Below are positions 1 through 64,000 of a stretch of DNA of 64,000 bases, piece by piece (within the stretch, counting starts at the first letter, position 1; each line of letters begins with the position of its first letter). The stretch is from Bacteroidaceae bacterium (GTDB lineage: Bacteria > Bacteroidota > Bacteroidia > Bacteroidales > Bacteroidaceae), in the NCBI GenBank assembly GCA_024398435.1, contig JAKSJD010000004.1, forward strand, positions 124,001 through 188,000, in the 5' to 3' direction. The notes below the pieces were generated by a model that saw only the letters and a program-made list of their open reading frames with translations, ran no database searches and was not told where the DNA came from. A program made the position numbers and the translations under genes.

Positions 1-6
1 ATATAT

Positions 7-52
7 GACTTTGCAAAAGTTTGCAACTCCCGATAAAATCTACAATTTAGGT
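7..52. repeat. Direct repeat flanking the GLPGLI/TonB cluster, left copy
   Basis: This copy begins GACTTTGCAAAAGTTTGCAA and ends in an ATAAAATCTACAATT block. A diverged copy in the same orientation lies at 6150-6209, with the two blocks separated by a longer spacer there. The pair brackets the GLPGLI/receptor/lipoprotein cluster. The rest of 1-203 shows no gene; it is the region downstream of the first GLPGLI gene. Confidence 0.55.
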
Positions 53-203
53 AGTGATATACTTAATGGCACTACAGTCTTTCTTCTCTCCGCTTTATCG
101 ACTTGTCACTTGGTTTATCCAAGAATTATCGATTTGAGCTAATCGCTTTGCGTTTCCATTGTAAGATGTGATTACCTTCTTTTATGTAGTTTAACTTATT
201 AAT

Positions 204-1037
204 CTATTCCAAGTCCAAAGGTTGGAAAGCATTAGGAGCCATATTGACAGAATGCCCATTGAAAAGAGGCCTTTTTTCATCTCCATCCTGAAAAATAGTC
301 ACTTCCTGAAGCATATTCTCATGAATGAGGCTCATTGGAGAATTGAGGTAAGTAGGGTCGGTAAGTGTCTTGTTGCGATACTTGACAAACTTGCTGCGAT
401 TCATGTTCAAGTCTTTTGGCGAAGAGCTAAACACGATTGGTACTGCTTTCTGCTCCAGAGAATGAAGTTCGAAACAGTGGATTCCATCTGCCTCTGCCTT
501 CACAATCAATCCCGGACAGCCATACAGACACCAAGGACCTGCCGTGGTTGGCACTTCTTCGGTGTACCATACCGTCCATTCCCTTCCTCTGACCTTTGCT
601 GTCGCTTTCTGGCACAGATAGCCCGAGATGGTCAGCGTGTCATCGTCAATCTGCCAGTTGATGGTTGTCTTATCCTCTTTGGTCAAATAGTCGGTAATGA
701 GAACAGTTTCGCGAATCGTCACCTTGTCAGCCGATGGATAACCAACATACACAGATGGTATGTTAAGTTTCTGCTCGTCTAATTCTTCCAAAAGATCCTT
801 TCTCGTTTGCTTCTCGGGCTTCATGGCATTCAGATAACCAGTGCTCCAAGTTGTCTTATTGCCAACCAACACAGCAAGGCGGTAATGATCATCCACCTTT
901 GTGCCATTCTTGTCGGCAGTGTGGCAAGTGTAATCATAAGTCACAACAATGTTTGACGCATCGATTGAATCGTTTGTTTGTGCCATTGCCGAGAATGTCA
1001 TCAGCAAGGCAGTGATTAGTAATGAAATCCTTTTCAT
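204..1037 (-). CDS. GLPGLI family secreted protein (variant GCPGLI motif)
   Basis: This is a 277-residue exported protein of the Bacteroidota-restricted GLPGLI family (TIGR01200), whose biochemical role is not established. Residues 1-20 are a signal peptide ending SAMAQ. The hallmark lies at residues 173-178, but as GCPGLI, with Cys in place of the first Leu. It is preceded by the family block WTVWYTEEVPTTAGPW. The C-terminus FQPLDLE resembles the ends of paralogues at 1039-1950 and 4680-5594. It starts one base after the stop of the upstream paralogue, so the two are almost certainly co-transcribed. The family assignment is firm; the Cys substitution may mark functional divergence, and no function is assigned. 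Confidence 0.85.
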   Translation of the reverse strand: MKRISLLITALLMTFSAMAQTNDSIDASNIVVTYDYTCHTADKNGTKVDDHYRLAVLVGNKTTWSTGYLNAMKPEKQTRKDLLEELDEQKLNIPSVYVGYPSADKVTIRETVLITDYLTKEDKTTINWQIDDDTLTISGYLCQKATAKVRGREWTVWYTEEVPTTAGPWCLYGCPGLIVKAEADGIHCFELHSLEQKAVPIVFSSSPKDLNMNRSKFVKYRNKTLTDPTYLNSPMSLIHENMLQEVTIFQDGDEKRPLFNGHSVNMAPNAFQPLDLE

Positions 1038-1038
1038 A

Positions 1039-1950
1039 TTATTTCAATTCTAATGGTTGATATTTGTGTCCCTTTGCAGGTACGAACAATCCACCTATGA
1101 AATTGTAGTTTTCGTCTTTTCCGTAGGTAACAACGATTTGCTTCGGTCCTGTCATATAGAATTGAGGGTCGGTCAGGTATTGGCGGTTGCCGAATACATT
1201 GTTTTTGTGTTTCAACATTTGTTCATAGGAAGATTTTCCATAAGGAACAAAGATTTTTTCGAAATGGAGTGACTCTGTATTGAACTTCTCTGTAATTGAA
1301 CCACTTGAATATGTGATAGGCACTGATTCCTGATAGAGAGCTATAAGTCGGAAGGTATGGATGCCTTCTTCATCGGTAGCAAAGGCAATCAAGCCTGGCA
1401 ATCCTTGCAACTTCCAAGGACCTGCTACAGTTGGAATGTCTTCTGTATAAAGCACATTCCACGTCTTGCCACGGAATTCTCCATTGGCTTTCTGGCACTG
1501 ATAACCACAAACGGAGTCGCTTCCTTCCACGATGGTCCATGTAGGTTTCTCTGTATCCTCTGTCACCTCATACCGAAGTGGCGGAATGGATTCGAGAATG
1601 ATGGTCTTGCCCTCCGGATAGCCAACCGTTGTTGTAGCTATGTGCATCAAGGCTTCGTTCTTCATGAAATAGCTCTTGTCCCATCCGAGTTCTTCGTCAC
1701 GTTCTACTTGAATGAGGTAACGCTCATAGGCCCATGTTTTCCAAATTCCGTCGCCTACTTGAAGGGCAAGTCGGGCGGAATCGGTCACGGCTTCTCCTTT
1801 TTCGTCAGTCGTGTTGATGGTGTACTGATACACTGCGGTGAACTTTGTCTGACACAAAGTATCTACTTTTTCTTTTTCCTTGGATGGCATTTGTGCCATT
1901 GCTGAAAGAGTCATCAGCAAAGCTGAGATTAATAATGTTGCTTTCTTCAT
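1039..1950 (-). CDS. GLPGLI family secreted protein
   Basis: This 303-residue GLPGLI family protein has a signal peptide at residues 1-20 (ending SAMAQ) and a canonical motif at 183-188 within GPWKLQGLPGLI. The segment GEFRGKTWNVLYTEDIP is nearly identical to the paralogue at 4680-5594, pointing to recent duplication. It ends YQPLELK. It lies downstream of the TonB-type receptor gene, from which it is separated by a poly-C/poly-G hairpin, and is one base from the next GLPGLI gene. GLPGLI genes often sit beside carboxypeptidase-regulatory-domain outer-membrane receptors, and that context holds here. An envelope function is likely by inference; the molecular role is unknown. Confidence 0.88.
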   Translation of the reverse strand: MKKATLLISALLMTLSAMAQMPSKEKEKVDTLCQTKFTAVYQYTINTTDEKGEAVTDSARLALQVGDGIWKTWAYERYLIQVERDEELGWDKSYFMKNEALMHIATTTVGYPEGKTIILESIPPLRYEVTEDTEKPTWTIVEGSDSVCGYQCQKANGEFRGKTWNVLYTEDIPTVAGPWKLQGLPGLIAFATDEEGIHTFRLIALYQESVPITYSSGSITEKFNTESLHFEKIFVPYGKSSYEQMLKHKNNVFGNRQYLTDPQFYMTGPKQIVVTYGKDENYNFIGGLFVPAKGHKYQPLELK

Positions 1951-1983
1951 ATTTATATATTATTTATGAGTTTGCTTTTTAGT

Positions 1984-2016
1984 CCTCCCCCCTTGGGGGG
2001 ATAAGAGGGGGGCTTG
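1984..2016 (-). repeat. Poly-C/poly-G hairpin repeat, copy 1
   Basis: A C-run, a two-base centre and a G-run are followed on plus by GATAAGAGGGGGG; read on minus it starts AAGCCCCCCTCTTATCC. It lies directly after the stop of the receptor gene at 2021-4600 and may act as a terminator or mRNA 3' stabiliser. Related copies are at 4640-4672, 6025-6054, 6955-6985, 39434-39477 and 43014-43044. Confidence 0.7.
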
Positions 2017-2020
2017 GTCC

Positions 2021-4600
2021 TTATTTCTTCACCAGATTCAGTTTGCAGGTGAGCATGATGGTGCGACCGATGAGATGGCAATCCATCGTGTAGCGGTCGG
2101 TGGCATTGAATGTGGTGTAGCGATAGTGGCGCGTGTTGAGCAGGTTGTTGAGCGAGAGTTTCCACACGGCTCTGCTGGCCTTGTACTGTACCGAAGCTGA
2201 GAGAAGACTGAAGTTTTTGTACTGGTTGTCGGTTATCTGTGAGCGTACGAAGTCGTAACTTCCCTTGATTTCGATTTTGTCGATTGGGAACACTGAGAGC
2301 GAAAGGCTTGCATTCTCTCCGTCGGTAGTTCTGTGATTGCCTGTCCACCATGTGTAGTTTCTCGAATATTGTCCGTTGGCTCCTATTTCCATCCATGGAA
2401 GGGGTGTGACGGTGGCTTGTCCTTTGAAGGAATATGAGTTGCCGTAGGTGGTGACGACCTTGCCTTGGCTCATCGATTCGCTGCTCCCCCATGAACCGCT
2501 GGCTGTGAATTGCAGTTTGGTAGAGAGTGTGAGCAGATTCTTCGAGATGCTCAGGTTGGCGTTGGCGTTCTTTGTGTGGCTGTCGCGGAAGATTGAGGCT
2601 GTAGAGGTCGATTCTTCGTCGACATATTGCGAACTGAGTACATTTCGCTTGCCTTGTGTCCATCCCGCATCGGCAGTGAGGGTGAAATAGCTGAATGGTA
2701 TTTGGTAGGTGTATGACAGACTGGATGCCCATACCTGATTCTTGCCTATCACTCCCGATGCCATTGATGTGGTGCGGTAGTTGGTTTGCACGGGAGTGGT
2801 GAGCAGGTCGAGAATGTCGCCCACCGAGTTGTATATGGCTGAATGGAAGCTCATCTCGGATGTTCCGCTGAAGGTGTAGCGGAAGGAGAGGCGTGGTTCG
2901 GCAAAGAGTTCCGACATGGTTGTCTTCTTATCATCGAACCGAGAGCGATACATCATGTTTCTCCATTGCAAATTTGCTCCAATGCTCATGTATATTTTGC
3001 CAGATGGCGAGCGCCAATCGGTGCTTGGCGAAGCCCAAGGCGTGACGACCCAACCATCCAGTCGCTGGCCGAGGATGGCATCGTCGGGGGCGTGGAGTGA
3101 TGTTTCTATCATGTTGTAGTAGGCAGTAAGGTTGACGGGCAGGGAGATGCGCCACTTGCTGCCGAGCCGAATGGTGAACGATGTGCTGTGGTCGGTAGTG
3201 ATAGTGGTGCTTTGGCCTGTTTGCGATATGCTGTTCATGTTGAGGCATACTTTCGGTGCGCGGACGAATTCGATGTTGGAATTGAACGAGAGCTTGTTCT
3301 CGCCCATCCTGACCGTGCTTGCCAAATAATTGGAGATGGCCAATTGGGTTGCCTTTCGATTTTGATTGTTCACATCGGTGGCAATCACTGGGCATTCGTT
3401 TTCTTCAAACTGTGCCTTCATGTTCACTCTGTCCATGAAATAGCGGTCGTTGCCGTTGTTCTCATACCTTGCCTCAATCATTGGCCGATGCAGGCGTGTG
3501 TGAGGTCGGTTTTCCTCGTTGATGCTGATATTCTGGCCGTCGGCAAAATAGAGGGTGTTGGTGGATGACGAACTGTTGTAGTCTTCATAGGCATAGTCGG
3601 CATTCATTCTTACTTGGCGGTCGCTGTCCATCTTTTCGATGCCATTGAGCGAGGCATAGGCATTGGTTTGGTACAGGTATTCGCCAAGAGGCGGACGGGC
3701 AGAATTCCATTTGCCCAGTTTGTCGGTGGCGAGAGTGCTGATGTCATTGTTGCCGAAGTGGTCGATGATGTCGTACGAACCGAAATTGCCGTGGTTGCTG
3801 CCTTTGGCCGAACCGAGCAACTGGAAATTATCTGTGAACATCATGCCAGTGAGTCCAAGTGCATAGAGAGGGTCGTCTTCGCGAAGTCCGATGCCGGCTG
3901 CGGGTTGACCGAATGGCTTGAACTTGGCCTTGTTGCTGAGTTTCACGTTGAGGGCCACATCGTCGCTCTCTTCGTCGGCATCAATCTTTCGATGCTTGTG
4001 GTGCTTCATCACATCCACTTGAGTGGCATATTCGGCTGGGATGTTCTGCGTGGCAAGGTTGTATCTGCCTCCGAGCATGTCCATTCCTTCGATATAGAAA
4101 TGGGAGATGGCTTTGCCCAGATACTTTATTGTGCCATTATCTGTCACATCAATGCCTGGCAAACGCTTCAATCCGTCTTCAAGTGTGACATCGCCCTTGC
4201 CGAGAAAGGATGCGAGATTGTAGGAGAGGGTGTCGCCCTGGAAGATGATAGGTTGGGCTTGCACCTTCACTTCCTTCAGTGTCACTTGCTTATCGGTCAG
4301 CACCATATCCTGCTCCGTGGTCTTTTCCGTTAAAGTGAGTTTTACATTCTCCTTCTCATAACTTATATGACTGAATTGCAACTCGACTGCCCGATTTGGC
4401 ATTTCCCTCAATTCCAAAGTGTATTGGCCCTGTGCATTGGTCGAGGTGAAGGCCAATGTCTTGCCTTCGCTGACGCACTTTATTATCACATCGGCCACGG
4501 GAATATTCTTCAGATTTATCACTCGTCCCGTCACCTTCACCTGAGCCGAAGCGGAAAGGGCCATCAGCAAAGCAATGATTAACAAAGAAATCTTTTTCAT
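2021..4600 (-). CDS. TonB-dependent receptor-like outer-membrane protein with carboxypeptidase-regulatory domain
   Basis: This 859-residue outer-membrane beta-barrel protein has a signal peptide at 1-20 (ending SASAQ), then a carboxypeptidase-regulatory-like beta-sandwich at about 21-110 (VKVTGRVINLKNIPVADVII), then a plug-like segment at about 115-230 (LEDGLKRLPGIDVTDNGTIK). The remaining roughly 600 residues are amphipathic beta-strands ending LTCKLNLVKK. No SusD partner is adjacent, so this is not a classical SusCD pair. It is embedded among three GLPGLI genes and shares a near-identical signal peptide with them. Surface uptake or export of a peptide or metal ligand is possible, but the substrate cannot be read from the sequence. 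Confidence 0.85.
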   Translation of the reverse strand: MKKISLLIIALLMALSASAQVKVTGRVINLKNIPVADVIIKCVSEGKTLAFTSTNAQGQYTLELREMPNRAVELQFSHISYEKENVKLTLTEKTTEQDMVLTDKQVTLKEVKVQAQPIIFQGDTLSYNLASFLGKGDVTLEDGLKRLPGIDVTDNGTIKYLGKAISHFYIEGMDMLGGRYNLATQNIPAEYATQVDVMKHHKHRKIDADEESDDVALNVKLSNKAKFKPFGQPAAGIGLREDDPLYALGLTGMMFTDNFQLLGSAKGSNHGNFGSYDIIDHFGNNDISTLATDKLGKWNSARPPLGEYLYQTNAYASLNGIEKMDSDRQVRMNADYAYEDYNSSSSTNTLYFADGQNISINEENRPHTRLHRPMIEARYENNGNDRYFMDRVNMKAQFEENECPVIATDVNNQNRKATQLAISNYLASTVRMGENKLSFNSNIEFVRAPKVCLNMNSISQTGQSTTITTDHSTSFTIRLGSKWRISLPVNLTAYYNMIETSLHAPDDAILGQRLDGWVVTPWASPSTDWRSPSGKIYMSIGANLQWRNMMYRSRFDDKKTTMSELFAEPRLSFRYTFSGTSEMSFHSAIYNSVGDILDLLTTPVQTNYRTTSMASGVIGKNQVWASSLSYTYQIPFSYFTLTADAGWTQGKRNVLSSQYVDEESTSTASIFRDSHTKNANANLSISKNLLTLSTKLQFTASGSWGSSESMSQGKVVTTYGNSYSFKGQATVTPLPWMEIGANGQYSRNYTWWTGNHRTTDGENASLSLSVFPIDKIEIKGSYDFVRSQITDNQYKNFSLLSASVQYKASRAVWKLSLNNLLNTRHYRYTTFNATDRYTMDCHLIGRTIMLTCKLNLVKK

Positions 4601-4639
4601 ATTTTATAAGTTATGAGTTTGTTCTTGTATTGAATCTTT

Positions 4640-4672
4640 CCCCCCCCCCATGGGGGGATAAGAGGGGGCTTT
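4640..4672 (-). repeat. Poly-C/poly-G hairpin repeat, copy 2
   Basis: Ten C residues, AT, six G residues and ATAAGAGGGGG on plus make the same element as at 1984-2016. It sits between the GLPGLI gene at 4680-5594 and the receptor start at 4600, just downstream of the GLPGLI stop. Confidence 0.7.
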
Positions 4673-4679
4673 GGATTTC

Positions 4680-5594
4680 CTATTCCAACTCCAAAGGTTG
4701 ATACGTGTGAGCTTTGTCGAGCACGGTTACTCCATTTATTACATTTGCTCTTGGCGTGCAATCATCATTGAGGATGGTGCAATCAAGATCGTTTGGACCC
4801 AGTTCAGGAAATGAGAACTTTGGGTTGCTCGCATAAACCTTCGAACCAATTGTTTTCTTTCTCAAATCCATCATCTGCTCATGTGTCCGTTTCTGAAATT
4901 GTTTTGTAACAAGGCGGTTGCCACCTCCCGAAGATGGTACTGACAATACATAGTACTTTTCGTGAATGATAGGCAGCGAATCGTTGTAGAGTGCAACGAA
5001 TTTGAAGATGTGGGTGCTGTCATTGTCTGCTGCATGTGTTATCAAGCCTGGCAATCCATGTAGCTTCCAAGGTCCTGCCGTTGTTGGAATGTTTTCGGCA
5101 TAAAGCACATTCCACGTCTTGCCGCGGAACTCTCCTGTTGCGCGTCTGTAATCATATCCTGAGTCTATATCTGCTTCATTCAATGTCCATTCGATGGCCT
5201 CCTTGTCTTCAACGGTTTCATAACAATAGGGAGCAATGGCTTCGTGGATTGTACGCTTTCCTTCCGGATATCCACTCACAATGGTCTCGATATGCATCAG
5301 GGCCTCTTGATGCAAGACATCCCAAAGGTGTTCTTTGTTGTGGTCTTTAACTGGGAGAAATCGCATGTATGGCGTACACTTCCAATAGCCTTCACCAACT
5401 TGCAGGGCAAGCAAGATTGTGTCGGTCACGGCCTTTCCCGTATGGTCGGTGGTACGGATGGTATAGTCGTAGACGGCCGTGAATTTCGACATGCCGACAG
5501 TGTCCAACGCCATTTCAAAATCTTCACTGTAGGTCTGTGCGTTTGCTGAGAATGTCATCAGCAAAGCAGCGAATAATAAAGAAATCTTTTTCAT
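4680..5594 (-). CDS. GLPGLI family secreted protein
   Basis: This 304-residue GLPGLI family protein has a signal peptide at 1-20 (ending SANAQ) and the canonical motif at 180-185 in GPWKLHGLPGLI. The C-terminus is YQPLELE. It is the closest paralogue of the product of 1039-1950 (shared FRGKTWNVLY, QVGEG/DG and HTF/HIFKF blocks). It lies upstream of the receptor gene on the same strand, about 80 bp away across a poly-C/poly-G hairpin, and downstream of a small lipoprotein gene. The layout GLPGLI-receptor-GLPGLI-GLPGLI suggests expansion around one receptor. The function is unknown; the family call is firm. Confidence 0.88.
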   Translation of the reverse strand: MKKISLLFAALLMTFSANAQTYSEDFEMALDTVGMSKFTAVYDYTIRTTDHTGKAVTDTILLALQVGEGYWKCTPYMRFLPVKDHNKEHLWDVLHQEALMHIETIVSGYPEGKRTIHEAIAPYCYETVEDKEAIEWTLNEADIDSGYDYRRATGEFRGKTWNVLYAENIPTTAGPWKLHGLPGLITHAADNDSTHIFKFVALYNDSLPIIHEKYYVLSVPSSGGGNRLVTKQFQKRTHEQMMDLRKKTIGSKVYASNPKFSFPELGPNDLDCTILNDDCTPRANVINGVTVLDKAHTYQPLELE

Positions 5595-5630
5595 ATAATT
5601 TGACTATTTGGTCATTTGATTATTTGGTGG

Positions 5631-5987
5631 TCACTCGCTAACTCTCATTACGGAGCCAATGCCGAATCCTCCTTTCACGGCAGAAATAGCGAGTATGGCC
5701 ATTCCTGGGCGATGTGCCTTTGCCAAACCGTCTTGTGTTATTGACACAATGGTTGAAGAGTCTGAACTAAATACCAAGGTTGTGTCTACGGCATTTTTAG
5801 GGAAAGCGTAGGCATAGAATTGGATACTATCACCCACCTTCATGTCGTGAATACTCGTCAGATTCGTGGCAATGGAATCTATATAGATTTTGCCATCATT
5901 CGGTTCATACGGAAGTTCACTGCTACATCCAAATAAAGTGGATGATAAAAGACTAGCAGCTAAAACTACAAATATTGCTTTCTTCAT
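5631..5987 (-). CDS. Small lipoprotein with bacterial Ig-like (Big_2-type) domain
   Basis: This 118-residue predicted lipoprotein has an N-terminal hydrophobic segment with lipobox LFGCSS, acylation expected at Cys21. The mature part resembles a single Ig-like Big_2 domain: it contains KVGDSIQFYAYAFPKNA, then VFSSDSSTIVSITQDGLAKAHRPGMAILAIS, split here as VFSSDSSTIVSITQDG and AKAHRPGMAILAIS, the usual value-then-context pattern. Such domains mediate surface adhesion or act as spacers. It is the first gene of the GLPGLI/receptor cluster, 36 bp before the GLPGLI gene, with a TATTTGG-rich simple repeat in the gap. The partner is unknown. Confidence 0.75.
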   Translation of the reverse strand: MKKAIFVVLAASLLSSTLFGCSSELPYEPNDGKIYIDSIATNLTSIHDMKVGDSIQFYAYAFPKNAVDTTLVFSSDSSTIVSITQDGLAKAHRPGMAILAISAVKGGFGIGSVMRVSE

Positions 5988-6024
5988 ATTATATGAATTT
6001 TGAGTTAGTTCTTGTATAGAATCT

Positions 6025-6054
6025 TCCCCCTATGAGGGGGACAGGAGGGGGGCT
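6025..6054 (-). repeat. Poly-C/poly-G hairpin repeat, copy 3
   Basis: Five C residues, TATGA, five G residues, then ACAGGAGGGGGGCTT on plus. It is a diverged member of the family and lies upstream of the lipoprotein gene start at 5987. Confidence 0.65.
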
Positions 6055-6149
6055 TCTCTTTTTTCTCCGACAAATTTACTATAATTCATTCATTCGGGCA
6101 TCATGTTTTAGTTTGCAAAACTTTGCATTTAAAGAATTGCAAAGAAAAT

Positions 6150-6209
6150 GACTTTGCGAAAAGTTTGCAAAACCTTATGCCCTCCCCCCAATAAAATGTA
6201 TAATTCGGT
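6150..6209. repeat. Direct repeat flanking the GLPGLI/TonB cluster, right copy
   Basis: GACTTTGCGAAAAGTTTGCAA followed by an ATAAAATGTATAATTCGG block matches 7-52 in order and orientation. Neighbouring sequence from 6110 holds further TTTGCAAA words. Confidence 0.55.
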
Positions 6210-6243
6210 TGACAATTGATGATTAGACAACAGACAAAAAACA

Positions 6244-6348
6244 CCGATGAAATCGAAGTTTTTTAAGCGAGATTCGACGAAGTCAAATCGAGGATTTTAG
6301 CATTTTTATCAATGTTTTTTGCATTGTTTACTTTTTGTTTACTCTTTG
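6244..6348 (+). promoter_or_regulatory. Orphan operator-like segment with palindrome and 11-bp tandem repeat
   Basis: It starts with CCGATGAAATCGAAGTTTT, whose exact reverse complement is at 40665-40683 upstream of the membrane regulator gene. It ends with two 11-bp direct repeats, TTTACTTTTTG and TTTACTCTTTG (6327-6348), resembling the GTGTATTTTTC pairs at 40701-40722 and 43311-43332. No gene follows on plus; the structured repeat at 6505-7110 comes next. Confidence 0.35.
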
Positions 6349-6504
6349 TAATTATGTATAGTGATACTGACTCATCGACTATGAGTTCACAGAGAAATTT
6401 TAGTTAGGCGGAGTCAAATGAATATTTGACGGAGCCAAACAAAGAAAAGCCATTGGTGTCAATGTTTGTCATTGCCAAATAATATCATTATAAGAAACGG
6501 CATC

Positions 6505-7110
6505 ACTTCTTATAATGTTTAGGGTCATTTCTTATAATGTTTGACCTCTTTTATTATAAGAAATACACCTATTCTTGGACGAGCCAAGCGACAAGTCGAT
6601 AACCTTATAATGTTTTTTACTTTGTAACAATAAGTATGGAACAATGGTGAAACGGAGCGCGCTTCGTGACCTCTCGAAGCGCGGAGTATTGCCCTTTGAA
6701 GCTATGCTTCGTGAGGCTTCGGAACGCGGTGTTTTTTACCAAGATATTAGATATAAGATATCAGATACAAGCTATGATAAGCGGTTTTGCATTGCAATCA
6801 TTTCAGTAAAATCTTATTTTCTCAAAAACTTGTCAGCCTGTCAGTTTTGTTCATAACTATCTCTGTGTCTGTAGGTTAAGTGCTGACAACTTTTTGAAAA
6901 CCTGTCAGCAACCTGTCAGCCATCCTTCAGTTTTCTTCTCAAAACAACTAATCTTCCCCCTTTTGGGGGGATAAGAGAGGGGCTTTATTTTTCCCGGCTG
7001 ACAGGTTACTGACAAGTTACTGACAGGTTTTGCGAAACCTGTCAGCCATCTAATGCTCTGATATTCTGCTATTTATACCCCTAAACTGACAGCTGACAGG
7101 TTTTTCTCAA
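6505..7110 (+). repeat. Structured non-coding repeat, copy A (about 600 bp)
   Basis: In order it holds TTCTTATAATGTTT words in direct and inverted orientation (6508-6620), a hairpin CGCGCTTCG/CGAAGCGCG with the loop TGACCTCT near 6658-6683, a second GC-rich hairpin, then eleven copies of CTGTCAG or its complement CTGACA(G/A) split into two blocks by a poly-C/poly-G hairpin at 6955-6985. A diverged copy with the same order is at 42592-43170. No convincing coding frame runs through it. It ends 7 bp from the stop of the lipocalin-like gene. Confidence 0.75.
6955..6985 (-). repeat. Poly-C/poly-G hairpin repeat, copy 4 (inside structured repeat A)
   Basis: CCCCC, TTTT, GGGGGG, ATAAGAGAGGGGC on plus. 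The same element sits in the same place in copy B at 43014-43044, so it travelled with, or was already part of, the larger repeat. Confidence 0.7.
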
Positions 7111-7116
7111 AAACTA

Positions 7117-7608
7117 TTATTTCTTCTTATTTAACAGATATTGCTTGATGAGAGCATCGGTTTTGGCATTGCCTTGAGAATCCTTACACATTCGCATGAT
7201 ATAGTCGGTCAGTTCCTTTGGTGGGTTAGCAACCTTCTTCCATTTATCGTGGCGAGTCTTCCAAGTGCCTGTGAATGTGTTCTTGTCGACGAGATTAAGA
7301 TTGTCCTTGCGTCCCATTTCGGTGTATTGACCGTTCTTGAATGTGTATTTGCCATACTCGTGAGGAAGTACTTTGCATGTGCCTTGATTGGATGAAAGGA
7401 TTTCAGCACATGCATATTCTCCGTTTGCGCGATAAATCTTCACCTGGGTGTATTCATTTTCGCAAACATACTTATCCTCACCTTCATATTGAAACGATTC
7501 CATTCGCCACATACCGATGAGAGCCGATTCAGGTACTTTTGTCTGTGCCAACGCCTGACCAATGCTCATGACGGAGAGGGTGGCAATGAGTAAAAACAGT
7601 TTCTTCAT
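7117..7608 (-). CDS. Secreted lipocalin-like protein
   Basis: This 163-residue exported protein has a signal peptide at about 1-22 (ending QALAQ). The mature part looks like a lipocalin-type small beta-barrel: it opens LIGMWRMESFQYEG, the conserved G-x-W entry, and continues with alternating strands (GKYTFKNGQYTEMGR, TFTGTWKTRHDKWKKV). It resembles DUF4488-type proteins, but I cannot confirm the family. The last gene of a three-gene operon, it starts 24 bp after the stop of a membrane HTH regulator whose outer domain begins with the similar LKGMWTLSRIEYPSD. A ligand-binding role shared with the regulator is an inference. Confidence 0.65.
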   Translation of the reverse strand: MKKLFLLIATLSVMSIGQALAQTKVPESALIGMWRMESFQYEGEDKYVCENEYTQVKIYRANGEYACAEILSSNQGTCKVLPHEYGKYTFKNGQYTEMGRKDNLNLVDKNTFTGTWKTRHDKWKKVANPPKELTDYIMRMCKDSQGNAKTDALIKQYLLNKKK

Positions 7609-7632
7609 AATTCGTTTTCTTATTAATATGGT

Positions 7633-8658
7633 TTATAATGATAGTATGAATTCATCCCAATCGTGGCTGCTGCCTTTCTTGTCGAACACTTTGCGATAGA
7701 GGCGGCTGCGGATGGTGCTGACGGAGCTTGCTTCCTTACACATTGCACTGGCAATCTCGGACGGATTGATTCGAATCTTGATGAGTGAGCAAACCTGTAT
7801 TTCGGTCTGCGACATAGGGCAAAGGGCGAGCAACGAGCTGTGGAACTGGGGATAGACACTTACAAGATGGCTGTCGAGTTCGCTCCAATCCTCGGCTGTG
7901 AGGAAATTGCCTTCGGATATGTATTTTCGCAAGCGATGGTAATAGTCGGAATGCAGGAATTCGGCCTCTACCTCATTCAGTGCATTCTGAACGGGAAGTG
8001 GGCGAAGGGAGCGTTCGCGTTCCATCTGTGCCAACTGACTTTCGATGCGCTTCTTGTTGCGGTGCATGCGGACGGAATAGTCGATAAGTCCGAGCATAAT
8101 CAATGCCGCAATGATGATAATGGCTCCAAGCGTATGGTTGGTGGTTTCGAGCTTTTGCTCGGCTGTGGAAATCACATAGCGATGGGCTTTCTCATCTGAT
8201 TCGTCTTCCATATTCACAATGTTGCGAATTTCATCTACCCGTCGTTCGAGTTCGCCGTGGTAGCGCTTGAAAGTACGCTTGATTCCCATGTACTGAATAA
8301 CGATTGAGGTGTCGGATTCGATTGTGAGCGGAATCTTTATATTGTTCTCAAAATAGAGGTTGTTGCCGTTGCCCTTGTCGATAAAGGTGTAGGTCCCCTT
8401 AGTATCGGGAGTGATGCTTATACCACTTTCCGATGTGGTCATCTGGCACATATACAAGAGGCTGTCCTCATAAATCAGAATCCAAGTATTTCCGTTGCGA
8501 GGATAATTCAAGACATAGCTCGTGTCGGATGGATATTCAATTCGGGAGAGTGTCCACATTCCCTTCAAAGGGTTGCCGTCGTCTTGCTTCGTTCCGCAAC
8601 TCATCGTCAGCAGAATGAGCAGGCTATATAATATATTATAATATGTGTATCGTTTCAT
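7633..8658 (-). CDS. Membrane-spanning regulator: lipocalin-like ectodomain, one TM helix, cytoplasmic HTH
   Basis: This 341-residue protein has a lipobox at the N-terminus (LTMSC, Cys21), a periplasmic lipocalin-like region at about 29-130 (NPLKGMWTLSRIEY), one hydrophobic helix at 176-194 (LGAIIIIAALIMLGLIDY), a charged coiled segment at 198-220, and a C-terminal LuxR/two-component-output-like HTH at about 282-325 (MSQTEIQVCSLIKI, then IASAMCKEASSVSTIRSRLY). This topology places the sensor outside and the DNA-binding domain inside. Bacteroidales encode many such one-component proteins, mostly uncharacterised. The neighbours are a 53-residue membrane protein 8 bp upstream and a secreted lipocalin-like protein 24 bp downstream. 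The target and ligand are unknown. Confidence 0.75.
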   Translation of the reverse strand: MKRYTYYNILYSLLILLTMSCGTKQDDGNPLKGMWTLSRIEYPSDTSYVLNYPRNGNTWILIYEDSLLYMCQMTTSESGISITPDTKGTYTFIDKGNGNNLYFENNIKIPLTIESDTSIVIQYMGIKRTFKRYHGELERRVDEIRNIVNMEDESDEKAHRYVISTAEQKLETTNHTLGAIIIIAALIMLGLIDYSVRMHRNKKRIESQLAQMERERSLRPLPVQNALNEVEAEFLHSDYYHRLRKYISEGNFLTAEDWSELDSHLVSVYPQFHSSLLALCPMSQTEIQVCSLIKIRINPSEIASAMCKEASSVSTIRSRLYRKVFDKKGSSHDWDEFILSL

Positions 8659-8666
8659 ACTGGTTG

Positions 8667-8828
8667 CTATTGTTTGTCCTCTTCAGTCTTCTTCTGCACG
8701 ATTCGGTCGTAATGACTTTGTATCTTCTTATTCAGCTTTTGGTTGTTTCTGAAGATATAAACCACCCATGCTGCCGCTACCAGGATAGCCACAACGAGTA
8801 TGCACATAATGATGTCGAATATTTCCAT
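8667..8828 (-). CDS. Small single-pass membrane protein (53 aa)
   Basis: The ATG at 8828 gives MEIFDIIMCILVV, a hydrophobic helix at about residues 5-25 ending VVYIF, then a basic and polar tail with heptad-like spacing (NNQKLNKKIQSHYDRIVQ). A TTG further upstream at 8861 would lie inside the -7 promoter element TATCTTTG (minus, 8859-8866), so the ATG is preferred. The gene is first in an operon with the membrane regulator (8-bp gap) and the lipocalin-like protein. Its size and position suggest an accessory or modulator of the regulator; no homologue is recognised. Confidence 0.6.
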   Translation of the reverse strand: MEIFDIIMCILVVAILVAAAWVVYIFRNNQKLNKKIQSHYDRIVQKKTEEDKQ

Positions 8829-8891
8829 ATCGAGAATGACTTTTAATAATTTTCGCTGCAAAGATAGTGTTTTTATTTCTATTTATAACCA

Positions 8892-8925
8892 AAAAGGAGT
8901 TTGCAAAACTTTGCAAACTCCTTTT
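8892..8925. terminator. Perfect 16-bp inverted repeat, probable bidirectional terminator
   Basis: Arms AAAAGGAGTTTGCAAA and TTTGCAAACTCCTTTT pair perfectly around a two-base centre, with A-runs and T-runs at the ends. It follows the stop of the distal skp gene (8972) on minus and precedes the promoter of the small membrane protein gene. The core TTTGCAAA word recurs at 7-25 and 6110-6170. Confidence 0.7.
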
Positions 8926-8971
8926 CTCTATAAAAATCTCTAATCTGTAATCTCTAATCTGTAATCTTTTA

Positions 8972-9469
8972 TTACTTGATTCCAAGTTTTGTCATCACTT
9001 CCTGTGTAACGTCCTTGCTGAGGGTTTCGTTGATGTATGGGATGCCGGCTGTGAGGTCCATCACATAAACATAACCACCTGCTGAACCTACTTCCTGGAT
9101 TGCCTTGCCTACTTTGTCGGCGATGGCTTGCATCTTTTCCTGACGTGCCTTTTCGAGGTCCTGGCTGCTTGTCTGATAGTATTCGTTGATGTGCTTGTCG
9201 AGGTCCTGGAGTTCTTGCTCACGGCGCTGCTTTGCTGCGTCTGGAAGTGTCTCGGCGTTCTTCTGATAGTCTTCGTACTTTGTCTTGAATTCGTCCTGCA
9301 TGCGTGTGAGTTCGTCGCTGAGTGTCTTTGAGAGTGTCTCAAGTTCTGTCTGGGCTGTTGTGTACTCTGGCATTGCCTGGATGATTGTTCCTGAATTGAC
9401 GTGTGCAAATTTCTGTGCGAATACACTCATTGGGAGTGCAAGGAGTGCTACTAATAATAATTTTTTCAT
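8972..9469 (-). CDS. skp: OmpH/Skp-family periplasmic chaperone
   Basis: This 165-residue Skp/OmpH homologue has a signal peptide at 1-18 (ending SVFAQ), a short beta-segment FAHVNSGTIIQAMPEY typical of the family start, then a long charged coiled coil (about 38-115; LDKHINEYYQTSSQDLEKAR) forming the tentacles, and a closing VYVMDLTAGIPYIN strand. Skp binds unfolded outer-membrane proteins in the periplasm and passes them to BamA. It is the last gene of the DUF6242-DUF6089-uppS-bamA-skp-skp run, and tandem skp genes after bamA are typical of Bacteroidota. A perfect hairpin at 8892-8925 follows it. Confidence 0.92.
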   Translation of the reverse strand: MKKLLLVALLALPMSVFAQKFAHVNSGTIIQAMPEYTTAQTELETLSKTLSDELTRMQDEFKTKYEDYQKNAETLPDAAKQRREQELQDLDKHINEYYQTSSQDLEKARQEKMQAIADKVGKAIQEVGSAGGYVYVMDLTAGIPYINETLSKDVTQEVMTKLGIK

Positions 9470-9524
9470 TGTTTTGTAATTGTTTTATTGTTTTATAATT
9501 TGGTTTTCTTCTTGTTGTCTGCTT

Positions 9525-10046
9525 TTAATAGGCATATCCGAGTTTCTGGAGTACTTCGTCGCTTATGTCGATTTTTGGTGATGCATAGATGATGCTGCCG
9601 CCTGATGCGCGGTCGAGTACGAGTTGATAGCCTTTCTGGTCGCTGATGTCCTTGACGGCGTTGTAGATTTCGTCTTGGATTGGTGCCATGAGGCTTTGGC
9701 GCTTCTTGTAGAGTTCGCCTTCATTGCCGAAATACTTTTTCTTGAGGTCGCTTGCTTCCTTTTCCTTGGCTGTGATGGCTTCTTCGGCTTTGAGCTTTTG
9801 GGCGTCGGAGAGGAACACGGCTTCTGACTGGTATTTCTTATAGGCTGCTTCTGCTTCTTGTACGAGGGCTTCGATTTCGCCTTCCCATTTCTTGGATATT
9901 TGGTTGAGCTGTTCGTTGGCGCGTTCGTATGCTGGTACGTTCTTGAGGATGTATTCCATATCGACGAGGGCGTACTTCTGTGCACTGGCTGCTGTGCAGA
10001 CGAGTGCTACGATCATTGTTGTAAATAATTTCTTTACCATATTCAT
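9525..10046 (-). CDS. skp: OmpH/Skp-family periplasmic chaperone
   Basis: This is the second Skp/OmpH homologue. The ATG at 10046 gives MNMVKKLFTTMIVALVC and a signal peptide ending AASAQ; another ATG at 10040 is equally possible, and an upstream TTG at 10064 is less likely. The mature protein begins KYALVDMEYILKNVPAYE, the family opening, followed by a coiled coil rich in Lys, Glu and Ala to about residue 125, and ends with VLDRASGGSIIYASPKIDIS. It is about 55 bp upstream of the other skp gene and 120 bp downstream of bamA, consistent with a chaperone pair serving the outer-membrane assembly machine. Confidence 0.92.
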   Translation of the reverse strand: MNMVKKLFTTMIVALVCTAASAQKYALVDMEYILKNVPAYERANEQLNQISKKWEGEIEALVQEAEAAYKKYQSEAVFLSDAQKLKAEEAITAKEKEASDLKKKYFGNEGELYKKRQSLMAPIQDEIYNAVKDISDQKGYQLVLDRASGGSIIYASPKIDISDEVLQKLGYAY

Positions 10047-10165
10047 AATTCTTTTTTTGTGCAACCTTTGTTGCGGTTGTGTAATTTAGCTTTCAGCTAT
10101 AATCTCTAATCTCTAACCTTTTATCATCCCTTTGACTTTGCTATTTCTGCGAGGTTTAATTGTGG

Positions 10166-12811
10166 TTAGAATTCCTGTCCGAGTACGAAGTGGAACTGGC
10201 TGCCGCCGTAGGATGATGAGCCGAAGACTTTGTCGAATCCGTAGGCGTAGTCGATTCCCATGAGGCCGACCATTGGGAGGAAGAGGCGTACGCCGACTCC
10301 GGCTGAGCGTTTCATGGAGAATGGGTTGAACTTCTTTATGTCGTTCCATGCGTTTCCGCCTTCGAGGAATGCGAGGGCGTAGATGCTGGTTGAGCCTTGT
10401 GAGAGGACTGGGTAGCGTACTTCGAGGCCTAGGCGTGTGTAGGCGTAGCCTTCGGTGCCGATGCCTGGTGTGAGTGCTCCGTTGTCGTAGCCTCGGAGGG
10501 CGATGGTTTCGGTGTAGTAGCTTGTGGAGTAGCCTGACATTCCGTCGCCTCCGACGTAGAAGGTGTCGAATGGTGACTTCTTGTATTTGTTGTAGTGGCC
10601 GAGGAAGCCTGCGTCGAATCGTGTCATGAGGACGAAGCATTTCTGGCCGTTGGTGAGTGGTGTATAGAATTTGGAGTTGAATTTCCACTTGTGGTATTCA
10701 ATCCAGCGATACTTTGTCTGCAGGTCGTGCATGTAGCGGGCGTCGCTGCTGCTTGTGGCGAGTGACGAGTAGTCGATGCCATCGAACATTGAGTATGGCG
10801 GTGTGGCGCTGACGGAGAGGGAGATTTCGGAACCGCGGCGTGGGAACCAGAGGTTGTCGATGGAGCGACGTGAGAGCTGGAGGGTTACGCTGATGTTGTT
10901 GCAGTTGCCGTTGCTGATGAGGAAGTATTCCCAATCCTTGAGCATGTAGCGTGTGTAGGAGAGTTGGGCCATGAACTGGAAGTTGTTGTCGGGCCATGTG
11001 AGTCGTTTTCCGAATCCGATGGAGAGTCCGAAGAGCTGGATGTACTTGTCGGGGTCGTAGAACGATGAGTAGTTGTTGTAGTATGAGTTGTTGTAGTTGC
11101 CGTAGCCGTAGAGCATTGAGTAGTAGTTGTTGTAGTAGCTGCTGTTGTAGTAGCTGCTGCTGATATCGGTCTGGCGGGAATAGAATGCGGAGATGGAGAG
11201 TTGGTTAGGGCGCTTGCGGCCGAACCAGTTGTCGAGGAATGAGATGCTGTACGACTGGTAGTAGGATCCGTTGGTGGAACCGCTGATTTCGAATTCCTGT
11301 CCGTCGCCTTGTGGGATGATTCCGTGGTGGAGGCGGTCCTTGCCGAAGAGGTTGCGCATTGAGAAGTTGGAGAACTTGAGGCCGATTTTTCCGATGATGC
11401 CTGTCTGTCCCCATCCGAGTGAGAATTCTACTTGGTCGCTTGATTTTGGCACGAGGCCTATGTTGAGGTCGACGGTTCCGTCGTTGCCGTTTGGCTTAAT
11501 CCATTCGCCTGGATTCATTTCTTCTGCGTTGAAATACTGCATCTGGCCGAGTTGCTGCACTGATTCCTTGAAGGCGTCCATCTTGAAGAGGTCGCCTGGC
11601 TTCATGCCGAGTTCGCGGCGTACGACTTCTTCAAACACTTTGTCGTTGCCGAAGATGTTGATGTGGTTGAGTGTGGCTTGCTTGCCTTCGACTACTCGGA
11701 TTTCGAGGTCGATGGAGTCGCCTTCGACGTGGTCGTCGATTGGTGTGACGCGGCTGAAGACGTAGCCTTCGTTGTAGTAGGCGTTGCCGATGGATGTCTC
11801 GTCGGTCTGGAGTCGCTCGTTGAGGAGCTTCATGTTGTAGACGTCGCCTTTCTGCATGCGGAGCACGTTGTTGAGGTCGTCGGTGTTGAAGATGGTGTTG
11901 CCCACCCAGTTGACGTTGCGGAGGTAGTATTTCTGACCTTCGTCGATATTGATGTAGACGTCGACGAGGTTTTCGCCTGCATCGGCTATGCTGTCGGACA
12001 CGATCATGGCGTCGCGGAAGCCGAGTTCGTTGTATTTCTCGATGATTCGGTCTTTGTCTTCAGCAAATTTCTCGGCTACGAACTTCTTGGCTTTGAAGAA
12101 ATTCTTGAAGCCTTTCTCGTTGGTCTTCTTGAGGAGGCCGTTGGCGAAGAAGTTGCCTGTGAACTTCTTGCGTGGGAGGTTGTCGTTGCCTGTGATATAG
12201 ATTTTGTTGACTTTTACTTTCTCGTTCTTGTTGATGTTGACATCGACGATGAGTTGGCCTTCGTGGCTGAGGTCGTCGCGCTGTACGATTCCCACTTCCA
12301 CATTCTTGAAGCCTTTGTCTTCATAATATTTCTTGATGACGCGCTCGGCCGTATTGATCATGTTTGGAGTGAGTGAATTGCCTTTGACGACGCCTATCTT
12401 CTCCATGAGGTCGTCGCGTTCGTTTTTCTTCACTCCGTTAATGTTGACTTCGGATACCTTTGGACGTGCAGCGAGCACAATCTTGAGGAATATGCTGTCG
12501 CCTCGGATTTCGTCGGCTTCGATTCTGACGTTTGAGAAGAGTCCGTGCTTCCAATAGCGCTTCACGGCATTGGTGATGTCGTCGCCTGGCACTGTGATGT
12601 CGTCGCCTATGGTGAGGCCAGATATGCCTATGAGCACATAGTCGTCGAAGCCTTGAATTCCGTCAACTGATATTCCGCCAAGTGTGTACCTATGGCTCTG
12701 GCCGTAGAGTACGGTTGGCTTTTCCGTATTGTCCTGTGCTTGCATGCCGAGTGGAAGGCTTAGCATGCATGCCATTGCAAAGAGATTGAAATATGCTGTA
12801 AATCCTTTCAT
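10166..12811 (-). CDS. bamA: Outer-membrane protein assembly factor BamA
   Basis: This 881-residue BamA is the core of the complex that inserts beta-barrels into the outer membrane. It has a signal peptide at 1-25 (ending GMQAQ), then POTRA domains across about 45-440 (NINGVKKNERDDLMEKIGVV, VYINIDEGQKYYLRNVNWVG), then a C-terminal Bac_surface_Ag barrel. The barrel carries the conserved loop region FVGG/YVGGDGMSGY and ends GSQFHFVLGQEF with the terminal aromatic. An unusual Tyr/Asn/Ser-rich insert lies at about residues 548-590. It starts one base after the uppS stop, so translation is probably coupled. skp genes follow, as expected. Confidence 0.96.
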   Translation of the reverse strand: MKGFTAYFNLFAMACMLSLPLGMQAQDNTEKPTVLYGQSHRYTLGGISVDGIQGFDDYVLIGISGLTIGDDITVPGDDITNAVKRYWKHGLFSNVRIEADEIRGDSIFLKIVLAARPKVSEVNINGVKKNERDDLMEKIGVVKGNSLTPNMINTAERVIKKYYEDKGFKNVEVGIVQRDDLSHEGQLIVDVNINKNEKVKVNKIYITGNDNLPRKKFTGNFFANGLLKKTNEKGFKNFFKAKKFVAEKFAEDKDRIIEKYNELGFRDAMIVSDSIADAGENLVDVYINIDEGQKYYLRNVNWVGNTIFNTDDLNNVLRMQKGDVYNMKLLNERLQTDETSIGNAYYNEGYVFSRVTPIDDHVEGDSIDLEIRVVEGKQATLNHINIFGNDKVFEEVVRRELGMKPGDLFKMDAFKESVQQLGQMQYFNAEEMNPGEWIKPNGNDGTVDLNIGLVPKSSDQVEFSLGWGQTGIIGKIGLKFSNFSMRNLFGKDRLHHGIIPQGDGQEFEISGSTNGSYYQSYSISFLDNWFGRKRPNQLSISAFYSRQTDISSSYYNSSYYNNYYSMLYGYGNYNNSYYNNYSSFYDPDKYIQLFGLSIGFGKRLTWPDNNFQFMAQLSYTRYMLKDWEYFLISNGNCNNISVTLQLSRRSIDNLWFPRRGSEISLSVSATPPYSMFDGIDYSSLATSSSDARYMHDLQTKYRWIEYHKWKFNSKFYTPLTNGQKCFVLMTRFDAGFLGHYNKYKKSPFDTFYVGGDGMSGYSTSYYTETIALRGYDNGALTPGIGTEGYAYTRLGLEVRYPVLSQGSTSIYALAFLEGGNAWNDIKKFNPFSMKRSAGVGVRLFLPMVGLMGIDYAYGFDKVFGSSSYGGSQFHFVLGQEF

Positions 12812-12812
12812 A

Positions 12813-13556
12813 CTATTTGTTTGATTCCTGAACCACTTGTTCGCCTGTCTTGCCGAAGCGGCGCTGGCGGCCTTGATAGTCGCATATTGCCTTACGAAGT
12901 TCTTCGGGCGTGAAATCTGGCCAATAGACGTTCGTAAAGTAGAACTCGGAATAGGCGCATTGCCACAACAGATAATTGCTCAGACGCTGTTCGCCTCCGG
13001 TGCGTATCATCAGTTCGGGCTCTGGCATTCCCTTGGTTTCAAGATGTTGATTTATTGTATTTTCGTCGATTTCATCGCTCTTGAGTTTGCCTTCTTCCAC
13101 TTCGCGGGCTATGTCCTTCACGGCCTTGGTGATTTCCCACTTTGAGGAATAGCTGAGTGCCAGGACGAGGCAGGTCTTCTCGTTGTTCTTCGTCACTTCG
13201 ATGAGGTGGCTGATGGCTTCCTTCACTGGGAGTGGAAGGCGGTCGATATCGCCGATTACGCGGAAGCGGGCATTGTTCTTGATGAAGAGTTCCTTCTCGA
13301 GATGCTGAACGAGGAGGGCCATGAGGGCTGCCACTTCGTCGGTTGGGCGGTTCCAATTCTCTGTGGAGAATGTGTAGAGGGTGAGGTAATCGATGCCAAG
13401 GTTCACGGCTTCTTCCATGATTGCATGCACTTGCATGGCTCCCTGCTGGTGGCCCATAGTGCGCTCCATGCCTCTTTGCTTGGCCCAGCGGCCGTTGCCG
13501 TCCATGATGATTGCCACGTGGCGAGGTATTCTGTTGTAGTCCAATTCAGTTGCCAT
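12813..13556 (-). CDS. uppS: Isoprenyl (undecaprenyl diphosphate) transferase
   Basis: This 247-residue cis-prenyltransferase makes the C55 carrier lipid for peptidoglycan and surface glycans. The P-loop-like [17 protein letters not shown] at about 13-29 supplies the catalytic Asp and diphosphate contacts. [12 protein letters not shown] at about 60-71 and the C-terminal [20 protein letters not shown] (about 190-209) are the other family blocks. The length is typical. It lies between a DUF6089-like gene (11 bp gap) and bamA (1 bp gap), the arrangement usual for Bacteroidales. Together with uppP at 47606-48448 it covers both synthesis and dephosphorylation of the carrier in this window. Confidence 0.96.
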
Positions 13557-13567
13557 TGTCGTTAGCT

Positions 13568-14239
13568 TTAATCGTTGTTACACTCTCTGTATCTTGGTCC
13601 GAAATCGAATGAGATGTAGAACATCGTGAAGGAGTAGGAGTCCTTGTTTTTCAGGAATCCGCTTTCGATGGAATAGGGGTCGCTGATGCCGTCGAGCTTG
13701 TCGCTCATGCTGAAGTGCATGGTCCAGTCGAGACCGATATTCAGGCGTTCCTTCACTTTGTATCTGATTCCGAATCCGAACGGGATATTCATCGTGAGGG
13801 CCTTGCCACCATAGGTGAAGCCCATGCCGAGCTGGATGTAAGGGGTGAGGCGCTTCGTGCCTTTATAGCCGACGCCGGTGCCGTAGCCCCAGAAGCAGAG
13901 CTCGTATTGACAACCCAAATCGACGACCGACTTGTTGAACTTCCACTCCTGTCCTTCGGCATCGGGGAACTTGTTGGCCAATTCGAGTGCATTGCCCGAG
14001 ATGCCTCCGTAGAGAAGGTCGAACTTGAGGGCCATGCGGGGGTTGATGTTGTAGCGAAGGAATCCTCCGCCTCCGATATTCGTGTTCTTATAGAGCGAAG
14101 AATAGTTGGCATCGCCGAGATAGAAGCTTGCTCCAAGCATCGGACCTACTTCATACTTGTATTCCAATTCTTGGGCCGACACGTTTGCAAACTGTGCCAA
14201 GCCTAGAATCATCGTCAATATGAATGCCTTTATCTTCAT
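13568..14239 (-). CDS. DUF6089-like outer-membrane beta-barrel protein
   Basis: This 223-residue exported protein has a signal peptide at 1-22 (ending NVSAQ). The mature chain is a small beta-barrel: [20 protein letters not shown], then [20 protein letters not shown], and near the end [20 protein letters not shown], a segment typical of the DUF6089 proteins encoded next to uppS. It lies 32 bp after a DUF6242-like lipoprotein gene and 11 bp before uppS. The conserved location in the bamA operon suggests an outer-membrane assembly or lipid-related role, but no activity is known. The DUF number is from memory of the family context. Confidence 0.75.
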
Positions 14240-14271
14240 TTCTTCTTCGTTTTATCGTTTTATCGTCTTCG

Positions 14272-15630
14272 TTATTTCTTGTTCACGCGTCCCTTCCAAA
14301 CGGCTGTGGATCCGTCGGCAAGGCGTTGAGCCATCCAGATGTAGCCGTCCTTCTCCACTGCATTAGCGTGGTTGCCTGCCTCTACGGCTGCAGGTGGGAG
14401 AATGTGGCGTGTGAGCTTTATCCATGTGATTCCGTTGTCGCTCGAACGATAGAACACTGAATTGCCTGCTCCCATTGCATAGAGTTCGCCTTCGAATGGG
14501 AACACTTCCAATCCTTCGAGATATGGCAGTGGATAAGGGTTTTCACTTGTAACCTTGATGTAGTTCCACGATTGGTTGGTCAGTTCGTCGTCGGCCGAAA
14601 TCTTGTACCATACTGTGGCTGCATTGGTATTCTTGCTTGTCAATCCAGTGAGCACTGATGCCTGGAGGGCCGTGTTGGTCTTTGTGGCATAAGAAATGAG
14701 GCTGATATTCGTTTCTGGAATCATTTCGATGTCCTTATCGCCGTTGACTTCCCAGTTGGTGAGGTCTTTCGATGCAAGAATGTTGGTGCCATCAAAGATG
14801 TAGATGTAGTATTTGTCGGCTCCGAGCAACTTGACTGCCTTCTCTGCCGATGCTGCTGTCCATGCTGTGCCTTCGGCAGAACTGTAAATCTGACCATCGG
14901 CTCCGAGGGCATAGAAGCTATCCTTGAAGATGCAAACCGACTGGATGTCGATTGGCTTGGCAAAGCCTGTAAGAGTGGCTGGAGTGGTCCAATCCTTTGC
15001 ATTGGCCGAAGTGCTGACCTTGAGTGTGCCCGATTCGTCGGTGAATGCATAGAACTGACCGTTCTTCACGATGAGCTGGGAATTGTCGGTAAGACTGAGG
15101 TTGTGGTCTTTCACATCTGCCCAAACCAACGAATCAGATGCAATCGAACTCTTGTTGATGCTTACCCAATAGTGTTTTGTGGAAATTCCGTCGCTGCCCA
15201 CTACCATGAATTCCACTGGATGGGTGAAGTTGACAGAGTCGGTTCCATTGTTGAAAGCATAATACATGTCGTCGCCCATATAGGCCTTCTTGCGTGCGAA
15301 AATCACTCCGGTATATGAGAACGTAGGATAGACTTCGGTGAGGTCGGTCCAGTTTGGAAGGCTGTCGACGGATGTGATGACGCCCTTGAGCTGGTCGATA
15401 TGGAACTTGATGGTTCCGCCGCTGATGGTACGATAGGTGACGCTGTCGCTTCCATCGTAGGCTGGCTGATGGTAGGCACTCTTGATGTCCTTAACCGTCA
15501 AACCCGTAATGTAGCATTCAGGAGTTACTTCTGTTTCTTCATCTGTGATACAACCTGCGAAAGCCACCGCTACAAGCATCAGAAGCATTGCGAAAACCGA
15601 CTTATATCTATTCAAAACACTATTCTTCAT
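14272..15630 (-). CDS. DUF6242-like lipoprotein with beta-propeller-type repeats
   Basis: The ATG at 15630 gives a 452-residue lipoprotein beginning MKNSVLNRYKSVFAMLLMLV with lipobox AFAGC. Longer in-frame starts fall in an A/T-rich upstream region and would bury the signal. An Ig-like N-terminal part (about 30-170) is followed by repeats of the type KDWTTPATLTGF, DSFYALGADGQIYSSAEGTAW and LYAMGAGNSVFYRSSDNGITW, the Asp-box-like pattern of a sialidase-type propeller. The catalytic residues of a sialidase are not evident. It heads the DUF6089-uppS-bamA-skp run. A 22-bp-period tandem array lies about 210 bp upstream. Confidence 0.7.
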   Translation of the reverse strand: MKNSVLNRYKSVFAMLLMLVAVAFAGCITDEETEVTPECYITGLTVKDIKSAYHQPAYDGSDSVTYRTISGGTIKFHIDQLKGVITSVDSLPNWTDLTEVYPTFSYTGVIFARKKAYMGDDMYYAFNNGTDSVNFTHPVEFMVVGSDGISTKHYWVSINKSSIASDSLVWADVKDHNLSLTDNSQLIVKNGQFYAFTDESGTLKVSTSANAKDWTTPATLTGFAKPIDIQSVCIFKDSFYALGADGQIYSSAEGTAWTAASAEKAVKLLGADKYYIYIFDGTNILASKDLTNWEVNGDKDIEMIPETNISLISYATKTNTALQASVLTGLTSKNTNAATVWYKISADDELTNQSWNYIKVTSENPYPLPYLEGLEVFPFEGELYAMGAGNSVFYRSSDNGITWIKLTRHILPPAAVEAGNHANAVEKDGYIWMAQRLADGSTAVWKGRVNKK

Positions 15631-15841
15631 TTTACACAAAATATAATTATCGTGCAAAAATACGAACATTTTTTGAATACTCAAAAGCAAATGCCCGATT
15701 TTAAGTCTTTTTAAAGTTTTTTTAGGAGTTTTATGTAATAAAAGTCTTTTTCACTGGTGTTTTTTTAGGGGTGAACCGTGATTTCAATGGCTGGCAATAA
15801 TATGAGGAGATGCAGAGTGTTGCATGGTCTTCAAAAAAACC

Positions 15842-15916
15842 TTGCTAACCCCGAGGCCATTTCTTGCTAAACATGAGGCATTTTCTTGCTAAACTCGAGG
15901 CCATTTCTTGCTAAAC
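15842..15916. repeat. Tandem array with 22-bp period (3 full units plus 9 bp)
   Basis: Each unit begins TTGCTAAAC and contains GAGGCCATTTC, with units at 15842, 15864 and 15886 and a partial unit at 15908. It sits between the ribD stop (15944) and the start of the DUF6242-like gene (15630). The rest of this 313-bp gap is A/T-rich with a T-run at 15705-15725 and no gene. Confidence 0.8.
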
Positions 15917-15943
15917 AAATAATAGAAATGACAAAGGGCGTTA

Positions 15944-16975
15944 TCAAAGTTTTGTAATAATACGGATTTCGGAATCGAAGAAACGCTCTGAACGAACTTT
16001 CATCTTATCATCCCCGACCGAAATCTGAGGGGCTTTCACCCATTCCTCGCCTTCACCTAAAGGTGGCAAAGCAGGCGAATCGCTTTGCTCTATTCGGGCT
16101 TCGTCCCAAAGTTCGGAATCAATAAACTGTTGAAGGACAGTGCGTCCGCCTTCAACCAACAACGACTGAATGCCACGTTCATACAATCGGGAAAGAATCT
16201 CCTCAATCGTGCCTTCCACAATAATCGTTTCGGCTTCGTCATTAAAAACATTAGAGCCTTCGTGCTCCACGTCATGATGGCTGAGAACCACCCGAAGCGG
16301 ATTCGGCCCAATCCAATGGCGGGTAGTGAGGGAAGGATTGTCGGAAACAACCGTGTTGCAACCCACGAGAATGGCATCGTGCTCGGCTCGCAACTTGTGG
16401 CAAAGCATCTGGGTGAACTCGCCCGAAATCGGGATAGGCATACAATGGCCATCAGCCATTCTGCGACCTATGTTTCCGTCGCTCGTCTCTGCCCATTTCA
16501 ATGTCACGAAAGGCCGATGGAATCGATGAAATGTGAAGAAAACGCGATTCAATTCCTTGCATTCGTCCTCACAAACACCTACCTCCACTTCAATGCCTGC
16601 ATCGCGGAGTTTCTGAATGCCTCGGCCCTGAACTTTGGCAAAGGGGTCCTGGCATCCGACGACTACTCTTCGAATCTTCTTCTCTATCAACAAATCAGCG
16701 CATGGGGGAGTCTTGCCATAATGGCTGCAAGGCTCAAGACTGACATAAATCGTGGATAAAGGAAGCAGAGGCAAATGCTCGCTCCTTACGGATGCAATGG
16801 CATTAACCTCTGCATGACTTTCGCCACAACGAACATGATAGCCTTCTCCTATTATCTTGCCGTCATGCACGATGACAGCTCCGACCATAGGATTTGGCTT
16901 TGCATTCTGCCGACCGTTACGGGCCAACTGAATGCATCTTTTCATGTATTTTATGTCGTCATTTCGCTGATTCAC
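15944..16975 (-). CDS. ribD: Riboflavin biosynthesis bifunctional deaminase/reductase RibD
   Basis: This enzyme carries out deamination and reduction of the pyrimidine intermediate of riboflavin synthesis. The N-terminal deaminase (about 1-145) has the zinc-binding GESHAEVNA and SLEPCSHYGKTPPCADLL. The C-terminal reductase (about 150-340) contains TLKWAETSDGNIG and LLVEGGRTVLQQFI. I chose the GTG at 16975, whose GTGA overlaps the korB stop and keeps the conserved DDIKYMKRC entry; an ATG at 16945 and a TTG at 16987 are alternatives. It is probably co-transcribed after korA-korB, an association that is metabolic only by loose inference. No FMN riboswitch is seen nearby. Confidence 0.93.
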   Translation of the reverse strand: MNQRNDDIKYMKRCIQLARNGRQNAKPNPMVGAVIVHDGKIIGEGYHVRCGESHAEVNAIASVRSEHLPLLPLSTIYVSLEPCSHYGKTPPCADLLIEKKIRRVVVGCQDPFAKVQGRGIQKLRDAGIEVEVGVCEDECKELNRVFFTFHRFHRPFVTLKWAETSDGNIGRRMADGHCMPIPISGEFTQMLCHKLRAEHDAILVGCNTVVSDNPSLTTRHWIGPNPLRVVLSHHDVEHEGSNVFNDEAETIIVEGTIEEILSRLYERGIQSLLVEGGRTVLQQFIDSELWDEARIEQSDSPALPPLGEGEEWVKAPQISVGDDKMKVRSERFFDSEIRIITKL

Positions 16976-17973
16976 TTTACCTCCCAAATATCGTTGGTTT
17001 CGAGCAGTTCGGCAAAGCTGTGGTACTTCTTCTGAGCCTTGAGTTCCTCGATTTGAGCAGTTACGCTCTCATCATAGGTTGGAGCTTCTACATCACGAAT
17101 CACACCGAGTGCGATTGGGAAATCAGGACCTTCCATCATGGCCAGTTTCAACTGGAGAGTATTGTCCTCACAATGAGCATCGTGGACGAGTACGCCGGCT
17201 TTCTGCCAATCACCATCCACAACTTCGACAACCTTTAGGTTGAAACCATCCTGTGCGATACCGAATTCGTTGTTTTCGCCAAAGAGCAATGGCTCGCCGT
17301 GCTTCACGTAGATTGCATTCTTTGCACGGCCTTCCTTTGTGTAAACACTTTCGTGAGTACCATTGTTGAAGATGACGCAATTCTGTAGAATCTCACACAC
17401 ACTGCTTCCCTTGTGGTTGTAGGCAGCCTTGAGAATGTCAACAGTTCCGGGAGCATCCGTCGCAACGGCACGGGCAAAGAAATGACCGCGGGCACCGAAG
17501 CAAAGTTCTGCTGGACGGAATGGGTCTTCAACGGTTCCGTAAGGGCTCGACTTGCTGACAAATCCGCGAGGACTTGTAGGAGAGTACTGACCCTTTGTCA
17601 AACCATAGATTCGGTTGTTGAGGAGTATCATGTTGAGGTCGATATTCCTACGGTTGGCATGGATGAAATGGTTGCCGCCAATGGCAAGACCGTCACCGTC
17701 GCCACTTACCTGCCAAACGGTAAGATTTGGATTTGCCACCTTACAACCGGTTGCGATTGCTGCTGCACGTCCGTGGATTGTGTTCATGCCGTAAGTTGCC
17801 ATATAGTGTGGCAGACGGCTCGAACAACCGATACCCGAAATCACTGCAACATCTTGTGGAGCTACTCCTATCTCTGCCATTGCCTTATGCAGAGATGCAA
17901 GGAAGAAGTGGTCGCCACAACCTGGACACCATCTTGGCTGTCCTTTCTTATAATCTTGTGCTGTATATGCCAT
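16972..17973 (-). CDS. korB: 2-oxoacid:ferredoxin oxidoreductase, beta subunit
   Basis: This 333-residue thiamine-diphosphate-binding subunit belongs to a 2-oxoglutarate-type ferredoxin oxidoreductase, which oxidatively decarboxylates a 2-oxoacid to acyl-CoA (or runs in reverse for carbon fixation). GCGDHFFLASLHKAMAEIG and ISGIGCSSRLPHYM hold the cluster and cofactor contacts, and VSGDGDGLAIGGNHFIHA with LLNNRIYGLTKGQYSPTS is the ThDP/magnesium motif. It starts 16 bp after the korA stop and forms the usual two-gene kor operon. It acts in the cytoplasm in the reductive or oxidative TCA branch. The exact substrate specificity is inferred from family resemblance. Confidence 0.93.
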   Translation of the reverse strand: MAYTAQDYKKGQPRWCPGCGDHFFLASLHKAMAEIGVAPQDVAVISGIGCSSRLPHYMATYGMNTIHGRAAAIATGCKVANPNLTVWQVSGDGDGLAIGGNHFIHANRRNIDLNMILLNNRIYGLTKGQYSPTSPRGFVSKSSPYGTVEDPFRPAELCFGARGHFFARAVATDAPGTVDILKAAYNHKGSSVCEILQNCVIFNNGTHESVYTKEGRAKNAIYVKHGEPLLFGENNEFGIAQDGFNLKVVEVVDGDWQKAGVLVHDAHCEDNTLQLKLAMMEGPDFPIALGVIRDVEAPTYDESVTAQIEELKAQKKYHSFAELLETNDIWEVK

Positions 17974-17989
17974 AATTGTGTCCTTTCTA

Positions 17990-19837
17990 TTACTTGTTTG
18001 TTATCTCATTAAAAGCTTTTACGAGTTCTTCAACTACAAATGGCTGACCCTTTACCTGATTGAACTGATAAGGAACGAATCCATCTACCTTCATTCTCAG
18101 ATAACCGGCAAGCTGGCCCATATTCTGCTCTGCAACCACTACCTTTGGATATTTCTTCATCACTTCGGCTGTGTTGGCAGGGAGCGGACGGATATAACGG
18201 AAATGAGCCAAAGCAACCTTCTTGCCTGCGGCACGCATTTCGTCCATTGCAGCATGAAGATGTCCGTATGTGCCACCGAATCCTACTATAAGGAGGTCGG
18301 CATCGTCCTTGTCGCCAACTACCTCGAGATCAGGAACTTGAATCTTGTCGATCTTGTCCTGACGGAGACGAGTCATGAGGTTGTGGTTTTCTGGATCAGT
18401 AGAGATTGCACCTGTGTTGCTGTCCTTCTCCAATCCTCCGAGAATGTGTGTGAAGCCTTCTCTGCCTGGAACTGCCCAATAGCGAACGCCCTTTTCGTTG
18501 CGCTGGTAAGGTGTCCATGTGCCCTTCAGTTCCTCTGGAACGTAAGGAGGGTTGATTGCTGGATATTCGTCGAGGTTTGGCAACTTTAAAGCACCAGAAC
18601 CGTTGGCAACGTAACCATCGGTGAGGAGAATGACTGGAGTCATGTATTCGAGAGCCAATTTCGAAGCCTCATAAGCTGCATCGAAACAGTCGGTAGGACT
18701 CTGTGCAGCCATTACTGGCATTGGAGATTCTCCGTTTCGGCCAAAGAGTGCCTGGAGCAAGTCGGTTTGTTCCGACTTTGTAGGAAGACCAGTGGCAGGA
18801 CCACCACGCTGAACGTCAAGAACAACGAGTGGAAGTTCCATGATGACTGCCAAGTTCATTGCCTCGCTCTTGAGGCAAATGCCTGGGCCTGAAGTGCTTG
18901 TAACTGCCAAAGCGCCTGCAAAGGAAGCTCCTAGAGCAGAAGCACAACCGGAAATCTCGTCTTCACACTGAACGGTAGTTACACCCATCGACTTGTGTTT
19001 TGACAATTCGTGGAGAACGTCGGTTGCAGGAGTGATTGGGTAGGAACCTAGATAGAGCTTCAATCCAGCCTTCTCGGCTGCAGCCATAAATCCGTATGCC
19101 GTTGCCTTGTTGCCTGTGATGTCCATGTAACGTCCTGGAACCTTGTTCTTTGTCTCGATTCTATATACGTTGGCAACACTGCTGTGAGTGTTGTGACCAT
19201 AGTCGTAACCTGCCTGAATGACCTTGATGTTGGCTTCAGCCAAACCAGGTTTCTTGGCGAACTTTTCCTTTAGGAAATTGAATGCAATGTCGAGGTCGCG
19301 GTCGAACAACCAGCAAACCAATCCGAGTGCAAACATATTCCTACATTTCAGCATTGACTTTGCGTCCATTCCGCTGTCCTGCAAGCAATCCTTCACCATC
19401 TGAGTGAGAGGGCATGCAATCACGCGGTCGGGGTCGATATTCATCTCTCCGAGGTAGTCTTCTGACTTGAAGGCTGCTTTTTCGAGGTCTTTCGGACCGA
19501 ACGAATCAGTATCGATGATGATGGCCGCACCTGGTTTTGCATACTTATACTGAGTCTTCAGTGCGGCTGCATTCATTGCAACCAACACGTCGCACTTGTC
19601 GCCAGGAGTGAAGACCTGGCCTGCACCGATGTGAACCTGAAAACCTGAAACGCCTGTCAACGAACCTTGTGGGGCACGGATGTCGGCAGGATAGTCAGGA
19701 AAAGTACTGATACTATTTCCCACAGTAGCTGATACTGTGGAGAAGATGTTGCCGGCAAGTTGCATTCCATCGCCGGAGTCGCCTGAGAATCGAACTACTA
19801 CGTCGCTCAATTCTTTAATTTCCAATTCTTCTGACAT
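17990..19837 (-). CDS. korA: 2-oxoacid:ferredoxin oxidoreductase, fused gamma-alpha subunit
   Basis: This 615-residue subunit has the gamma domain first (about 1-195; VVRFSGDSGDGMQLAGNIFS) and the alpha pyrimidine-binding domain after it (about 225-600; GNKATAYGFMAAAEKAGLKL, YPITPATDVLHELSKH, and QCEDEISGCASALGASFAGA). The gamma-alpha fusion is the standard form of KorA in Bacteroidetes. It pairs with korB 16 bp downstream. Upstream lies a 411-bp gap with a cluster of TTATGCA words. A T-rich -7-like element lies near 19950, but I cannot assign a promoter firmly. Confidence 0.93.
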   Translation of the reverse strand: MSEELEIKELSDVVVRFSGDSGDGMQLAGNIFSTVSATVGNSISTFPDYPADIRAPQGSLTGVSGFQVHIGAGQVFTPGDKCDVLVAMNAAALKTQYKYAKPGAAIIIDTDSFGPKDLEKAAFKSEDYLGEMNIDPDRVIACPLTQMVKDCLQDSGMDAKSMLKCRNMFALGLVCWLFDRDLDIAFNFLKEKFAKKPGLAEANIKVIQAGYDYGHNTHSSVANVYRIETKNKVPGRYMDITGNKATAYGFMAAAEKAGLKLYLGSYPITPATDVLHELSKHKSMGVTTVQCEDEISGCASALGASFAGALAVTSTSGPGICLKSEAMNLAVIMELPLVVLDVQRGGPATGLPTKSEQTDLLQALFGRNGESPMPVMAAQSPTDCFDAAYEASKLALEYMTPVILLTDGYVANGSGALKLPNLDEYPAINPPYVPEELKGTWTPYQRNEKGVRYWAVPGREGFTHILGGLEKDSNTGAISTDPENHNLMTRLRQDKIDKIQVPDLEVVGDKDDADLLIVGFGGTYGHLHAAMDEMRAAGKKVALAHFRYIRPLPANTAEVMKKYPKVVVAEQNMGQLAGYLRMKVDGFVPYQFNQVKGQPFVVEELVKAFNEITNK

Positions 19838-19980
19838 AAATTATATATTTTTATGAATCTGCGAATGAATGATTTTTTTGTATACAGAGGCCTTTTTGTG
19901 CCTACGGAAGAGGTTGTACAAAGTCTCCGTATCGCTAACAGAGTGCAAAATTGCAAAAAAATACTGAATGAAACAAATAT

Positions 19981-20098
19981 TTATGCAACTATGTGCCTAT
20001 TTTATGCAAATAAATCATAGATTATGCATATTTATGAATATTATGCATGTATTTTGTGGTTATTTATGCAAGATTGGGATGTTGCTTGAGTTGCATAA
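19981..20098. promoter_or_regulatory. TTATGCA word cluster
   Basis: Six copies of TTATGCA, five direct (19981, 20002, 20022, 20041, 20064) and one inverted (20092), lie in 118 bp, with TATTTATGAATATT between two of them. The spacing of most is 19-23 bp. The cluster sits 145-260 bp upstream of korA and just past the terminator of the topA-argB operon. It may be an operator for an unidentified regulator. The rest of 19838-20248 shows no gene. Confidence 0.4.
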
Positions 20099-20140
20099 AA
20101 AGATAAGAGCCAGCATCGTTTCGGATGTTGGCCCCTATCT
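20095..20140 (-). terminator. Rho-independent terminator of the topA-argB-sigma operon
   Basis: On minus, AGATAGGGGCCAACATC pairs with GATGCTGGCTCTTATCT around a six-base loop and is followed by TTTTT. It lies about 110 bp past the anti-sigma-like stop at 20249. Confidence 0.8.
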
Positions 20141-20248
20141 CTAATTAATATTGATTTATTAATTGGTTTTTGAGAGAATTGAAACTTCACAGTTTCTTCC
20201 TTTTTTGGTTTTAGTAAAGCATATAAAAGAAAATGATTTTTCGATTCA

Positions 20249-20782
20249 TTATTCTGCAGGAGTTTCAGCAATTTCCTCGTTGACGAGAGATTGGTTGGTG
20301 CCTGCCGCCTGATTGTTTACGGAATCTGCTTTGGCGATTGCCTCAGATTTGTTTTGGTCAATGACGCGGATTTTGGCGGTAATCTCACCTCTTCGTGCAT
20401 AGGTGTCGGCTACGGTAGTCGATCCTGTAGCATCGTTTGCTGAGTTGTTTTGCAACGTACGTTCGGCCACATTTCCGATTGTAAGTGCGATTGCCACTAC
20501 TGCAGCTGCCTTGAAGAATGGAGCGAAGCGAGTGCTGAGTTTCACCTCTTTTGCCTTCACTACCTTCTTTTCCTCAATCATTGCAAGTATGCGTTGGTCG
20601 AACTCTTCTCCGAGGCTTTCTTCCTTTTCTTTTGCCTCGTAAGCGAACAAGTCGGCATATTGCATGAGGTGCATTGGGATGTCTGGCTGGCTGAAGAATG
20701 AGCGGAGGATTTGCTCTTCCTCGATGGTTGTCTGGCATTCCCAATAGCGTTCCAGCAGTTGTTCTATGTATTGATAGTTCAT
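20249..20782 (-). CDS. Anti-sigma-factor-like membrane protein
   Basis: This 177-residue protein has a soluble N-terminal part (1-88) starting MNYQYIEQLLERYWECQTTI, one TM helix at about 90-106 (FKAAAVVAIALTIGNVA) and a polar periplasmic tail to residue 177. The layout matches anti-sigma factors: an inner sigma-binding domain, one helix and an outer sensor tail. No zinc HxxxCxxC motif is visible. It is encoded 39 bp after an ECF sigma factor gene, which supports the assignment by context. In Bacteroides relatives this locus is often left as hypothetical. The activating signal is unknown. Confidence 0.65.
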   Translation of the reverse strand: MNYQYIEQLLERYWECQTTIEEEQILRSFFSQPDIPMHLMQYADLFAYEAKEKEESLGEEFDQRILAMIEEKKVVKAKEVKLSTRFAPFFKAAAVVAIALTIGNVAERTLQNNSANDATGSTTVADTYARRGEITAKIRVIDQNKSEAIAKADSVNNQAAGTNQSLVNEEIAETPAE

Positions 20783-20821
20783 TTTATTTATTGTTTCGGA
20801 CTTGCGTCCGTTTAGTGGTTT

Positions 20822-21325
20822 CTAATTTTGTTCGGCACCGATGGTGCTTTTGAGTTTTTGGCGAGCTCTGAAGAGGTTGACCTTTACGTCTTGGAGTGAT
20901 ATTCCGATGATGTCGGCAATTTCCTGATAAGGTTTCCCTTCGATGTCGCGGAGTTGGATGATGGTTCGTTGCTTTTCGGGCAGTTGGCTGATTGCCTTGC
21001 TGATGGCTCCGAATTTCTGTGCCTGAATCATCTGTTCGTCGGCTGGCGTTGCGTTGTCGGGGCGGTCGTGAGTTTCCTCGTCGAGCGAGACAACCATTCG
21101 CTCATGCTTTTGTTGGATGTCGAGAGCTCGGTTTCGGCAGATTGTCATTGAGAATGTCTCGATGTTTTGAATCTTGCTCCAATTGTCTCGTTGGCTCCAG
21201 ATTTTCATCAGTGTGTCCTGAACAATATCTTCGGCTTCCTCTCGGTTGCGAGTGATGCGAAGAGCCAGTCGAAAGAGTTTGTCTTTCAGTGGCAAAATAT
21301 CGTTCTTGAAACTGATTACCTTCAT
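20822..21325 (-). CDS. RNA polymerase ECF-type sigma factor
   Basis: This 167-residue sigma factor has region 2 at about 8-70 (RLALRITRNREEAEDIVQDT, then LMKIWSQRDNW) and region 4 at about 105-160 (SQLPEKQRTIIQLRDIEGKP, YQEIADIIGISLQDVKVNLF). The length is typical of ECF factors. It is followed 39 bp later by an anti-sigma-like membrane protein gene and lies 61 bp after argB. It is therefore embedded in a housekeeping/biosynthesis operon (topA-aroK-argB) rather than beside a SusCD or regulator locus. Its regulon cannot be inferred. Confidence 0.93.
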   Translation of the reverse strand: MKVISFKNDILPLKDKLFRLALRITRNREEAEDIVQDTLMKIWSQRDNWSKIQNIETFSMTICRNRALDIQQKHERMVVSLDEETHDRPDNATPADEQMIQAQKFGAISKAISQLPEKQRTIIQLRDIEGKPYQEIADIIGISLQDVKVNLFRARQKLKSTIGAEQN

Positions 21326-21386
21326 CTCTCTGTTTATAAAGACGGATGAGTTTGTAAAAAGTTACAGCTCATCCGAATTTTTTTTA

Positions 21387-22157
21387 TTATTTTGTTATTT
21401 TTGTTCCTCCGTCCGTATTGAGAGCGGATGCTTTTGTTATGATTACCTGCTTCACGCCTGCCTCTACTGCTTCGAATGCATTCTTGAGTTTTGGCAGCAT
21501 TCCGCCTTGTATGATTCCGTCGTCGACCAATCGCTGGAAGTCGTGTGGCGTAAGATGTGGAATGACGCTGTAGTCGTCGTTTTCGTCCATGAGTACGCCT
21601 GCCTTCTCGAAGCAGAATGTGAGTGTGACGTCGAAATAAGGCGTGAGTGATTTTGCCACTTCACCGGCAATGGTGTCGGCATTCGTGTTGAGCATGTTGC
21701 CGTTTGCATCGTGGGTGAGTGGGGCAACTACTGGAACTATTCCCGAAGAAATGAGTGAGGCGAGTCGGTTGCCGTCGACGTTGTCTACGTCTCCCACGAA
21801 TCCATAGTCGATTGGTGTGGCGGGGCGTTTGTGCGACTTGATGATGTTCATATCGGCACCTGTAAGTCCGAGTGCGTTGACTCCTCTCGACTGGAGTTGT
21901 GCAACGATATTCTTGTTGACCAATCCTCCGTAAACCATCGTAACCACTCGAAGCATTTCGGCATCCGTCACGCGTCGGCCGTTCACCATTTGGGTTTCGA
22001 TGCCAAGTTGTGAAGCGATTTGTGTGGCGCTTCTGCCTCCTCCGTGTACGAGCAGTTTATTGCCTGGGAGCGAGATGAAGTCGTCGAGCAATTGGTTGAG
22101 GGCTTGTTCTTCCTCAACTATCTTGCCTCCTACCTTTATGATTGTGAGATTCGTCAT
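21387..22157 (-). CDS. argB: Acetylglutamate kinase
   Basis: This 256-residue amino-acid kinase phosphorylates N-acetylglutamate, the second step of arginine synthesis. IKVGGKIVEEEQALNQLL at about 6-23 is the ATP-binding start, and LLVHGGGRSATQIASQLG at about 35-52 is the substrate loop. VVPVVAPLTHDANGNMLNTN and ADTIAGEVAKSL at about 140-175 complete the nucleotide site. It overlaps aroK by 4 bp (ATGA-type), showing translational coupling. In several Bacteroidales relatives speA lies between aroK and argB, and here it is absent. Other arg genes are not in the window. Confidence 0.94.
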   Translation of the reverse strand: MTNLTIIKVGGKIVEEEQALNQLLDDFISLPGNKLLVHGGGRSATQIASQLGIETQMVNGRRVTDAEMLRVVTMVYGGLVNKNIVAQLQSRGVNALGLTGADMNIIKSHKRPATPIDYGFVGDVDNVDGNRLASLISSGIVPVVAPLTHDANGNMLNTNADTIAGEVAKSLTPYFDVTLTFCFEKAGVLMDENDDYSVIPHLTPHDFQRLVDDGIIQGGMLPKLKNAFEAVEAGVKQVIITKASALNTDGGTKITK

Positions 22158-22684
22158 TGATTGCTTATCTTTATTATCTGTTCCACATAGTCGTCAATTT
22201 GGCTTTGCAGAGTGATGGTTTGAAGGTTCAGAATGTGTGTGGCCTTGAGATAGAATGGTTCGCGCTTGCGGAGCGATTCGTTGATGTAGTCGCGGAGTTC
22301 GTCGTCGCTCTTGCCTGCAATGAGTGGGCGGTTGGTGTTGCTGATGTGGATGTGGTCGATAAGTGTTTCGACCGATGCGTGGAGATACACCGTGATGGCG
22401 TTCTCGTTCATGAAGTCCACATTGTCGAAGAAGCAAGGGGTTCCTCCGCCTACGGCAATCACCATGTCTGGCAGTTGTGCCACTTCGTGGAGTTTTGCCT
22501 GTTCGATTTGTCGGAAACCGTCTTCTCCGCTTTCTGCAAATATCTCTGGGATGGTTTTGCCTGTAGTTTCCTCAATGTACCAATCGAGGTCGCAGAAGTT
22601 GCGTTCCAACTTCTTGGCAAGGGCTTTGCCGAGGGTGGTTTTTCCTGCACCCATGTATCCCATCAATATGATGCTCTTTGCCAT
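22154..22684 (-). CDS. aroK: Shikimate kinase
   Basis: This 176-residue shikimate kinase phosphorylates shikimate for aromatic amino acid synthesis. The Walker A GYMGAGKTTLGKALAKKL is at about 9-26, the shikimate-contact DLDWYIEETTGKTIPEIFAE at about 33-52, the GGGTP motif at about 79-83 and the lid NRPLIAGKSDDELRDYI at about 117-133. It is 15 bp after topA and overlaps argB by 4 bp. The order topA-aroK-argB is conserved in Bacteroidales and likely forms a single transcript from the topA promoter. Confidence 0.95.
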   Translation of the reverse strand: MAKSIILMGYMGAGKTTLGKALAKKLERNFCDLDWYIEETTGKTIPEIFAESGEDGFRQIEQAKLHEVAQLPDMVIAVGGGTPCFFDNVDFMNENAITVYLHASVETLIDHIHISNTNRPLIAGKSDDELRDYINESLRKREPFYLKATHILNLQTITLQSQIDDYVEQIIKISNQ

Positions 22685-22699
22685 TCGTCTCAGAGGGGG

Positions 22700-25051
22700 T
22701 TATGATTCTTTCTTTATGCTGCGTGGACGTCGGTTGCGTGCATTGGCCATGCGGTTTTCCTGTGCCTTGATGATTTCGAGGCATTGTTCCACTGTGAGTG
22801 AAGAAGGGTCTTCGATGCTGCGTGGCAACTTGTAGTTTGAACCTTTATAGAAGAGGTATGCACCGAATCGTCCGTTGCGGATTTCGAGGTCTTTCTCGTC
22901 GTCGAACTTCTTGATGTGTTTCGATTGTTCCATCTTGCGCTTGTCGAGTATGAGGTGGATTGCATCGTCGAGTGTTGCATCCATTGGGTCGATATTTGAT
23001 GGAAGCGAAACGTAAACATCCTTGTGGAGAATGTAAGGACCGAACTTTCCGGCACCGATTGTGACTGGTTGGCCCTCGAAGTCACCCACTTCTCTTGGAA
23101 GGCCGAAGAGGTTGAGGGCTTCCTGCAGTGTGATTGAGTGGATGCTCTGTCCTTTCTTGAGTTGTGCGAAGCGAGGTTTAGCGTCGCCGTTGGTTTCGCC
23201 GAGCTGTACTACAGGGCCGAATCGTCCGATTTTCACCAATACTGGTTGTCCGGTGCTAGGGTCGGTACCGAGAATGCGTTCGCCTACCTTGTGTTCTGCC
23301 TTATCGTTGAGTGTGTTGTCGACCAAAGGACCGAAATCCTTGTAGAAGTCCTTTATCACTTGTTTCCAATCTGCCTTTCCTTCGGCCACTTCGTCGAAGT
23401 CGTGCTCCACTTTTGCAGTGAAGTTGTAATCCATGATTTCAGGGAAGAAGTGCATGAGGAAGTCGTTGACGACAACTCCGATGTCGGTAGGTATGAGTTT
23501 TGCCTTTTCATTGCCGATGAGTTCCGATTTGATGGATTCTGTGAGTTTGTTGCCCACGAGGTTCATCACCTTGTATGAGCGCTTTTCGCCTGGAATGTTG
23601 CCTTTCTCCACATATTCTCTCTGTTGGATGGTAGAGATGATAGGGGCGTAGGTTGAAGGTCGGCCGATTCCGAGTTCCTCGAGTTTGTGGACGAGGCTTG
23701 CTTCGGTGTAGCGTGCTGGAGCGAGTGTGAATCGTTCGATTGCAGATACGTTTTTGGTGTTGAGTATCTGTCCTTCTGCGACTTGTGGCAATTGGAGGAG
23801 TTCTTCGTTGAATTCTTCGTCGTCCTCGTTTGATTCCTTATAGAGTCGGAGGAAACCGTCGAATGTAACTACTTCACCGGTTGCGAAGAAGTCGGCATCG
23901 ATGCCGTCGGCATTTATCTTGACGATAGTTTTTTCGATGTCGGCATCGGCCATTTGTGACGCCAATGTGCGTTTCCAGATGAGTTCGTAGAGTCGGCGTT
24001 CCTGTTGGTTGCCCGAAATCTGATGGTTGGCCATGTAGGTAGGTCGGATAGCTTCGTGAGCTTCCTGTGCACCCTTCGAACTTGTGTGGTATTTGCGAGT
24101 TTTTGCGTATTCCTCGCCTATGGTTTCGATGATTTCCTTCTTGCTTGCGCCGAGGCAGAGTGAAGAGAGGTTGACGGAGTCGGTACGCATGTAGGTGATA
24201 AGACCTGATTCGTAGAGGCGCTGTGCAATCATCATTGTCTGCGAAACTGTGAATCCGAGTTTGCGAGCTGCTTCCTGTTGGAGTGTGGAAGTGGTGAACG
24301 GAGGAGCAGGAACCTTCTTCATTGGCTTCTTGCTGATTTCCGTGATGTGGAATTGCTTTCCGTCAAGCGACTTGAGGAAGTTGCGTGCTTCTTCTTCTGT
24401 CTTGAATCGAGTGCTGAGGTCGGCTTTGAGTTCGGCTGTGAGGTTGTTGTCTTCTTCCACGAGGAATACTGCCTCTACCTTATAGCTCGACTCGGAAACG
24501 AAGTTTTCGATTTCCTTTTCTCTTTCTACGATGAGGCGAACGCTGACCGATTGTACGCGTCCGGCAGAGAGTGATGGTTTGATTTTCTTCCAGAGCACTG
24601 GTGAGAGCTTGAAGCCCACGATGCGGTCGAGCACTCGGCGTGCCTGCTGTGCATCTACGAGGTTGAGGTCGATAGTGCGTGGGTGCTTGATTGCCTCGAG
24701 GATTGCGTCCTTAGTGATTTCGTGGAACACGATTCGCTTCGTGTTCTTGATGTCGAGCCCCAGCACCTGTGCCAAGTGCCATGAAATGGCTTCTCCTTCG
24801 CGGTCTTCATCGGATGCGAGCCAAACTGTTTCGGCTTGGTGTGCGCTCGAGATGAGCATCTGCACTCTTTTTTCCTTCGACTCTGGTATTTCGTATTTTG
24901 GATCGAGGTTGTTCATGTCGACTCCAAAATCTGTCTTTTTCAAATCACGAATATGTCCGTAGCTGGACAACACCTTATAGTCATCTCCAAGAAATTTCTC
25001 CAAAGTCTTTGCTTTGGAAGGAGACTCTACAATTACAAGATTCTTTTGCAT
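22700..25051 (-). CDS. topA: DNA topoisomerase I
   Basis: This 783-residue type IA topoisomerase relaxes negative supercoils. The TOPRIM domain opens LVIVESPSKAKTLEKFLG and has SDEDREGEAISWHLAQ at about 80-95. The active-site Tyr lies in YESGLITYMRTDSVNLS at about 285-300. GRPSTYAPIISTIQQREYVE at about 470-490 is the gate-domain block. The C-terminal part (about 590-783) carries repeat domains of the Toprim-CRpt type without clear tetracysteine zinc fingers. It is the first gene of the aroK-argB-sigma-anti-sigma operon. A TACATTTG element on minus at 25080-25087 may be its -7 box, 29 bp from the ATG. Confidence 0.95.
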   Translation of the reverse strand: MQKNLVIVESPSKAKTLEKFLGDDYKVLSSYGHIRDLKKTDFGVDMNNLDPKYEIPESKEKRVQMLISSAHQAETVWLASDEDREGEAISWHLAQVLGLDIKNTKRIVFHEITKDAILEAIKHPRTIDLNLVDAQQARRVLDRIVGFKLSPVLWKKIKPSLSAGRVQSVSVRLIVEREKEIENFVSESSYKVEAVFLVEEDNNLTAELKADLSTRFKTEEEARNFLKSLDGKQFHITEISKKPMKKVPAPPFTTSTLQQEAARKLGFTVSQTMMIAQRLYESGLITYMRTDSVNLSSLCLGASKKEIIETIGEEYAKTRKYHTSSKGAQEAHEAIRPTYMANHQISGNQQERRLYELIWKRTLASQMADADIEKTIVKINADGIDADFFATGEVVTFDGFLRLYKESNEDDEEFNEELLQLPQVAEGQILNTKNVSAIERFTLAPARYTEASLVHKLEELGIGRPSTYAPIISTIQQREYVEKGNIPGEKRSYKVMNLVGNKLTESIKSELIGNEKAKLIPTDIGVVVNDFLMHFFPEIMDYNFTAKVEHDFDEVAEGKADWKQVIKDFYKDFGPLVDNTLNDKAEHKVGERILGTDPSTGQPVLVKIGRFGPVVQLGETNGDAKPRFAQLKKGQSIHSITLQEALNLFGLPREVGDFEGQPVTIGAGKFGPYILHKDVYVSLPSNIDPMDATLDDAIHLILDKRKMEQSKHIKKFDDEKDLEIRNGRFGAYLFYKGSNYKLPRSIEDPSSLTVEQCLEIIKAQENRMANARNRRPRSIKKES

Positions 25052-25414
25052 CTGTTATCTCAAATTTCAATTCGGGGTGCAAATGTAGGAAAAATTTTTC
25101 GTTACACATATATATATTATAAGAAAACTTTGATTTTTTAACGTTTCTTTATGCCTTAAGCCGAAAATCTGTTGGATTCGGGTGGAAAAACTCTCAAAAC
25201 TGCCGTTTTCGGCCCGACCTCAAAATCGCGGAAATCCCTCGCGCAACGGGCGTTTGCGCATAGGTGCGCCCATATATATGCCTACATATATGTGTGTGCG
25301 TTATATATATAAAATGAGTTGTCATGAGGCTTGGAAATGAGTGTTTTGCAATGAGTATGGAATAATTTTCAGAAAAAACTCGCAACTCCTAACACGTATT
25401 TCGTATTTTATATT
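25052..25414. other. Divergent intergenic region between topA and the mutarotase gene
   Basis: The 403-bp gap carries the topA promoter-like TACATTTG (minus, 25080-25087), a GGGCG/CGCCC hairpin at 25248-25271, and alternating AT tracts with TATATATGCC and CATATATGTGTGTG at 25271-25312. Gene direction switches here from minus to plus. No coding sequence, RNA gene or DnaA-box cluster is evident. Confidence 0.6.
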
Positions 25415-25422
25415 TATCTTTG
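25415..25422 (+). promoter_or_regulatory. Bacteroidota -7 element (TATCTTTG) of the mutarotase gene
   Basis: TATCTTTGCAAC fits the TAnnTTTG consensus. Transcription would begin about 7 bp later, which rules out starts upstream of 25431 and favours the ATG at 25455. The -33 TTTG is not well preserved. Confidence 0.6.
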
Positions 25423-25454
25423 CAACCGAAATGAATCAACAAACAATAATTCGT

Positions 25455-26558
25455 ATGAAACAGACATTAATATCCATCGTCATGTTGCTTGCCGCATCGT
25501 CGGCATTTGCAGCAAAGACAGCTATTCCGCTTCTAGACCCAGAGCCTTACGACACTATCATGGACGGAAAGAAAGTGGGTCTCTACACCATCACGGATGG
25601 CAAGATAGCAGCACAGGTCATCAACTATGGAGGCTTCATCGTTTCGGTGTTTGCTCCCGACAAGGATGGCAAGTATGCAAATCTCGTGACCAACTATCCA
25701 AACATTGCACGCTATCTCAACTACAATCTCGGAATGGTAGGCCCAGCCGTAGGTCGCTACGCCAACCGCATTGCCAACGGCACATTCACGCTCAACGGCA
25801 AGCAGTATCAAGTGACCCGAAACAGTGGCCAACACACGCTTCACGGCGGTACAAAGGGCTTCGACCATGTGGTATGGGACGTAGTGAAGGCATCGAAGAA
25901 GGCAGTAGTCATGAAGTGTGTGCTTCCTGACGGCACCGACGGATTCCCTGGCACACTCACCACTTTCCTCACTTATTCAATCGAGAAGGGCGGACTCAAG
26001 GTTTGCTACGAAGCAACTACAGACGCTCCAACCGTTGTGAGCATGACCACACACTCATACTTCAACCTCAACGGAATAGGCAGCGGCGACATCCTCGGCC
26101 ATCAGCTCACAGTCGATGCCAACTCCATTACGGAGGTCGACCAAGCCGGCATTCCTACAGGCAAGCTCCTCCCAGTGGAAGGCACTCCTTACGACTTCCG
26201 CACCCCTACATTGCTTGGCGACCGCCAGATGGCAGTTCAGGGCTTTGGATTCGGCTTTGGTCAGAGAGTGGAGATTCCTGAAGGCAAGGTTCGTCAGTTC
26301 GACCACAACTTCTGTCTCAACCATTCCAATGCAGGAAAGGTAGAGAAGGTAGTGACACTCTATGCACCCGATTCTGGCCGCAAGATGGAAGTATGGAACA
26401 ATCATCCAGGCATTCAGATCTACACAGGCGGACGCACCACCATCGCCCTCGAATCGCAGATGTATCCCGACTCACCAAACCATCCTGAGTTCCCATCTGC
26501 AGTGCTCAATCCAGGCGAAACCTACAAGCACATCTGCATCTATAAATTCGTGAAATAG
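25455..26558 (+). CDS. galM: Aldose 1-epimerase (mutarotase), exported
   Basis: From the ATG at 25455 the product is 367 residues, with a signal peptide MKQTLISIVMLLAASSAFAA. An alternative ATG lies at 25431, and longer forms would start before the promoter. The mature protein is a GalM-type galactose mutarotase: YGGFIVSVFAPDKDGKYANL, VVGRYANRI-like GRYANRIANGTFTLNGKQYQ, the catalytic His in SGQHTLHGGTKGFDHVVWD and in TTHSYFNLNGIGSGDILGHQ, and a catalytic Glu in RTTIALESQMYPDSPN. It converts alpha and beta anomers of free sugars. An exported mutarotase fits periplasmic handling of sugars released by the nearby secreted glycosidases. The next gene is 51 bp downstream. Confidence 0.92.
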   Translation: MKQTLISIVMLLAASSAFAAKTAIPLLDPEPYDTIMDGKKVGLYTITDGKIAAQVINYGGFIVSVFAPDKDGKYANLVTNYPNIARYLNYNLGMVGPAVGRYANRIANGTFTLNGKQYQVTRNSGQHTLHGGTKGFDHVVWDVVKASKKAVVMKCVLPDGTDGFPGTLTTFLTYSIEKGGLKVCYEATTDAPTVVSMTTHSYFNLNGIGSGDILGHQLTVDANSITEVDQAGIPTGKLLPVEGTPYDFRTPTLLGDRQMAVQGFGFGFGQRVEIPEGKVRQFDHNFCLNHSNAGKVEKVVTLYAPDSGRKMEVWNNHPGIQIYTGGRTTIALESQMYPDSPNHPEFPSAVLNPGETYKHICIYKFVK

Positions 26559-26609
26559 GCAGGCGGCTGCTGAATCAACATGACAATTAATAAAAAAATA
26601 CACTCATAT

Positions 26610-27344
26610 ATGAAGAAGACATTATTATCAATTGCAATCGCAATGGCAGCAGGCTTCATGTTCGTGGCTTGCACATCAGGGAATAAGGAAGAAGCCGACA
26701 ATCCAGATAAGGACGTGCTCTATCAGGTATCATTCCTGAAATCGCTCATGGACGGCAACTACGACGGCACTATGACTATGGAAGAACTCCTGAAGCACGG
26801 CAACTTCGGTATGGGTACGTTCGACCGTGCCAACGGCGAAATGCTCATCCTCGACGGAAAGGTTTATCAGGCACGTTGGGACGGCAAGATGGCTGAGGCA
26901 GAACTCACGGCTACCACTCCGTTTGCCAACATCACATACTTCGAACCCGACTCAAAATTCAGCGTGCAGCGTTCGTACAGCATGGGTACTCTCACCGACG
27001 GAATCTCTGCCCATTTCGAAAATCCAAACCACTTCTATGCAGTTAAGGTTCACGGCATGTTCGACCAGATTCTCGTGCGTAGCGAACTCCCTCAGGACAA
27101 GCCTTACAAGCCACTCGTAGAGATAATGAAGACTGACGAGCGCCAATTCTTCTATACTAAGATTTCGGGCACTCTCATCGGCCTCTATTGCCCTAACCAC
27201 ATCGGTTTCCTCAATGCTGCCGGATGGCATCTCCACTTCATCTCCGACGATAAGACAGTCGGCGGTCATGTGCTGAAACTCCGTGCTGTGGACAACCTTG
27301 AATGCGAAATCGACGAAACTCGAGATCTCTTCTTCCACAATTAA
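26610..27344 (+). CDS. budA: Acetolactate decarboxylase, predicted lipoprotein
   Basis: From the ATG at 26610 the product is 244 residues. Residues 1-21 are a lipoprotein signal with FVACTSG. The mature part follows the alpha-acetolactate decarboxylase fold: QVSFLKSLMDGNYDGTMTME, LLKHGNFGMGTFDRANGEML, and GWHLHFISDDKTVGGHVLKL near the C-terminus. That last block carries the His residues that, in the known family, bind zinc. The enzyme converts acetolactate to acetoin. Cytoplasmic action is usual, so a lipid-anchored form is notable, although exported forms occur in Bacteroidales. It is 51 bp after the mutarotase gene and followed by a good terminator. Its metabolic role here is unclear. Confidence 0.85.
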   Translation: MKKTLLSIAIAMAAGFMFVACTSGNKEEADNPDKDVLYQVSFLKSLMDGNYDGTMTMEELLKHGNFGMGTFDRANGEMLILDGKVYQARWDGKMAEAELTATTPFANITYFEPDSKFSVQRSYSMGTLTDGISAHFENPNHFYAVKVHGMFDQILVRSELPQDKPYKPLVEIMKTDERQFFYTKISGTLIGLYCPNHIGFLNAAGWHLHFISDDKTVGGHVLKLRAVDNLECEIDETRDLFFHN

Positions 27345-27389
27345 CTAAAAGTCGAAACTCACAGATTGTATATATACAAATGTGTGTGT

Positions 27390-27423
27390 CCCCGGAAGCC
27401 CACGACGCTTTCGGGGCTTTTTT
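27390..27423 (+). terminator. Rho-independent terminator after the mutarotase-budA operon
   Basis: CCCCGGAAGC pairs with GCTTTCGGGG around a seven-base loop and is followed by CTTTTTTG. It lies 45 bp after the budA stop. The following 27424-27776 has no gene; it holds two copies of GTTTCGCGGTTC near 27552 and 27575 and an A/T-rich stretch. Confidence 0.85.
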
Positions 27424-27776
27424 GTATATTTATATACGCAATATTGACGTGCAGCTGTGGCATGTGTGGGGAGGTGTGTGCGCGTTGCCCGCTGTGTATG
27501 ATATAGATGATTGCAGTGTGTGTAAAGCCGTTGTTTGCGATGTATTAACCCGAGTTTCGCGGTTCGAGAGCCAAAGTTTCGCGGTTCACGAGGTTGCGGC
27601 TTGCTGTGTTTTTCGTTCACGGTGCAAAATTACGAAGATCTTTCGACACTACCAAACATTTTTATAAATATTTTTAATATTTATAATTTTGTCATCACCG
27701 ACTTTTCAATCTTAAGTTCGTATGAAAAAGTGCCAAAAGCCACGATTTCATCGTTGTTTTCATGAACGTTGGCAAC

Positions 27777-27804
27777 AAAAAAGCCCCACAAAAAGTGAGG
27801 CTTT
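27777..27804 (-). terminator. Rho-independent terminator of asd
   Basis: On minus GCCTCAC pairs with GTGGGGC around a five-base loop, followed by TTTTTTG. It lies 100 bp past the asd stop. Confidence 0.75.
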
Positions 27805-27903
27805 CCACGTATTTTGGTCCAATTTTCTATTCAAAAAACGTCATTCTGCAATCCGTTAACCGACAAAGTCGCTTGGCTCGTCCAAGAATCTGTAACCCTT
27901 TTA

Positions 27904-28914
27904 TCACTTCACATTGCCTACCTTGATGAGGTATTCAGCAATCTGAACTGCATTGAGAGCTGCCCCCTTCTTGATTTGGTCGCCGCTCAACCAGAATGTG
28001 ATGCCACAATCGTTGGCCAAGTCCTTGCGAACGCGTCCTACATACACATCGTCCTTGCCAGCTGTGAAGAGAGGCATTGGATATGTCTGAGTTGAAGGGT
28101 CGTCGAGAAGTGTCACGCCGTTGGCTTCGCTGATAGCCTTCTGCACATCTTCCACTGCGAGAGGTTTCTCTGTCTCCACCCATACAGCTTCGCTGTGGGC
28201 GCGGAGCGAACTGATGCGAACACACATTGCAGAGCAACGAACGTCGGAGTGCATGATTTTGCGAGTTTCGTTAAACATCTTCATCTCTTCCTTCGTGTAG
28301 CCATTGTCCTGGAACACGTCGATTTGAGGAATCACGTTGTAAGCCAACTGATAGGCAAACTTGTTGACAGTCACTTCCTCGCCTTCCACGATTTGCTTGT
28401 ATTGCTGCTGGAGTTCGGCCATTGCTGCTGCACCTGCACCCGATGCCGACTGGTAACTTGCCACATGGATGCGCTCTATATGGCTGAGTTGCTCGATTGG
28501 CTTCAACACTACCACCATCATGATAGTGGTGCAGTTAGGGTTGGCGATGATGCCGCGAGGGCGGTTGAGAGCGTCTTCTGCATTGCATTCAGGCACTACG
28601 AGAGGCACATTTTCGTCCATGCGGAATGCACTCGAATTGTCAATCATCACGCATCCGAAGCGAGTGATATCATCAGCAAATTCCTTTGATGTACCTGCTC
28701 CGGCAGATGTGAAGGCTATGTCGATATCCTTGAAGTCGTCGCCATGCTTGAGGAGCTGCACTTCGTATTCCTTTCCACGGAATGAATATTTGCGTCCGGC
28801 ACTGCGTGTCGAACCGAAAAGCACTAATTCATCAATAGGGAAATTTCTTTCATCGAGGACACGGAGGAATTCCTGTCCGACGGCACCGCTGGCACCAACA
28901 ATTGCTACTTTCAT
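27904..28914 (-). CDS. asd: Aspartate-semialdehyde dehydrogenase
   Basis: This 336-residue enzyme reduces aspartyl phosphate to aspartate semialdehyde, the branch point to lysine, threonine, methionine and diaminopimelate. The ATG at 28914 begins [20 protein letters not shown], the NADP-binding loop. The catalytic Cys lies in [14 protein letters not shown] at about 125-139, and the His/Arg active-site region in [20 protein letters not shown]-like [20 protein letters not shown]. It is a single-gene unit with a terminator at 27777-27804. A TAACTTTG element on minus at 28942-28949 is a likely -7 box. The longer start at 28944 would overlap that element and is rejected. Confidence 0.95.
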
Positions 28915-29091
28915 AAGTTTGTCATTTTTTATTTGTGGCCGCAAAGTTACGAAATATTGTAGAATATCGAATGTAGAATGACGATTTTTTTAAATATTTG
29001 TTAATTGATTACACCTAATTGTTAATTATTTTGTATTTTTGCACTCTAAATTGTACATAGTACACGAAAAAAATCAAACGGAGTTCTTCAG

Positions 29092-30981
29092 ATGTTGACG
29101 ATGGAATACGATGTGATAGTAGTGGGAGCCGGACATGCCGGATGCGAGGCAGCCCACAGTGCGGCAAGACTTGGAGCAAAGACTTGCCTCGTCACGATGG
29201 ACATGAACAAGATTGCGCAGATGTCGTGCAATCCAGCTGTTGGAGGCATTGCCAAAGGTCAGATAGTTCGCGAAATCGATGCCCTTGGAGGTATGATGGG
29301 CGTAGTGACCGACCGATGCGCCATCCAGTTCCGCATGCTCAATCTCTCGAAAGGACCGGCCGTTTGGAGCCCTCGCGCACAGTGCGACCGTGCCAAATTC
29401 ATCTGGACATGGAGAGAAATCCTTGAAAATACTCCAAACCTCCACATCTGGCAAGACCAAGTGTGCGAACTGCTCACCAACGAGGTCGACGGACAGCACG
29501 AAGTGGCGGGAGTGCGCACCATCTGGGGAGCCGAACTCCGAGCCAAGTGTGTGGTAATCACCGCCGGAACATTCCTCAACGGCCTCATGCACATCGGGCG
29601 CAAGCAGATTGAGGGCGGACGCATAAGCGAACCCGCAGCAAAGGGGCTCACCGAGTCAATCACCAAATGCGGCATACGAAGCGGACGAATGAAGACGGGA
29701 ACTCCAGTCAGAATCGACAAGCGAAGTGTCGACTTCTCTTTGGCCGAACTGCAGGAAGGCGACGACACATTCCATAGATTCTCATTCCTCTCCGAACCAC
29801 GAAAACTCAAGCAGTTGCCTTGCTGGATGTTCAAAACCAACAAGGAAGTGCACGACATACTCATTTCGGGCCTTGCCGATTCGCCTCTCTACAACGGGCA
29901 AATCCAGAGCATCGGACCTCGCTACTGCCCAAGCATAGAGACAAAACTCCACACTTTCCCAGATAAGGAAGAACACCAACTCTTCCTCGAACCTGAGGGC
30001 GAAACCACCAACGAGATGTATCTCAACGGATTCTCATCATCACTGCCGATGGACATCCAGATTGAAGCCCTCAAACGCATTCCTGCATTGAGAAATCTCG
30101 TGGTTTACCGTCCTGGCTATGCCATCGAATACGACTATTTCGACCCTACACAACTCACTCATTCACTCGAGTCGAAGGTGGTCAGAAACCTCTTCCTTGC
30201 AGGTCAGGTGAACGGTACGACTGGCTACGAAGAAGCAGCCGGACAAGGACTCATTGCCGGCATCAACGCCGCTATCAATGCCAAGGGCGAGGGCGAACCA
30301 TTCACACTGAAACGCAACGAAGCCTACATCGGAGTGCTTATCGACGACCTCGTGACGAAGGGTGTGGACGAACCTTACCGAATGTTCACTTCAAGAGCCG
30401 AATACCGAATCCTCCTCCGTCAGGACGATGCCGATATGCGCCTCACAGAAAAGAGCTACCACCTCGGACTTGCCACAGAGGAACGCTACCAATACATGAA
30501 GAAAAAACTCGATGAAATCGAGCATTTGATAGATTTTGCACAGAATTTCTCAATCAAGCCAGCTCTTATCAATCCTGCCCTCGAACAGATTGGCACTACA
30601 CCTCTTGAACGCGGGTGCAAGTTGATTGACCTGCTCGGCCGACCAAACGTCACGATTGAGAATCTTGCCCCTCACATCAAGGCATGGAAGAGTGAAATCG
30701 ATAAAATCGAGGAACGACGCGAGGAAATTCTCGAAGCGGCCGAAATCCGCATCAAATACAAAGGTTATATAGAGCGCGAGAACATGATTGCCGAGAAGAT
30801 GCTCCGACTTGAGAACATCAAGATTCAGGGAAAGTTCGACTATATGAACATGAACCAAATCACCATCGAGGCACGCCAAAAACTCGCTGCCATCAATCCT
30901 GTCACACTCGCACAAGCCAGTCGAATTCCAGGCGTTTCGCCTTGCGACATCAATGTGATGCTCGTTTTGATGGGAAGATGA
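29092..30981 (+). CDS. mnmG: tRNA uridine-5-carboxymethylaminomethyl modification enzyme MnmG
   Basis: This 629-residue FAD-dependent enzyme works with MnmE to modify the wobble uridine of certain tRNAs. The Rossmann motif VVGAGHAGCEAAHSAARLG lies at about 11-30, followed by MSCNPAVGGIAKGQIVREID at about 44-63. RPGYAIEYDYFDPTQL at about 345-360 and GQVNGTTGYEEAAGQGLIAG at about 376-395 are FAD/family blocks. The helical C-terminal domain (about 450-629) binds MnmE and tRNA and ends in the family motif ISR-like SRIPGVSPCDINVMLVLM. A second ATG at 29101 is equally possible. TATTTTTG at 29034-29041 is a candidate -7 box. Confidence 0.96.
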   Translation: MLTMEYDVIVVGAGHAGCEAAHSAARLGAKTCLVTMDMNKIAQMSCNPAVGGIAKGQIVREIDALGGMMGVVTDRCAIQFRMLNLSKGPAVWSPRAQCDRAKFIWTWREILENTPNLHIWQDQVCELLTNEVDGQHEVAGVRTIWGAELRAKCVVITAGTFLNGLMHIGRKQIEGGRISEPAAKGLTESITKCGIRSGRMKTGTPVRIDKRSVDFSLAELQEGDDTFHRFSFLSEPRKLKQLPCWMFKTNKEVHDILISGLADSPLYNGQIQSIGPRYCPSIETKLHTFPDKEEHQLFLEPEGETTNEMYLNGFSSSLPMDIQIEALKRIPALRNLVVYRPGYAIEYDYFDPTQLTHSLESKVVRNLFLAGQVNGTTGYEEAAGQGLIAGINAAINAKGEGEPFTLKRNEAYIGVLIDDLVTKGVDEPYRMFTSRAEYRILLRQDDADMRLTEKSYHLGLATEERYQYMKKKLDEIEHLIDFAQNFSIKPALINPALEQIGTTPLERGCKLIDLLGRPNVTIENLAPHIKAWKSEIDKIEERREEILEAAEIRIKYKGYIERENMIAEKMLRLENIKIQGKFDYMNMNQITIEARQKLAAINPVTLAQASRIPGVSPCDINVMLVLMGR

Positions 30982-30985
30982 TTTT

Positions 30986-31035
30986 CTGGATTCCATAGGT
31001 TTCCTAGGTTCCCTAGTGCTCCTAGATTCCCTAGC
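30986..31035. repeat. CTAGG/CCTAG short repeat cluster
   Basis: The 50 bp between mnmG and apt repeat the word TTCCCTAG with CTAGGTTCCCTAG forming a small palindrome. A related cluster lies at 58306-58337 (ATCCTAGAATCCCTGG). It may serve as an mRNA 3' structure. Confidence 0.55.
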
Positions 31036-31062
31036 TAAAAAAATTATTAATAAACAAGAAAT

Positions 31063-31593
31063 ATGAACAATCAGTACTTATTGGATCATCTGCGTTCAAT
31101 CCCAGATTTTCCACAGAAAGGAATCAATTTCCGCGATGTAACAACCTTGTTTAAGGACCCAGAATGCCTCCGAATCATGGAAGAGGAGATGTACGAACTC
31201 TATAAGGACAAAGGCATCACAAAGGTGGTAGGAATCGAATCAAGAGGTTTCGTGATGGGAGCCATCCTCGCAAAGCGCCTCGGTGCAGGTCTTGCCCTTT
31301 GCCGCAAACCAGGCAAGTTGCCAGCAGAAACCATCAGTCAGACATTCAACAAGGAATACGGAACCGACACCATCGAAATCCATACCGATGCAATCACAGA
31401 AGATGATGTTGTGCTTATCCACGACGACCTCCTTGCCACAGGCGGAACCATCAAGGCAGCTTGGGACCTCGTCAATAAGTTCAACCCAAAGAAGTGCTAC
31501 ATGAACTTCATCATCGAAATCCGCGACGAAGGTCTTCAGGGTCGCGAATTCCTCGGCGACGGCATCGAAATCACAACTCTCCTGAGTTTGTAA
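31063..31593 (+). CDS. apt: Adenine phosphoribosyltransferase
   Basis: This 176-residue purine salvage enzyme makes AMP from adenine and PRPP. FPQKGINFRDVTTLFKDPEC at about 16-35 and GIESRGFVMGAILAKRLGAG at about 58-77 are the family blocks. The PRPP loop VVLIHDDLLATGGTIKAAWD lies at about 118-137. The length is typical. It is 80 bp after mnmG, across the CTAGG repeat cluster. A 27-codon frame with a TM-like segment follows it. Purine salvage fits the nucleoside transporter encoded at 55540-56820, though the two are not linked. Confidence 0.95.
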   Translation: MNNQYLLDHLRSIPDFPQKGINFRDVTTLFKDPECLRIMEEEMYELYKDKGITKVVGIESRGFVMGAILAKRLGAGLALCRKPGKLPAETISQTFNKEYGTDTIEIHTDAITEDDVVLIHDDLLATGGTIKAAWDLVNKFNPKKCYMNFIIEIRDEGLQGREFLGDGIEITTLLSL

Positions 31594-31624
31594 GATTGCC
31601 ACTGGCTTGATTCGCACTCGCGAC

Positions 31625-31708
31625 ATGGCCAAGACAGCCATCACCATCGGAGCTGTAGGTTTTGTTTTGGCATACTTCTGGCTCACCAAGTTTTTCCCAT
31701 TCGGATAA
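31625..31708 (+). CDS. Possible 27-aa hydrophobic small protein
   Basis: The frame MAKTAITIGAVGFVLAYFWL plus TKFFPFG has the composition of a single TM helix with a positively charged start. It begins 31 bp after the apt stop, in a gap otherwise without a gene. An open frame extends upstream into apt in a different phase, so a programmed or chance origin cannot be separated. No ribosome-binding site is evident, but Bacteroidota often lack one. Confidence 0.3.
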   Translation: MAKTAITIGAVGFVLAYFWLTKFFPFG

Positions 31709-31746
31709 TACATAAAAATATTATTAATACTTACATCAAAACCATC

Positions 31747-32283
31747 ATGAAAACCTTATTATTGAAATCGTCAGTTCTCCTCGTGATGCTGACTCTTATC
31801 ATGACAAATGCCAATGCCCAAACCGATAAGGACTTTATCGGCAATTGGAAGTATTCAGGTACATCCGGCAAGGGCGAAATCGAGTTCCTGCCCGACAGTG
31901 TGTTCAACATCAAGGCACGTATGACACGTTCGTTCGACGATGGATTCCACGTAGATGCAACAGTCGACGTCACAGGCATGGGAATGTGGTCGGTAGAGGA
32001 CAGCATTATCGAACGATTCATCGATGTGGAGTCGCTCGACATTAAGATTATCAACGTGAACGTACCTGGAATCGACCCTGATTTGGTTTCACGCGGACTT
32101 TACGAAATCAAGGCTCAGGCAATGGACCCTGTGAAGACTTGGCTCAAGGAGCATCCAGAAGTGCTCACTTCTCATGAAACCATCAAGACATTCACTGCAG
32201 AGGAAATCACTACGGAAGAATGGCGTGACGGCGACCTTGAAAAAACTACCTATAAGCGCGAGAAAAGCAAGAAAAAGGAGTAA
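31747..32283 (+). CDS. Secreted lipocalin-like hypothetical protein
   Basis: This 178-residue exported protein has a signal peptide at about 1-25 (ending NANAQ). The mature part opens DKDFIGNWKYSGTSGKGEIE, with the G-x-W entry and alternating strands of a small lipocalin-like beta-barrel, and continues with DATVDVTGMGMWSVEDSIIE. The C-terminus is charged (TTYKREKSKKKE). It lies 13 bp before uvrC, so it is probably co-transcribed, although no functional link is evident. It resembles the products of 7117-7608 and 43996-44832 in general fold only. No function is assigned. Confidence 0.6.
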   Translation: MKTLLLKSSVLLVMLTLIMTNANAQTDKDFIGNWKYSGTSGKGEIEFLPDSVFNIKARMTRSFDDGFHVDATVDVTGMGMWSVEDSIIERFIDVESLDIKIINVNVPGIDPDLVSRGLYEIKAQAMDPVKTWLKEHPEVLTSHETIKTFTAEEITTEEWRDGDLEKTTYKREKSKKKE

Positions 32284-32296
32284 TCCTATATAATAA

Positions 32297-34123
32297 ATGA
32301 AGGAAAAGACGGAACGCACCGAACGCTTGAAGACGATTGTTTCCGCTCTGCCCGAATGCCCTGGTTGCTATCAGTATTTGGACGAGAGCGGAACCATCAT
32401 CTATGTGGGTAAGGCAAAGAACCTCAAAAAGCGTGTGAGTTCCTATTTCCTGAAGAATGTCAACTCGAGAAAGACCCAGTTGCTCGTCAGTAAAATCCAC
32501 GATATCAAGTACTTGACCGTACCAACCGACTCCGACGCACTCCTTCTTGAGAACAATCTCATAAAGAAATACAAGCCCCACTACAATATTCTCCTCAAGG
32601 ACGATAAGACCTATCCTTCCGTCTGTGTCACCAACGAGGAGTTTCCGCGAGTGTTTAAGACACGCACCATCATTCCTCGTCTCGGTACCTATTATGGGCC
32701 TTTCAGCCATTTGGGCACTCTCAACGGAATGCTCACACTCATCAACACTCTCTATCCTCTCCGCCGTTGCCGAATGGCTATCTCGGAGGAGGGCATCAGC
32801 GAGGGCAAATACAAGGCTTGTCTTCAATACCAAATCAAGAACTGCAAGGCTCCTTGCATTGCAAGGCAGACGAAGGCGGAATATCTTGAATGTGTGGCCG
32901 AAGTGAAGGAAATCCTCAAGGGAAACACTCGCAATGTGTGTGAACGCTTGCTTCGGAAAATGGAAGTTCTCTCGGCAGAAATGAGGTTTGAGGAAGCCAT
33001 CGAAGTGAAGAAACAATACGAAATGGCACTTGCATTTTGTGAGAAGAGTGAGGTCGTTTCGTTTGTCAACCACAATATCGACGTCTTCTCCATTGCCGAC
33101 GACGAAAAATCGGCATTCATCAATTATCTCCACGTGGCCAATGGCTGCATCAATCAGGCCTTTACCTTCGAATATGCCAAGCGAACAGAGGAAACTCAGG
33201 AAGACCTCCTCGCCCTCGGAATCGTGGAAATGAGGGAAAGATACGGAAGCAAGTCGAAGGAAATCATTGTGCCGTTCCCACTCGATGTTGCCCTTCCCGA
33301 CGTTCAGTTTGTAGTGCCGCAGCGAGGCGACAAGCGCCATTTGCTCGAACTCTCCATGGCCAATGTGCGTCAGTACAAATTTGATAAGGCACGCCAAGCC
33401 GAACGACTCAATCCGGAACAAAAGACAACGAATCTCTTGAAGGAACTTCAAGTCAAACTCCAGTTGGAGCATCTTCCTCTTCATATCGAGTGCTTCGACA
33501 ACAGCAATATTTCGGGAGCAGATGCAGTGGCTGGATGTGTTGTCTTCAAGAAGGCAAAACCATCGAAAAGCGACTACCGCAAATACAATATCCGCACCGT
33601 TTCTGGCCCTGACGATTATGCCTCTATGGCCGAAGTCGTGTTCCGCAGATACAGGCGAATGGTCGACGAACAGCAATCGCTTCCAAACCTCATCATAGCC
33701 GATGGAGGCAAGGGGCAGATGGAGGTAATCCGCAAAGAGGTGGAAGACAATCTAGGCCTCAATATTCCTATTGCCGGTCTTGCCAAGGATGGCCACCATC
33801 GCACGTCCCAATTGCTCGTTTTCAACAATGGTGAAATCGTAACCGTCGGCATCGACACGAAGAGTGCCCTTTTCCTCTTCCTCACTCGCATACAGGATGA
33901 GGTCCACCGTTATGCTATTCAGTTCCACCGCCAGAAGCGAAGCAAGCGTCAGATAGTTTCCGAACTCGACGGAATCAAAGGAATAGGTGAGACAACGAAG
34001 ACGGCCCTTCTCCGCCATTTCCATAGTGTGAAGCGAATCCGCGAGGCATCCGAAGCCGACCTCGTCAACCTTATTGGCAAAGCCAAAGCCAAACTTATCA
34101 TCGAAGGTTTGAAAAACACGTAG
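32297..34123 (+). CDS. uvrC: UvrABC system protein C
   Basis: This 608-residue excinuclease subunit makes both incisions in nucleotide excision repair. The GIY-YIG nuclease for the 3' cut lies at about 16-95 (PGCYQYLDESGTIIYVGKAK). The UVR motif that binds UvrB is at about 210-245 (EMRFEEAIEVKKQYEMALAF). The RNase H-like domain for the 5' cut follows (about 390-540; ECFDNSNISGADAVAGCVVF, IADGGKGQMEVIRKEV). The C-terminal helix-hairpin-helix pair is GIKGIGETTKTALLRHFHSV. The length is typical. It lies 13 bp after a secreted hypothetical gene and is not linked to uvrA or uvrB here. Confidence 0.96.
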   Translation: MKEKTERTERLKTIVSALPECPGCYQYLDESGTIIYVGKAKNLKKRVSSYFLKNVNSRKTQLLVSKIHDIKYLTVPTDSDALLLENNLIKKYKPHYNILLKDDKTYPSVCVTNEEFPRVFKTRTIIPRLGTYYGPFSHLGTLNGMLTLINTLYPLRRCRMAISEEGISEGKYKACLQYQIKNCKAPCIARQTKAEYLECVAEVKEILKGNTRNVCERLLRKMEVLSAEMRFEEAIEVKKQYEMALAFCEKSEVVSFVNHNIDVFSIADDEKSAFINYLHVANGCINQAFTFEYAKRTEETQEDLLALGIVEMRERYGSKSKEIIVPFPLDVALPDVQFVVPQRGDKRHLLELSMANVRQYKFDKARQAERLNPEQKTTNLLKELQVKLQLEHLPLHIECFDNSNISGADAVAGCVVFKKAKPSKSDYRKYNIRTVSGPDDYASMAEVVFRRYRRMVDEQQSLPNLIIADGGKGQMEVIRKEVEDNLGLNIPIAGLAKDGHHRTSQLLVFNNGEIVTVGIDTKSALFLFLTRIQDEVHRYAIQFHRQKRSKRQIVSELDGIKGIGETTKTALLRHFHSVKRIREASEADLVNLIGKAKAKLIIEGLKNT

Positions 34124-34286
34124 AATTGATAACGCTATTGCTCAATTCATCTAAAAAATGAGGAGTGAAGAATGAAAAAGAGAAAAAAATCGGCATTCTA
34201 CACTCGTCATACCACATTATTTATTATCTTTGTAGCCAATATTTAGTCAAATCACATCAATAATCAATAACAAAAACAACAGTATC

Positions 34287-36773
34287 ATGAAGAAATCTAC
34301 TATCCAGTCGGCTAAAATGCTGGCATTAGTTGCTTTCGGTCTTTTGGCATGGAACAGTGCCTCGGCTCAGGACAACACTGAGAAACTTTGGTACGATGCT
34401 CCTGCTAAGATTTGGCTTGAGGCAGTGCCTATCGGTAATTCCCACATGGGCGGAATGGTCTATGGTGGCATCAAGGAAGAAACCATCCAATTGAATGAAG
34501 AAACATTCTGGTCGGGCGGTCCTCACAACAACAACAGCACCACTTCCCTTCAGCATCTGCAGGAAGTGCGCGACCTCATCTTCAATGAAAAGGAAGTAGA
34601 GGCAGAACAGATTATCAACCGCGAGTTCATCAAGGGTCCTCACGGAATGCGTTTCCTCAGTCTTGGCGACATCAAAATCTCTTACCCTAAGGTTTCGGCC
34701 GAAGGTGCAACAGATTTCTACCGCGACCTAGACCTCACTCAGGCTTTGGCCAACACAAGTTATACAGCCGGTGGCGTGAAGTACACTCGCACTGCATTTG
34801 CTTCAATGGCCGACAGTGTAGTTATCGTTCGCATGGAAGCACAGGGTGGCAAGATGGATTTCAATCTCAGCCATCAATGCATTTTCCCATCTACCTACAA
34901 CTATTCTGGCAATACAATCGTTGCAACGATTCAGGGAGTCGATCAGGAAGGCATCAAGGCTGCTCTTACTGCCAAGTGTGTTACAAAGGTTCTCACCGAC
35001 GGACAGGTAGCCACTACAGAAGTTGAGGGCAAGCAGGCACTCGGAGTGAGCAATGCCACTTATGCCACACTCATCATCTGTGCTTCAACCAATTTCAAGA
35101 ACTATCATGATGTCACTGCTGATGCCGATGCACGCAATGCACGCCTCATGGCTGCAGCCGAAAAGATTGCCTACAACGACTTGAAGCAGCGCCACATCAA
35201 ATCATATCAGAAGCAGTACAACCGCGTTCATCTCAACCTCACTTCTTCCGAAAACAGCAAGTTGCCAACCGATAAGCGCCTCGATGCGTTTGCTGGAAGC
35301 GACGATATGGGAATGGTTGCCCTTTTGTTCAATTTCGGACGCTATCTCCTCATCTCATCATCACAGCCAGGAGGTCAGGCAGCCAATCTTCAGGGAGTTT
35401 GGAACGATAAGCGCGATGCTCCTTGGGACAGCAAGTACACAATCAACATCAATGCCGAAATGAACTATTGGCCAGCAGAGGTTTGTAACCTTCAGGAAAC
35501 TACCGAGCCTCTCTTCTCAATGATTCGCGACTTGAGCGAGACAGGTAAGGTTACTGCAAAGCAAATGTACGACTGCGGTGGATGGATGGCCCACCACAAC
35601 ACCGATATCTGGCGCATTGCAGGTCCTATCGACGGAGCTGCTTGGGGTATGTATCCAAATGGTGGTGCATGGCTTGCAACACACCTCTGGCAACACTATC
35701 TCTACACAGGCGACAAAAAGTTCCTCAAGGAATGGTATCCAATCATCAAGGGAACTGCCGACTTCTATATTGATTATCTCACAAAGCATCCAAAATACGG
35801 ATGGCTCGTATTGGCTCCATCAGTAAGTCCTGAACAGGGACCTGCCGGAAAGCGCTCAAACATCACAGCCGGATGTACGATGGACAATCAAATTGTATTC
35901 GATGCTCTTGCCAACACTCTCAATGCTGCCAAGGCACTTGGAGTGGACAAGGATTATCAGGCAACTCTTCAGAAGACTCTCAACAACTTGCCTCCAATGC
36001 AGATTGGTCGCTACAAGCAGTTGCAGGAATGGCTCATCGATGCCGACGATCCTCGCAATCAGCACCGCCACATTTCACACCTCTATGGTCTCTATCCATC
36101 AAATCAGATAAGTCCATTCACTCATCCTGACCTCTTCGAAGCAGCAAAGCAGACTCTCATTCAGCGCGGCGACATGGCCACAGGTTGGAGTCTTGGATGG
36201 AAGATCAATTTCTGGGCACGTATGCTCGATGGCGACCATGCATTCGTGATTCTCAGCAATATGCTCCATCTACTCCCTGCAGAGAATGGTTCGTTCGGAC
36301 ATCCAAACGGCCGTACATTCCCTAATCTCTTCGATGCTCACCCACCTTTCCAGATTGACGGAAACTTCGGTGCAACAGCAGGTATTGCCGAAATGCTTCT
36401 CCAGAGTCACGACGGTGCAGTGCATCTTCTCCCAGCATTGCCATCAGTATGGAAGAGCGGAAGCGTGAGCGGCCTTCTTGCACGCGGTGGATTCGAGGTA
36501 GATATGACTTGGGAAGATGCAGCACTCGCTACTGCTACAATCAAGTCAACCATTGGCGGCACAATCCGTATCCGTTCATCAGTTCCTTTGAAGGGTGCAG
36601 GTCTTACAAAGGCAAAGGGTGAATGTCCAAACCCATTGTTCGCTCCAGCTGAAGTGAAGGACCCACTCGTTTCTTCCGAACTCGGTACAGCTCCAAAGGC
36701 ACAACTTCAGAGCTACTACACTTACGACCTCAAGACCACAGCAGGCAAGACATATAAAGTCACTCGTGGATAG
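34287..36773 (+). CDS. GH95 alpha-L-fucosidase, secreted
   Basis: This 828-residue glycoside hydrolase family 95 protein has a signal peptide at about 1-27 (ending NSASAQ). [20 protein letters not shown], then [20 protein letters not shown], is the N-terminal family signature. The catalytic centre blocks are visible: [20 protein letters not shown] at about 387-406 (the two Asn), [12 protein letters not shown] at about 510-521 (the Glu) and [20 protein letters not shown] at about 688-707 (the Asp). GH95 enzymes mainly release alpha-1,2-L-fucose from xyloglucan or host glycans, and some act on L-galactose. TATCTTTG at 34225-34232 is a likely -7 box. It heads a secreted enzyme cluster. Confidence 0.93.
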
Positions 36774-36827
36774 TTTCATCCCAAATTAGAAATAATATAA
36801 TTACAAACAAATAAAAATTCAAACAGA

Positions 36828-38432
36828 ATGAAAAAGACAACAATCATTGCAGCTCTCTGCATGTTCGGTGCCTCTTCTCTTATGGCACAGTCACAGTACC
36901 CAACAATGGGATGGAGCTCATGGAACACATTTGCCATCAACATCAACGAAAAGCTCATCATGGAGCAAGCCGATGCAATGGCAAGTTCAGCACTCTACGA
37001 TGCTGGCTATCGCTACATCAACATCGACGATGGTTACTTTGGCGGACGCGATGAGGAAGGCAATCTTCTCTTCCATCCAGTTAAGTTCCCTAACGGCCTC
37101 AAGCCAGTGGTCGACCACATCCACAGCAAGGGCCTCAAGGCAGGTATCTATTCCGATGCAGGTCGCAGCACATGTGCATTCAATTTCGGTGGCGACACAA
37201 TCAGCCACGATGTAGGTCTTTATTGCCACGACCAACTCGACATCAACCAGTTCATCAATGACCTCGATTTCGACTTTATCAAGGTCGATTTCTGTGGTGG
37301 TTCTCCAGGTCACAACAAGGCTCATACAAAGCTTTCAGAGCGTGAGCGTTACACCGACATTGCTCAGGCAATTGCCAACACAGGCAAGAAGGACTTCCGT
37401 CTCAATGCATGCCGTTGGGCTTATCCAGGTACATGGATTGGTAAGGTGGCAGGTTCATGGCGTACAACAGGCGACATCAACAGCAGTTGGCGCTCAGTTC
37501 GCGGCATCCTTCGCGAAAACCTCTATATGTCAGCTTATGCTTCACTTGGCCACTACAACGATATGGACATGCTCGAGGTTGGCCGTACACTCAGTGAAGA
37601 AGAAGACAAGACCCACTTCGGAATGTGGTGTATTATGAACAGTCCATTGCTCATCGGTTGCGATATGCGCAATATCAAGCCAGCAGCAATGACTCTCATG
37701 ACCAACAAGGAACTCCTTGCACTCAATCAAGACCCATTCGGTCGTCAAGCTTACGTAGCAGCAGAAATCAATGGATGCTATATTCTCGTGAAGGACGTTG
37801 AGAAGCTCTACGGACCAAAGCGTGCCATTGCAGTTTACAATCCAAACGACGATGCCCGCACCGTAAATCTCCCATTGAAGGAAGTTGACCTCGCCGGAAC
37901 AACTCTCCCACGCGACCTCTTCGAGCATAAGGACCTCCCTGCAGTTGCAGGCGAATTCAAGGTAGAAGTTCCTGCTCATGGTACTCGCATCTACACACTA
38001 AGTGCAAAGCAGCGTCTTGAGCGTACAATCTACGAAGCAGAAACTGCAAAGATTGATGCTTACCAGGAACTCCAGAACAACCAGCAGGCACAGACAGGTA
38101 TCTACGAATACGATGCCAATTGCCGCAGTGGCCTCAAGGCTTCATGGCTTGGTATGGGCAACGAAAACTCACTTTGCTGGAACACAGTTTACAGCATCAA
38201 GGGTGGCACATACACTCTCAAGATTGCTTACCAGTCAGAGGAGAAGCGCATGATGTGTGTCGAGGTTAACGGAAAGAAAGTTGATAAGCTCAAGGTCAGC
38301 ACAGGCGATCCAAACAAGGTAGATGTAGTTGAGACAACAATCACACTCAAGAAGGGTGAGAACACAATCCGCCTCTACAACGCAGCCACTTGGATGCCAA
38401 ACATCGACTATATCGAACTTTCAGCAAAGTAA
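36828..38432 (+). CDS. GH27 alpha-galactosidase with C-terminal carbohydrate-binding domain
   Basis: This 534-residue secreted enzyme has a signal peptide at 1-21 (ending SLMAQ). The GH27 barrel opens YPTMGWSSWNTFAININEKL. The nucleophile Asp154 is in FDFIKVDFCGGSPG and the acid/base Asp216 in SWRTTGDINSSW. YINIDDGYF and HYNDMDMLEVG are further family blocks. A beta-domain is followed, from about residue 400, by a CBM6/CBM35-like module opening ERTIYEAETAKIDAYQE and closing ATWMPNIDYIELSAK. It would release terminal alpha-galactose from galactomannan, galactoglucomannan or similar glycans. It lies 54 bp after the GH95 gene. Confidence 0.93.
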   Translation: MKKTTIIAALCMFGASSLMAQSQYPTMGWSSWNTFAININEKLIMEQADAMASSALYDAGYRYINIDDGYFGGRDEEGNLLFHPVKFPNGLKPVVDHIHSKGLKAGIYSDAGRSTCAFNFGGDTISHDVGLYCHDQLDINQFINDLDFDFIKVDFCGGSPGHNKAHTKLSERERYTDIAQAIANTGKKDFRLNACRWAYPGTWIGKVAGSWRTTGDINSSWRSVRGILRENLYMSAYASLGHYNDMDMLEVGRTLSEEEDKTHFGMWCIMNSPLLIGCDMRNIKPAAMTLMTNKELLALNQDPFGRQAYVAAEINGCYILVKDVEKLYGPKRAIAVYNPNDDARTVNLPLKEVDLAGTTLPRDLFEHKDLPAVAGEFKVEVPAHGTRIYTLSAKQRLERTIYEAETAKIDAYQELQNNQQAQTGIYEYDANCRSGLKASWLGMGNENSLCWNTVYSIKGGTYTLKIAYQSEEKRMMCVEVNGKKVDKLKVSTGDPNKVDVVETTITLKKGENTIRLYNAATWMPNIDYIELSAK

Positions 38433-38455
38433 AAAATAATAAGCCCCCTCTCAAT

Positions 38456-38553
38456 TCAATGGTCTTTGCACCCCCTTCGGTTCCTCAATGGTCTTTACAC
38501 CCCCTTCGGTTCCCCCGTTATCGGGGGACGGAAACGTTATCGGGGGACAGAAA
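38456..38553. repeat. Paired tandem repeats, 29 bp x2 and 19 bp x2
   Basis: Two 29-bp units (38456-38484, 38485-38513) share TCAATGGTCTTT and CACCCCCTTCGGTTCC and differ at one base. Two 19-bp units (38516-38534, 38535-38553) share CGTTATCGGGGGAC and also differ at one base. A partial poly-C hairpin element, AAGCCCCCTC, precedes them at 38441. They fill the gap between the galactosidase and esterase genes. Confidence 0.8.
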
Positions 38554-38595
38554 TCCCCAAAGGTGAGACTTGCAGACCAAAACTATTAAATTATT

Positions 38596-39417
38596 ATGAA
38601 AAGATATTTAACATTAGCAATGGCACTCATGGTAGCAGTAGTGATGAGTGCAAAACCAGATAAGAACTTCCACATCTACCTCTGTTTCGGACAGTCGAAT
38701 ATGGAAGGCAATGCACGAATTGAAGAAGTTGACCGTCAGGGTGTCGACCCACGTTTCGTTATGATGGCAGCAGCAGAAGGCAAGGAGCGCCACCTTGGAC
38801 AGTGGTATCCAGCAATTCCACCTCTCTGCCGCGAGAACAACGGTCTTACACCAGTCGATTATTTCGGCCGCACACTCGTTGAGAACCTTCCACAGAAGGT
38901 ACGCGTCGGAGTCATCAATGTAGCAGTAGGCGGATGCAAGATTGAAGCCTTCATGCAAGAGAAGATTGAAGACTATGCCAAGACAGCACCAATATGGATG
39001 AAGGGTATGCTCGAAGCCTATAACAACGACCCATACCAGCGCCTCCTCGATATGGCTCGCCTCGCACAGAAGGAAGGAGTTATCAAGGGTATTCTCCTCC
39101 ATCAGGGTGAATCAAACACAGGCGAGAAAGACTGGCCAGAGAAGGTGAAGATCGTTTATGAGCGTTTGCTCAAGGACCTTGGCCTCAAGGCAAAGAAATG
39201 TCCATTGCTCGTGGGCGAAGTAGTCAATGCCGACACAGGCGGTGTTTGTGCATCGATGAACGAGATTATCCAGACAGTTCCACAGACCATCCCAACAGCT
39301 CATGTCATTTCATCAGCAGGATGTCCAGATGGTCCCGACAATCTCCACTTCAATGCAGAAGGCTATCGCATGCTTGGTAAGCGCTATGCCGAAGCAATGC
39401 TCAAGGTGTTGAAGTAA
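38596..39417 (+). CDS. Secreted SGNH-type carbohydrate esterase (CE6/sialate O-acetylesterase-like)
   Basis: This 273-residue esterase has a signal peptide at about 1-19. The nucleophile Ser lies in FHIYLCFGQSNMEGNARIEE at about 25-45. VINVAVGGCKIEAF at about 112-125 carries the oxyanion Gly, GILLHQGESNTGEKDW follows at about 160-175, and the Asp-x-x-His pair is in GPDNLHFNAEGYRM near the C-terminus. It belongs to the SASA superfamily, which removes acetyl groups from xylan, glucomannan or sialic acid. The neighbouring galactosidase and fucosidase favour a plant hemicellulose substrate, by inference. It is co-directional with them. Confidence 0.85.
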   Translation: MKRYLTLAMALMVAVVMSAKPDKNFHIYLCFGQSNMEGNARIEEVDRQGVDPRFVMMAAAEGKERHLGQWYPAIPPLCRENNGLTPVDYFGRTLVENLPQKVRVGVINVAVGGCKIEAFMQEKIEDYAKTAPIWMKGMLEAYNNDPYQRLLDMARLAQKEGVIKGILLHQGESNTGEKDWPEKVKIVYERLLKDLGLKAKKCPLLVGEVVNADTGGVCASMNEIIQTVPQTIPTAHVISSAGCPDGPDNLHFNAEGYRMLGKRYAEAMLKVLK

Positions 39418-39433
39418 TATAAGAACCAACCTT

Positions 39434-39477
39434 GCCCCCTCTTATCCCCTCATAGGGAAAGGATGGGGGCATTTTTA
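39434..39477 (+). terminator. Poly-C/poly-G hairpin with T-run, copy 5
   Basis: GCCCCCTCTTATCCC pairs with GGGAAAGGATGGGGGC around TCATA, and ATTTTTAT follows. It lies 16 bp after the esterase stop. It is the only copy of the family with a convincing stem and a T-run on the sense strand, so a terminator role is likely here. Confidence 0.7.
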
Positions 39478-39498
39478 TTAATTAATAGAAGGATATAT

Positions 39499-40620
39499 AT
39501 GAAAAAATCGTTACTTGCAGCAATGCTGTTGCTGATGGCCACAGTAGCCACAGCCCAACCACTCACACGAGCCCAGGCAGAACAAGTCCGCAACGAAGTG
39601 GTGGACCAATGGTACAAGGAAGTGCGCCAACAAACCGATTACATCACCACAGCCAATGCCATTGAGCGCGACAGCCTCCGAATGCCCATCTCATGCCGAG
39701 TGTTCGGCAAGTTGCCACCCGACGGCTACAGCCTCTATATATCCCTTCATGGAGGTGGCAATGCACCTCATCAACTCAACGACCAGCAATGGCAGAATCA
39801 GTGGGGACTCTATGCCCCAGCCGAAGGCATCTACATCTGTCCACGCGCACCCTACGACGATTGGGACATGCATTTCAAGCCAGCAGTCGACAACTTCTAT
39901 CGCGACATCATCCTCTATGCCTATTCCCATCTCCGCGTCAATCCCGATAAAGTCTATATCCTTGGCTACAGTGCCGGAGGCGACGGCGTTTGGCGTCTTG
40001 CACCACGAATGGCCGATGTGTGGGCAGCAGCATCGATGATGGCAGGCCATCCAGGCGATGTATCCCTGCTCAATCTGCGCAACCTTCCGTTCATGGTATG
40101 GTGTGGAGCCCTCGATGCCGCTTACGACCGCAATCGCGTTTGTGCCGAGCGCATAGCCCAACTCGATTCATTACATCGTGCCGACCCCGACGGCTACATC
40201 CACGAAGGCCATATAGTCGAAGGCAAGCCCCATTGGATGGACCGAATCGACACCCTTGCCATCAGTTGGATGGCCCAGTATAAGCGCAATCCATATCCAA
40301 AGACTATAGTTTGGCAACAGGCCGACGTGCTCTACGACCATTTCTATTGGGTCAGTGTACCAAAGGAAGAGATGGCCCGAGGCAAGCAACTCCGCATCCG
40401 AGTTGAGGGCAACGACATCATCATCGAGAAGAGCGACTACGACCATCTCACCCTGAATCTCACCGATGAAATCGTCGATTTCGACCGTTCCGTACGCATT
40501 CGTCGCGATGGCAAGACACTGAAGCGAGTGAAGCTTCAGCGCAGTCGTACGGTGATGGAACTAACCATCCGCCAGTTCCGCGATCCTCGCTATGCATTCT
40601 ATGCTCAAGTAGAGATATAA
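39499..40620 (+). CDS. Secreted alpha/beta-hydrolase (prolyl-oligopeptidase/esterase type)
   Basis: From the ATG at 39499 the product is 373 residues, with a signal peptide at 1-20 (ending VATAQ). A phospholipase/carboxylesterase-like alpha/beta-hydrolase core runs from about 60 to 270: the oxyanion segment YISLHGGGNAPHQL, the nucleophile elbow VYILGYSAGGDGVWRL, the Asp region FMVWCGALDAAYDRN and the His in EGKPHWMDRIDTL. The last roughly 90 residues form a beta-rich domain (ADVLYDHFYWVSVPKEEM). Esterase or feruloyl/acetyl esterase action on glycans is plausible from context, but peptidase activity cannot be excluded. It is the last gene of the secreted enzyme cluster. Confidence 0.75.
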   Translation: MKKSLLAAMLLLMATVATAQPLTRAQAEQVRNEVVDQWYKEVRQQTDYITTANAIERDSLRMPISCRVFGKLPPDGYSLYISLHGGGNAPHQLNDQQWQNQWGLYAPAEGIYICPRAPYDDWDMHFKPAVDNFYRDIILYAYSHLRVNPDKVYILGYSAGGDGVWRLAPRMADVWAAASMMAGHPGDVSLLNLRNLPFMVWCGALDAAYDRNRVCAERIAQLDSLHRADPDGYIHEGHIVEGKPHWMDRIDTLAISWMAQYKRNPYPKTIVWQQADVLYDHFYWVSVPKEEMARGKQLRIRVEGNDIIIEKSDYDHLTLNLTDEIVDFDRSVRIRRDGKTLKRVKLQRSRTVMELTIRQFRDPRYAFYAQVEI

Positions 40621-40664
40621 AGGGGGCCCCACGAAAACTTAGATTTGACATCCGTCGAACCTCG

Positions 40665-40722
40665 AAAACTTCGATTTCATCGGGGTTTTTGGGGGGTGAC
40701 GTGTATTTTTCGTGTATTTTTT
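40665..40722 (+). promoter_or_regulatory. Operator-like element upstream of the TPR regulator gene
   Basis: AAAACTTCGATTTCATCGG (40665-40683) is the exact reverse complement of 6244-6262. It is followed by tandem 11-bp repeats GTGTATTTTTC and GTGTATTTTTT (40701-40722), ending 13 bp before the -33 box. The same tandem repeat occurs 12 bp before the -33 box of the gene at 43517. Confidence 0.5.
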
Positions 40723-40735
40723 CTTACTAAAATAT

Positions 40736-40766
40736 TTTGCTGAAAAACGATATTGCAGTATCTTTG
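40736..40766 (+). promoter_or_regulatory. Bacteroidota promoter of the TPR regulator gene (TTTG-N19-TATCTTTG)
   Basis: TTTG at 40736-40739 and TATCTTTG at 40759-40766 are separated by 19 bp, an exact match to the Bacteroidota consensus. Transcription would start near 40773, 14 bp before the ATG at 40787. This excludes the longer start at 40712. Confidence 0.85.
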
Positions 40767-40786
40767 TACCCGAAAATAGAAAATAT

Positions 40787-42490
40787 ATGAAAATGAAACG
40801 CCTGAAATATTTGCCGATGCTGGCCCTGGCGGTTGTGATGAGTTGCAGTCAAAACAAGATTGAGGAACAACTCTCTGCAATCGACAATCTCTGCATGACC
40901 AATCCCGACAGCGCATTGAAAATCCTCGATGAAATCGACCAAAATCGACTTTCCGACCAAGAAATGGCCCACTATTGCTTTGTCTATACCAAGTCGCAGG
41001 ACAAAGCCAGAATCGAAGTGATGGACGATTCGCTCATCCGTATTGCCTACGACTACTACAGTCAGCACAGCGATGAGCAACCCTATGCCCAGACGCTGTA
41101 CTACATGGGAAAATACTTTGCTAACTGCAAGTTGGTGCCAGAAGCTGAAGATTGTCTTCTCTCTGCGATAGAGAGTGCAAAGGCCAACGACGAGCATTAT
41201 ACGGCATTTCTGGCTCTTGGCAAGATGAGCAATTTGGTGTGCGAAACCGATGCAGCCAGTGGGTTGGCCTTTGCAAATGAAGCGTATGAACAATATAAGC
41301 AGATAGAAGAACCGCTGCTGCCCTACAACGATGTGAACGTACTGGCAAATCTCGCTTATTGCCACATGTATTCAGGCAATCTTGATTCCGCCCTGTATTA
41401 TCTCGACAGAGCCTTGAGTATTGCCGACATCCAGGACGACCACGACCTGAAGGCCGACATTTTGACCCAATATGTAATGATTTATGCCTATTTCAACCAA
41501 TTCGACACAGCCATCTCTTATGCCAAGCAGGTTTTGGAAACTGCCGACAAACCATCCGAAAACTTGCTCTATCTCCTTTTCCATTGCTACGGTTCTACTG
41601 GGCAATATGATGAGGCAATGTCGTTCATCTCAAAGATAGATTTCGCCAACAGCAACATGAGATATGCCAAATACCTGAATTTGCTCAGGTATTCGTTGTT
41701 TGAGAAAGACTATTCCCTGGCAATCGAATATGCCGATTCGCTCAATAAATATGCCAACCGAATATACAACAGAGGCAATGCAGCCAATGGAATCTATATG
41801 AAGGACAATATTGCCAAATCCACCGAACTGAAGATGGCCAAGCTGCAATACAAATTGTCGAAATACCAAACCATGGCACTCATTCTCGTTATTGTCATCC
41901 TCGTGATTGCCGGCATAGCCATTGTCCGACTCATCCGAAAGCGAGTTTCAAACCGAGTAGAGTCGTTCCGTCAGCAAAATGTGAAGATTTCGAGAGACCT
42001 CAACAAGGCAATCAGCGATTTGAGTGAATTGGAAAACAGCAACACCCAACTGACGAAGGAAAAAGACGGAGAGATAGGCGAACTTAAAAGTCAGGTCGAC
42101 CAATTGCAAAACAGCATCGATGCCCTTCAGTCGAGATTGCGTGACAACAGCATGCTCGAAACCGATATTGTTCGTAAGTTCACGAAGCTGAAGCAGTCGC
42201 AGAATTGGAGCAAAGTGCCCGACTCGGAAGATTGGGAAGATTTGGAAGCAATCGTAAAGCAATATAAGCCACAATTCCATCAGTTGGCCATTTCCAACTC
42301 ATTGAGCGACCGTGAGATGCGGGTATGCCTCTTGCAGTATATTGGTTACGGAACCAACGATTGTGCCAATGCACTCGATACTACGGAGCAAAATATAACC
42401 AATGTGAAATATTCCGTCAACAGTAAGCTCTTCAACGATGGCAGTGCCAAAACGCTGAAATCCAACATGATGGATTTGGAAAGACAGTAA
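40787..42490 (+). CDS. Membrane-spanning TPR regulator with C-terminal HTH
   Basis: This 567-residue protein begins with a lipoprotein-type signal (LAVVMSC, Cys20). A periplasmic TPR array covers about 25-340 (MTNPDSALKILDEID, SGNLDSALYYLDRALSIADI, NQFDTAISYAKQVLETAD). One TM helix is at about 364-385 (MALILVIVILVIAGIAIVRL). A coiled coil follows at about 400-455 (LSELENSNTQLTKEKDGEIG) and a LuxR-like HTH at about 503-560 (LSDREMRVCLLQYIGYGTND). The topology is that of the protein at 7633-8658 with a different sensor. Similar TPR-TM-HTH proteins are common and mostly uncharacterised in Bacteroidales. Control of the adjacent glycan cluster or of the gene at 43517 is inferred. Confidence 0.78.
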   Translation: MKMKRLKYLPMLALAVVMSCSQNKIEEQLSAIDNLCMTNPDSALKILDEIDQNRLSDQEMAHYCFVYTKSQDKARIEVMDDSLIRIAYDYYSQHSDEQPYAQTLYYMGKYFANCKLVPEAEDCLLSAIESAKANDEHYTAFLALGKMSNLVCETDAASGLAFANEAYEQYKQIEEPLLPYNDVNVLANLAYCHMYSGNLDSALYYLDRALSIADIQDDHDLKADILTQYVMIYAYFNQFDTAISYAKQVLETADKPSENLLYLLFHCYGSTGQYDEAMSFISKIDFANSNMRYAKYLNLLRYSLFEKDYSLAIEYADSLNKYANRIYNRGNAANGIYMKDNIAKSTELKMAKLQYKLSKYQTMALILVIVILVIAGIAIVRLIRKRVSNRVESFRQQNVKISRDLNKAISDLSELENSNTQLTKEKDGEIGELKSQVDQLQNSIDALQSRLRDNSMLETDIVRKFTKLKQSQNWSKVPDSEDWEDLEAIVKQYKPQFHQLAISNSLSDREMRVCLLQYIGYGTNDCANALDTTEQNITNVKYSVNSKLFNDGSAKTLKSNMMDLERQ

Positions 42491-42591
42491 TATGCAAATA
42501 TTCAATCAATAGTCAGATAGAAATATTTGATAACTGATATCTTCACAAAAACATTGCGTTCCGAAGGGTAAAACATTATATGAAATAGGTG

Positions 42592-43170
42592 CGTTTCTTA
42601 TAATGTTTAGTGCCATTCCTTATAATGTTTGACCTCTTTTATTATAAGAAATACACCGATAACTTATAATGTTTTTTCATTGCAGCAATAAGTATGGAAT
42701 AAAGAAGAAACGGAGCGCGCTTCGTGACCTCTCGAAGCGCGGTTCATGACGTAAAACACCGCGCTTCATGATGCTTCGGAACGCGAAAAATTGTACCTTG
42801 TACTTGGGCCTTTGTACATGAATAGTGTTCAGTGTTGCAAAGTTTTACCTTGCAATCATTCAGGAGAAAACGAATTTTTTCAAAAACCTGTCAGCCTTCA
42901 GTTTTTGCCTCTAAACCACTGTTACATAACGACTTAAGTGGCTGACAGGTTTCCCAAAACCTGTCAGTAACCTGTCAGCCATCCTTCAGTTTGCTTCTAA
43001 AAACAACTAATCTTCCCCCTTTAGGGGGATAAGAGAGGGGCTTTATTTTTCCCGGCTGACAGGTTCCTGACAAGTTGCTGACAAGTTTTTACCAACCTGT
43101 CAGCCATCTAACTCATAGATACATAGAGAGTTATACCTCAAAACTGAAGGCTGACAGGTTTTTCGCAAAA
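42592..43170 (+). repeat. Structured non-coding repeat, copy B (about 580 bp)
   Basis: The order of parts equals copy A at 6505-7110: TTCTTATAATGTTT words, the CGCGCTTCG/CGAAGCGCG hairpin (near 42717-42742), a second GC-rich hairpin, nine CTGTCAG/CTGACA words in two blocks, and a poly-C/poly-G hairpin between them. The hairpin core ACGGAGCGCGCTTCGTGACC is identical in both. Unlike copy A it follows a regulator gene in the sense direction. Confidence 0.75.
43014..43044 (-). repeat. Poly-C/poly-G hairpin repeat, copy 6 (inside structured repeat B)
   Basis: CCCCCT, TTA, GGGGG, ATAAGAGAGGGGC on plus, at the position equivalent to 6955-6985 in copy A. Confidence 0.7.
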
Positions 43171-43282
43171 TTCTTTTTTTCTGGAGAAACAACAGCCTAT
43201 TTCCCTTCAATAAAATTGTCCATCGTTGCAACTTAGAGTGTGAAAAATGAGAAAATTGTGTTTTGGTGGTGTCCGTGAAAAC

Positions 43283-43332
43283 CCGATGAAATCGTGGATT
43301 TTGGCACGACGTGTATTTTTCGTGTACTTTTT
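43283..43332 (+). promoter_or_regulatory. Operator-like element upstream of the secreted plug-like gene
   Basis: CCGATGAAATCG (43283-43294) is followed by GTGTATTTTTC and GTGTACTTTTT (43311-43332). A 19-bp stretch GACGTGTATTTTTCGTGTA is identical to that upstream of the TPR regulator gene. Confidence 0.5.
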
Positions 43333-43344
43333 TTACTTAAAAAA

Positions 43345-43376
43345 TTTGGAGCTTATCTTTATTTCTCATAAATTTG
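43345..43376 (+). promoter_or_regulatory. Probable promoter for 43517-44832 (TTTG-N20-TAAATTTG)
   Basis: TTTG at 43345-43348 and TAAATTTG at 43369-43376 are 20 bp apart, followed by CCCCGAAA as at the regulator promoter (ACCCGAAA). The 5' leader to the ATG at 43517 would be about 130 nt. Confidence 0.6.
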
Positions 43377-43516
43377 TCCCCGAAACCGAAAATAGTTGCA
43401 CTTTCGTGTCACAAATTGCATTACATAATTGTAATAGTAAATAGGAGATACGAGATTGAAGATATTAGATATAAGATAGTAAATAGTAAATGGTCCAATA
43501 ATAAATAATATAGCTT

Positions 43517-43936
43517 ATGAAGAAAACAATGTATTTGGTTGTATTTGCTGCATCATCAGTGGCAGCTTTAGCACAAGTCTCATTATCTGAACAGCCACAA
43601 AAGCCTGCGTTGGATATAACTGCAAATGGAACAGCGATGAGTCTTACAAAAAAAATTGATGAAATCCCATTGTTGATAGCATATGATGAAGAAGTGGTAG
43701 ACAAAGAAAAAACGACCATTGATATAAATAATTATCAATTCTCTGCTAAGAATCTTGCTGCTATTCTTGGAGTAAAGCCAAAAAAAGTAAAAGCATACCG
43801 CTTACTTGAGGGAAAAAATGCCACACAAATATGGGGATATAGAGGTATCAATGGGGTATTGGAAATTTTATCTCCTTCAAGATATCGTCAATTAAAGAAG
43901 AAAGGCGTTCTCGAGAATTTCAATATTGCAAAATAA
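43517..43936 (+). CDS. Small secreted protein with TonB-plug-like C-terminus
   Basis: This 139-residue exported protein has a signal peptide at 1-19 (ending AALAQ). The middle (about 55-85) reads TIDINNYQFSAKNLAAILG, and the end reads VKAYRLLEGKNATQIWGYRG and INGVLEIL. It resembles the plug motif of TonB receptors, in which a strand is followed by iyG-x-R-x-x-NGV-x-x-I, but without any barrel. Stand-alone plug-like domains are known in some envelope signalling proteins, so this may be a soluble partner or a remnant. It is 59 bp upstream of a lipocalin-like gene and shares operator-like DNA with the membrane regulator gene. The function is unknown. Confidence 0.6.
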   Translation: MKKTMYLVVFAASSVAALAQVSLSEQPQKPALDITANGTAMSLTKKIDEIPLLIAYDEEVVDKEKTTIDINNYQFSAKNLAAILGVKPKKVKAYRLLEGKNATQIWGYRGINGVLEILSPSRYRQLKKKGVLENFNIAK

Positions 43937-43995
43937 ATTGCATAACAATTATATGATGGGTCAAGGTACCTGATTCGACAATGAATATATAGCTT

Positions 43996-44832
43996 ATGAA
44001 GAAATCAATCATAATCGCTTTGTCTGCATTGTTTAGCATGGGCATGGAGGCACAGAATGAAAATCCACAGGGATTGTATCGCTTACAGAGGTTTGCGTAT
44101 GAAGGTAAGCCGGAAAAGACTGCTGATTTTGAGCAATACAAATATTGTGGAAAGAACAACAATGCTTTTACGCTTAACGTATATCGTAATGATGGAATAT
44201 CGCAAATTTCGATGCAGAACAACGACTCCCAACCTATCGTATATACAGGCAAGAGGGATGCAACGGACACTGACCACACTCCTCAGGTGTTCGACAGCAA
44301 TAAGGAGCATTTCACATTCAGATGGTACAACACCCTAATGAATTCTGATATCTTCCCCATTAATTCGTATATCGAGGAGATTTATGATGCCAATATTGGT
44401 ATTGAAAACGATGTGAAGCAGGTGGTTGGCATGCTTGAATCGAAATTCGATGGAATGCAGGGCAAGTTGGCTGGTTGCTGGCTTATGGTTGGCGACGTGA
44501 CGATGAAAGACGGAGTGCCTAATATCAGTACTGACCGCGCTTTGTATCGAACAACTTCTGTCTATCGACTTTTCAACGATGATATGATGTTTGAAATGAT
44601 GTATGTAGTTGGCAGCAAGATTGGCCAAAGTACTGGATTCCTTTCTTCTTATACGTTTGATGGAAAGATATTGACTTATCGCCATGTTTCCAAAGTTGAA
44701 GTCCAATGGGTGAGCGACGGGGTGATGATTGTAAAGGAAACGGGGAATAGCGAGAATCCTCAAATGACTATGTGGATAAGGTCGACACTGCCAAATTATA
44801 TGAGTAGCATATTCTCTCCTGATGTGAAATAA
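43996..44832 (+). CDS. Secreted lipocalin-like protein, two domains (DUF4488-like)
   Basis: This 278-residue exported protein has a signal peptide at about 1-19 (ending GMEAQ). The first domain (about 22-120) opens PQGLYRLQRFAYEGKPEKTA and the second (about 155-270) opens LAGCWLMVGDVTMKDGVPNI; each shows the lipocalin-like entry followed by strands (MTMWIRSTLP near the end). The opening of domain 1 resembles MWRMESFQYEGED in the protein of 7117-7608. It is the second gene after the promoter at 43345, and a strong hairpin terminator follows. Ligand binding is inferred from the fold; the family name is tentative. Confidence 0.6.
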   Translation: MKKSIIIALSALFSMGMEAQNENPQGLYRLQRFAYEGKPEKTADFEQYKYCGKNNNAFTLNVYRNDGISQISMQNNDSQPIVYTGKRDATDTDHTPQVFDSNKEHFTFRWYNTLMNSDIFPINSYIEEIYDANIGIENDVKQVVGMLESKFDGMQGKLAGCWLMVGDVTMKDGVPNISTDRALYRTTSVYRLFNDDMMFEMMYVVGSKIGQSTGFLSSYTFDGKILTYRHVSKVEVQWVSDGVMIVKETGNSENPQMTMWIRSTLPNYMSSIFSPDVK

Positions 44833-44875
44833 TTCGTAATAACAATAATACTTTCACTCTAAACAGTTTTTCCAT

Positions 44876-44917
44876 CGACTGCATTTGCCATGTGAGGCGG
44901 GTGCAGTCGTTCCTTTT
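44876..44917 (+). terminator. Rho-independent terminator after the lipocalin-like gene
   Basis: CGACTGCA pairs with TGCAGTCG, an inner GCC/GGC pair extends the stem region, and TTCCTTTTG follows. It lies 44 bp after the stop at 44832. Confidence 0.75.
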
Positions 44918-44990
44918 GTATGCTTTGTCTGCCAATATTTGGGGCGAAACGGGGAAAAAACATCATAAATGGTACATTTATTGATGAACT

Positions 44991-45024
44991 TTTGTGTGTA
45001 TATCGTAATTTATTCATACCTTTG
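44991..45024 (+). promoter_or_regulatory. Probable promoter of the miaB operon
   Basis: TACCTTTG at 45017-45024 fits the -7 consensus. TTTG at 44991-44994 is upstream but with a 22-bp spacer, somewhat longer than ideal. The ATG of miaB follows 33 bp later. Confidence 0.55.
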
Positions 45025-45056
45025 CATTGATTTTGGAGTAGTATGCACTGAAAGAA

Positions 45057-46364
45057 ATGAAAAAACTATATATCGAGACTTATGGATGCCAGATGAATGT
45101 GGCTGATTCGGAGGTGATTGCTGCCGTGATGAAAATGGCTGACTATATGGCTACGGACTCCATCGACGAGGCTGATGCCGTGTTGCTCAACACTTGTTCC
45201 ATCCGCGACAATGCCGAACAGAAAATCTTCAACCGTCTGGAGGCTCTGTGGTCTCTCAAAAAGAAAAGAAAGATTATAATAGGTGTTGTGGGTTGCATGG
45301 CTGAGAGAGTGAAGGACGACTTGATCGACAACCATCATGTTGACCTCGTGGCTGGTCCCGACTCTTACCTCCAACTGCCCGAACTCTTTGCTGCTGCCGA
45401 AATGGGCGAAAGGGCTATCAACGTGGAACTCTCAACGACGGAGACTTACCGCGACATTGTGCCTGAACGCATTTGCTCGGGCAGAATTTCGGGCTTCGTG
45501 AGCATCATGCGAGGCTGCAACAACTTCTGCCACTATTGTATAGTGCCTTATACGAGAGGCCGTGAGCGCAGCAGGGATATTGAAAGCATCTTGAGAGAGG
45601 TGGGCGACTTGCACTACCGTGGATTCAAGGAGGTGACCTTGCTCGGACAGAACGTGAACTCATACCACTTTGAGGACATCACGTTCCCTCAGTTGCTCCG
45701 CACTGTGGCTGAGGCTGTGCCTGATATGCGTGTGCGCTTCACTACTTCCCACCCTAAGGATATGAGCGACGAGACGCTCCACGTGATTGCCGACTGCAAG
45801 AATGTGTGTAAGCATATCCACTTGCCTGTGCAGAGTGGCAGCGACAGGATTCTGAAACTGATGAACAGAAAATATACGCGTGAATGGTATCTCGACCGCG
45901 TGGCTGCCATCCGACGCATCATCCCTGATTGTGGACTGACTACCGATATCTTCAGTGGCTACCATTCGGAGACGGAGGAGGACCATCAGATGTCGCTCTC
46001 GCTGATGAGGGAATGTGGCTATGACAGCGCGTTCATGTTCAAATACTCGGAGCGCCCCGGAACGTATGCTTCGAAGCATCTGCCTGATGATATTCCTGAG
46101 GAGGTGAAGGTAAGACGACTGAACGAACTGATCGCCTTGCAAAACCAACTCTCGGCTGAAAGCTACAGGAAGGACATCGGCAAAGAGGTGGAGGTGTTGG
46201 TGGAGGGCGTGAGCAAGCGCTCAAACGATCAGCTCTTCGGACGCACGGAACAATATAAGGTGGTGGTGTTCGACCGTGGCGACCATCATATCGGCGACTT
46301 CGTCAAAGTAAGAATCACGGATGCCAGTTCGGCTACACTGAAGGGTGTGGAGATCAATGGATAA
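45057..46364 (+). CDS. miaB: tRNA-2-methylthio-N6-dimethylallyladenosine synthase MiaB
   Basis: This 435-residue radical-SAM methylthiotransferase acts on A37 of tRNAs. The N-terminal UPF0004 domain has Cys residues in ETYGCQMNVADSE, LLNTCSIRDNAE and GVVGCMAERV that bind the auxiliary cluster. The radical-SAM CxxxCxxC lies in MRGCNNFCHYCIVPYTRGRE at about 153-172. The C-terminal TRAM domain (about 375-435) begins near IGKEVEVLVEGVSKRSNDQL. It is the first gene of a plus-strand run to folK. It is distinguished from MtaB and RimO by the YGCQMN start and the length. Confidence 0.94.
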   Translation: MKKLYIETYGCQMNVADSEVIAAVMKMADYMATDSIDEADAVLLNTCSIRDNAEQKIFNRLEALWSLKKKRKIIIGVVGCMAERVKDDLIDNHHVDLVAGPDSYLQLPELFAAAEMGERAINVELSTTETYRDIVPERICSGRISGFVSIMRGCNNFCHYCIVPYTRGRERSRDIESILREVGDLHYRGFKEVTLLGQNVNSYHFEDITFPQLLRTVAEAVPDMRVRFTTSHPKDMSDETLHVIADCKNVCKHIHLPVQSGSDRILKLMNRKYTREWYLDRVAAIRRIIPDCGLTTDIFSGYHSETEEDHQMSLSLMRECGYDSAFMFKYSERPGTYASKHLPDDIPEEVKVRRLNELIALQNQLSAESYRKDIGKEVEVLVEGVSKRSNDQLFGRTEQYKVVVFDRGDHHIGDFVKVRITDASSATLKGVEING

Positions 46365-46417
46365 AAAGTTCAAGAGTGCAAAAGTGATAAAGGTTTAAAA
46401 GTTTAAGGGTTAAAGAT

Positions 46418-47293
46418 ATGGCAAAAAGACATAATGCTCCTGGGATGTTCAGCACCCAGTTTATAACGGCTCTCATCAGTACATCTCTTGTATTGGTGAT
46501 GCTCGGTACAATCGTCTTGTTCGTGTTCACGGCTCGCAATCTCTCGAGCTATGTGAGGGAGAACATCAATATTAGTATCTTGCTCAACGACGATATCTCG
46601 AACGCAGAAATCGAAAATCTGCAATCGGCTCTCGAAAAGCAAAACTATGTGAAGTCGCTTAAATATATCTCGAAGGAGAGGGCACTGCTCGACCAGTGTA
46701 ACTCGATGGGTACCGACCCTTCGGAGTTTCTCGGCTACAACCCGTTCACTGCTTCGTTTGAAATCAAGGTGAATGCTGCTTTTGCCAACAACAAGAACTT
46801 GGGCGAAATCGAAAAACAACTGAAATCGACTCATAAGGTGATGGATGTGGTGTATCAGAAGGAACTGATGAACTCGGTGAACAAGAATATCCGTAAGTTC
46901 AGCATGATTCTGCTCATCATCGCTGCTCTATTCACCTATATCTCGTTTGCTCTCATCAACAACACGGTGCGCCTCACCATCTTCTCGAAGCGATTCATCA
47001 TCAACACGATGAAACTCGTGGGTGCAAGTTGGGGATTCATCCGCCGACCATTCCTCAGCCAGAGTTTCCTTCTCGGTGTGCTCTCGGCCATTGCGGCTGA
47101 TATAGTGATACTGGGCGGTGTGAGATGGTTGATGACTTACGAACCTGAAATCAATGCAGTGATCAATTGGGAGGTGATGATCATCGTGGGCATCTCGGTG
47201 CTCGTCTTTGGTTTGCTCATCACATACCTCTGCACCTACTTCTCGCTCTCGAAATATCTCAAGATGTCGTCGAACGAGTTGTATCATATTTAG
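46418..47293 (+). CDS. ftsX: Cell division protein FtsX
   Basis: This 291-residue inner-membrane permease-like protein works with the ATPase FtsE to control septal peptidoglycan hydrolases. A first TM helix is at about 15-42 (ITALISTSLVLVMLGTIVLF), a periplasmic domain follows (about 45-160; INISILLNDDISNAEIENLQ), and three further TM helices cover about 170-285 (MILLIIAALFTYISFALINN, FLLGVLSAIAADIVILGG, VMIIVGISVLVFGLLITYL). ftsE is not adjacent, which is common in Bacteroidota. It lies between miaB and a DUF3098 gene, the order miaB/ftsX-DUF3098-uppP-truB-queA being typical. Confidence 0.93.
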   Translation: MAKRHNAPGMFSTQFITALISTSLVLVMLGTIVLFVFTARNLSSYVRENINISILLNDDISNAEIENLQSALEKQNYVKSLKYISKERALLDQCNSMGTDPSEFLGYNPFTASFEIKVNAAFANNKNLGEIEKQLKSTHKVMDVVYQKELMNSVNKNIRKFSMILLIIAALFTYISFALINNTVRLTIFSKRFIINTMKLVGASWGFIRRPFLSQSFLLGVLSAIAADIVILGGVRWLMTYEPEINAVINWEVMIIVGISVLVFGLLITYLCTYFSLSKYLKMSSNELYHI

Positions 47294-47317
47294 CAAATTA
47301 AATTAAAAGAATATAAT

Positions 47318-47596
47318 ATGAAGAAAGATTTGGCATTTGGAAAGCTCAACTACATCATGCTCATCGTGGGAATCATCATCATCGTTTTGGGATTCATTCT
47401 GATGGCCGGCGACGGAACTACCGAACAGGCGTTCAATCCTGACATCTTCAGCGACACTCGCATCAAGGTGGCTCCTATCGTTACTCTCGCTGGATTTGTC
47501 GTTGTGGTTGTGGCTATCCTCGTGAAGCCTTGCTGCTGCAAGAAATGTGAGAAGGAAATAGAGTGTGAACAGGCAGATTCTGCAGAAACGGAATAA
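47318..47596 (+). CDS. DUF3098 family membrane protein
   Basis: This 92-residue protein has two TM helices, at about 12-33 (IMLIVGIIIIVLGFILMAGD) and about 54-72 (IVTLAGFVVVVVAILVKPCC), with the segment FNPDIFSDTRIKVAPIVTLA between them that marks DUF3098. A Cys-rich, charged tail (KPCCCKKCEKEIECE) ends it, which is unusual and may bind metal. It lies 24 bp after ftsX and 9 bp before uppP. Its conserved place between these genes suggests a role in division or envelope assembly, but none is established. Confidence 0.85.
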   Translation: MKKDLAFGKLNYIMLIVGIIIIVLGFILMAGDGTTEQAFNPDIFSDTRIKVAPIVTLAGFVVVVVAILVKPCCCKKCEKEIECEQADSAETE

Positions 47597-47605
47597 TAAA
47601 GGCTG

Positions 47606-48448
47606 ATGGATTGGATTCAGGCCCTCTTGATGGGCATATTCCAGGGATTGACCGAATATCTGCCCGTGAGCAGTAGCGGTCATCTCGCTATTGCGGCTCA
47701 ACTGCTTGGGGTGGAAGACCCTGAACAAATCATGCCGTTCACGATTCTCGTGCATGTAGCCACCGTGTTGAGCACTCTCTTCATTCTGTGGAAGGAAGTG
47801 GCATGGTTGCTCACAGGCGCTTGTAAGTGGGGCAAGGACATCGTTCCAAGTCCGTACGGAATCAAGCAACTCAATGCCGAGCAAAACTATCTGCTCTGCA
47901 TCATCATATCGATGATACCTGTGGGAATCGTAGGACTCTGCTTCAAGGATGTCATCGAGGGCTATTTTAACAGCTTGATGGTGGTGGGCGTATGCCTCCT
48001 CATCACAGCCGGATTGCTCGCATTCTCTTATTTCTCACGTCCTCGCCAGAAGGAACACATCTCTTTGCTCGATGCCTTCACCATTGGTGTGGCTCAGGCA
48101 ATCGCAGTGCTTCCTGGTTTGTCGCGCTCTGGCAGTACAATCGGTACGGGCCTTATCCTCGGCAACAAGAAGGAAAGCTTGGCTCAGTTCTCATTCCTCA
48201 TGGTGATTCCTCCAATCTTGGGCGAGGCTCTGCTCAACGTGAAGGATATGATTGAAATGGGAGTGGAAGAGGCAATGGCAGGAATCTCCACCATGGCTCT
48301 CGTCGTGGGTTTCGTTGCTGCTTTCGTCACTGGATGCTTTGCATGCAAATGGATGATAAGTCTCGTGAAGAAGGGCAAGATGATTTATTTCGCCATCTAT
48401 TGCGCCATCGTCGGTGTGGCTACAATCATTTGGCAACTCTGTATCTAA
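47606..48448 (+). CDS. uppP: Undecaprenyl-diphosphate phosphatase
   Basis: This 280-residue integral membrane phosphatase (BacA type) recycles the lipid carrier of peptidoglycan synthesis. The two active-site blocks are [20 protein letters not shown] at about 13-32 and [18 protein letters not shown] at about 170-187. Several TM helices are visible ([38 protein letters not shown]). The length is typical. It is 9 bp after the DUF3098 gene and 30 bp before truB. Overexpression of this family confers bacitracin resistance in other bacteria. Confidence 0.95.
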
Positions 48449-48478
48449 ATAGGAATATAATTATATATAATAGTAGGC

Positions 48479-49198
48479 ATGAACCCAATCAAAGGCGAGA
48501 TACTCTGCTTTAACAAACCCTATAGATGGTCGTCGTTCGAACTCGTGGCTAAGGTCAGAGGCAAACTGAAACACCGTCTGGGGGTGAAGAAACTGAAAGT
48601 GGGACATGCCGGAACGCTCGACCCTCTGGCCACTGGTGTGCTGATTATCTGTACGGGAAAGTCCACAAAACTCGTGGAGGAACTGCAGTCGCACACTAAG
48701 GAATATGTGGCTACACTGAAACTCGGAGCTACCACTCCATCGTTCGACCGCGAGACGGAGGAAGATGCTACTTATCCTACCAGTCACATCACGGAAGAAC
48801 TGGTTCGCACTACCTTGCAGCAGTTCGTCGGAACGATAATGCAAGTGCCTCCAGTATATTCGGCAGTAAAAATCGATGGAAAACGTGCCTATCAGTTCGC
48901 AAGGAAAGGCAAGGAAGTGGAACTCAAGGCCAAGCCTCTGACTATCGATGAAATCGAACTTATGAGTGCCAACCTTCCCGATGAAATCGTGATAAGAGTG
49001 GTTTGCAGCAAGGGAACATACATCCGTGCTTTGGCTCGCGATATTGGTCAGGCTCTCGGTTCGGGTGCTTACCTTACCGACCTCTGCCGCACTCGCATCG
49101 GCGACTACCGACTTATCGACTGCCTCGACATCCACACATTCGACGAATGGCTCGATGGACAGGAAATTGTGATGCCTACAGAGGAAGAATCTCTTTAA
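48479..49198 (+). CDS. truB: tRNA pseudouridine(55) synthase TruB
   Basis: This 239-residue enzyme makes pseudouridine 55 in the T-loop of tRNAs. The motif GHAGTLDPLATGVLIICTGK at about 42-61 carries the catalytic Asp. FNKPYRWSSFELVAKVRGKL at about 11-30 and the VCSKGTYIRALARDIGQALG block at about 178-197 are further family signatures. The length is near the minimum, as in other Bacteroidetes, which lack a long C-terminal PUA domain. It follows uppP by 30 bp and precedes queA by 63 bp, a gap with an ATAAAATAATAAA simple repeat. Confidence 0.94.
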   Translation: MNPIKGEILCFNKPYRWSSFELVAKVRGKLKHRLGVKKLKVGHAGTLDPLATGVLIICTGKSTKLVEELQSHTKEYVATLKLGATTPSFDRETEEDATYPTSHITEELVRTTLQQFVGTIMQVPPVYSAVKIDGKRAYQFARKGKEVELKAKPLTIDEIELMSANLPDEIVIRVVCSKGTYIRALARDIGQALGSGAYLTDLCRTRIGDYRLIDCLDIHTFDEWLDGQEIVMPTEEESL

Positions 49199-49261
49199 TT
49201 GCAGCTTTGCAGCGGCTATGGATTAACGATCAGACGATAAAATAATAAAATAATAAATAGA

Positions 49262-50326
49262 ATGAAGCTTTCAGAATTTAAATTCAAACTCCCAAGTGAG
49301 AAAATTGCGTTGCAGCCTCCTTACCACAGAGACGAAGCGCATCTTATGGTTTTGCACAAGAAGACAGGTGAAATCGAACACCGTCTGTTTAAGGATATTA
49401 TCGATTATTTCGATGATAAGGATGCTTTCATCTTCAACGACACGAAGGTATTCCCTGCACGCCTTTATGGTAACAAGGAAAAGACTGGTGCGAAGATTGA
49501 AGTGTTCCTTCTGAGAGAACTCAATCAGAAATCACGCCTTTGGGATGTACTCGTAGATCCTGCCCGCAAGATTCGTATCGGCAACAAGCTCTATTTCGGA
49601 GAAGACAATTCGACTGTGGCTGAAGTTATCGACAACACAACATCACGCGGACGTACACTTCGTTTCCTCTACGATCCAGACGGAGAGCACGACCAGTTCA
49701 AGGCTGAATTGTTTGCCCTTGGTGAAGCTCCTATTCCTGATGAGGTTCGCTCACTTCGTGCTGCCACTCCTGAGGATATGGAAGATTTCCAGACAATCTA
49801 TGCAAAGCATGAAGGAGCTGTCACAGCACCTTCTTCTGGTCTTCACTTCTCACGCGAACTCATGAAACGCATGGAAATCAAGGGTATCGAACAGGCTTTC
49901 ATCACTCTTCATGCAGGTTTGGGAAGTTTCCGCTCAATCGATGTGGAAGACCTTACAAAGCATAAGACCGACAGCGAGGAAGTAATCGTATCGAAGGAGG
50001 CTTGTGATATCGTGAACGAATCGAAACGAGGCGGACACAAAATCTGTGCAGTGGGCAACACCGTGATGAGAGCCATCGAAACCGCAGTGGGCCCAGGTGG
50101 TTATATCAAGGAGTTTGAGGGTTGGACAAATAAGTTCATCTATCCTCCTTACGACTTCACAGTGGCTGACGCATTTGTTGCTAACTTCCAACTCCCTCTC
50201 TCTGTAATGTATATCAACCAATGTGCATTCGGAGGTTACGCAAACGTGAAGAAGGCTTACGACACTGCCCTCGAAGACGAAAGATATAAGTTTGGTTGCT
50301 ATGGTGATGCCTTGCTCATCATTTAA
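49262..50326 (+). CDS. queA: S-adenosylmethionine:tRNA ribosyltransferase-isomerase QueA
   Basis: This 354-residue enzyme adds the cyclopentene-diol precursor of queuosine to tRNA, using SAM as ribosyl donor. [20 protein letters not shown] opens the protein. [20 protein letters not shown], the [17 protein letters not shown] block at about 188-204, and the C-terminal [21 protein letters not shown] at about 300-325 are family features. It depends on SAM, whose synthetase MetK is encoded in the convergent operon. It follows truB and precedes folK by 26 bp. Confidence 0.94.
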
Positions 50327-50352
50327 TAGGAACAACAAACAAAACAAAGCAC

Positions 50353-50823
50353 ATGCATAGGATTTATCTGGGACTGGGTTCGAATCTTGGCGACAAGGAA
50401 AAGAACCTCGTCGACGGAATAAACGAAATAAACAGTCGGATTGGCACCATAGAGAGTCGGTCCGACTTTCTTCAAACCATTCCTTGGGGATTCGCGAGCG
50501 AAAACATGTTCGTGAATGCTGTGGTGTGTGTGCTTACCGACCTTCAACCAATGGAACTGTTGGAGGCCACTCAAGCTATTGAAACTGATTTGGGACGAAA
50601 GGAAAAAAGTATTGATGGCGTTTATCATGACAGGGTGATTGACATCGATATCCTGCTCTACGACGATTTGCAGTTCGTCTCGCGCCGACTCACGATTCCG
50701 CATCCTCTCATGCTTCAGCGTGAGTTTGTATTGAAACCATTGGCTCAGATAGCTCCTTCACTGGTTGTGCCTACTCAGACAAAGACAATAGCTCAACTGC
50801 TTTCCGATATAAATACTCTTTAA
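50353..50823 (+). CDS. folK: 2-amino-4-hydroxy-6-hydroxymethyldihydropteridine pyrophosphokinase
   Basis: This 156-residue HPPK transfers diphosphate from ATP in folate synthesis. YLGLGSNLGDKEKNLVDGIN at about 4-23, VVCVLTDLQPMELLEATQAI at about 58-77 and the catalytic DRVIDIDILLYDD with HPLMLQREFVLKPLAQIAPS at about 115-138 are the family blocks. Its last 53 bp overlap the 3' end of the convergent TatD-type hydrolase gene, so neither operon can have a terminator between them. It ends the miaB-ftsX-uppP-truB-queA run. Confidence 0.93.
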   Translation: MHRIYLGLGSNLGDKEKNLVDGINEINSRIGTIESRSDFLQTIPWGFASENMFVNAVVCVLTDLQPMELLEATQAIETDLGRKEKSIDGVYHDRVIDIDILLYDDLQFVSRRLTIPHPLMLQREFVLKPLAQIAPSLVVPTQTKTIAQLLSDINTL

Positions 50824-51424
50824 GGAAATCCTCTTCTACTCCAAGTGTGGTGGCTGCCAATTGATAAACATCCTGAATGCCGACTGACGAGGCATCCGTC
50901 TCGAGCCACATCATATCATTTTCGAATGCAAGGCGGATGGCCGCCTCGTTGAAATGCTTGCCAAACGATAGTTCGATGCCGTGTTGCATCAGTTGGCGGG
51001 CTTGCTCTACCTTATTCCTGTATCCATGAACAATCCATCGCTGCTGGGCCTTTGTTTCCTTCCTTATCTGCATGAGAGCTTCGATGCTTTTCACCTGATG
51101 AATAATCAGAGGCTTGCGGATCTCTTCGGAAAGGGCAACTATCTGGCGAAACAACTTTGTCTGCAATTCGATATTGGCTCCTCGCATCGTATCAAGTCCT
51201 ACCTCACCAATTGCCACCACTCCAAGCATAAGGCATTTGCTTCGGAGTTGCTCGATACATTTATCTATATAGCCATCGTCCATTCCAGCATTGGCCGTAA
51301 GCCACGGATGCACACCAACGGAGCAGATGTCGATGGGCTGTTCGTTGATTTCTATATTAAAAACCGCGATTTCATCGGGGAAATTGGCCTTTCTGTGGGT
51401 GTGGATGTTGACGTATGGAATCAT
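50771..51424 (-). CDS. TatD-family metal-dependent hydrolase
   Basis: This 217-residue compact TatD-type hydrolase (exonuclease or related activity) retains the metal ligands: NIHTH (His8, His10), GEVGLD (Glu93), LIIHQVKS (about His129), IVHGY (about His154) and LETDASS (about Asp200). It is shorter than the usual 255-265 residues, as are other Bacteroidales members. It lies 6 bp after yidD. The overlap with folK on the other strand is 53 bp, 3' to 3'. The substrate is unknown. Confidence 0.85.
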   Translation of the reverse strand: MIPYVNIHTHRKANFPDEIAVFNIEINEQPIDICSVGVHPWLTANAGMDDGYIDKCIEQLRSKCLMLGVVAIGEVGLDTMRGANIELQTKLFRQIVALSEEIRKPLIIHQVKSIEALMQIRKETKAQQRWIVHGYRNKVEQARQLMQHGIELSFGKHFNEAAIRLAFENDMMWLETDASSVGIQDVYQLAATTLGVEEDFLKEYLYRKAVELLSLSE

Positions 51425-51430
51425 AAGGGA

Positions 51431-51673
51431 TCAAGGCACTGGATCGTATCCGGAACCACCCCAAGGATGGCATCTGAGGATTCGGCGGATGGCAAGATAA
51501 AGTCCACGGAACGGTCCGTGTTTTTTTATTGCTTCAACGGCATATTGAGAGCAAGTAGGCGTGAATCGGCAACAAGGTGGAAACATGGGTGAGATACATC
51601 TGCGATAGAAGAATATCGGAATGAGCAGAATGTATTCGATAGCTTTCTTTATGTATTTCCACAATGTCTTCAT
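51431..51673 (-). CDS. yidD: Membrane protein insertion efficiency factor YidD
   Basis: This 80-residue YidD helps YidC insert membrane proteins. The N-terminal amphipathic helix [20 protein letters not shown] leads into [19 protein letters not shown] and the end [12 protein letters not shown], the complete YidD signature. It follows rnpA by 51 bp, the order rnpA-yidD being the ancestral pair. A 16-bp-period repeat fills the gap between them. Confidence 0.93.
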
Positions 51674-51680
51674 ATTTTAT

Positions 51681-51720
51681 AAGTCTACGGGTCTACAAGT
51701 CAACGGGTCAACGAGTTGAC
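51681..51720. repeat. 16-bp tandem repeat (AAGTCAACGGGTCAAC type)
   Basis: AAGTCTACGGGTCTAC, AAGTCAACGGGTCAAC and GAGTTGAC are consecutive units in the rnpA-yidD gap. A related copy, AAGTCAACGGGTCAAT, lies at 59177-59192. Confidence 0.65.
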
Positions 51721-51724
51721 GTAT

Positions 51725-52114
51725 TTAGAGAAGGGACGAAATGTGGGAGAGCGTCTTTTTCATGCTCTTTTCCACTGTTGCAGTCGTACTGTGTTGGGAA
51801 GATATACAGATGAAGCCTATGACGAAACTAAAGTCGGCATCGGCCATCTGATTTATAAGAGTTTGCTTTTGCAGACGGAAAGCTTCACGAACCTGACGCT
51901 TGATTCGGTTGCGGTCGACGGCATGGTGGAAGCGTTTCTTCGGAACACTGATAAGGATGGAAACAGGAGCGGAACTTTTCTCCACTTTAAGGTATACTAC
52001 TCGAAAAGGAAACGCAACAATTGATGTGCTTTCCTTTTCAAACAGGCGGTCAATGAGTTTCTTGCTCTTGATTCGCTCTGTCACGTGTAATGTATGGAGT
52101 TTGGTTTCCGTCAA
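51725..52114 (-). CDS. rnpA: Ribonuclease P protein component
   Basis: This 129-residue RNase P protein subunit assists the RNA in maturing tRNA 5' ends. The family core FHHAVDRNRIKRQVREAFRL, preceded by SILISVPKKR, is at about 55-84 (RNR motif). I kept the TTG start at 52114 because the segment TLHVTERIKSKKLID near the N-terminus aligns with the usual start of the family; the next in-frame start, GTG at 52084, would remove part of it. No in-frame ATG lies near. It follows hemD by 3 bp and precedes yidD. Confidence 0.9.
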   Translation of the reverse strand: MTETKLHTLHVTERIKSKKLIDRLFEKESTSIVAFPFRVVYLKVEKSSAPVSILISVPKKRFHHAVDRNRIKRQVREAFRLQKQTLINQMADADFSFVIGFICISSQHSTTATVEKSMKKTLSHISSLL

Positions 52115-52117
52115 ATC

Positions 52118-52867
52118 TTATTTTTTCTTATGCTTTTGCTGCTTGATATATTCCTCAATCATCGCAGGCACTGAACGAAGTTCGGCTGTAGGTTGCATAT
52201 CGACTCTGAGTCCGGCATTCTCTGCCTCTTCGATTGTCTTTGGTCCGATGCAGACGATTGCAATCTTGTCTTGCTTGAAGTCGGGGAAGTTTTTCTTGAG
52301 TGAATGAATACCTTCAGGGCTGAAGAACACGAGCATATCATAGTCGAAAGGTTCGCCTGGCTGGAAGTCGTTGCTGACTGTGTAGTACATTACGGCTTCT
52401 GAGTGAGTCAGTTTGGCTGCATCGAGTTTGTTCTTCAGTTCGTCGGTATGAACTGATGACTGTGGCACGAAATATTTCTCAGTCTTGTGCTTCACCATGA
52501 TTGGGATAAGGTCGTCCATCTTTCCAGAAACTGGGAAGAATACCTTACGCTTTCTATATTGCACATACTTCTGAATATAGAGTGCGATCATCTCTGATTT
52601 GCAGAAGTATTTCATCGTTTCAGGGATAGTCACTCTCAATTCCTTACACAAATTGAAGAAATGGTCGATGCCATGGCGAGAAGAGAATACGATGGCCGTA
52701 TGGTCGAGAATCGATACCTTCTGTGCTCTGAAATCACGAGCAGACATTGGGTCGACCTTGATGAAAGGGCGGAACACGATTTCAACGCCATACTTGGCGG
52801 CAATATCAAAATATGGAGACTTTTCAGTTTGAGGTTTTGGTTGAGAAACGAGAATTTTCTGTGCCAT
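52118..52867 (-). CDS. hemD: Uroporphyrinogen-III synthase-like protein
   Basis: This 249-residue HemD-type fold has two Rossmann-like domains, containing KILVSQPKPQTEKSPYFDIA, LDHTAIVFSSRHGIDHFFNL, KYFVPQSSVHTDELKNKLDA and FDYDMLVFFSPEGIHSLKKN, and ending IAVCIGPKTIEEAENAGLRV. The enzyme closes hydroxymethylbilane to uroporphyrinogen III. In Bacteroidales such genes stand in this rnpA-hemD-DUF4271-metK cluster rather than with other heme genes. The actual activity needs test, because many Bacteroidales are incomplete for heme synthesis. It lies 14 bp after the DUF4271 gene. Confidence 0.83.
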   Translation of the reverse strand: MAQKILVSQPKPQTEKSPYFDIAAKYGVEIVFRPFIKVDPMSARDFRAQKVSILDHTAIVFSSRHGIDHFFNLCKELRVTIPETMKYFCKSEMIALYIQKYVQYRKRKVFFPVSGKMDDLIPIMVKHKTEKYFVPQSSVHTDELKNKLDAAKLTHSEAVMYYTVSNDFQPGEPFDYDMLVFFSPEGIHSLKKNFPDFKQDKIAIVCIGPKTIEEAENAGLRVDMQPTAELRSVPAMIEEYIKQQKHKKK

Positions 52868-52881
52868 TTTGTGTGTCTTGA

Positions 52882-53592
52882 TTATGCTACTGATTCAATG
52901 TTCATTTTTTGTAGAATATGCCATACTATTAATGTCGGCATGATTTCGACGCTGCAAAAGTACAAAAAAAACAGCAAACCGCCATATCTTTTTGGTCGAA
53001 AGTTGACATATAGTTTGCATAATAGTAGTATTTTCTGCAAAATGAGTATACCCAGAAGACAAAGTTGCATGTTAATCCATTCGGCTCTGACAAACACTTG
53101 CATGAGGGCTAGGGGGAAGAGAAGGATGGATGTGATGGCTATTGAAAAGAAGAAGGCAGACAGCCAGGTTTTGTTCTTTTCCTCTGTGAAGAATGTCCAA
53201 TTGATGAAGCCATACATCATTCCCTTGAACACTACCATCAGCACGATATAAAGCACGAAGAGCAAGAGGGTGCCATAGTGGGGTTCGGAACAATTGATGC
53301 CGAGATTGCTTTGGTAGAGATTCAATCCGAGGGAGAAGCAGCCAATGAGAATGAGGAGGACGATATCGACGAATTCCTGATTGCTTGTGCTGACTTCATC
53401 GGATGAATAAATCTGGCGCGAAGAGAAATATGTATTGAGTTTGTAGAGCAGAATAGTGCGGCTTCTGTACACTACGAAGGTGAACAGCAGGAACAGCATG
53501 ACCATAAGCACAACGATGATGTCGTCGTTGCCCATGTTGTATGGACGAGCCATACTTTCCATTCCTTCCCTAATCTGCTCTAACATATTCAA
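52882..53592 (-). CDS. DUF4271 family integral membrane protein
   Basis: This 236-residue protein has a short N-terminal part and six or so TM helices: IIVVLMVMLFLLFTFVVYRS at about 24-43, FVDIVLLILIGCFSLGLNLY at about 73-92, then TLLLFVLYIVLMVVFKGMMY, FFFSIAITSILLFPLALMQV and LLGILILQKILLLCKLYVNF. The arrangement and the neighbour hemD are typical of DUF4271, a Bacteroidota-only family of unknown role. It follows metK by 12 bp. Its conservation next to hemD suggests a link to tetrapyrrole or membrane biology, not shown here. Confidence 0.85.
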   Translation of the reverse strand: MNMLEQIREGMESMARPYNMGNDDIIVVLMVMLFLLFTFVVYRSRTILLYKLNTYFSSRQIYSSDEVSTSNQEFVDIVLLILIGCFSLGLNLYQSNLGINCSEPHYGTLLLFVLYIVLMVVFKGMMYGFINWTFFTEEKNKTWLSAFFFSIAITSILLFPLALMQVFVRAEWINMQLCLLGILILQKILLLCKLYVNFRPKRYGGLLFFLYFCSVEIMPTLIVWHILQKMNIESVA

Positions 53593-53604
53593 TTTTGTTG
53601 ACTC

Positions 53605-54876
53605 TTAAAGACTTAACTCCTTCTTGATGAGGTCCACCATATCGAGTTTCTCCCATGTGAAGAGTTCGACTGTAACATCATAAGTGCCGCCCGATTGGTA
53701 AGGGCTGTAGAAATGCTTCACGACGGTACGAGGTTGGCGTCCCATGTGGCCATAGGCAGCGGTTTCCTCGTAGATAGGGTTGCGAAGTTTGAGGCGTTGC
53801 TCGATTGCATAAGGGCGAAGGTCGAATGCCTTGTTGTTCTTTATGTAATCAGCAATTTCGCCGTCAGTCATATTTACATGTGAATGGCCATAAGTGTTGA
53901 CGTAGATGCTTACAGGTTCGGCCACTCCGATTGCGTAGCTCAACTGAACAAGCATTTCGTCGGCCACTCCGGCTGCTACCATATTCTTGGCAATGTGGCG
54001 GGCAGCATAGGCTGCACTGCGGTCGACCTTTGAAGGGTCTTTGCCTGAGAATGCTCCGCCTCCATGGGCTCCTCGGCCTCCATAGGTGTCGACGATTATC
54101 TTTCTGCCTGTAAGGCCTGTATCTCCATGAGGGCCTCCAATCACGAACTTGCCTGTAGGGTTGACCCAATATTTGATGTCGTCGGTGAAGAGTGCCTTCA
54201 CATTCTCGTCTTTCAGTTCGGCCACAACTCGAGGAATGAGGATGTTCTTGACATCTTGCTCAATCTTATCGTGCATGCACTTTTCGTCAGGGTCGAAGTC
54301 GTCGTGCTGAGTGGAAACTACGATTGTGTCGATGCGTACAGGGCGGTCGTTGTCATCGTATTCGATTGTTACCTGACTCTTGCTGTCGGGACGAAGATAA
54401 GTCATTACCTTTCCTTCCTTTCGGATGTCGGCAAGAATCTTGAGGATTCTGTGGCTCAAATCGAGTGAAAGAGGCATGTAGCTCTCTGATTCATTGGTTG
54501 CATAGCCAAACATGATGCCTTGGTCGCCGGCTCCCTGTAGTTCGGGATTGCCTCGGTTGACACCTTGATTGATGTCGGGACTTTGCTCGTGAATGGCAGA
54601 AAGAACGCCACAACTCTCGGCTTCGAACTTGTATTCGGCCTTTGTGTAGCCAATGCGGTTGATAACTTTTCGTGCCACTTCCTGAAGGTCGATGTAAGCT
54701 TTTGAACTTACCTCTCCGGCTACAACGACGAGACCTGTGGTCACCATCGTTTCGCATGCTACTTTCGAATCGGGGTCGAAAGCGAGGAAATGGTCGAGAA
54801 CAGCGTCGGAAATCTGGTCAGCCACTTTATCTGGATGACCTTCACTGACTGATTCTGAGGTGAATAAATAACCCAT
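53605..54876 (-). CDS. metK: S-adenosylmethionine synthetase
   Basis: This 423-residue enzyme makes SAM from methionine and [23 protein letters not shown] at about 9-28 binds ATP and Mg, [15 protein letters not shown] lies at about 120-134, and [20 protein letters not shown] at about 280-299 is the phosphate-binding loop. It heads the DUF4271-hemD-rnpA-yidD-TatD operon. Its roughly 180-nt leader contains a structure matching the SAM-II riboswitch, so feedback control by SAM is likely. TAACTTTG on minus at 55061-55068 is a plausible -7 box for the leader. Confidence 0.96.
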
Positions 54877-54993
54877 ACTAATTTAATTGTTTAAAAAGTT
54901 AATAAAATTAGTGGGAGAAATTGGGATGAGAGCCTCGGCGCGGAACGGCCTTCAAAGAGAAAGGTATCAAAACCGTTGCAGGCCCAAGGCCTT

Positions 54994-55048
54994 GCTAATT
55001 TTAGCATTTTTTAGCGTGGTTGCAAGCAGCCCAAATCTGTCCACATTT
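54994..55048 (-). promoter_or_regulatory. Probable SAM-II riboswitch in the metK leader
   Basis: On minus the stem TGTGG/CCACG encloses GATTTGGGCTGCTTGCAA, followed by CTAAAAAATGCTAAAA. This matches the SAM-II layout: P1, the GAUUU...UUGCA loop and the 3' GCUAAA strand of the pseudoknot. The conserved GCTAA is immediately followed by TTAGC, which can fold back on it as a competing hairpin (GCTAAAATTAGC). The location just downstream of a TAACTTTG promoter element and about 120 nt before metK agrees with feedback control. This was judged by eye and not by a covariance model. Confidence 0.75.
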
Positions 55049-55313
55049 TGTTTTCGGCTGCAAAGTTAGTGAAAAGTTGTGAGATAACGGATGCAATACA
55101 TTGTTTTTTTTATATGTAAGGAGCATTTTGCTTCAAAACTCCCGACTTTGCCCACAGTGAACTTGCAAGTGGGAGCCAAAGGTTGGAAAATTTGGCTTTT
55201 TGTTCGCAAACCTCCGAAAACACGAAAAATAGGGCAAAAAGCAATATTTTTGAACTTGAGAGTATTGCTTTGGTAATCAATGCTTTACGTTACTGTTTTT
55301 GTCCTTCATGTTG

Positions 55314-55394
55314 AGGACGTTTGTCCTCTATAAGGGAGGACATTCGTCCTTTGAGGGAAGGACATTCGTCCTCTGTAGGCGGGACACTCGTCCT
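55314..55394. repeat. Palindromic array with 22-bp period (4 units)
   Basis: AGGACATTCGTCCT-type palindromes start at 55314, 55337, 55359 and 55381, i.e. spaced 23, 22 and 22 bp, with different linkers. It lies 146 bp upstream of the nucleoside transporter gene. The remainder of the 663-bp gap holds the metK leader on minus and A/T-rich DNA; TACCTTTG at 55489-55496 is a likely -7 box for the transporter. Confidence 0.8.
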
Positions 55395-55539
55395 CGCAGG
55401 AAAGGACAAACAAAAGTGCAGAATGTTTTTTTCCGTTGTTTTATAAACAAAACTCACAACTTGTAGCTTCTAATTCGATTTTTTTGCGTACCTTTGCAGT
55501 CGCACATTATTATTATAACGCGTATAAAGACAAAGAAAT

Positions 55540-56820
55540 ATGGAAAATAACAATCAGACAGGCTTGAAAATTCGCCTTATCGTGATGAACTACCTCATCT
55601 TTGCAGTTTGGGGTTCGTATTTGTGTTCACTCGGAGTTTACCTCGGAAATGCCAACATGGGTGCCAACATCGGTTCCTTCTTCGCAATCCAAGGTATCGT
55701 GTCATTGTTTATGCCGGCTCTCATGGGAATCGTGGCCGACAAGTGGATTCCAGCACAGAAGTTGCTCGGTATCTGCCACTTGCTCGCTGCTCTCTTTATG
55801 GCTGGTGCTGCCTATATGGGTATGAAGAACGAGGGTAACCTTCAGTTCGACCAGATTTTCTGGCTCTATGCCTTGAGTGTAGCATTCTTTATGCCTACAA
55901 TCGCTCTCGGCAACTCCGTTTCGTACAATGCTTTGACTCGTGCAGGACTTGACACAGTGAAGGCATTCCCTCCAATCCGCGTGTTCGGTACGGTAGGTTT
56001 CATCATCTCAATGTGGATTGTCGACCTCACAGGTTTCAAGGAAAACTACATGCAACTCTACGTTGCTGCAGCTTGGGGCTTGGTTCTCGGCTTGTATGCA
56101 TTCACATTGCCTGATTGTCCAATCGACCACACAAAGCAGAGCACTTCATTCGTCGATGCGTTCGGACTCCGTGCCTTCGCACTCTTCAAGCAGAAGAAGA
56201 TGGCTTTGTTCTTTATCTTCTCGTTCATGCTCGGTATGTGCCTTCAGGTAACAAACGGTTTCGCAGGCACTTTCCTCGGCGACTTTGGCAATATCAGCGA
56301 GTTTGCAGATACATTTGCAGTGAAGCACAATATCATTCTTTCATCACTCTCACAGGTGAGCGAAACTCTCTGTATTCTCCTCATTCCATTCTTCCTCAAG
56401 CGATTCGGCATTAAGATTGTGATGCTCATCTCTATGCTCGCATGGGTTCTTCGCTTCGGATTCTTCGGAATTGGCGACCCAGGTCAGGGCGTTTGGCTCT
56501 TCATCCTCTCAATGATTGTCTATGGAGTAGCATTCGACTTCTTCAACATTTCCGGTTCGCTCTATGTTGACCAGGAAACCGACGAAGGCATCCGCTCAAG
56601 TGCCCAGGGAGTGTTCATGATGATGACAAACGGTTTGGGAGCAACAATCGGTTCGTTCTGTGCCCAGGCAGTAGTCAACAAGTATGCATATTGCTACGAT
56701 GTAGCCGACCCAATGCGAATGGAAGGTTGGTCAACATGTTGGTACATCTTTGCAGCATTTGCACTCGTTGTAGCAGTCCTCTTCGCTGTATTGTTCAAAT
56801 ATAAGCATGTGAAGGAATAA
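55540..56820 (+). CDS. Nucleoside:proton symporter, MFS (NupG-type)
   Basis: This 426-residue permease has 12 hydrophobic segments and the NupG family look: LIVMNYLIFAVWGSYLCSLG at about 12-31, GSFFAIQGIVSLFMPALMGI then VADKWIPAQKLLGICHLLAA, and VSYNALTRAGLDTVKAFPPI then RVFGTVGFIISMWIVDLTGF in the first half. NISGSLYVDQETDEGIRSSA then QGVFMMMTNGLGATIGSFCA lies in the second half. It imports nucleosides into the cytoplasm. It is 46 bp before hisS and probably co-transcribed. The specificity is inferred from family resemblance. Confidence 0.88.
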   Translation: MENNNQTGLKIRLIVMNYLIFAVWGSYLCSLGVYLGNANMGANIGSFFAIQGIVSLFMPALMGIVADKWIPAQKLLGICHLLAALFMAGAAYMGMKNEGNLQFDQIFWLYALSVAFFMPTIALGNSVSYNALTRAGLDTVKAFPPIRVFGTVGFIISMWIVDLTGFKENYMQLYVAAAWGLVLGLYAFTLPDCPIDHTKQSTSFVDAFGLRAFALFKQKKMALFFIFSFMLGMCLQVTNGFAGTFLGDFGNISEFADTFAVKHNIILSSLSQVSETLCILLIPFFLKRFGIKIVMLISMLAWVLRFGFFGIGDPGQGVWLFILSMIVYGVAFDFFNISGSLYVDQETDEGIRSSAQGVFMMMTNGLGATIGSFCAQAVVNKYAYCYDVADPMRMEGWSTCWYIFAAFALVVAVLFAVLFKYKHVKE

Positions 56821-56866
56821 GAGTAAAGATACTCAAACGAAGATATTATAAAATAACACAAAAAGA

Positions 56867-58231
56867 ATGGCACAGAAACCATCTATTCCAAAAGGAACGC
56901 GCGACTTCTCACCACTCGAGATGGCCAAGCGTAACTACATTTTCAACACAATCCGTGAGGTTTATGCCCTCTACGGATTCCAACAAATTGAAACACCGGC
57001 AATGGAAAACCTCTCAACCCTAATGGGAAAATACGGAGAGGAAGGCGACAAACTATTGTTTAAGATTCAGAATTCAGGCGACTACTTCAAGGAACTTACC
57101 GACGAAGAACTCCTCAGCCGCAATGCAGCCAAGCTCGCAAGCAAATTCTGCGAGAAAGGCCTCAGATACGACCTTACAGTTCCATTCGCACGCTATGTTG
57201 TGCTCCATCGAGAAGAACTCTCACTGCCTTTCAAGCGCTATCAGATTCAACCCGTTTGGAGAGCCGACCGACCACAAAAGGGACGTTACCGCGAATTCTA
57301 TCAGTGTGATGCCGATGTTGTAGGTTCCGACTCATTGCTCAACGAAGTGGAACTCATGCAAATCGTCGATACCGTATTCTCACGTTTTGGAGTAAGAGTT
57401 TGCATCAAGATAAACAACAGAAAAATCCTTACAGGCATTGCCGAACTCATCGGACAAGCCGATAAGATAGTAGATATTACCGTTGCAATCGATAAACTCG
57501 ACAAAATCGGTATTGATGGAGTGAATGCAGAACTTGCTGAAGACGGAATTCCTGCAGAAGCAATCGAACAACTGCAACCAATCATCAACCTTACCGGCTC
57601 TAACAACGAGAAACTCGAGACAATGCGTAAGGTTCTTGCCCAAAGCGAAACAGGACTCAAGGGAATTGAGGAAACAGAATTCATCCTCAACACCCTTGCA
57701 AACCTCAACCTTACAAATCAGGTGGAACTCGACCTCACTCTTGCCCGTGGCCTTAACTACTATACAGGAGCAATCTTCGAAGTGAAGGCACTCGATGTGG
57801 AAATCGGAAGCATCACAGGTGGTGGCCGTTACGACAACCTCACAGGAATCTTCGGAATGCCAGGACTTTCTGGCGTAGGAATCTCATTTGGAGCCGACCG
57901 CATATTCGATGTTCTCAACCAACTCGACCTCTATCCAAGCGAAGCAGTCAACACCACGCAGGTTCTCTTCGTCAACTTTGGAGAAGCAGAAGCACAATAT
58001 TCACTTCCTGTCATTGCATCTCTTCGCAAGGCAGGCATCCGAAGCGAACTCTATCCAGACAGTACGAAGATGAAAAAGCAGATGAGCTATGCCAATGCAA
58101 AGCAGATTCCTTTCGTGGTAATCATCGGAGAAACCGAAATGCAAGAAGGTAAACTTACTGTAAAGAATATGGTAAGTGGCGAACAAACCTCTGCCACAAC
58201 TGATGAACTCATCAAAATGATTGCAGGATAA
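56867..58231 (+). CDS. hisS: Histidyl-tRNA synthetase
   Basis: This 454-residue class II synthetase charges tRNA-His. Motif 1 is near [20 protein letters not shown] at the start. Motif 2 is [20 protein letters not shown] then DADVVG at about 128-155. The histidine loop [18 protein letters not shown] is at about 289-306, and motif 3 [17 protein letters not shown] at about 335-351. The C-terminal anticodon domain begins near [20 protein letters not shown]. It lies 46 bp after the nucleoside transporter gene, and a hairpin terminator follows. Confidence 0.95.
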
Positions 58232-58256
58232 TAAATTATTCAAAATAACAAACAAT

Positions 58257-58285
58257 AAGGGTCGGCTTCAACCGACCCTTGCTGT
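58257..58285 (+). terminator. Hairpin terminator between hisS and the convergent beta-barrel gene
   Basis: AAGGGTCGG pairs with CCGACCCTT around CTTCAA, and GCTGTTATTTC follows. The T-run is moderate on both strands. It may serve hisS on plus and, less well, the gene at 58338 on minus. Confidence 0.7.
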
Positions 58286-58305
58286 TATTTCAATATAGAA
58301 TGCCA

Positions 58306-58337
58306 ATATCCTAGAATCCCTGGAATTTCTAGATTAA
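58306..58337. repeat. CTAG-type short repeat cluster
   Basis: ATCCTAGAATCCCTGG and AATTTCTAGATTAA repeat the CTAG word family seen at 30986-31035 and adjoin the stop of the beta-barrel gene. Confidence 0.4.
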
Positions 58338-58928
58338 CTAGAACATATAACCAACCGTAGCAGTAAATGTAGTCATTGCATCAGGGGCATACTTGCTAAG
58401 ATAGAACTGATGCTCGTAGCTGACACCCATTGTGAAGAACTTGATACTAATCTGAGTCTTTATTCCAGGGCCCATAGTGATGAAACTACTTGGGTCGATT
58501 CCGCAGTCAAGTTTTCTTACATTCTTTTGGAAAGGACGAAGGTGCATCAATCCTGCTCCGATGTATGGAGAAAACTGTAACCAAACAGTACCGGAACGCA
58601 AAGGGAAACAATAACCACCCTTCAATTTATAATAGCGTCCGCAAATCTTGCCACGAATATTATCGAATGGTTTGCCAACAATATCGGAATCATAAATATA
58701 TGCATACCTACGATAATGCTCAAACGAAGCACCAATATAGATATTATGCAGAGTGGCATCAACAACTCCACCCGAAATCTCATCCGAATTCCAATCGTCT
58801 CCGATAGTGCGGCTAAGCGAAATACCACCAGCAACAGTTACAGGTGCTTCCTTCCCAAAAATAAATTGGGCATTGGCTTGAATGGCAAACGCCATCATCA
58901 TTGTTAGTATTGATAAAAGTTTCTTCAT
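58338..58928 (-). CDS. Small outer-membrane beta-barrel protein
   Basis: This 196-residue exported protein has a signal peptide at 1-20 (ending ANAQ). The mature part is a run of amphipathic strands: APVTVAGGISLSRTIGDDWN, ATLHNIYIGASFEHYRRYAY, GTVWLQFSPYIGAGLMHLRP and FTMGVSYEHQFYLSKY, ending FTATVGYMF with a terminal aromatic, as in outer-membrane porin-like families. It stands alone on minus between hisS and HU. No function is assigned. Confidence 0.7.
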   Translation of the reverse strand: MKKLLSILTMMMAFAIQANAQFIFGKEAPVTVAGGISLSRTIGDDWNSDEISGGVVDATLHNIYIGASFEHYRRYAYIYDSDIVGKPFDNIRGKICGRYYKLKGGYCFPLRSGTVWLQFSPYIGAGLMHLRPFQKNVRKLDCGIDPSSFITMGPGIKTQISIKFFTMGVSYEHQFYLSKYAPDAMTTFTATVGYMF

Positions 58929-59221
58929 AATTTTACTATTATTATAAATTGTCTCTTAAGATATAACAATTTAGTCGGGCTATTTGTGACATCAAAAGGC
59001 AACTTTTTTTGAAAAAATATTATTTCGGCTGCTAAGTTAAACAAAAAATCAATAAAAACACCTCAAAATAATCTTATTTCCTTATTGTTTTAACGACTTT
59101 ATCGATTTTATACATACAAATGCAATGTGTGTTAATCATTTCCGCCTACACATTATATTATATAAATATAGTCAACAAGTCAACGGGTCAATAGGTCAGC
59201 AAGCTGGAATTATTAATACCA

Positions 59222-59262
59222 ACAAAAAAAGCTATGCTTTCGATGTGAAAACATAGCTTTGT
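59222..59262 (-). terminator. Rho-independent terminator of the HU gene
   Basis: On minus AAAGCTATG pairs with CATAGCTTT, extended by an inner TTT/AAA pair, and TTTTTGTT follows. It lies 27 bp past the HU stop. The rest of the 361-bp gap to 58929 carries A/T-rich DNA and a GTCAACAAGTCAACGGGTCA repeat at 59171-59190. Confidence 0.8.
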
Positions 59263-59289
59263 AGCCAAAGTAGCTAAAACTTCAATGCA

Positions 59290-59562
59290 TTACTTAACAG
59301 CCTTGTTGAGTTCAGCACCAGCCTTGAACTTTACGACCTTCTTAGCAGCGATCTTGATAACTTGCTTTGTCTGAGGGTTGATACCCTTGCGAGCAGGCTT
59401 TTCAACTACTGAGAATGTACCGAAACCGATGAGAGAGAACTTACTACCCTGCATCAATTCGCCTGTTACTGACTTAAAAACTGCTTCAACAGCCTTCTTT
59501 GCCTGAACCTTTGAGAGACCAGCCTTTACTGCTACTGCATCTACTAATTCACTTTTGTTCAT
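59290..59562 (-). CDS. hup: HU-family DNA-binding protein
   Basis: This 90-residue histone-like protein bends and compacts DNA. MNKSELVDAVAVKAGLSKVQ at the start, GSKFSLIGFGTFSVVEKPAR at about 42-61 and GINPQTKQVIKIAAKKVVKF at about 64-83 form the HU arm and saddle. The length is exactly typical. It has its own consensus promoter at 59653-59683 and a terminator at 59222-59262, so it is monocistronic. The 90-nt leader contains nothing I recognise. Confidence 0.95.
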   Translation of the reverse strand: MNKSELVDAVAVKAGLSKVQAKKAVEAVFKSVTGELMQGSKFSLIGFGTFSVVEKPARKGINPQTKQVIKIAAKKVVKFKAGAELNKAVK

Positions 59563-59652
59563 AATGAAAATTTTAATTTGTTAAAACTATAATGGTTACT
59601 AAAATAAGAAATTTCTTCCTTGGTAAGCCTATTGTAAGGCAACTTGTCAGTG

Positions 59653-59683
59653 CAAATATATGTGTTATTTTGCAATAAACAAA
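59653..59683 (-). promoter_or_regulatory. Bacteroidota promoter of the HU gene (TTTG-N19-TATATTTG)
   Basis: On minus the -33 TTTG (59680-59683) and -7 TATATTTG (59653-59660) are separated by exactly 19 bp. Transcription would start near 59646. Confidence 0.85.
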
Positions 59684-59866
59684 CAAAAAACATTAAAAAA
59701 ATGCAAAAAACAAGCATATTTTTTATGTTTAGAGGGCTTTTTTATCGTTTTATGGCTATAAAACCTTAATTTTGCACTCGCAATTCAATGCAAACCCGTT
59801 GTTAATCGGGTGACTAACGAATTTAACTACATTTCAGATAAATAAAAAAACGAAAGGATAAAGTAG

Positions 59867-60730
59867 ATGATGACGAAATGCGTAAAATATTTGTTGATTT
59901 TGAATGTTGTGGCGTTCCTTATCGACATGGTTATGCCAGCACTTGGCAATATATGTGCGTTATATTATTTTGATGACCCTTATGGTAGGTTCATGCCTCA
60001 TCAATTGGTGACTTACATGTTCATGCATGGCGATTTCATGCATATTTTCTTCAATATGTTTGCATTGTGGATGTTTGGACGAATCATTGAGCAGTCGCTT
60101 GGAATGAAGCGATTCCTTATATATTATTTCGTATGCGGAATAGGAGCTGCACTTGTTCAGGAAGTGGGTCAGGCGATAGGTCTTATAAGTCCGCTTTCGA
60201 GTACGGTGGGAGCAAGTGGAGCCATCTATGGAATCTTGCTTGCCTTTGGAATGCTCTATCCAAACGAAAAGATGTTCATCATACCAATCCCAGTGCCAAT
60301 CAAGGCAAAGTGGTTTGTTATAGGATATGCAGCCATCGAATTGTTTGAAGGTTTCCATTCTTCAGATGGAGTTGCCCATTTTGCCCATCTCGGTGGAATG
60401 CTCTTCGGTATAATCCTTATTCTTTATTGGAAGGAAAAGGCTAACCGACCTGCAAACTATTTCGACAGGCAAACCAAGCCAAAATGGAAAGTTCGCACAA
60501 ACACAAAACCAAGTACTGGAAAAGTACAAACAGAAAGCTACAATAAGGATGAACGAAGTGGCAGCTACGGTAATGGAAAGTTCAGCCATAGTGCTGACTA
60601 TCAGTATAATGCAGAACAACAAGCTCGTAACGAACAGATTGATAAGATACTTGAGAAAATCCGTGCAAACGGTTATAGTAGTTTAACTGCTGAGGAAAAG
60701 AAAATGTTGTTTGATGCAAGCAACAAATAA
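59867..60730 (+). CDS. Rhomboid family intramembrane serine protease
   Basis: This 287-residue rhomboid protease has about six TM helices in residues 1-190. The catalytic Ser117 is in TVGASGAIYGILLAFG and the catalytic His174 in AHFAHLGGMLFG. The HGDFMHIFFNMFALWMFG block at about 54-71 is the family helix 2. The soluble tail (about 195-287) ends QIDKILEKIRANGYSSLTAE then EKKMLFDASNK, a C-terminal motif common to Bacteroidota rhomboids. Substrates are unknown. TAATTTTG near 59767 is a likely -7 box, and a CCCG/CGGG hairpin lies in the leader at about 59798-59812. The EEP-family gene follows by 48 bp. Confidence 0.92.
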   Translation: MMTKCVKYLLILNVVAFLIDMVMPALGNICALYYFDDPYGRFMPHQLVTYMFMHGDFMHIFFNMFALWMFGRIIEQSLGMKRFLIYYFVCGIGAALVQEVGQAIGLISPLSSTVGASGAIYGILLAFGMLYPNEKMFIIPIPVPIKAKWFVIGYAAIELFEGFHSSDGVAHFAHLGGMLFGIILILYWKEKANRPANYFDRQTKPKWKVRTNTKPSTGKVQTESYNKDERSGSYGNGKFSHSADYQYNAEQQARNEQIDKILEKIRANGYSSLTAEEKKMLFDASNK

Positions 60731-60778
60731 AAGTTATAGAATATAGATTACGGGAAAAATCATTTATAGATTTTAGGA

Positions 60779-61894
60779 ATGAAGATTATAAAGGCAATAT
60801 TGGTGTGGGCGCTTTCGATTATTAATACGATTGCAGTGGTGTTGATGGCTGTCTGTGCCTATTCCGTATATCTTCATCCTGTTCATTTTCCTAATTGGTC
60901 GTATCTCGGAATGATTTTTCCGGCTTTCGTGATTATTACAATATGTTTTATTCCAATCTGGCTTCTGCTCAAATGGAAAAACTGCCTTATATCGATTCTT
61001 GGAATGGTGGTTTGCTGGGGTAGCATTCGTGACTATTGCCCTGTTAACCTGATGCAAGGAAAACCAGAGGGAAAGACAATCAAGATGCTGTCCTACAATG
61101 TCTATATGTTTGGCCAATGGACCGATAATGATTGGGACGAGAGTGTTATTGCCAACTATATTGTAGATTCCGATGCCGATATTGTTTGTCTTCAGGAAGC
61201 CGCCAACATTTCAAACGAGATAATCAACGAAAAACTTACTTCTGCCTATCCTTACATCAAGATGGGCAATGCAAAGGATTCGCCTACGGTTCTTCTTTCG
61301 AAATATCCTATCCTTGATATTGACTCGATTCAATATTCAACGATTTCGGGTTCGAGTTACATTTATAATGTAAATGTGGATGGAGATACGATAGCCGTAA
61401 TCAACAACCATCTCGAATCATACCAGCTTACCAACGAGGATAAGGAACTTTACAAGAAACTGATTAAGGAATCGGCCGGACAAATCAAGGACGATGCCGG
61501 CGAACTTGGAGCCGATACTGCCAACTTTGATGCAAAGCAGACATTCTGGATGTTGGAGGAAAAGGTGGCTGCCGCCACTTCAATTCGTGCCACTCAGGCT
61601 GATCTTCTTGCCGAAACTATCGAAAATTGTAAACAGAAATACATAATTGTCTGTGGCGACTTCAATGATTCTCCTGTTTCCTATGTTCACCACAAACTGA
61701 CTTCGGGCAAACTTCATGATGCATATACCGAAGCCGGAAACGGACCTGGTTGGTCGTACAACAAAAACGGTATGTATTTCCGCATTGATAACATATTAAT
61801 TAGCGAAAACATGCGCTCTTATAGAGCAAAAGTGGAGAAAACAAGCAAAGAAAGTGACCATTATCCTATTTTTTGCACTTTAGAATTGCTCTAA
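60779..61894 (+). CDS. Endonuclease/exonuclease/phosphatase-family membrane protein
   Basis: This 371-residue protein has two to three N-terminal TM helices (about 5-100; ILVWALSIINTIAVVLMAVC, LGMIFPAFVIITICFIPIWL) and a C-terminal EEP domain. IKMLSYNVYMFGQ opens the domain at about 101-113. The acidic residue in VCLQEAANIS, NNHLESYQL, CGDFNDSPVSYVHH and KESDHYPIFCTLEL (Asp/His) complete the active site. The catalytic face would be periplasmic or external if the topology follows the positive-inside rule. A phosphodiesterase or lipid phosphatase role is possible; the substrate is unknown. It is 48 bp after rhomboid. Confidence 0.88.
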   Translation: MKIIKAILVWALSIINTIAVVLMAVCAYSVYLHPVHFPNWSYLGMIFPAFVIITICFIPIWLLLKWKNCLISILGMVVCWGSIRDYCPVNLMQGKPEGKTIKMLSYNVYMFGQWTDNDWDESVIANYIVDSDADIVCLQEAANISNEIINEKLTSAYPYIKMGNAKDSPTVLLSKYPILDIDSIQYSTISGSSYIYNVNVDGDTIAVINNHLESYQLTNEDKELYKKLIKESAGQIKDDAGELGADTANFDAKQTFWMLEEKVAAATSIRATQADLLAETIENCKQKYIIVCGDFNDSPVSYVHHKLTSGKLHDAYTEAGNGPGWSYNKNGMYFRIDNILISENMRSYRAKVEKTSKESDHYPIFCTLELL

Positions 61895-61917
61895 ATCTAA
61901 AAAAAGTATTATCTTTG
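61885..61917 (+). promoter_or_regulatory. Probable promoter of secDF
   Basis: TATCTTTG at 61910-61917 fits the -7 consensus, with ATTG at 61885-61888 in the -33 region, 21 bp upstream. The 125-nt leader contains a CGTGCA/TGCACG hairpin at about 61945-61975. Confidence 0.65.
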
Positions 61918-62051
61918 CAACCTTGAAGTAGTATGGCAACCGCCCGTGCACATCTTTTTCATAGATTTTGCACGCATGCGCAAGGCCATTTCTGCTGCAA
62001 TGAGAGATCAATAAAACAATAAAACAAATAATAATTTAATCATTAACAAAA

Positions 62052-64000
62052 ATGCAAAACAAAGGATTTGTTAAGTTCTTAGCGATTGCGCTAACACTTA
62101 TCTGCATTTTCTATCTGTCATTCTCTGTAGTGACCAGCATTGTTGACAACAAGGCTGCAAAGATGGAAGCTAAAGAAGCAGAACTTTACTTAGATTCGCT
62201 CAATGCGGATCAAAGCTTCTACCTCGGAAGCTACAACTTGAAGCAGTGCCGCGAAACTGCCATTGGTCTTGGTCTTGACCTTAAGGGCGGTATGAACGTC
62301 ATTCTTGAAGTTTCAGTTCCTGAAGTAGTTAAGGCATTAGCCGACCACAAAACTGATTCCACTTTTGTTAAGTCTGTAGAAGAAGCTCAGCAGCAGGCTA
62401 TCGAAAGTCAGGACGATTTTATCTCACTGTTTGTCAAAGCCTTTAAGAAGAACGACCCACAGGGCAACCTTGCGTCAATCTTTGCAACTCAGCAGCTTAG
62501 AGGCAAAGTGGCTACAACAAGCACAGACAACGAAGTTGAAAAGGTATTGCGTACAGAAGTCAACGCTGCTGTTGACAACGCATTCACAGTGCTTCGTACT
62601 CGTATCGACCGTTTCGGTGTTGTTCAGCCAAACATTCAGAAGATTGAAGGTCAGGCAGGCCGTATCATGGTTGAATTGCCAGGTATTAAGGAACCAGAGC
62701 GCGTTCGTAAGCTCCTTCAGGGAAGTGCGAACCTCGAATTCTGGGAGACTTATGACACTCAGGTAGTTCTTCCTTACCTCACTCAGCTCAACACAGCTCT
62801 CCGCGATGGTCAGGTTGTTGAAGAAAACGACACAACAGCTGAAGAAGCAACTGAAGATGTTGCTGAAGTTGAAGAGGCAGTAGACACAACAGCTGAAGAA
62901 GCAGGTAACATCCTTTCACAGGTATCAACTGACGACCAGCCATCTGCAAAGAAGGAAACAAGTGCTGCCGACCTCGAAAAGGCAAAGGCAGAGAACCCTC
63001 TCTTCGCACTCCTCCAGCCAGTTAACGGTGCTGCAGGTTGTATGGTAGGTTACGCATTGGCATCAGATACTGCTGAAATCAGCAAGCTCGTTTCTGGTGA
63101 AATCGCTAAGCACATTCTCCCAGGCGACCTCAGTCTTAAGTGGGGCGTTAAGGCAGAAGACAAGGCTGGCAAGGTATTCACTCTCTATGCAATCCGTCAG
63201 ACAGGTCAGAATGGCCGTGCTCCACTCGAAGGTGAAGTAATCACAGATGCAAAGGACGAATTCGACCAGTTTGGTAAGCCATGCGTAAGCATGAAGATGA
63301 ACACAGAAGGTGCTCGCAAGTGGGCTACACTCACAGAACAAAATGTCGACCATGCAATTGCAATCGTTCTCGACAACCTCGTATACAGTGCACCTAACGT
63401 AAACGGTAAGATCGACGGTGGTAGTTCACAGATCACAGGTCACTTCACTGCTAACGATACTAAGGACCTTGCAAACGTACTCAACTCAGGTAAGATGCCA
63501 GCTCCTACACAGATCGTTCAGGAAGATATCGTAGGTCCATCACTCGGTCAGGAATCAATCAATGCAGGTTTCATCTCATTCATCATCGCGTTCATCGTAT
63601 TGATGATCTACATGTGCCTCATGTACGGTTTCCGTCCAGGTATGGTTGCTAACTGTGCTCTCCTCCTCAACTTCTTCTTCACTCTCGGTATCCTCACATC
63701 ATTGCAGGCAGCCCTCACAATGTCAGGAATTGCCGGTATGGTCCTCACACTCGGTATGGCAGTCGATGCCAACGTGCTTATCTATGAGCGTACCAAGGAA
63801 GAAATGAAGGCCGGAAAGAACATCAAGAACGCAGTTGCAGCAGGTTACAGCAACGCATTCTCAGCAATCTTCGACTCCAACCTCACATCAATCATCACAG
63901 GTGTAATTCTCTTCTACTTCGGTACAGGTCCAATCAAGGGATTCGCAACTACACTCATCATCGGTATCGTCTGCTCATTCTTTACAGCAGTTTGGTTGAC
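62052..64000 (+). CDS. secDF: Protein translocase subunit SecDF (fused), 5' part
   Basis: The reading frame from the ATG at 62052 is open to the end of the window, giving at least 649 residues of a fused SecD-SecF that usually reaches about 1000. MQNKGFVKFLAIALTLICIF is the first TM helix; GLGLDLKGGMNVILEVSV at about 74-91, TLRTRIDRFGVVQPNIQKIE-like VLRTRIDRFGVVQPNIQKIE and VGPSLGQESINAGFISFIIA mark SecD; GMVLTLGMAVDANVLIYERT is the proton-channel helix. SecDF uses proton motive force to pull exported proteins across the inner membrane. An acidic insert with repeated DTTAEEA lies at about residues 258-290. The 3' end is outside the window. Confidence 0.95.
   Translation, partial: MQNKGFVKFLAIALTLICIFYLSFSVVTSIVDNKAAKMEAKEAELYLDSLNADQSFYLGSYNLKQCRETAIGLGLDLKGGMNVILEVSVPEVVKALADHKTDSTFVKSVEEAQQQAIESQDDFISLFVKAFKKNDPQGNLASIFATQQLRGKVATTSTDNEVEKVLRTEVNAAVDNAFTVLRTRIDRFGVVQPNIQKIEGQAGRIMVELPGIKEPERVRKLLQGSANLEFWETYDTQVVLPYLTQLNTALRDGQVVEENDTTAEEATEDVAEVEEAVDTTAEEAGNILSQVSTDDQPSAKKETSAADLEKAKAENPLFALLQPVNGAAGCMVGYALASDTAEISKLVSGEIAKHILPGDLSLKWGVKAEDKAGKVFTLYAIRQTGQNGRAPLEGEVITDAKDEFDQFGKPCVSMKMNTEGARKWATLTEQNVDHAIAIVLDNLVYSAPNVNGKIDGGSSQITGHFTANDTKDLANVLNSGKMPAPTQIVQEDIVGPSLGQESINAGFISFIIAFIVLMIYMCLMYGFRPGMVANCALLLNFFFTLGILTSLQAALTMSGIAGMVLTLGMAVDANVLIYERTKEEMKAGKNIKNAVAAGYSNAFSAIFDSNLTSIITGVILFYFGTGPIKGFATTLIIGIVCSFFTAVWL

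Follow-up and report, generated by a model that had tools for sequence, protein, structure and literature searches.

Extragenic palindromes of high copy number have mostly been described one family at a time. Plasmid-origin iterons and the phased operators of wrapping regulators such as the Lrp-type octamers consist of direct or palindromic sites spaced by whole helical turns along one DNA face; the repeats analyzed here are similar in this placement, but they occur in dozens to hundreds of chromosomal copies by unrelated genes.

By description, BrickBuilt of P. gingivalis comes closest to these repeats; it is an intergenic MITE of 23-nt tandem units, with promoter elements, which is present in 19 copies (PMC4596501). 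BrickBuilt shares with our elements the intergenic location, the multi-copy occurrence, and tandem units of nearly equal size in which one part is conserved and another varies, as well as predicted stem loops and the same bacterial order (PMC4596501). Its leader and tail, with terminal inverted repeats around the units (PMC4596501), may have a counterpart in the inverted repeats of our modules. The difference is that BrickBuilt is one 23-nt family of one species, whereas here a period of 22 is common to unrelated families within and between species; a register across families is not described in the excerpted text (PMC4596501), while here the register is kept across families and orientations. 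Compared by description, our arrays work like BrickBuilt and are not members of it, as they have a period of 22 in place of 23-nt tandem units without a spacer. Separately, a 23-bp tandem array, with a period near that of BrickBuilt, was observed in a Bacteroidaceae MAG from sheep rectum (JAFXDL010000098.1, L180:10590-10740).

The REP, BIME, and REPIN repeats are reported to carry a GTAG or CGTC tag at the foot of the palindrome (PMC3733652) and to have RAYT transposases (PMC3733652, PMC2817692, PMC3116915). They resemble our repeats as high-copy extragenic palindromes which form mosaics of two orientations (PMC3733652, PMC2817692, PMC3116915); the difference is the fixed 22-bp centre spacing found here. 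Neither tag was seen by eye in the unit words TTATAATGTTT, GAGGATATCCTCGC, and CGAGTGCGNNCTC. The Y1 transposase (PF01797) had 0 matches in the genomes G000, G008, G015, and G016 and was present in 6 of the 17 genomes of the genus; since the four former genomes are 63-90% complete, a Y1 gene may have been missed in them. The RAYT/REP origin was rejected because these four amplified genomes gave zero Y1 transposase matches. The matches listed in the open-licence PMC literature included no account of palindrome arrays phased at 22 bp in Bacteroidales.

Composition and Genomic Context of the Elements

Two composite intergenic repeats, W1 (6482-7112) and W2 (42570-43181), were delimited in the window, i.e., the whole stretch of 64,000 nucleotides that was analyzed. 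They are two among many such repeats of the Bacteroidales genome G000 and align with each other over 636 columns with 74.5% identity (E 2e-110). A search of this genome (2.3 Mb, 77.6% complete) with W1 returned 74 matching pieces, so that the "two copies" of the sequence-only reading were refuted. The modules A, B, D, S, and H were found jointly or singly across the copies. The following features were recognized in the window:

6482-6571, + strand: array A of W1, four in-phase TTATAA-cored units with centres at 6490, 6512, 6534, and 6556, spacing exactly 22
6574-6603, + strand: insert D of W1 (CTTGGACGAGCCAAGCGACAAGTCGATAAC, two small hairpins), itself a dispersed repeat
6605-6615, + strand: final TTATAATGTTT unit of W1
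6655-6730, + strand: module B of W1, the CGCGCTTCG/CGAAGCGCG hairpin (6658-6683) and a second GC-rich hairpin
6816-7112, + strand: module S of W1, a long inverted repeat with two blocks of CCTGTCAG words at 11-bp intervals
6951-6986, no strand assigned: hairpin H of W1, poly-C/poly-G, in the loop of S
42570-42676, + strand: array A of W2, five in-phase units with centres at 42578, 42600, 42622, 42644, and 42666, without D
42716-42785, + strand: module B of W2, two GC-rich hairpins, with CGCGCTTCG/CGAAGCGCG at 42716-42741
42864-43181, + strand: module S of W2, outer arms of 42 nt, 88% complementary
15840-15920, + strand: further 22-bp-phased array, unit CTTGCTAAACACGAGGCCATTT (TRF consensus)
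55314-55408, + strand: further 22-bp-phased array, unit AGGACATTCGTCCTCTGAGGGA (TRF consensus)

The words named in the sequence-only reading were present in the same order in both W1 and W2: TTATAATGTTT words, some of them inverted, the CGCGCTTCG/CGAAGCGCG hairpin, the second GC-rich hairpin, and the CTGTCAG blocks with the poly-C/poly-G hairpin between them. Its further view, that conserved words with diverged linkers speak for recurrent movement and not for a recent duplication, was supported as well. The letters of the two further arrays (15840-15920 and 55314-55408) differ from those of W1 and W2. The latter array lies between metK (53605-54876, - strand) and a nucleoside symporter gene (55540-56820, + strand). 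A SAM-II riboswitch (54991-55050, - strand, Rfam 52.7 bits) was found upstream of metK and represents ordinary regulation; the array is located just past it.

The fold of W1 as DNA was better than those of 20 dinucleotide shuffles (z -10.3). As RNA, W1 had z-scores of -6.9 and -6.5 on the two strands (20 shuffles), and the only W2 fold, RNA of the + strand, had a z-score of -11.4 against shuffles. ORFs of at least 100 aa were absent from the interior of W1 and W2. At the gathering threshold, Rfam assigned no family to the W1/W2 copies; over ten loci it recovered two tRNAs only, both in L140. In an alignment of eight copies of module S, the TGTCAG words were mostly invariant and 7 of the 72 predicted pairs changed two-sidedly, with an unfavourable covariation term of +4.58; it is the word itself that is conserved in this module, not pairing alone. 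The structured RNA proposed from the sequence was rejected as a family owing to the missing Rfam match and the weak covariation.

Searches of the plasmid and phage collections with W1 (blastn, E 1e-5) gave zero matches, and among the viral contigs there were none with two phased A words and none with the exact S word; on these empty searches, a plasmid or phage iteron origin was rejected. The 26-base CGCGCTTCG...CGAAGCGCG hairpin word had zero exact matches in the genome contigs, a collection which may omit records near G000.

Module S is an inverted repeat of roughly 300 bp with CCTGTCAG words every 11 bp and is distinct from the 22-bp array. In W2 it carries long terminal inverted repeats, and the A/B array is situated beside S, not within it. 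Locus L058 is devoid of S and locus L062 of most of the S arms; both retain outer arm sequence, which suggests that a long palindrome has been deleted there. An interpretation of L058 as an empty site for S was discarded on reading, as the outer arm ends are still there and a deletion is likelier. An S-like plan with CTTCAG replacing TGTCAG, as if the word had been switched as a set, was observed at L057:2700-3170. Module D is a double hairpin of 29-30 bp inserted into A arrays.

Words of the type TTGCAAC-AGTATG were found at module borders of W1, W2, L057, L058, and L062. Those of the TTGCAACAATAAGTATG type, located at the A/B border and at the far end of the composite (window 6622, 42680, and 43226; L057:2577 and 3163), are a possible exchange site. 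Another dispersed intergenic repeat, CCGATGAAATCG...GAGGATTTTAGC...GTTTACTTTTTGTTTAC, lies outside the array at 6237-6350, 40634-40739, and 43280-43330 of the window and also at L057:3225-3283 and 4209-4310.

W1 adjoins a Lipocalin_4 gene (7117-7608) followed by a gene (7633-8658) whose product has weak similarity (27% over 73 aa, E 3e-6) to the regulator on the W2 side. For the gene to the right of W2 (43517-43936), neither a Pfam match nor a significant similarity to 7117-7608 was obtained. Ten genes flanking nine other copies encoded SecA, GNAT, metallo-hydrolase, GH43, lectin/BACON, acyltransferase, nuclease, ChlI-type AAA, and NUDIX/NrtR proteins, and one was without a match. Thus, the regulator and lipocalin genes once suggested as common neighbours are not such: the right-hand gene of W2 gave no match to the lipocalin gene, and the other copies are flanked by unrelated families.

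The 22-bp Register in Genome G000

The word TTATAATGTTT occurred 61 times at 26 places of genome G000 (60 centres), while the reversed control occurred 0 times. Distances of up to 150 bp between neighbours (n = 34) were 22 (24 cases), 44 (6), 66 (1), and 73 bp (3). All three 73-bp distances (W1, L065, and L071) contained the D insert, and the value of 73 is 44+29 because the insert sits inside the array.

Units with TTATAA, CTATAG, and CGCG cores mostly had one 22-bp register in common. Distances within 1 bp of 22n made up 116 of the 132 between units of the same family and 34 of the 47 between units of different families, with about 14% expected by chance (12 of the 88 possible distances); these counts, like those of half-sites and information, come mostly from loci L057-L076, chosen by similarity to W1, together with L126 and L128, and the core patterns were fixed after inspection. 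In 105 hand-chosen in-phase units, the positions 1-8 bp away from the centre had an information content of 0.43-0.87 bit and those at 9-11 bp one of 0.08-0.21 bit, i.e., a unit is conserved for about 8 bp on either side of its centre and conservation fades across a 6-bp linker. In a strict palindrome scan, pairs at 22 bp numbered 1 for the window, 6 for the chosen loci of G000, and 4 for 26 loci of relatives; many A units have no palindrome beyond TTATAA.

Phased Arrays in Related Genomes

Further copies in related genomes, proposed as a check in the sequence-only reading, were not found as letters but were found as a plan. At E 1e-8, the letters of W1 matched G000 alone among 17 genomes of the genus and were absent from its 16 relatives, whereas 22-bp-phased arrays with other letters were frequent in several of these. 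Outside G000, the TTATAATGTTT word had 0-9 matches per genus genome, with up to 12 for the reversed controls there. The exception to the absence of W1 letters at a looser threshold (E 0.001) was hairpin H, with matches in 10 of the 31 genomes including G000, all of the same genus (9 of the 16 genus relatives); among the matches listed outside G000, H (query about 462-528) was the only part of W1. This hairpin (CTTCCCCCTTTTGGGGGGATAAGAGAGGGGC) is dispersed in the genus relatives (L031-L056), and in the window it is located at 6019-6052 and 6951-6986.

The unit families are species-specific. GAGGATATCCTCGC had 262 matches in G016 (135 forward and 127 reverse) and 0-1 in the 16 other genomes of the genus; CGAGTGCGNNCTC had 233 in G015, 129 in G008, 10 in G016, and 0-3 elsewhere. 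Neighbour centre distances were nearly always multiples of 22 among the matches listed: 51 of 52 distances of up to 150 bp in G016 (100 of the 262 matches listed), 28 of 28 in G008 (100 of 129), and 11 of 11 in G015 (29 of 233), or 90 of 91 when pooled. Pairs of inverted units among the matches listed were in register in 15 of 15 cases (8 of 8 in G016, 5 in G008, and 2 in G015). The 88 ten-base linkers of G016 comprised 56 distinct sequences with 230 deviations from the consensus in 880 positions, and one interval was off phase. Arrays of four units accounted for 17 of 26 in G016, and for 4 of 6 in stretches fetched before the GAGGATATCCTCGC family was counted.

Noncoding DNA sampled from 18 genomes was scanned for lags irrespective of the letters; in this set, which is not random as many stretches of genus relatives were picked around H matches, 53 arrays were detected at lag 22. 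The mean for lag 22 in three shuffles was 2.7; lag 21 gave 24 arrays, and the other lags from 13 to 40 gave 1-16 each. The shuffles, three per segment, covered lags 20-24 only, with a low-complexity filter slightly laxer than that of the real scan. Coding regions were masked via simple ORF rules, the sampled genomes were 51-100% complete, locus L158 (6.6 kb of G003) was excluded, and G023 gave just 11 kb. The genus contributed 45 of the 53 arrays: 13 in G000, 8 in G010, 6 each in G015 and G016, 4 in G005, 2 each in G006, G012, and G013, 1 each in G007 and G014, and 0 in G011. Beyond the genus, 5 were found in G018 and 1 in G017, both of the same family, and 2 in members of the order. At lag 21, there were 10 arrays in G000 and 7 in G015, the latter number being above that for lag 22 in the same genome.

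Among the single arrays observed, one of 12.6 units of CCATATATACACACCACGGTAG with a 22-bp period is located at L115:6781-7058 in G018. Arrays with a 21-bp period, which number 24 in the lag-scan sample, are exemplified by L139:7741-7838, L143:16051-16110, and L119:10717-10813.

At 80 named metK loci, nearly all from Bacteroidota, lag 22 gave 8 arrays, lag 21 also 8, and lags 13, 14, 19, and 37 gave 7 each; as lag 22 is level with lag 21 and near the others at these loci, the lag-22 excess looks like a trait of the clade. Conserved columns clustered in the 25 lag-22 arrays outside G000 (9 at p<0.05, mean autocorrelation 0.25, Fisher 2e-9) and more weakly in the 44 arrays of other periods outside G000 (8 at p<0.05, 0.08, Fisher 5e-5). 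Dyad symmetry of the consensus units of the 53 lag-22 arrays was 4.98 against 4.65 in permutations, with 1 of 53 at p<=0.05. Some unit families are perfect palindromes; universal dyad symmetry was not supported, its level being barely above permutation, and for the same reason many lag-22 arrays may not be symmetric sites.

Taken as a class, these are dispersed intergenic arrays in which 22 bp between centres is held and the letters turn over, a class broader than the element of the sequence-only reading.

Possible Origin and Function of the Arrays

We tentatively regard W1 and W2 as a dispersed MITE/REPIN-like composite intergenic element with phased docking sites for a putative dimeric DNA-binding protein; among the readings considered, this one has the best chance, somewhat short of even. 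Its backbone would be imperfect palindromes of about 16 bp with centres 22 bp, i.e., two helical turns, apart. With this spacing, a symmetric (dimeric) protein could occupy each unit from one side of the helix, where it would touch the proteins next to it or wrap the DNA. Letters of the half-sites would then drift and be replaced between species, while the centre-to-centre distance would be kept, and occupancy may act locally (by shielding, looping, or termination) close to the 3' ends of genes. In favour of this reading are the 22-bp register across unit families and orientations, linkers that vary in letters at constant length between conserved cores, the clustering of conserved columns in lag-22 arrays outside G000, the excess of lag 22 over shuffles, and the families specific to single species of one genus. 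The binding platform suggested earlier is supported as one such predicted reading. A stronger form extends docking to the whole chromosome in a Bacteroidales clade, with a fast-changing dimeric protein co-evolving with the arrays, the letters of dozens to hundreds of sites replaced per species, the 22-bp register kept, and several proteins, often four, side by side at gene ends; this form we consider rather unlikely.

Several observations count against docking: dyad symmetry over the 53 lag-22 arrays was hardly above permutation, lag 21 was also raised, G011 had zero arrays and G007 one, columns clustered, more weakly, at other periods, the lags at metK loci were level, and array ends in G016 were partly terminator-like. 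A mechanism copying whole units could hold the phase without selection. Of the 95 classified units of G000, 72 pair unlike half-sites. Half-sites that face each other over the centre were associated by 0.27 bit (null 0.12, p 0.001), and those that face each other over the linker by 0.41 bit (null 0.14); with p 0.001 across the centre, half-sites are not independent there either, which is also unfavourable for docking. The lower association across the centre and the frequent unlike pairs would rather be expected of selfish non-autonomous mobile elements, in which the 22-bp units and the S arms would be predicted transposase or recombinase sites of an absent parent element and half-sites would be mixed by recombination at unit centres, but the half-site classes were set by eye. 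The high, species-specific copy number, the long terminal inverted repeats on S of W2, the predominance of four-unit arrays in G016, and the precedent of BrickBuilt, a known MITE with a 23-nt minisatellite (PMC4596501), also agree with this origin. It is made doubtful by the lack of Y1 transposase matches in G000, G008, G015, and G016, by flanks in which no target duplication was recognized on reading, and by L058, which reads as a deletion and not as an empty site; we consider it improbable and rank it second to docking. A neutral minisatellite, in which slippage would have produced tandem units, 22 bp would be accidental, and spread passive, is consistent with the tandem repeats of many periods in these genomes. 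It is the least probable of all the readings, and a very improbable one, given that several species use one period with letters that are unrelated, that inverted units are in register among the matches listed, and that linkers vary in letters and not in length.

The position of the arrays relative to genes bears mainly on a role as 3'-end transcription elements, in which adjacent palindromes would pair in RNA as tandem, often bidirectional terminators or as mRNA-protecting hairpins, S being a large version. The folds of W1 and W2, far above shuffles, are in line with it, and 7 of 14 copies in G000 begin 11-120 bp past the stop codon of a + strand gene. According to a crude frame test, the 52 flanks in G016 consisted of 31 gene 3' ends, 14 5' ends, and 7 unclassified; 20 of the 52 outward ends were T-rich, compared with 22 of 156 stretches taken as background (p 5e-4), and the preference for 3' ends together with the T-rich ends fits bidirectional terminators. 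In the wider sample, however, the 3' bias was weaker: 20 of 31 arrays in tandem gaps were closer to the 3' end (p 0.07), and the gaps holding the 45 genus arrays, 24 tandem, 10 convergent, 7 divergent, and 4 contig edges, were roughly at baseline, the divergent ones being unfavourable for this role. Nor do hairpins require a fixed 22-bp distance between palindromes or a register common to different cores, while covariation in S is weak and many A units are non-palindromic past TTATAA. We consider this role improbable and place it behind docking and just behind the transposase sites.

Significance

The invariant of these repeats is the register and not the letters; arrays can, therefore, be found in any genome without a known sequence, and a reader protein can be tested for simply. 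Should a protein read the arrays, Bacteroidales chromosomes would have in it a new organiser or boundary factor, with a specificity that turns over between species. If the reader is a mobile enzyme, it would account for the rapid replacement of such families.
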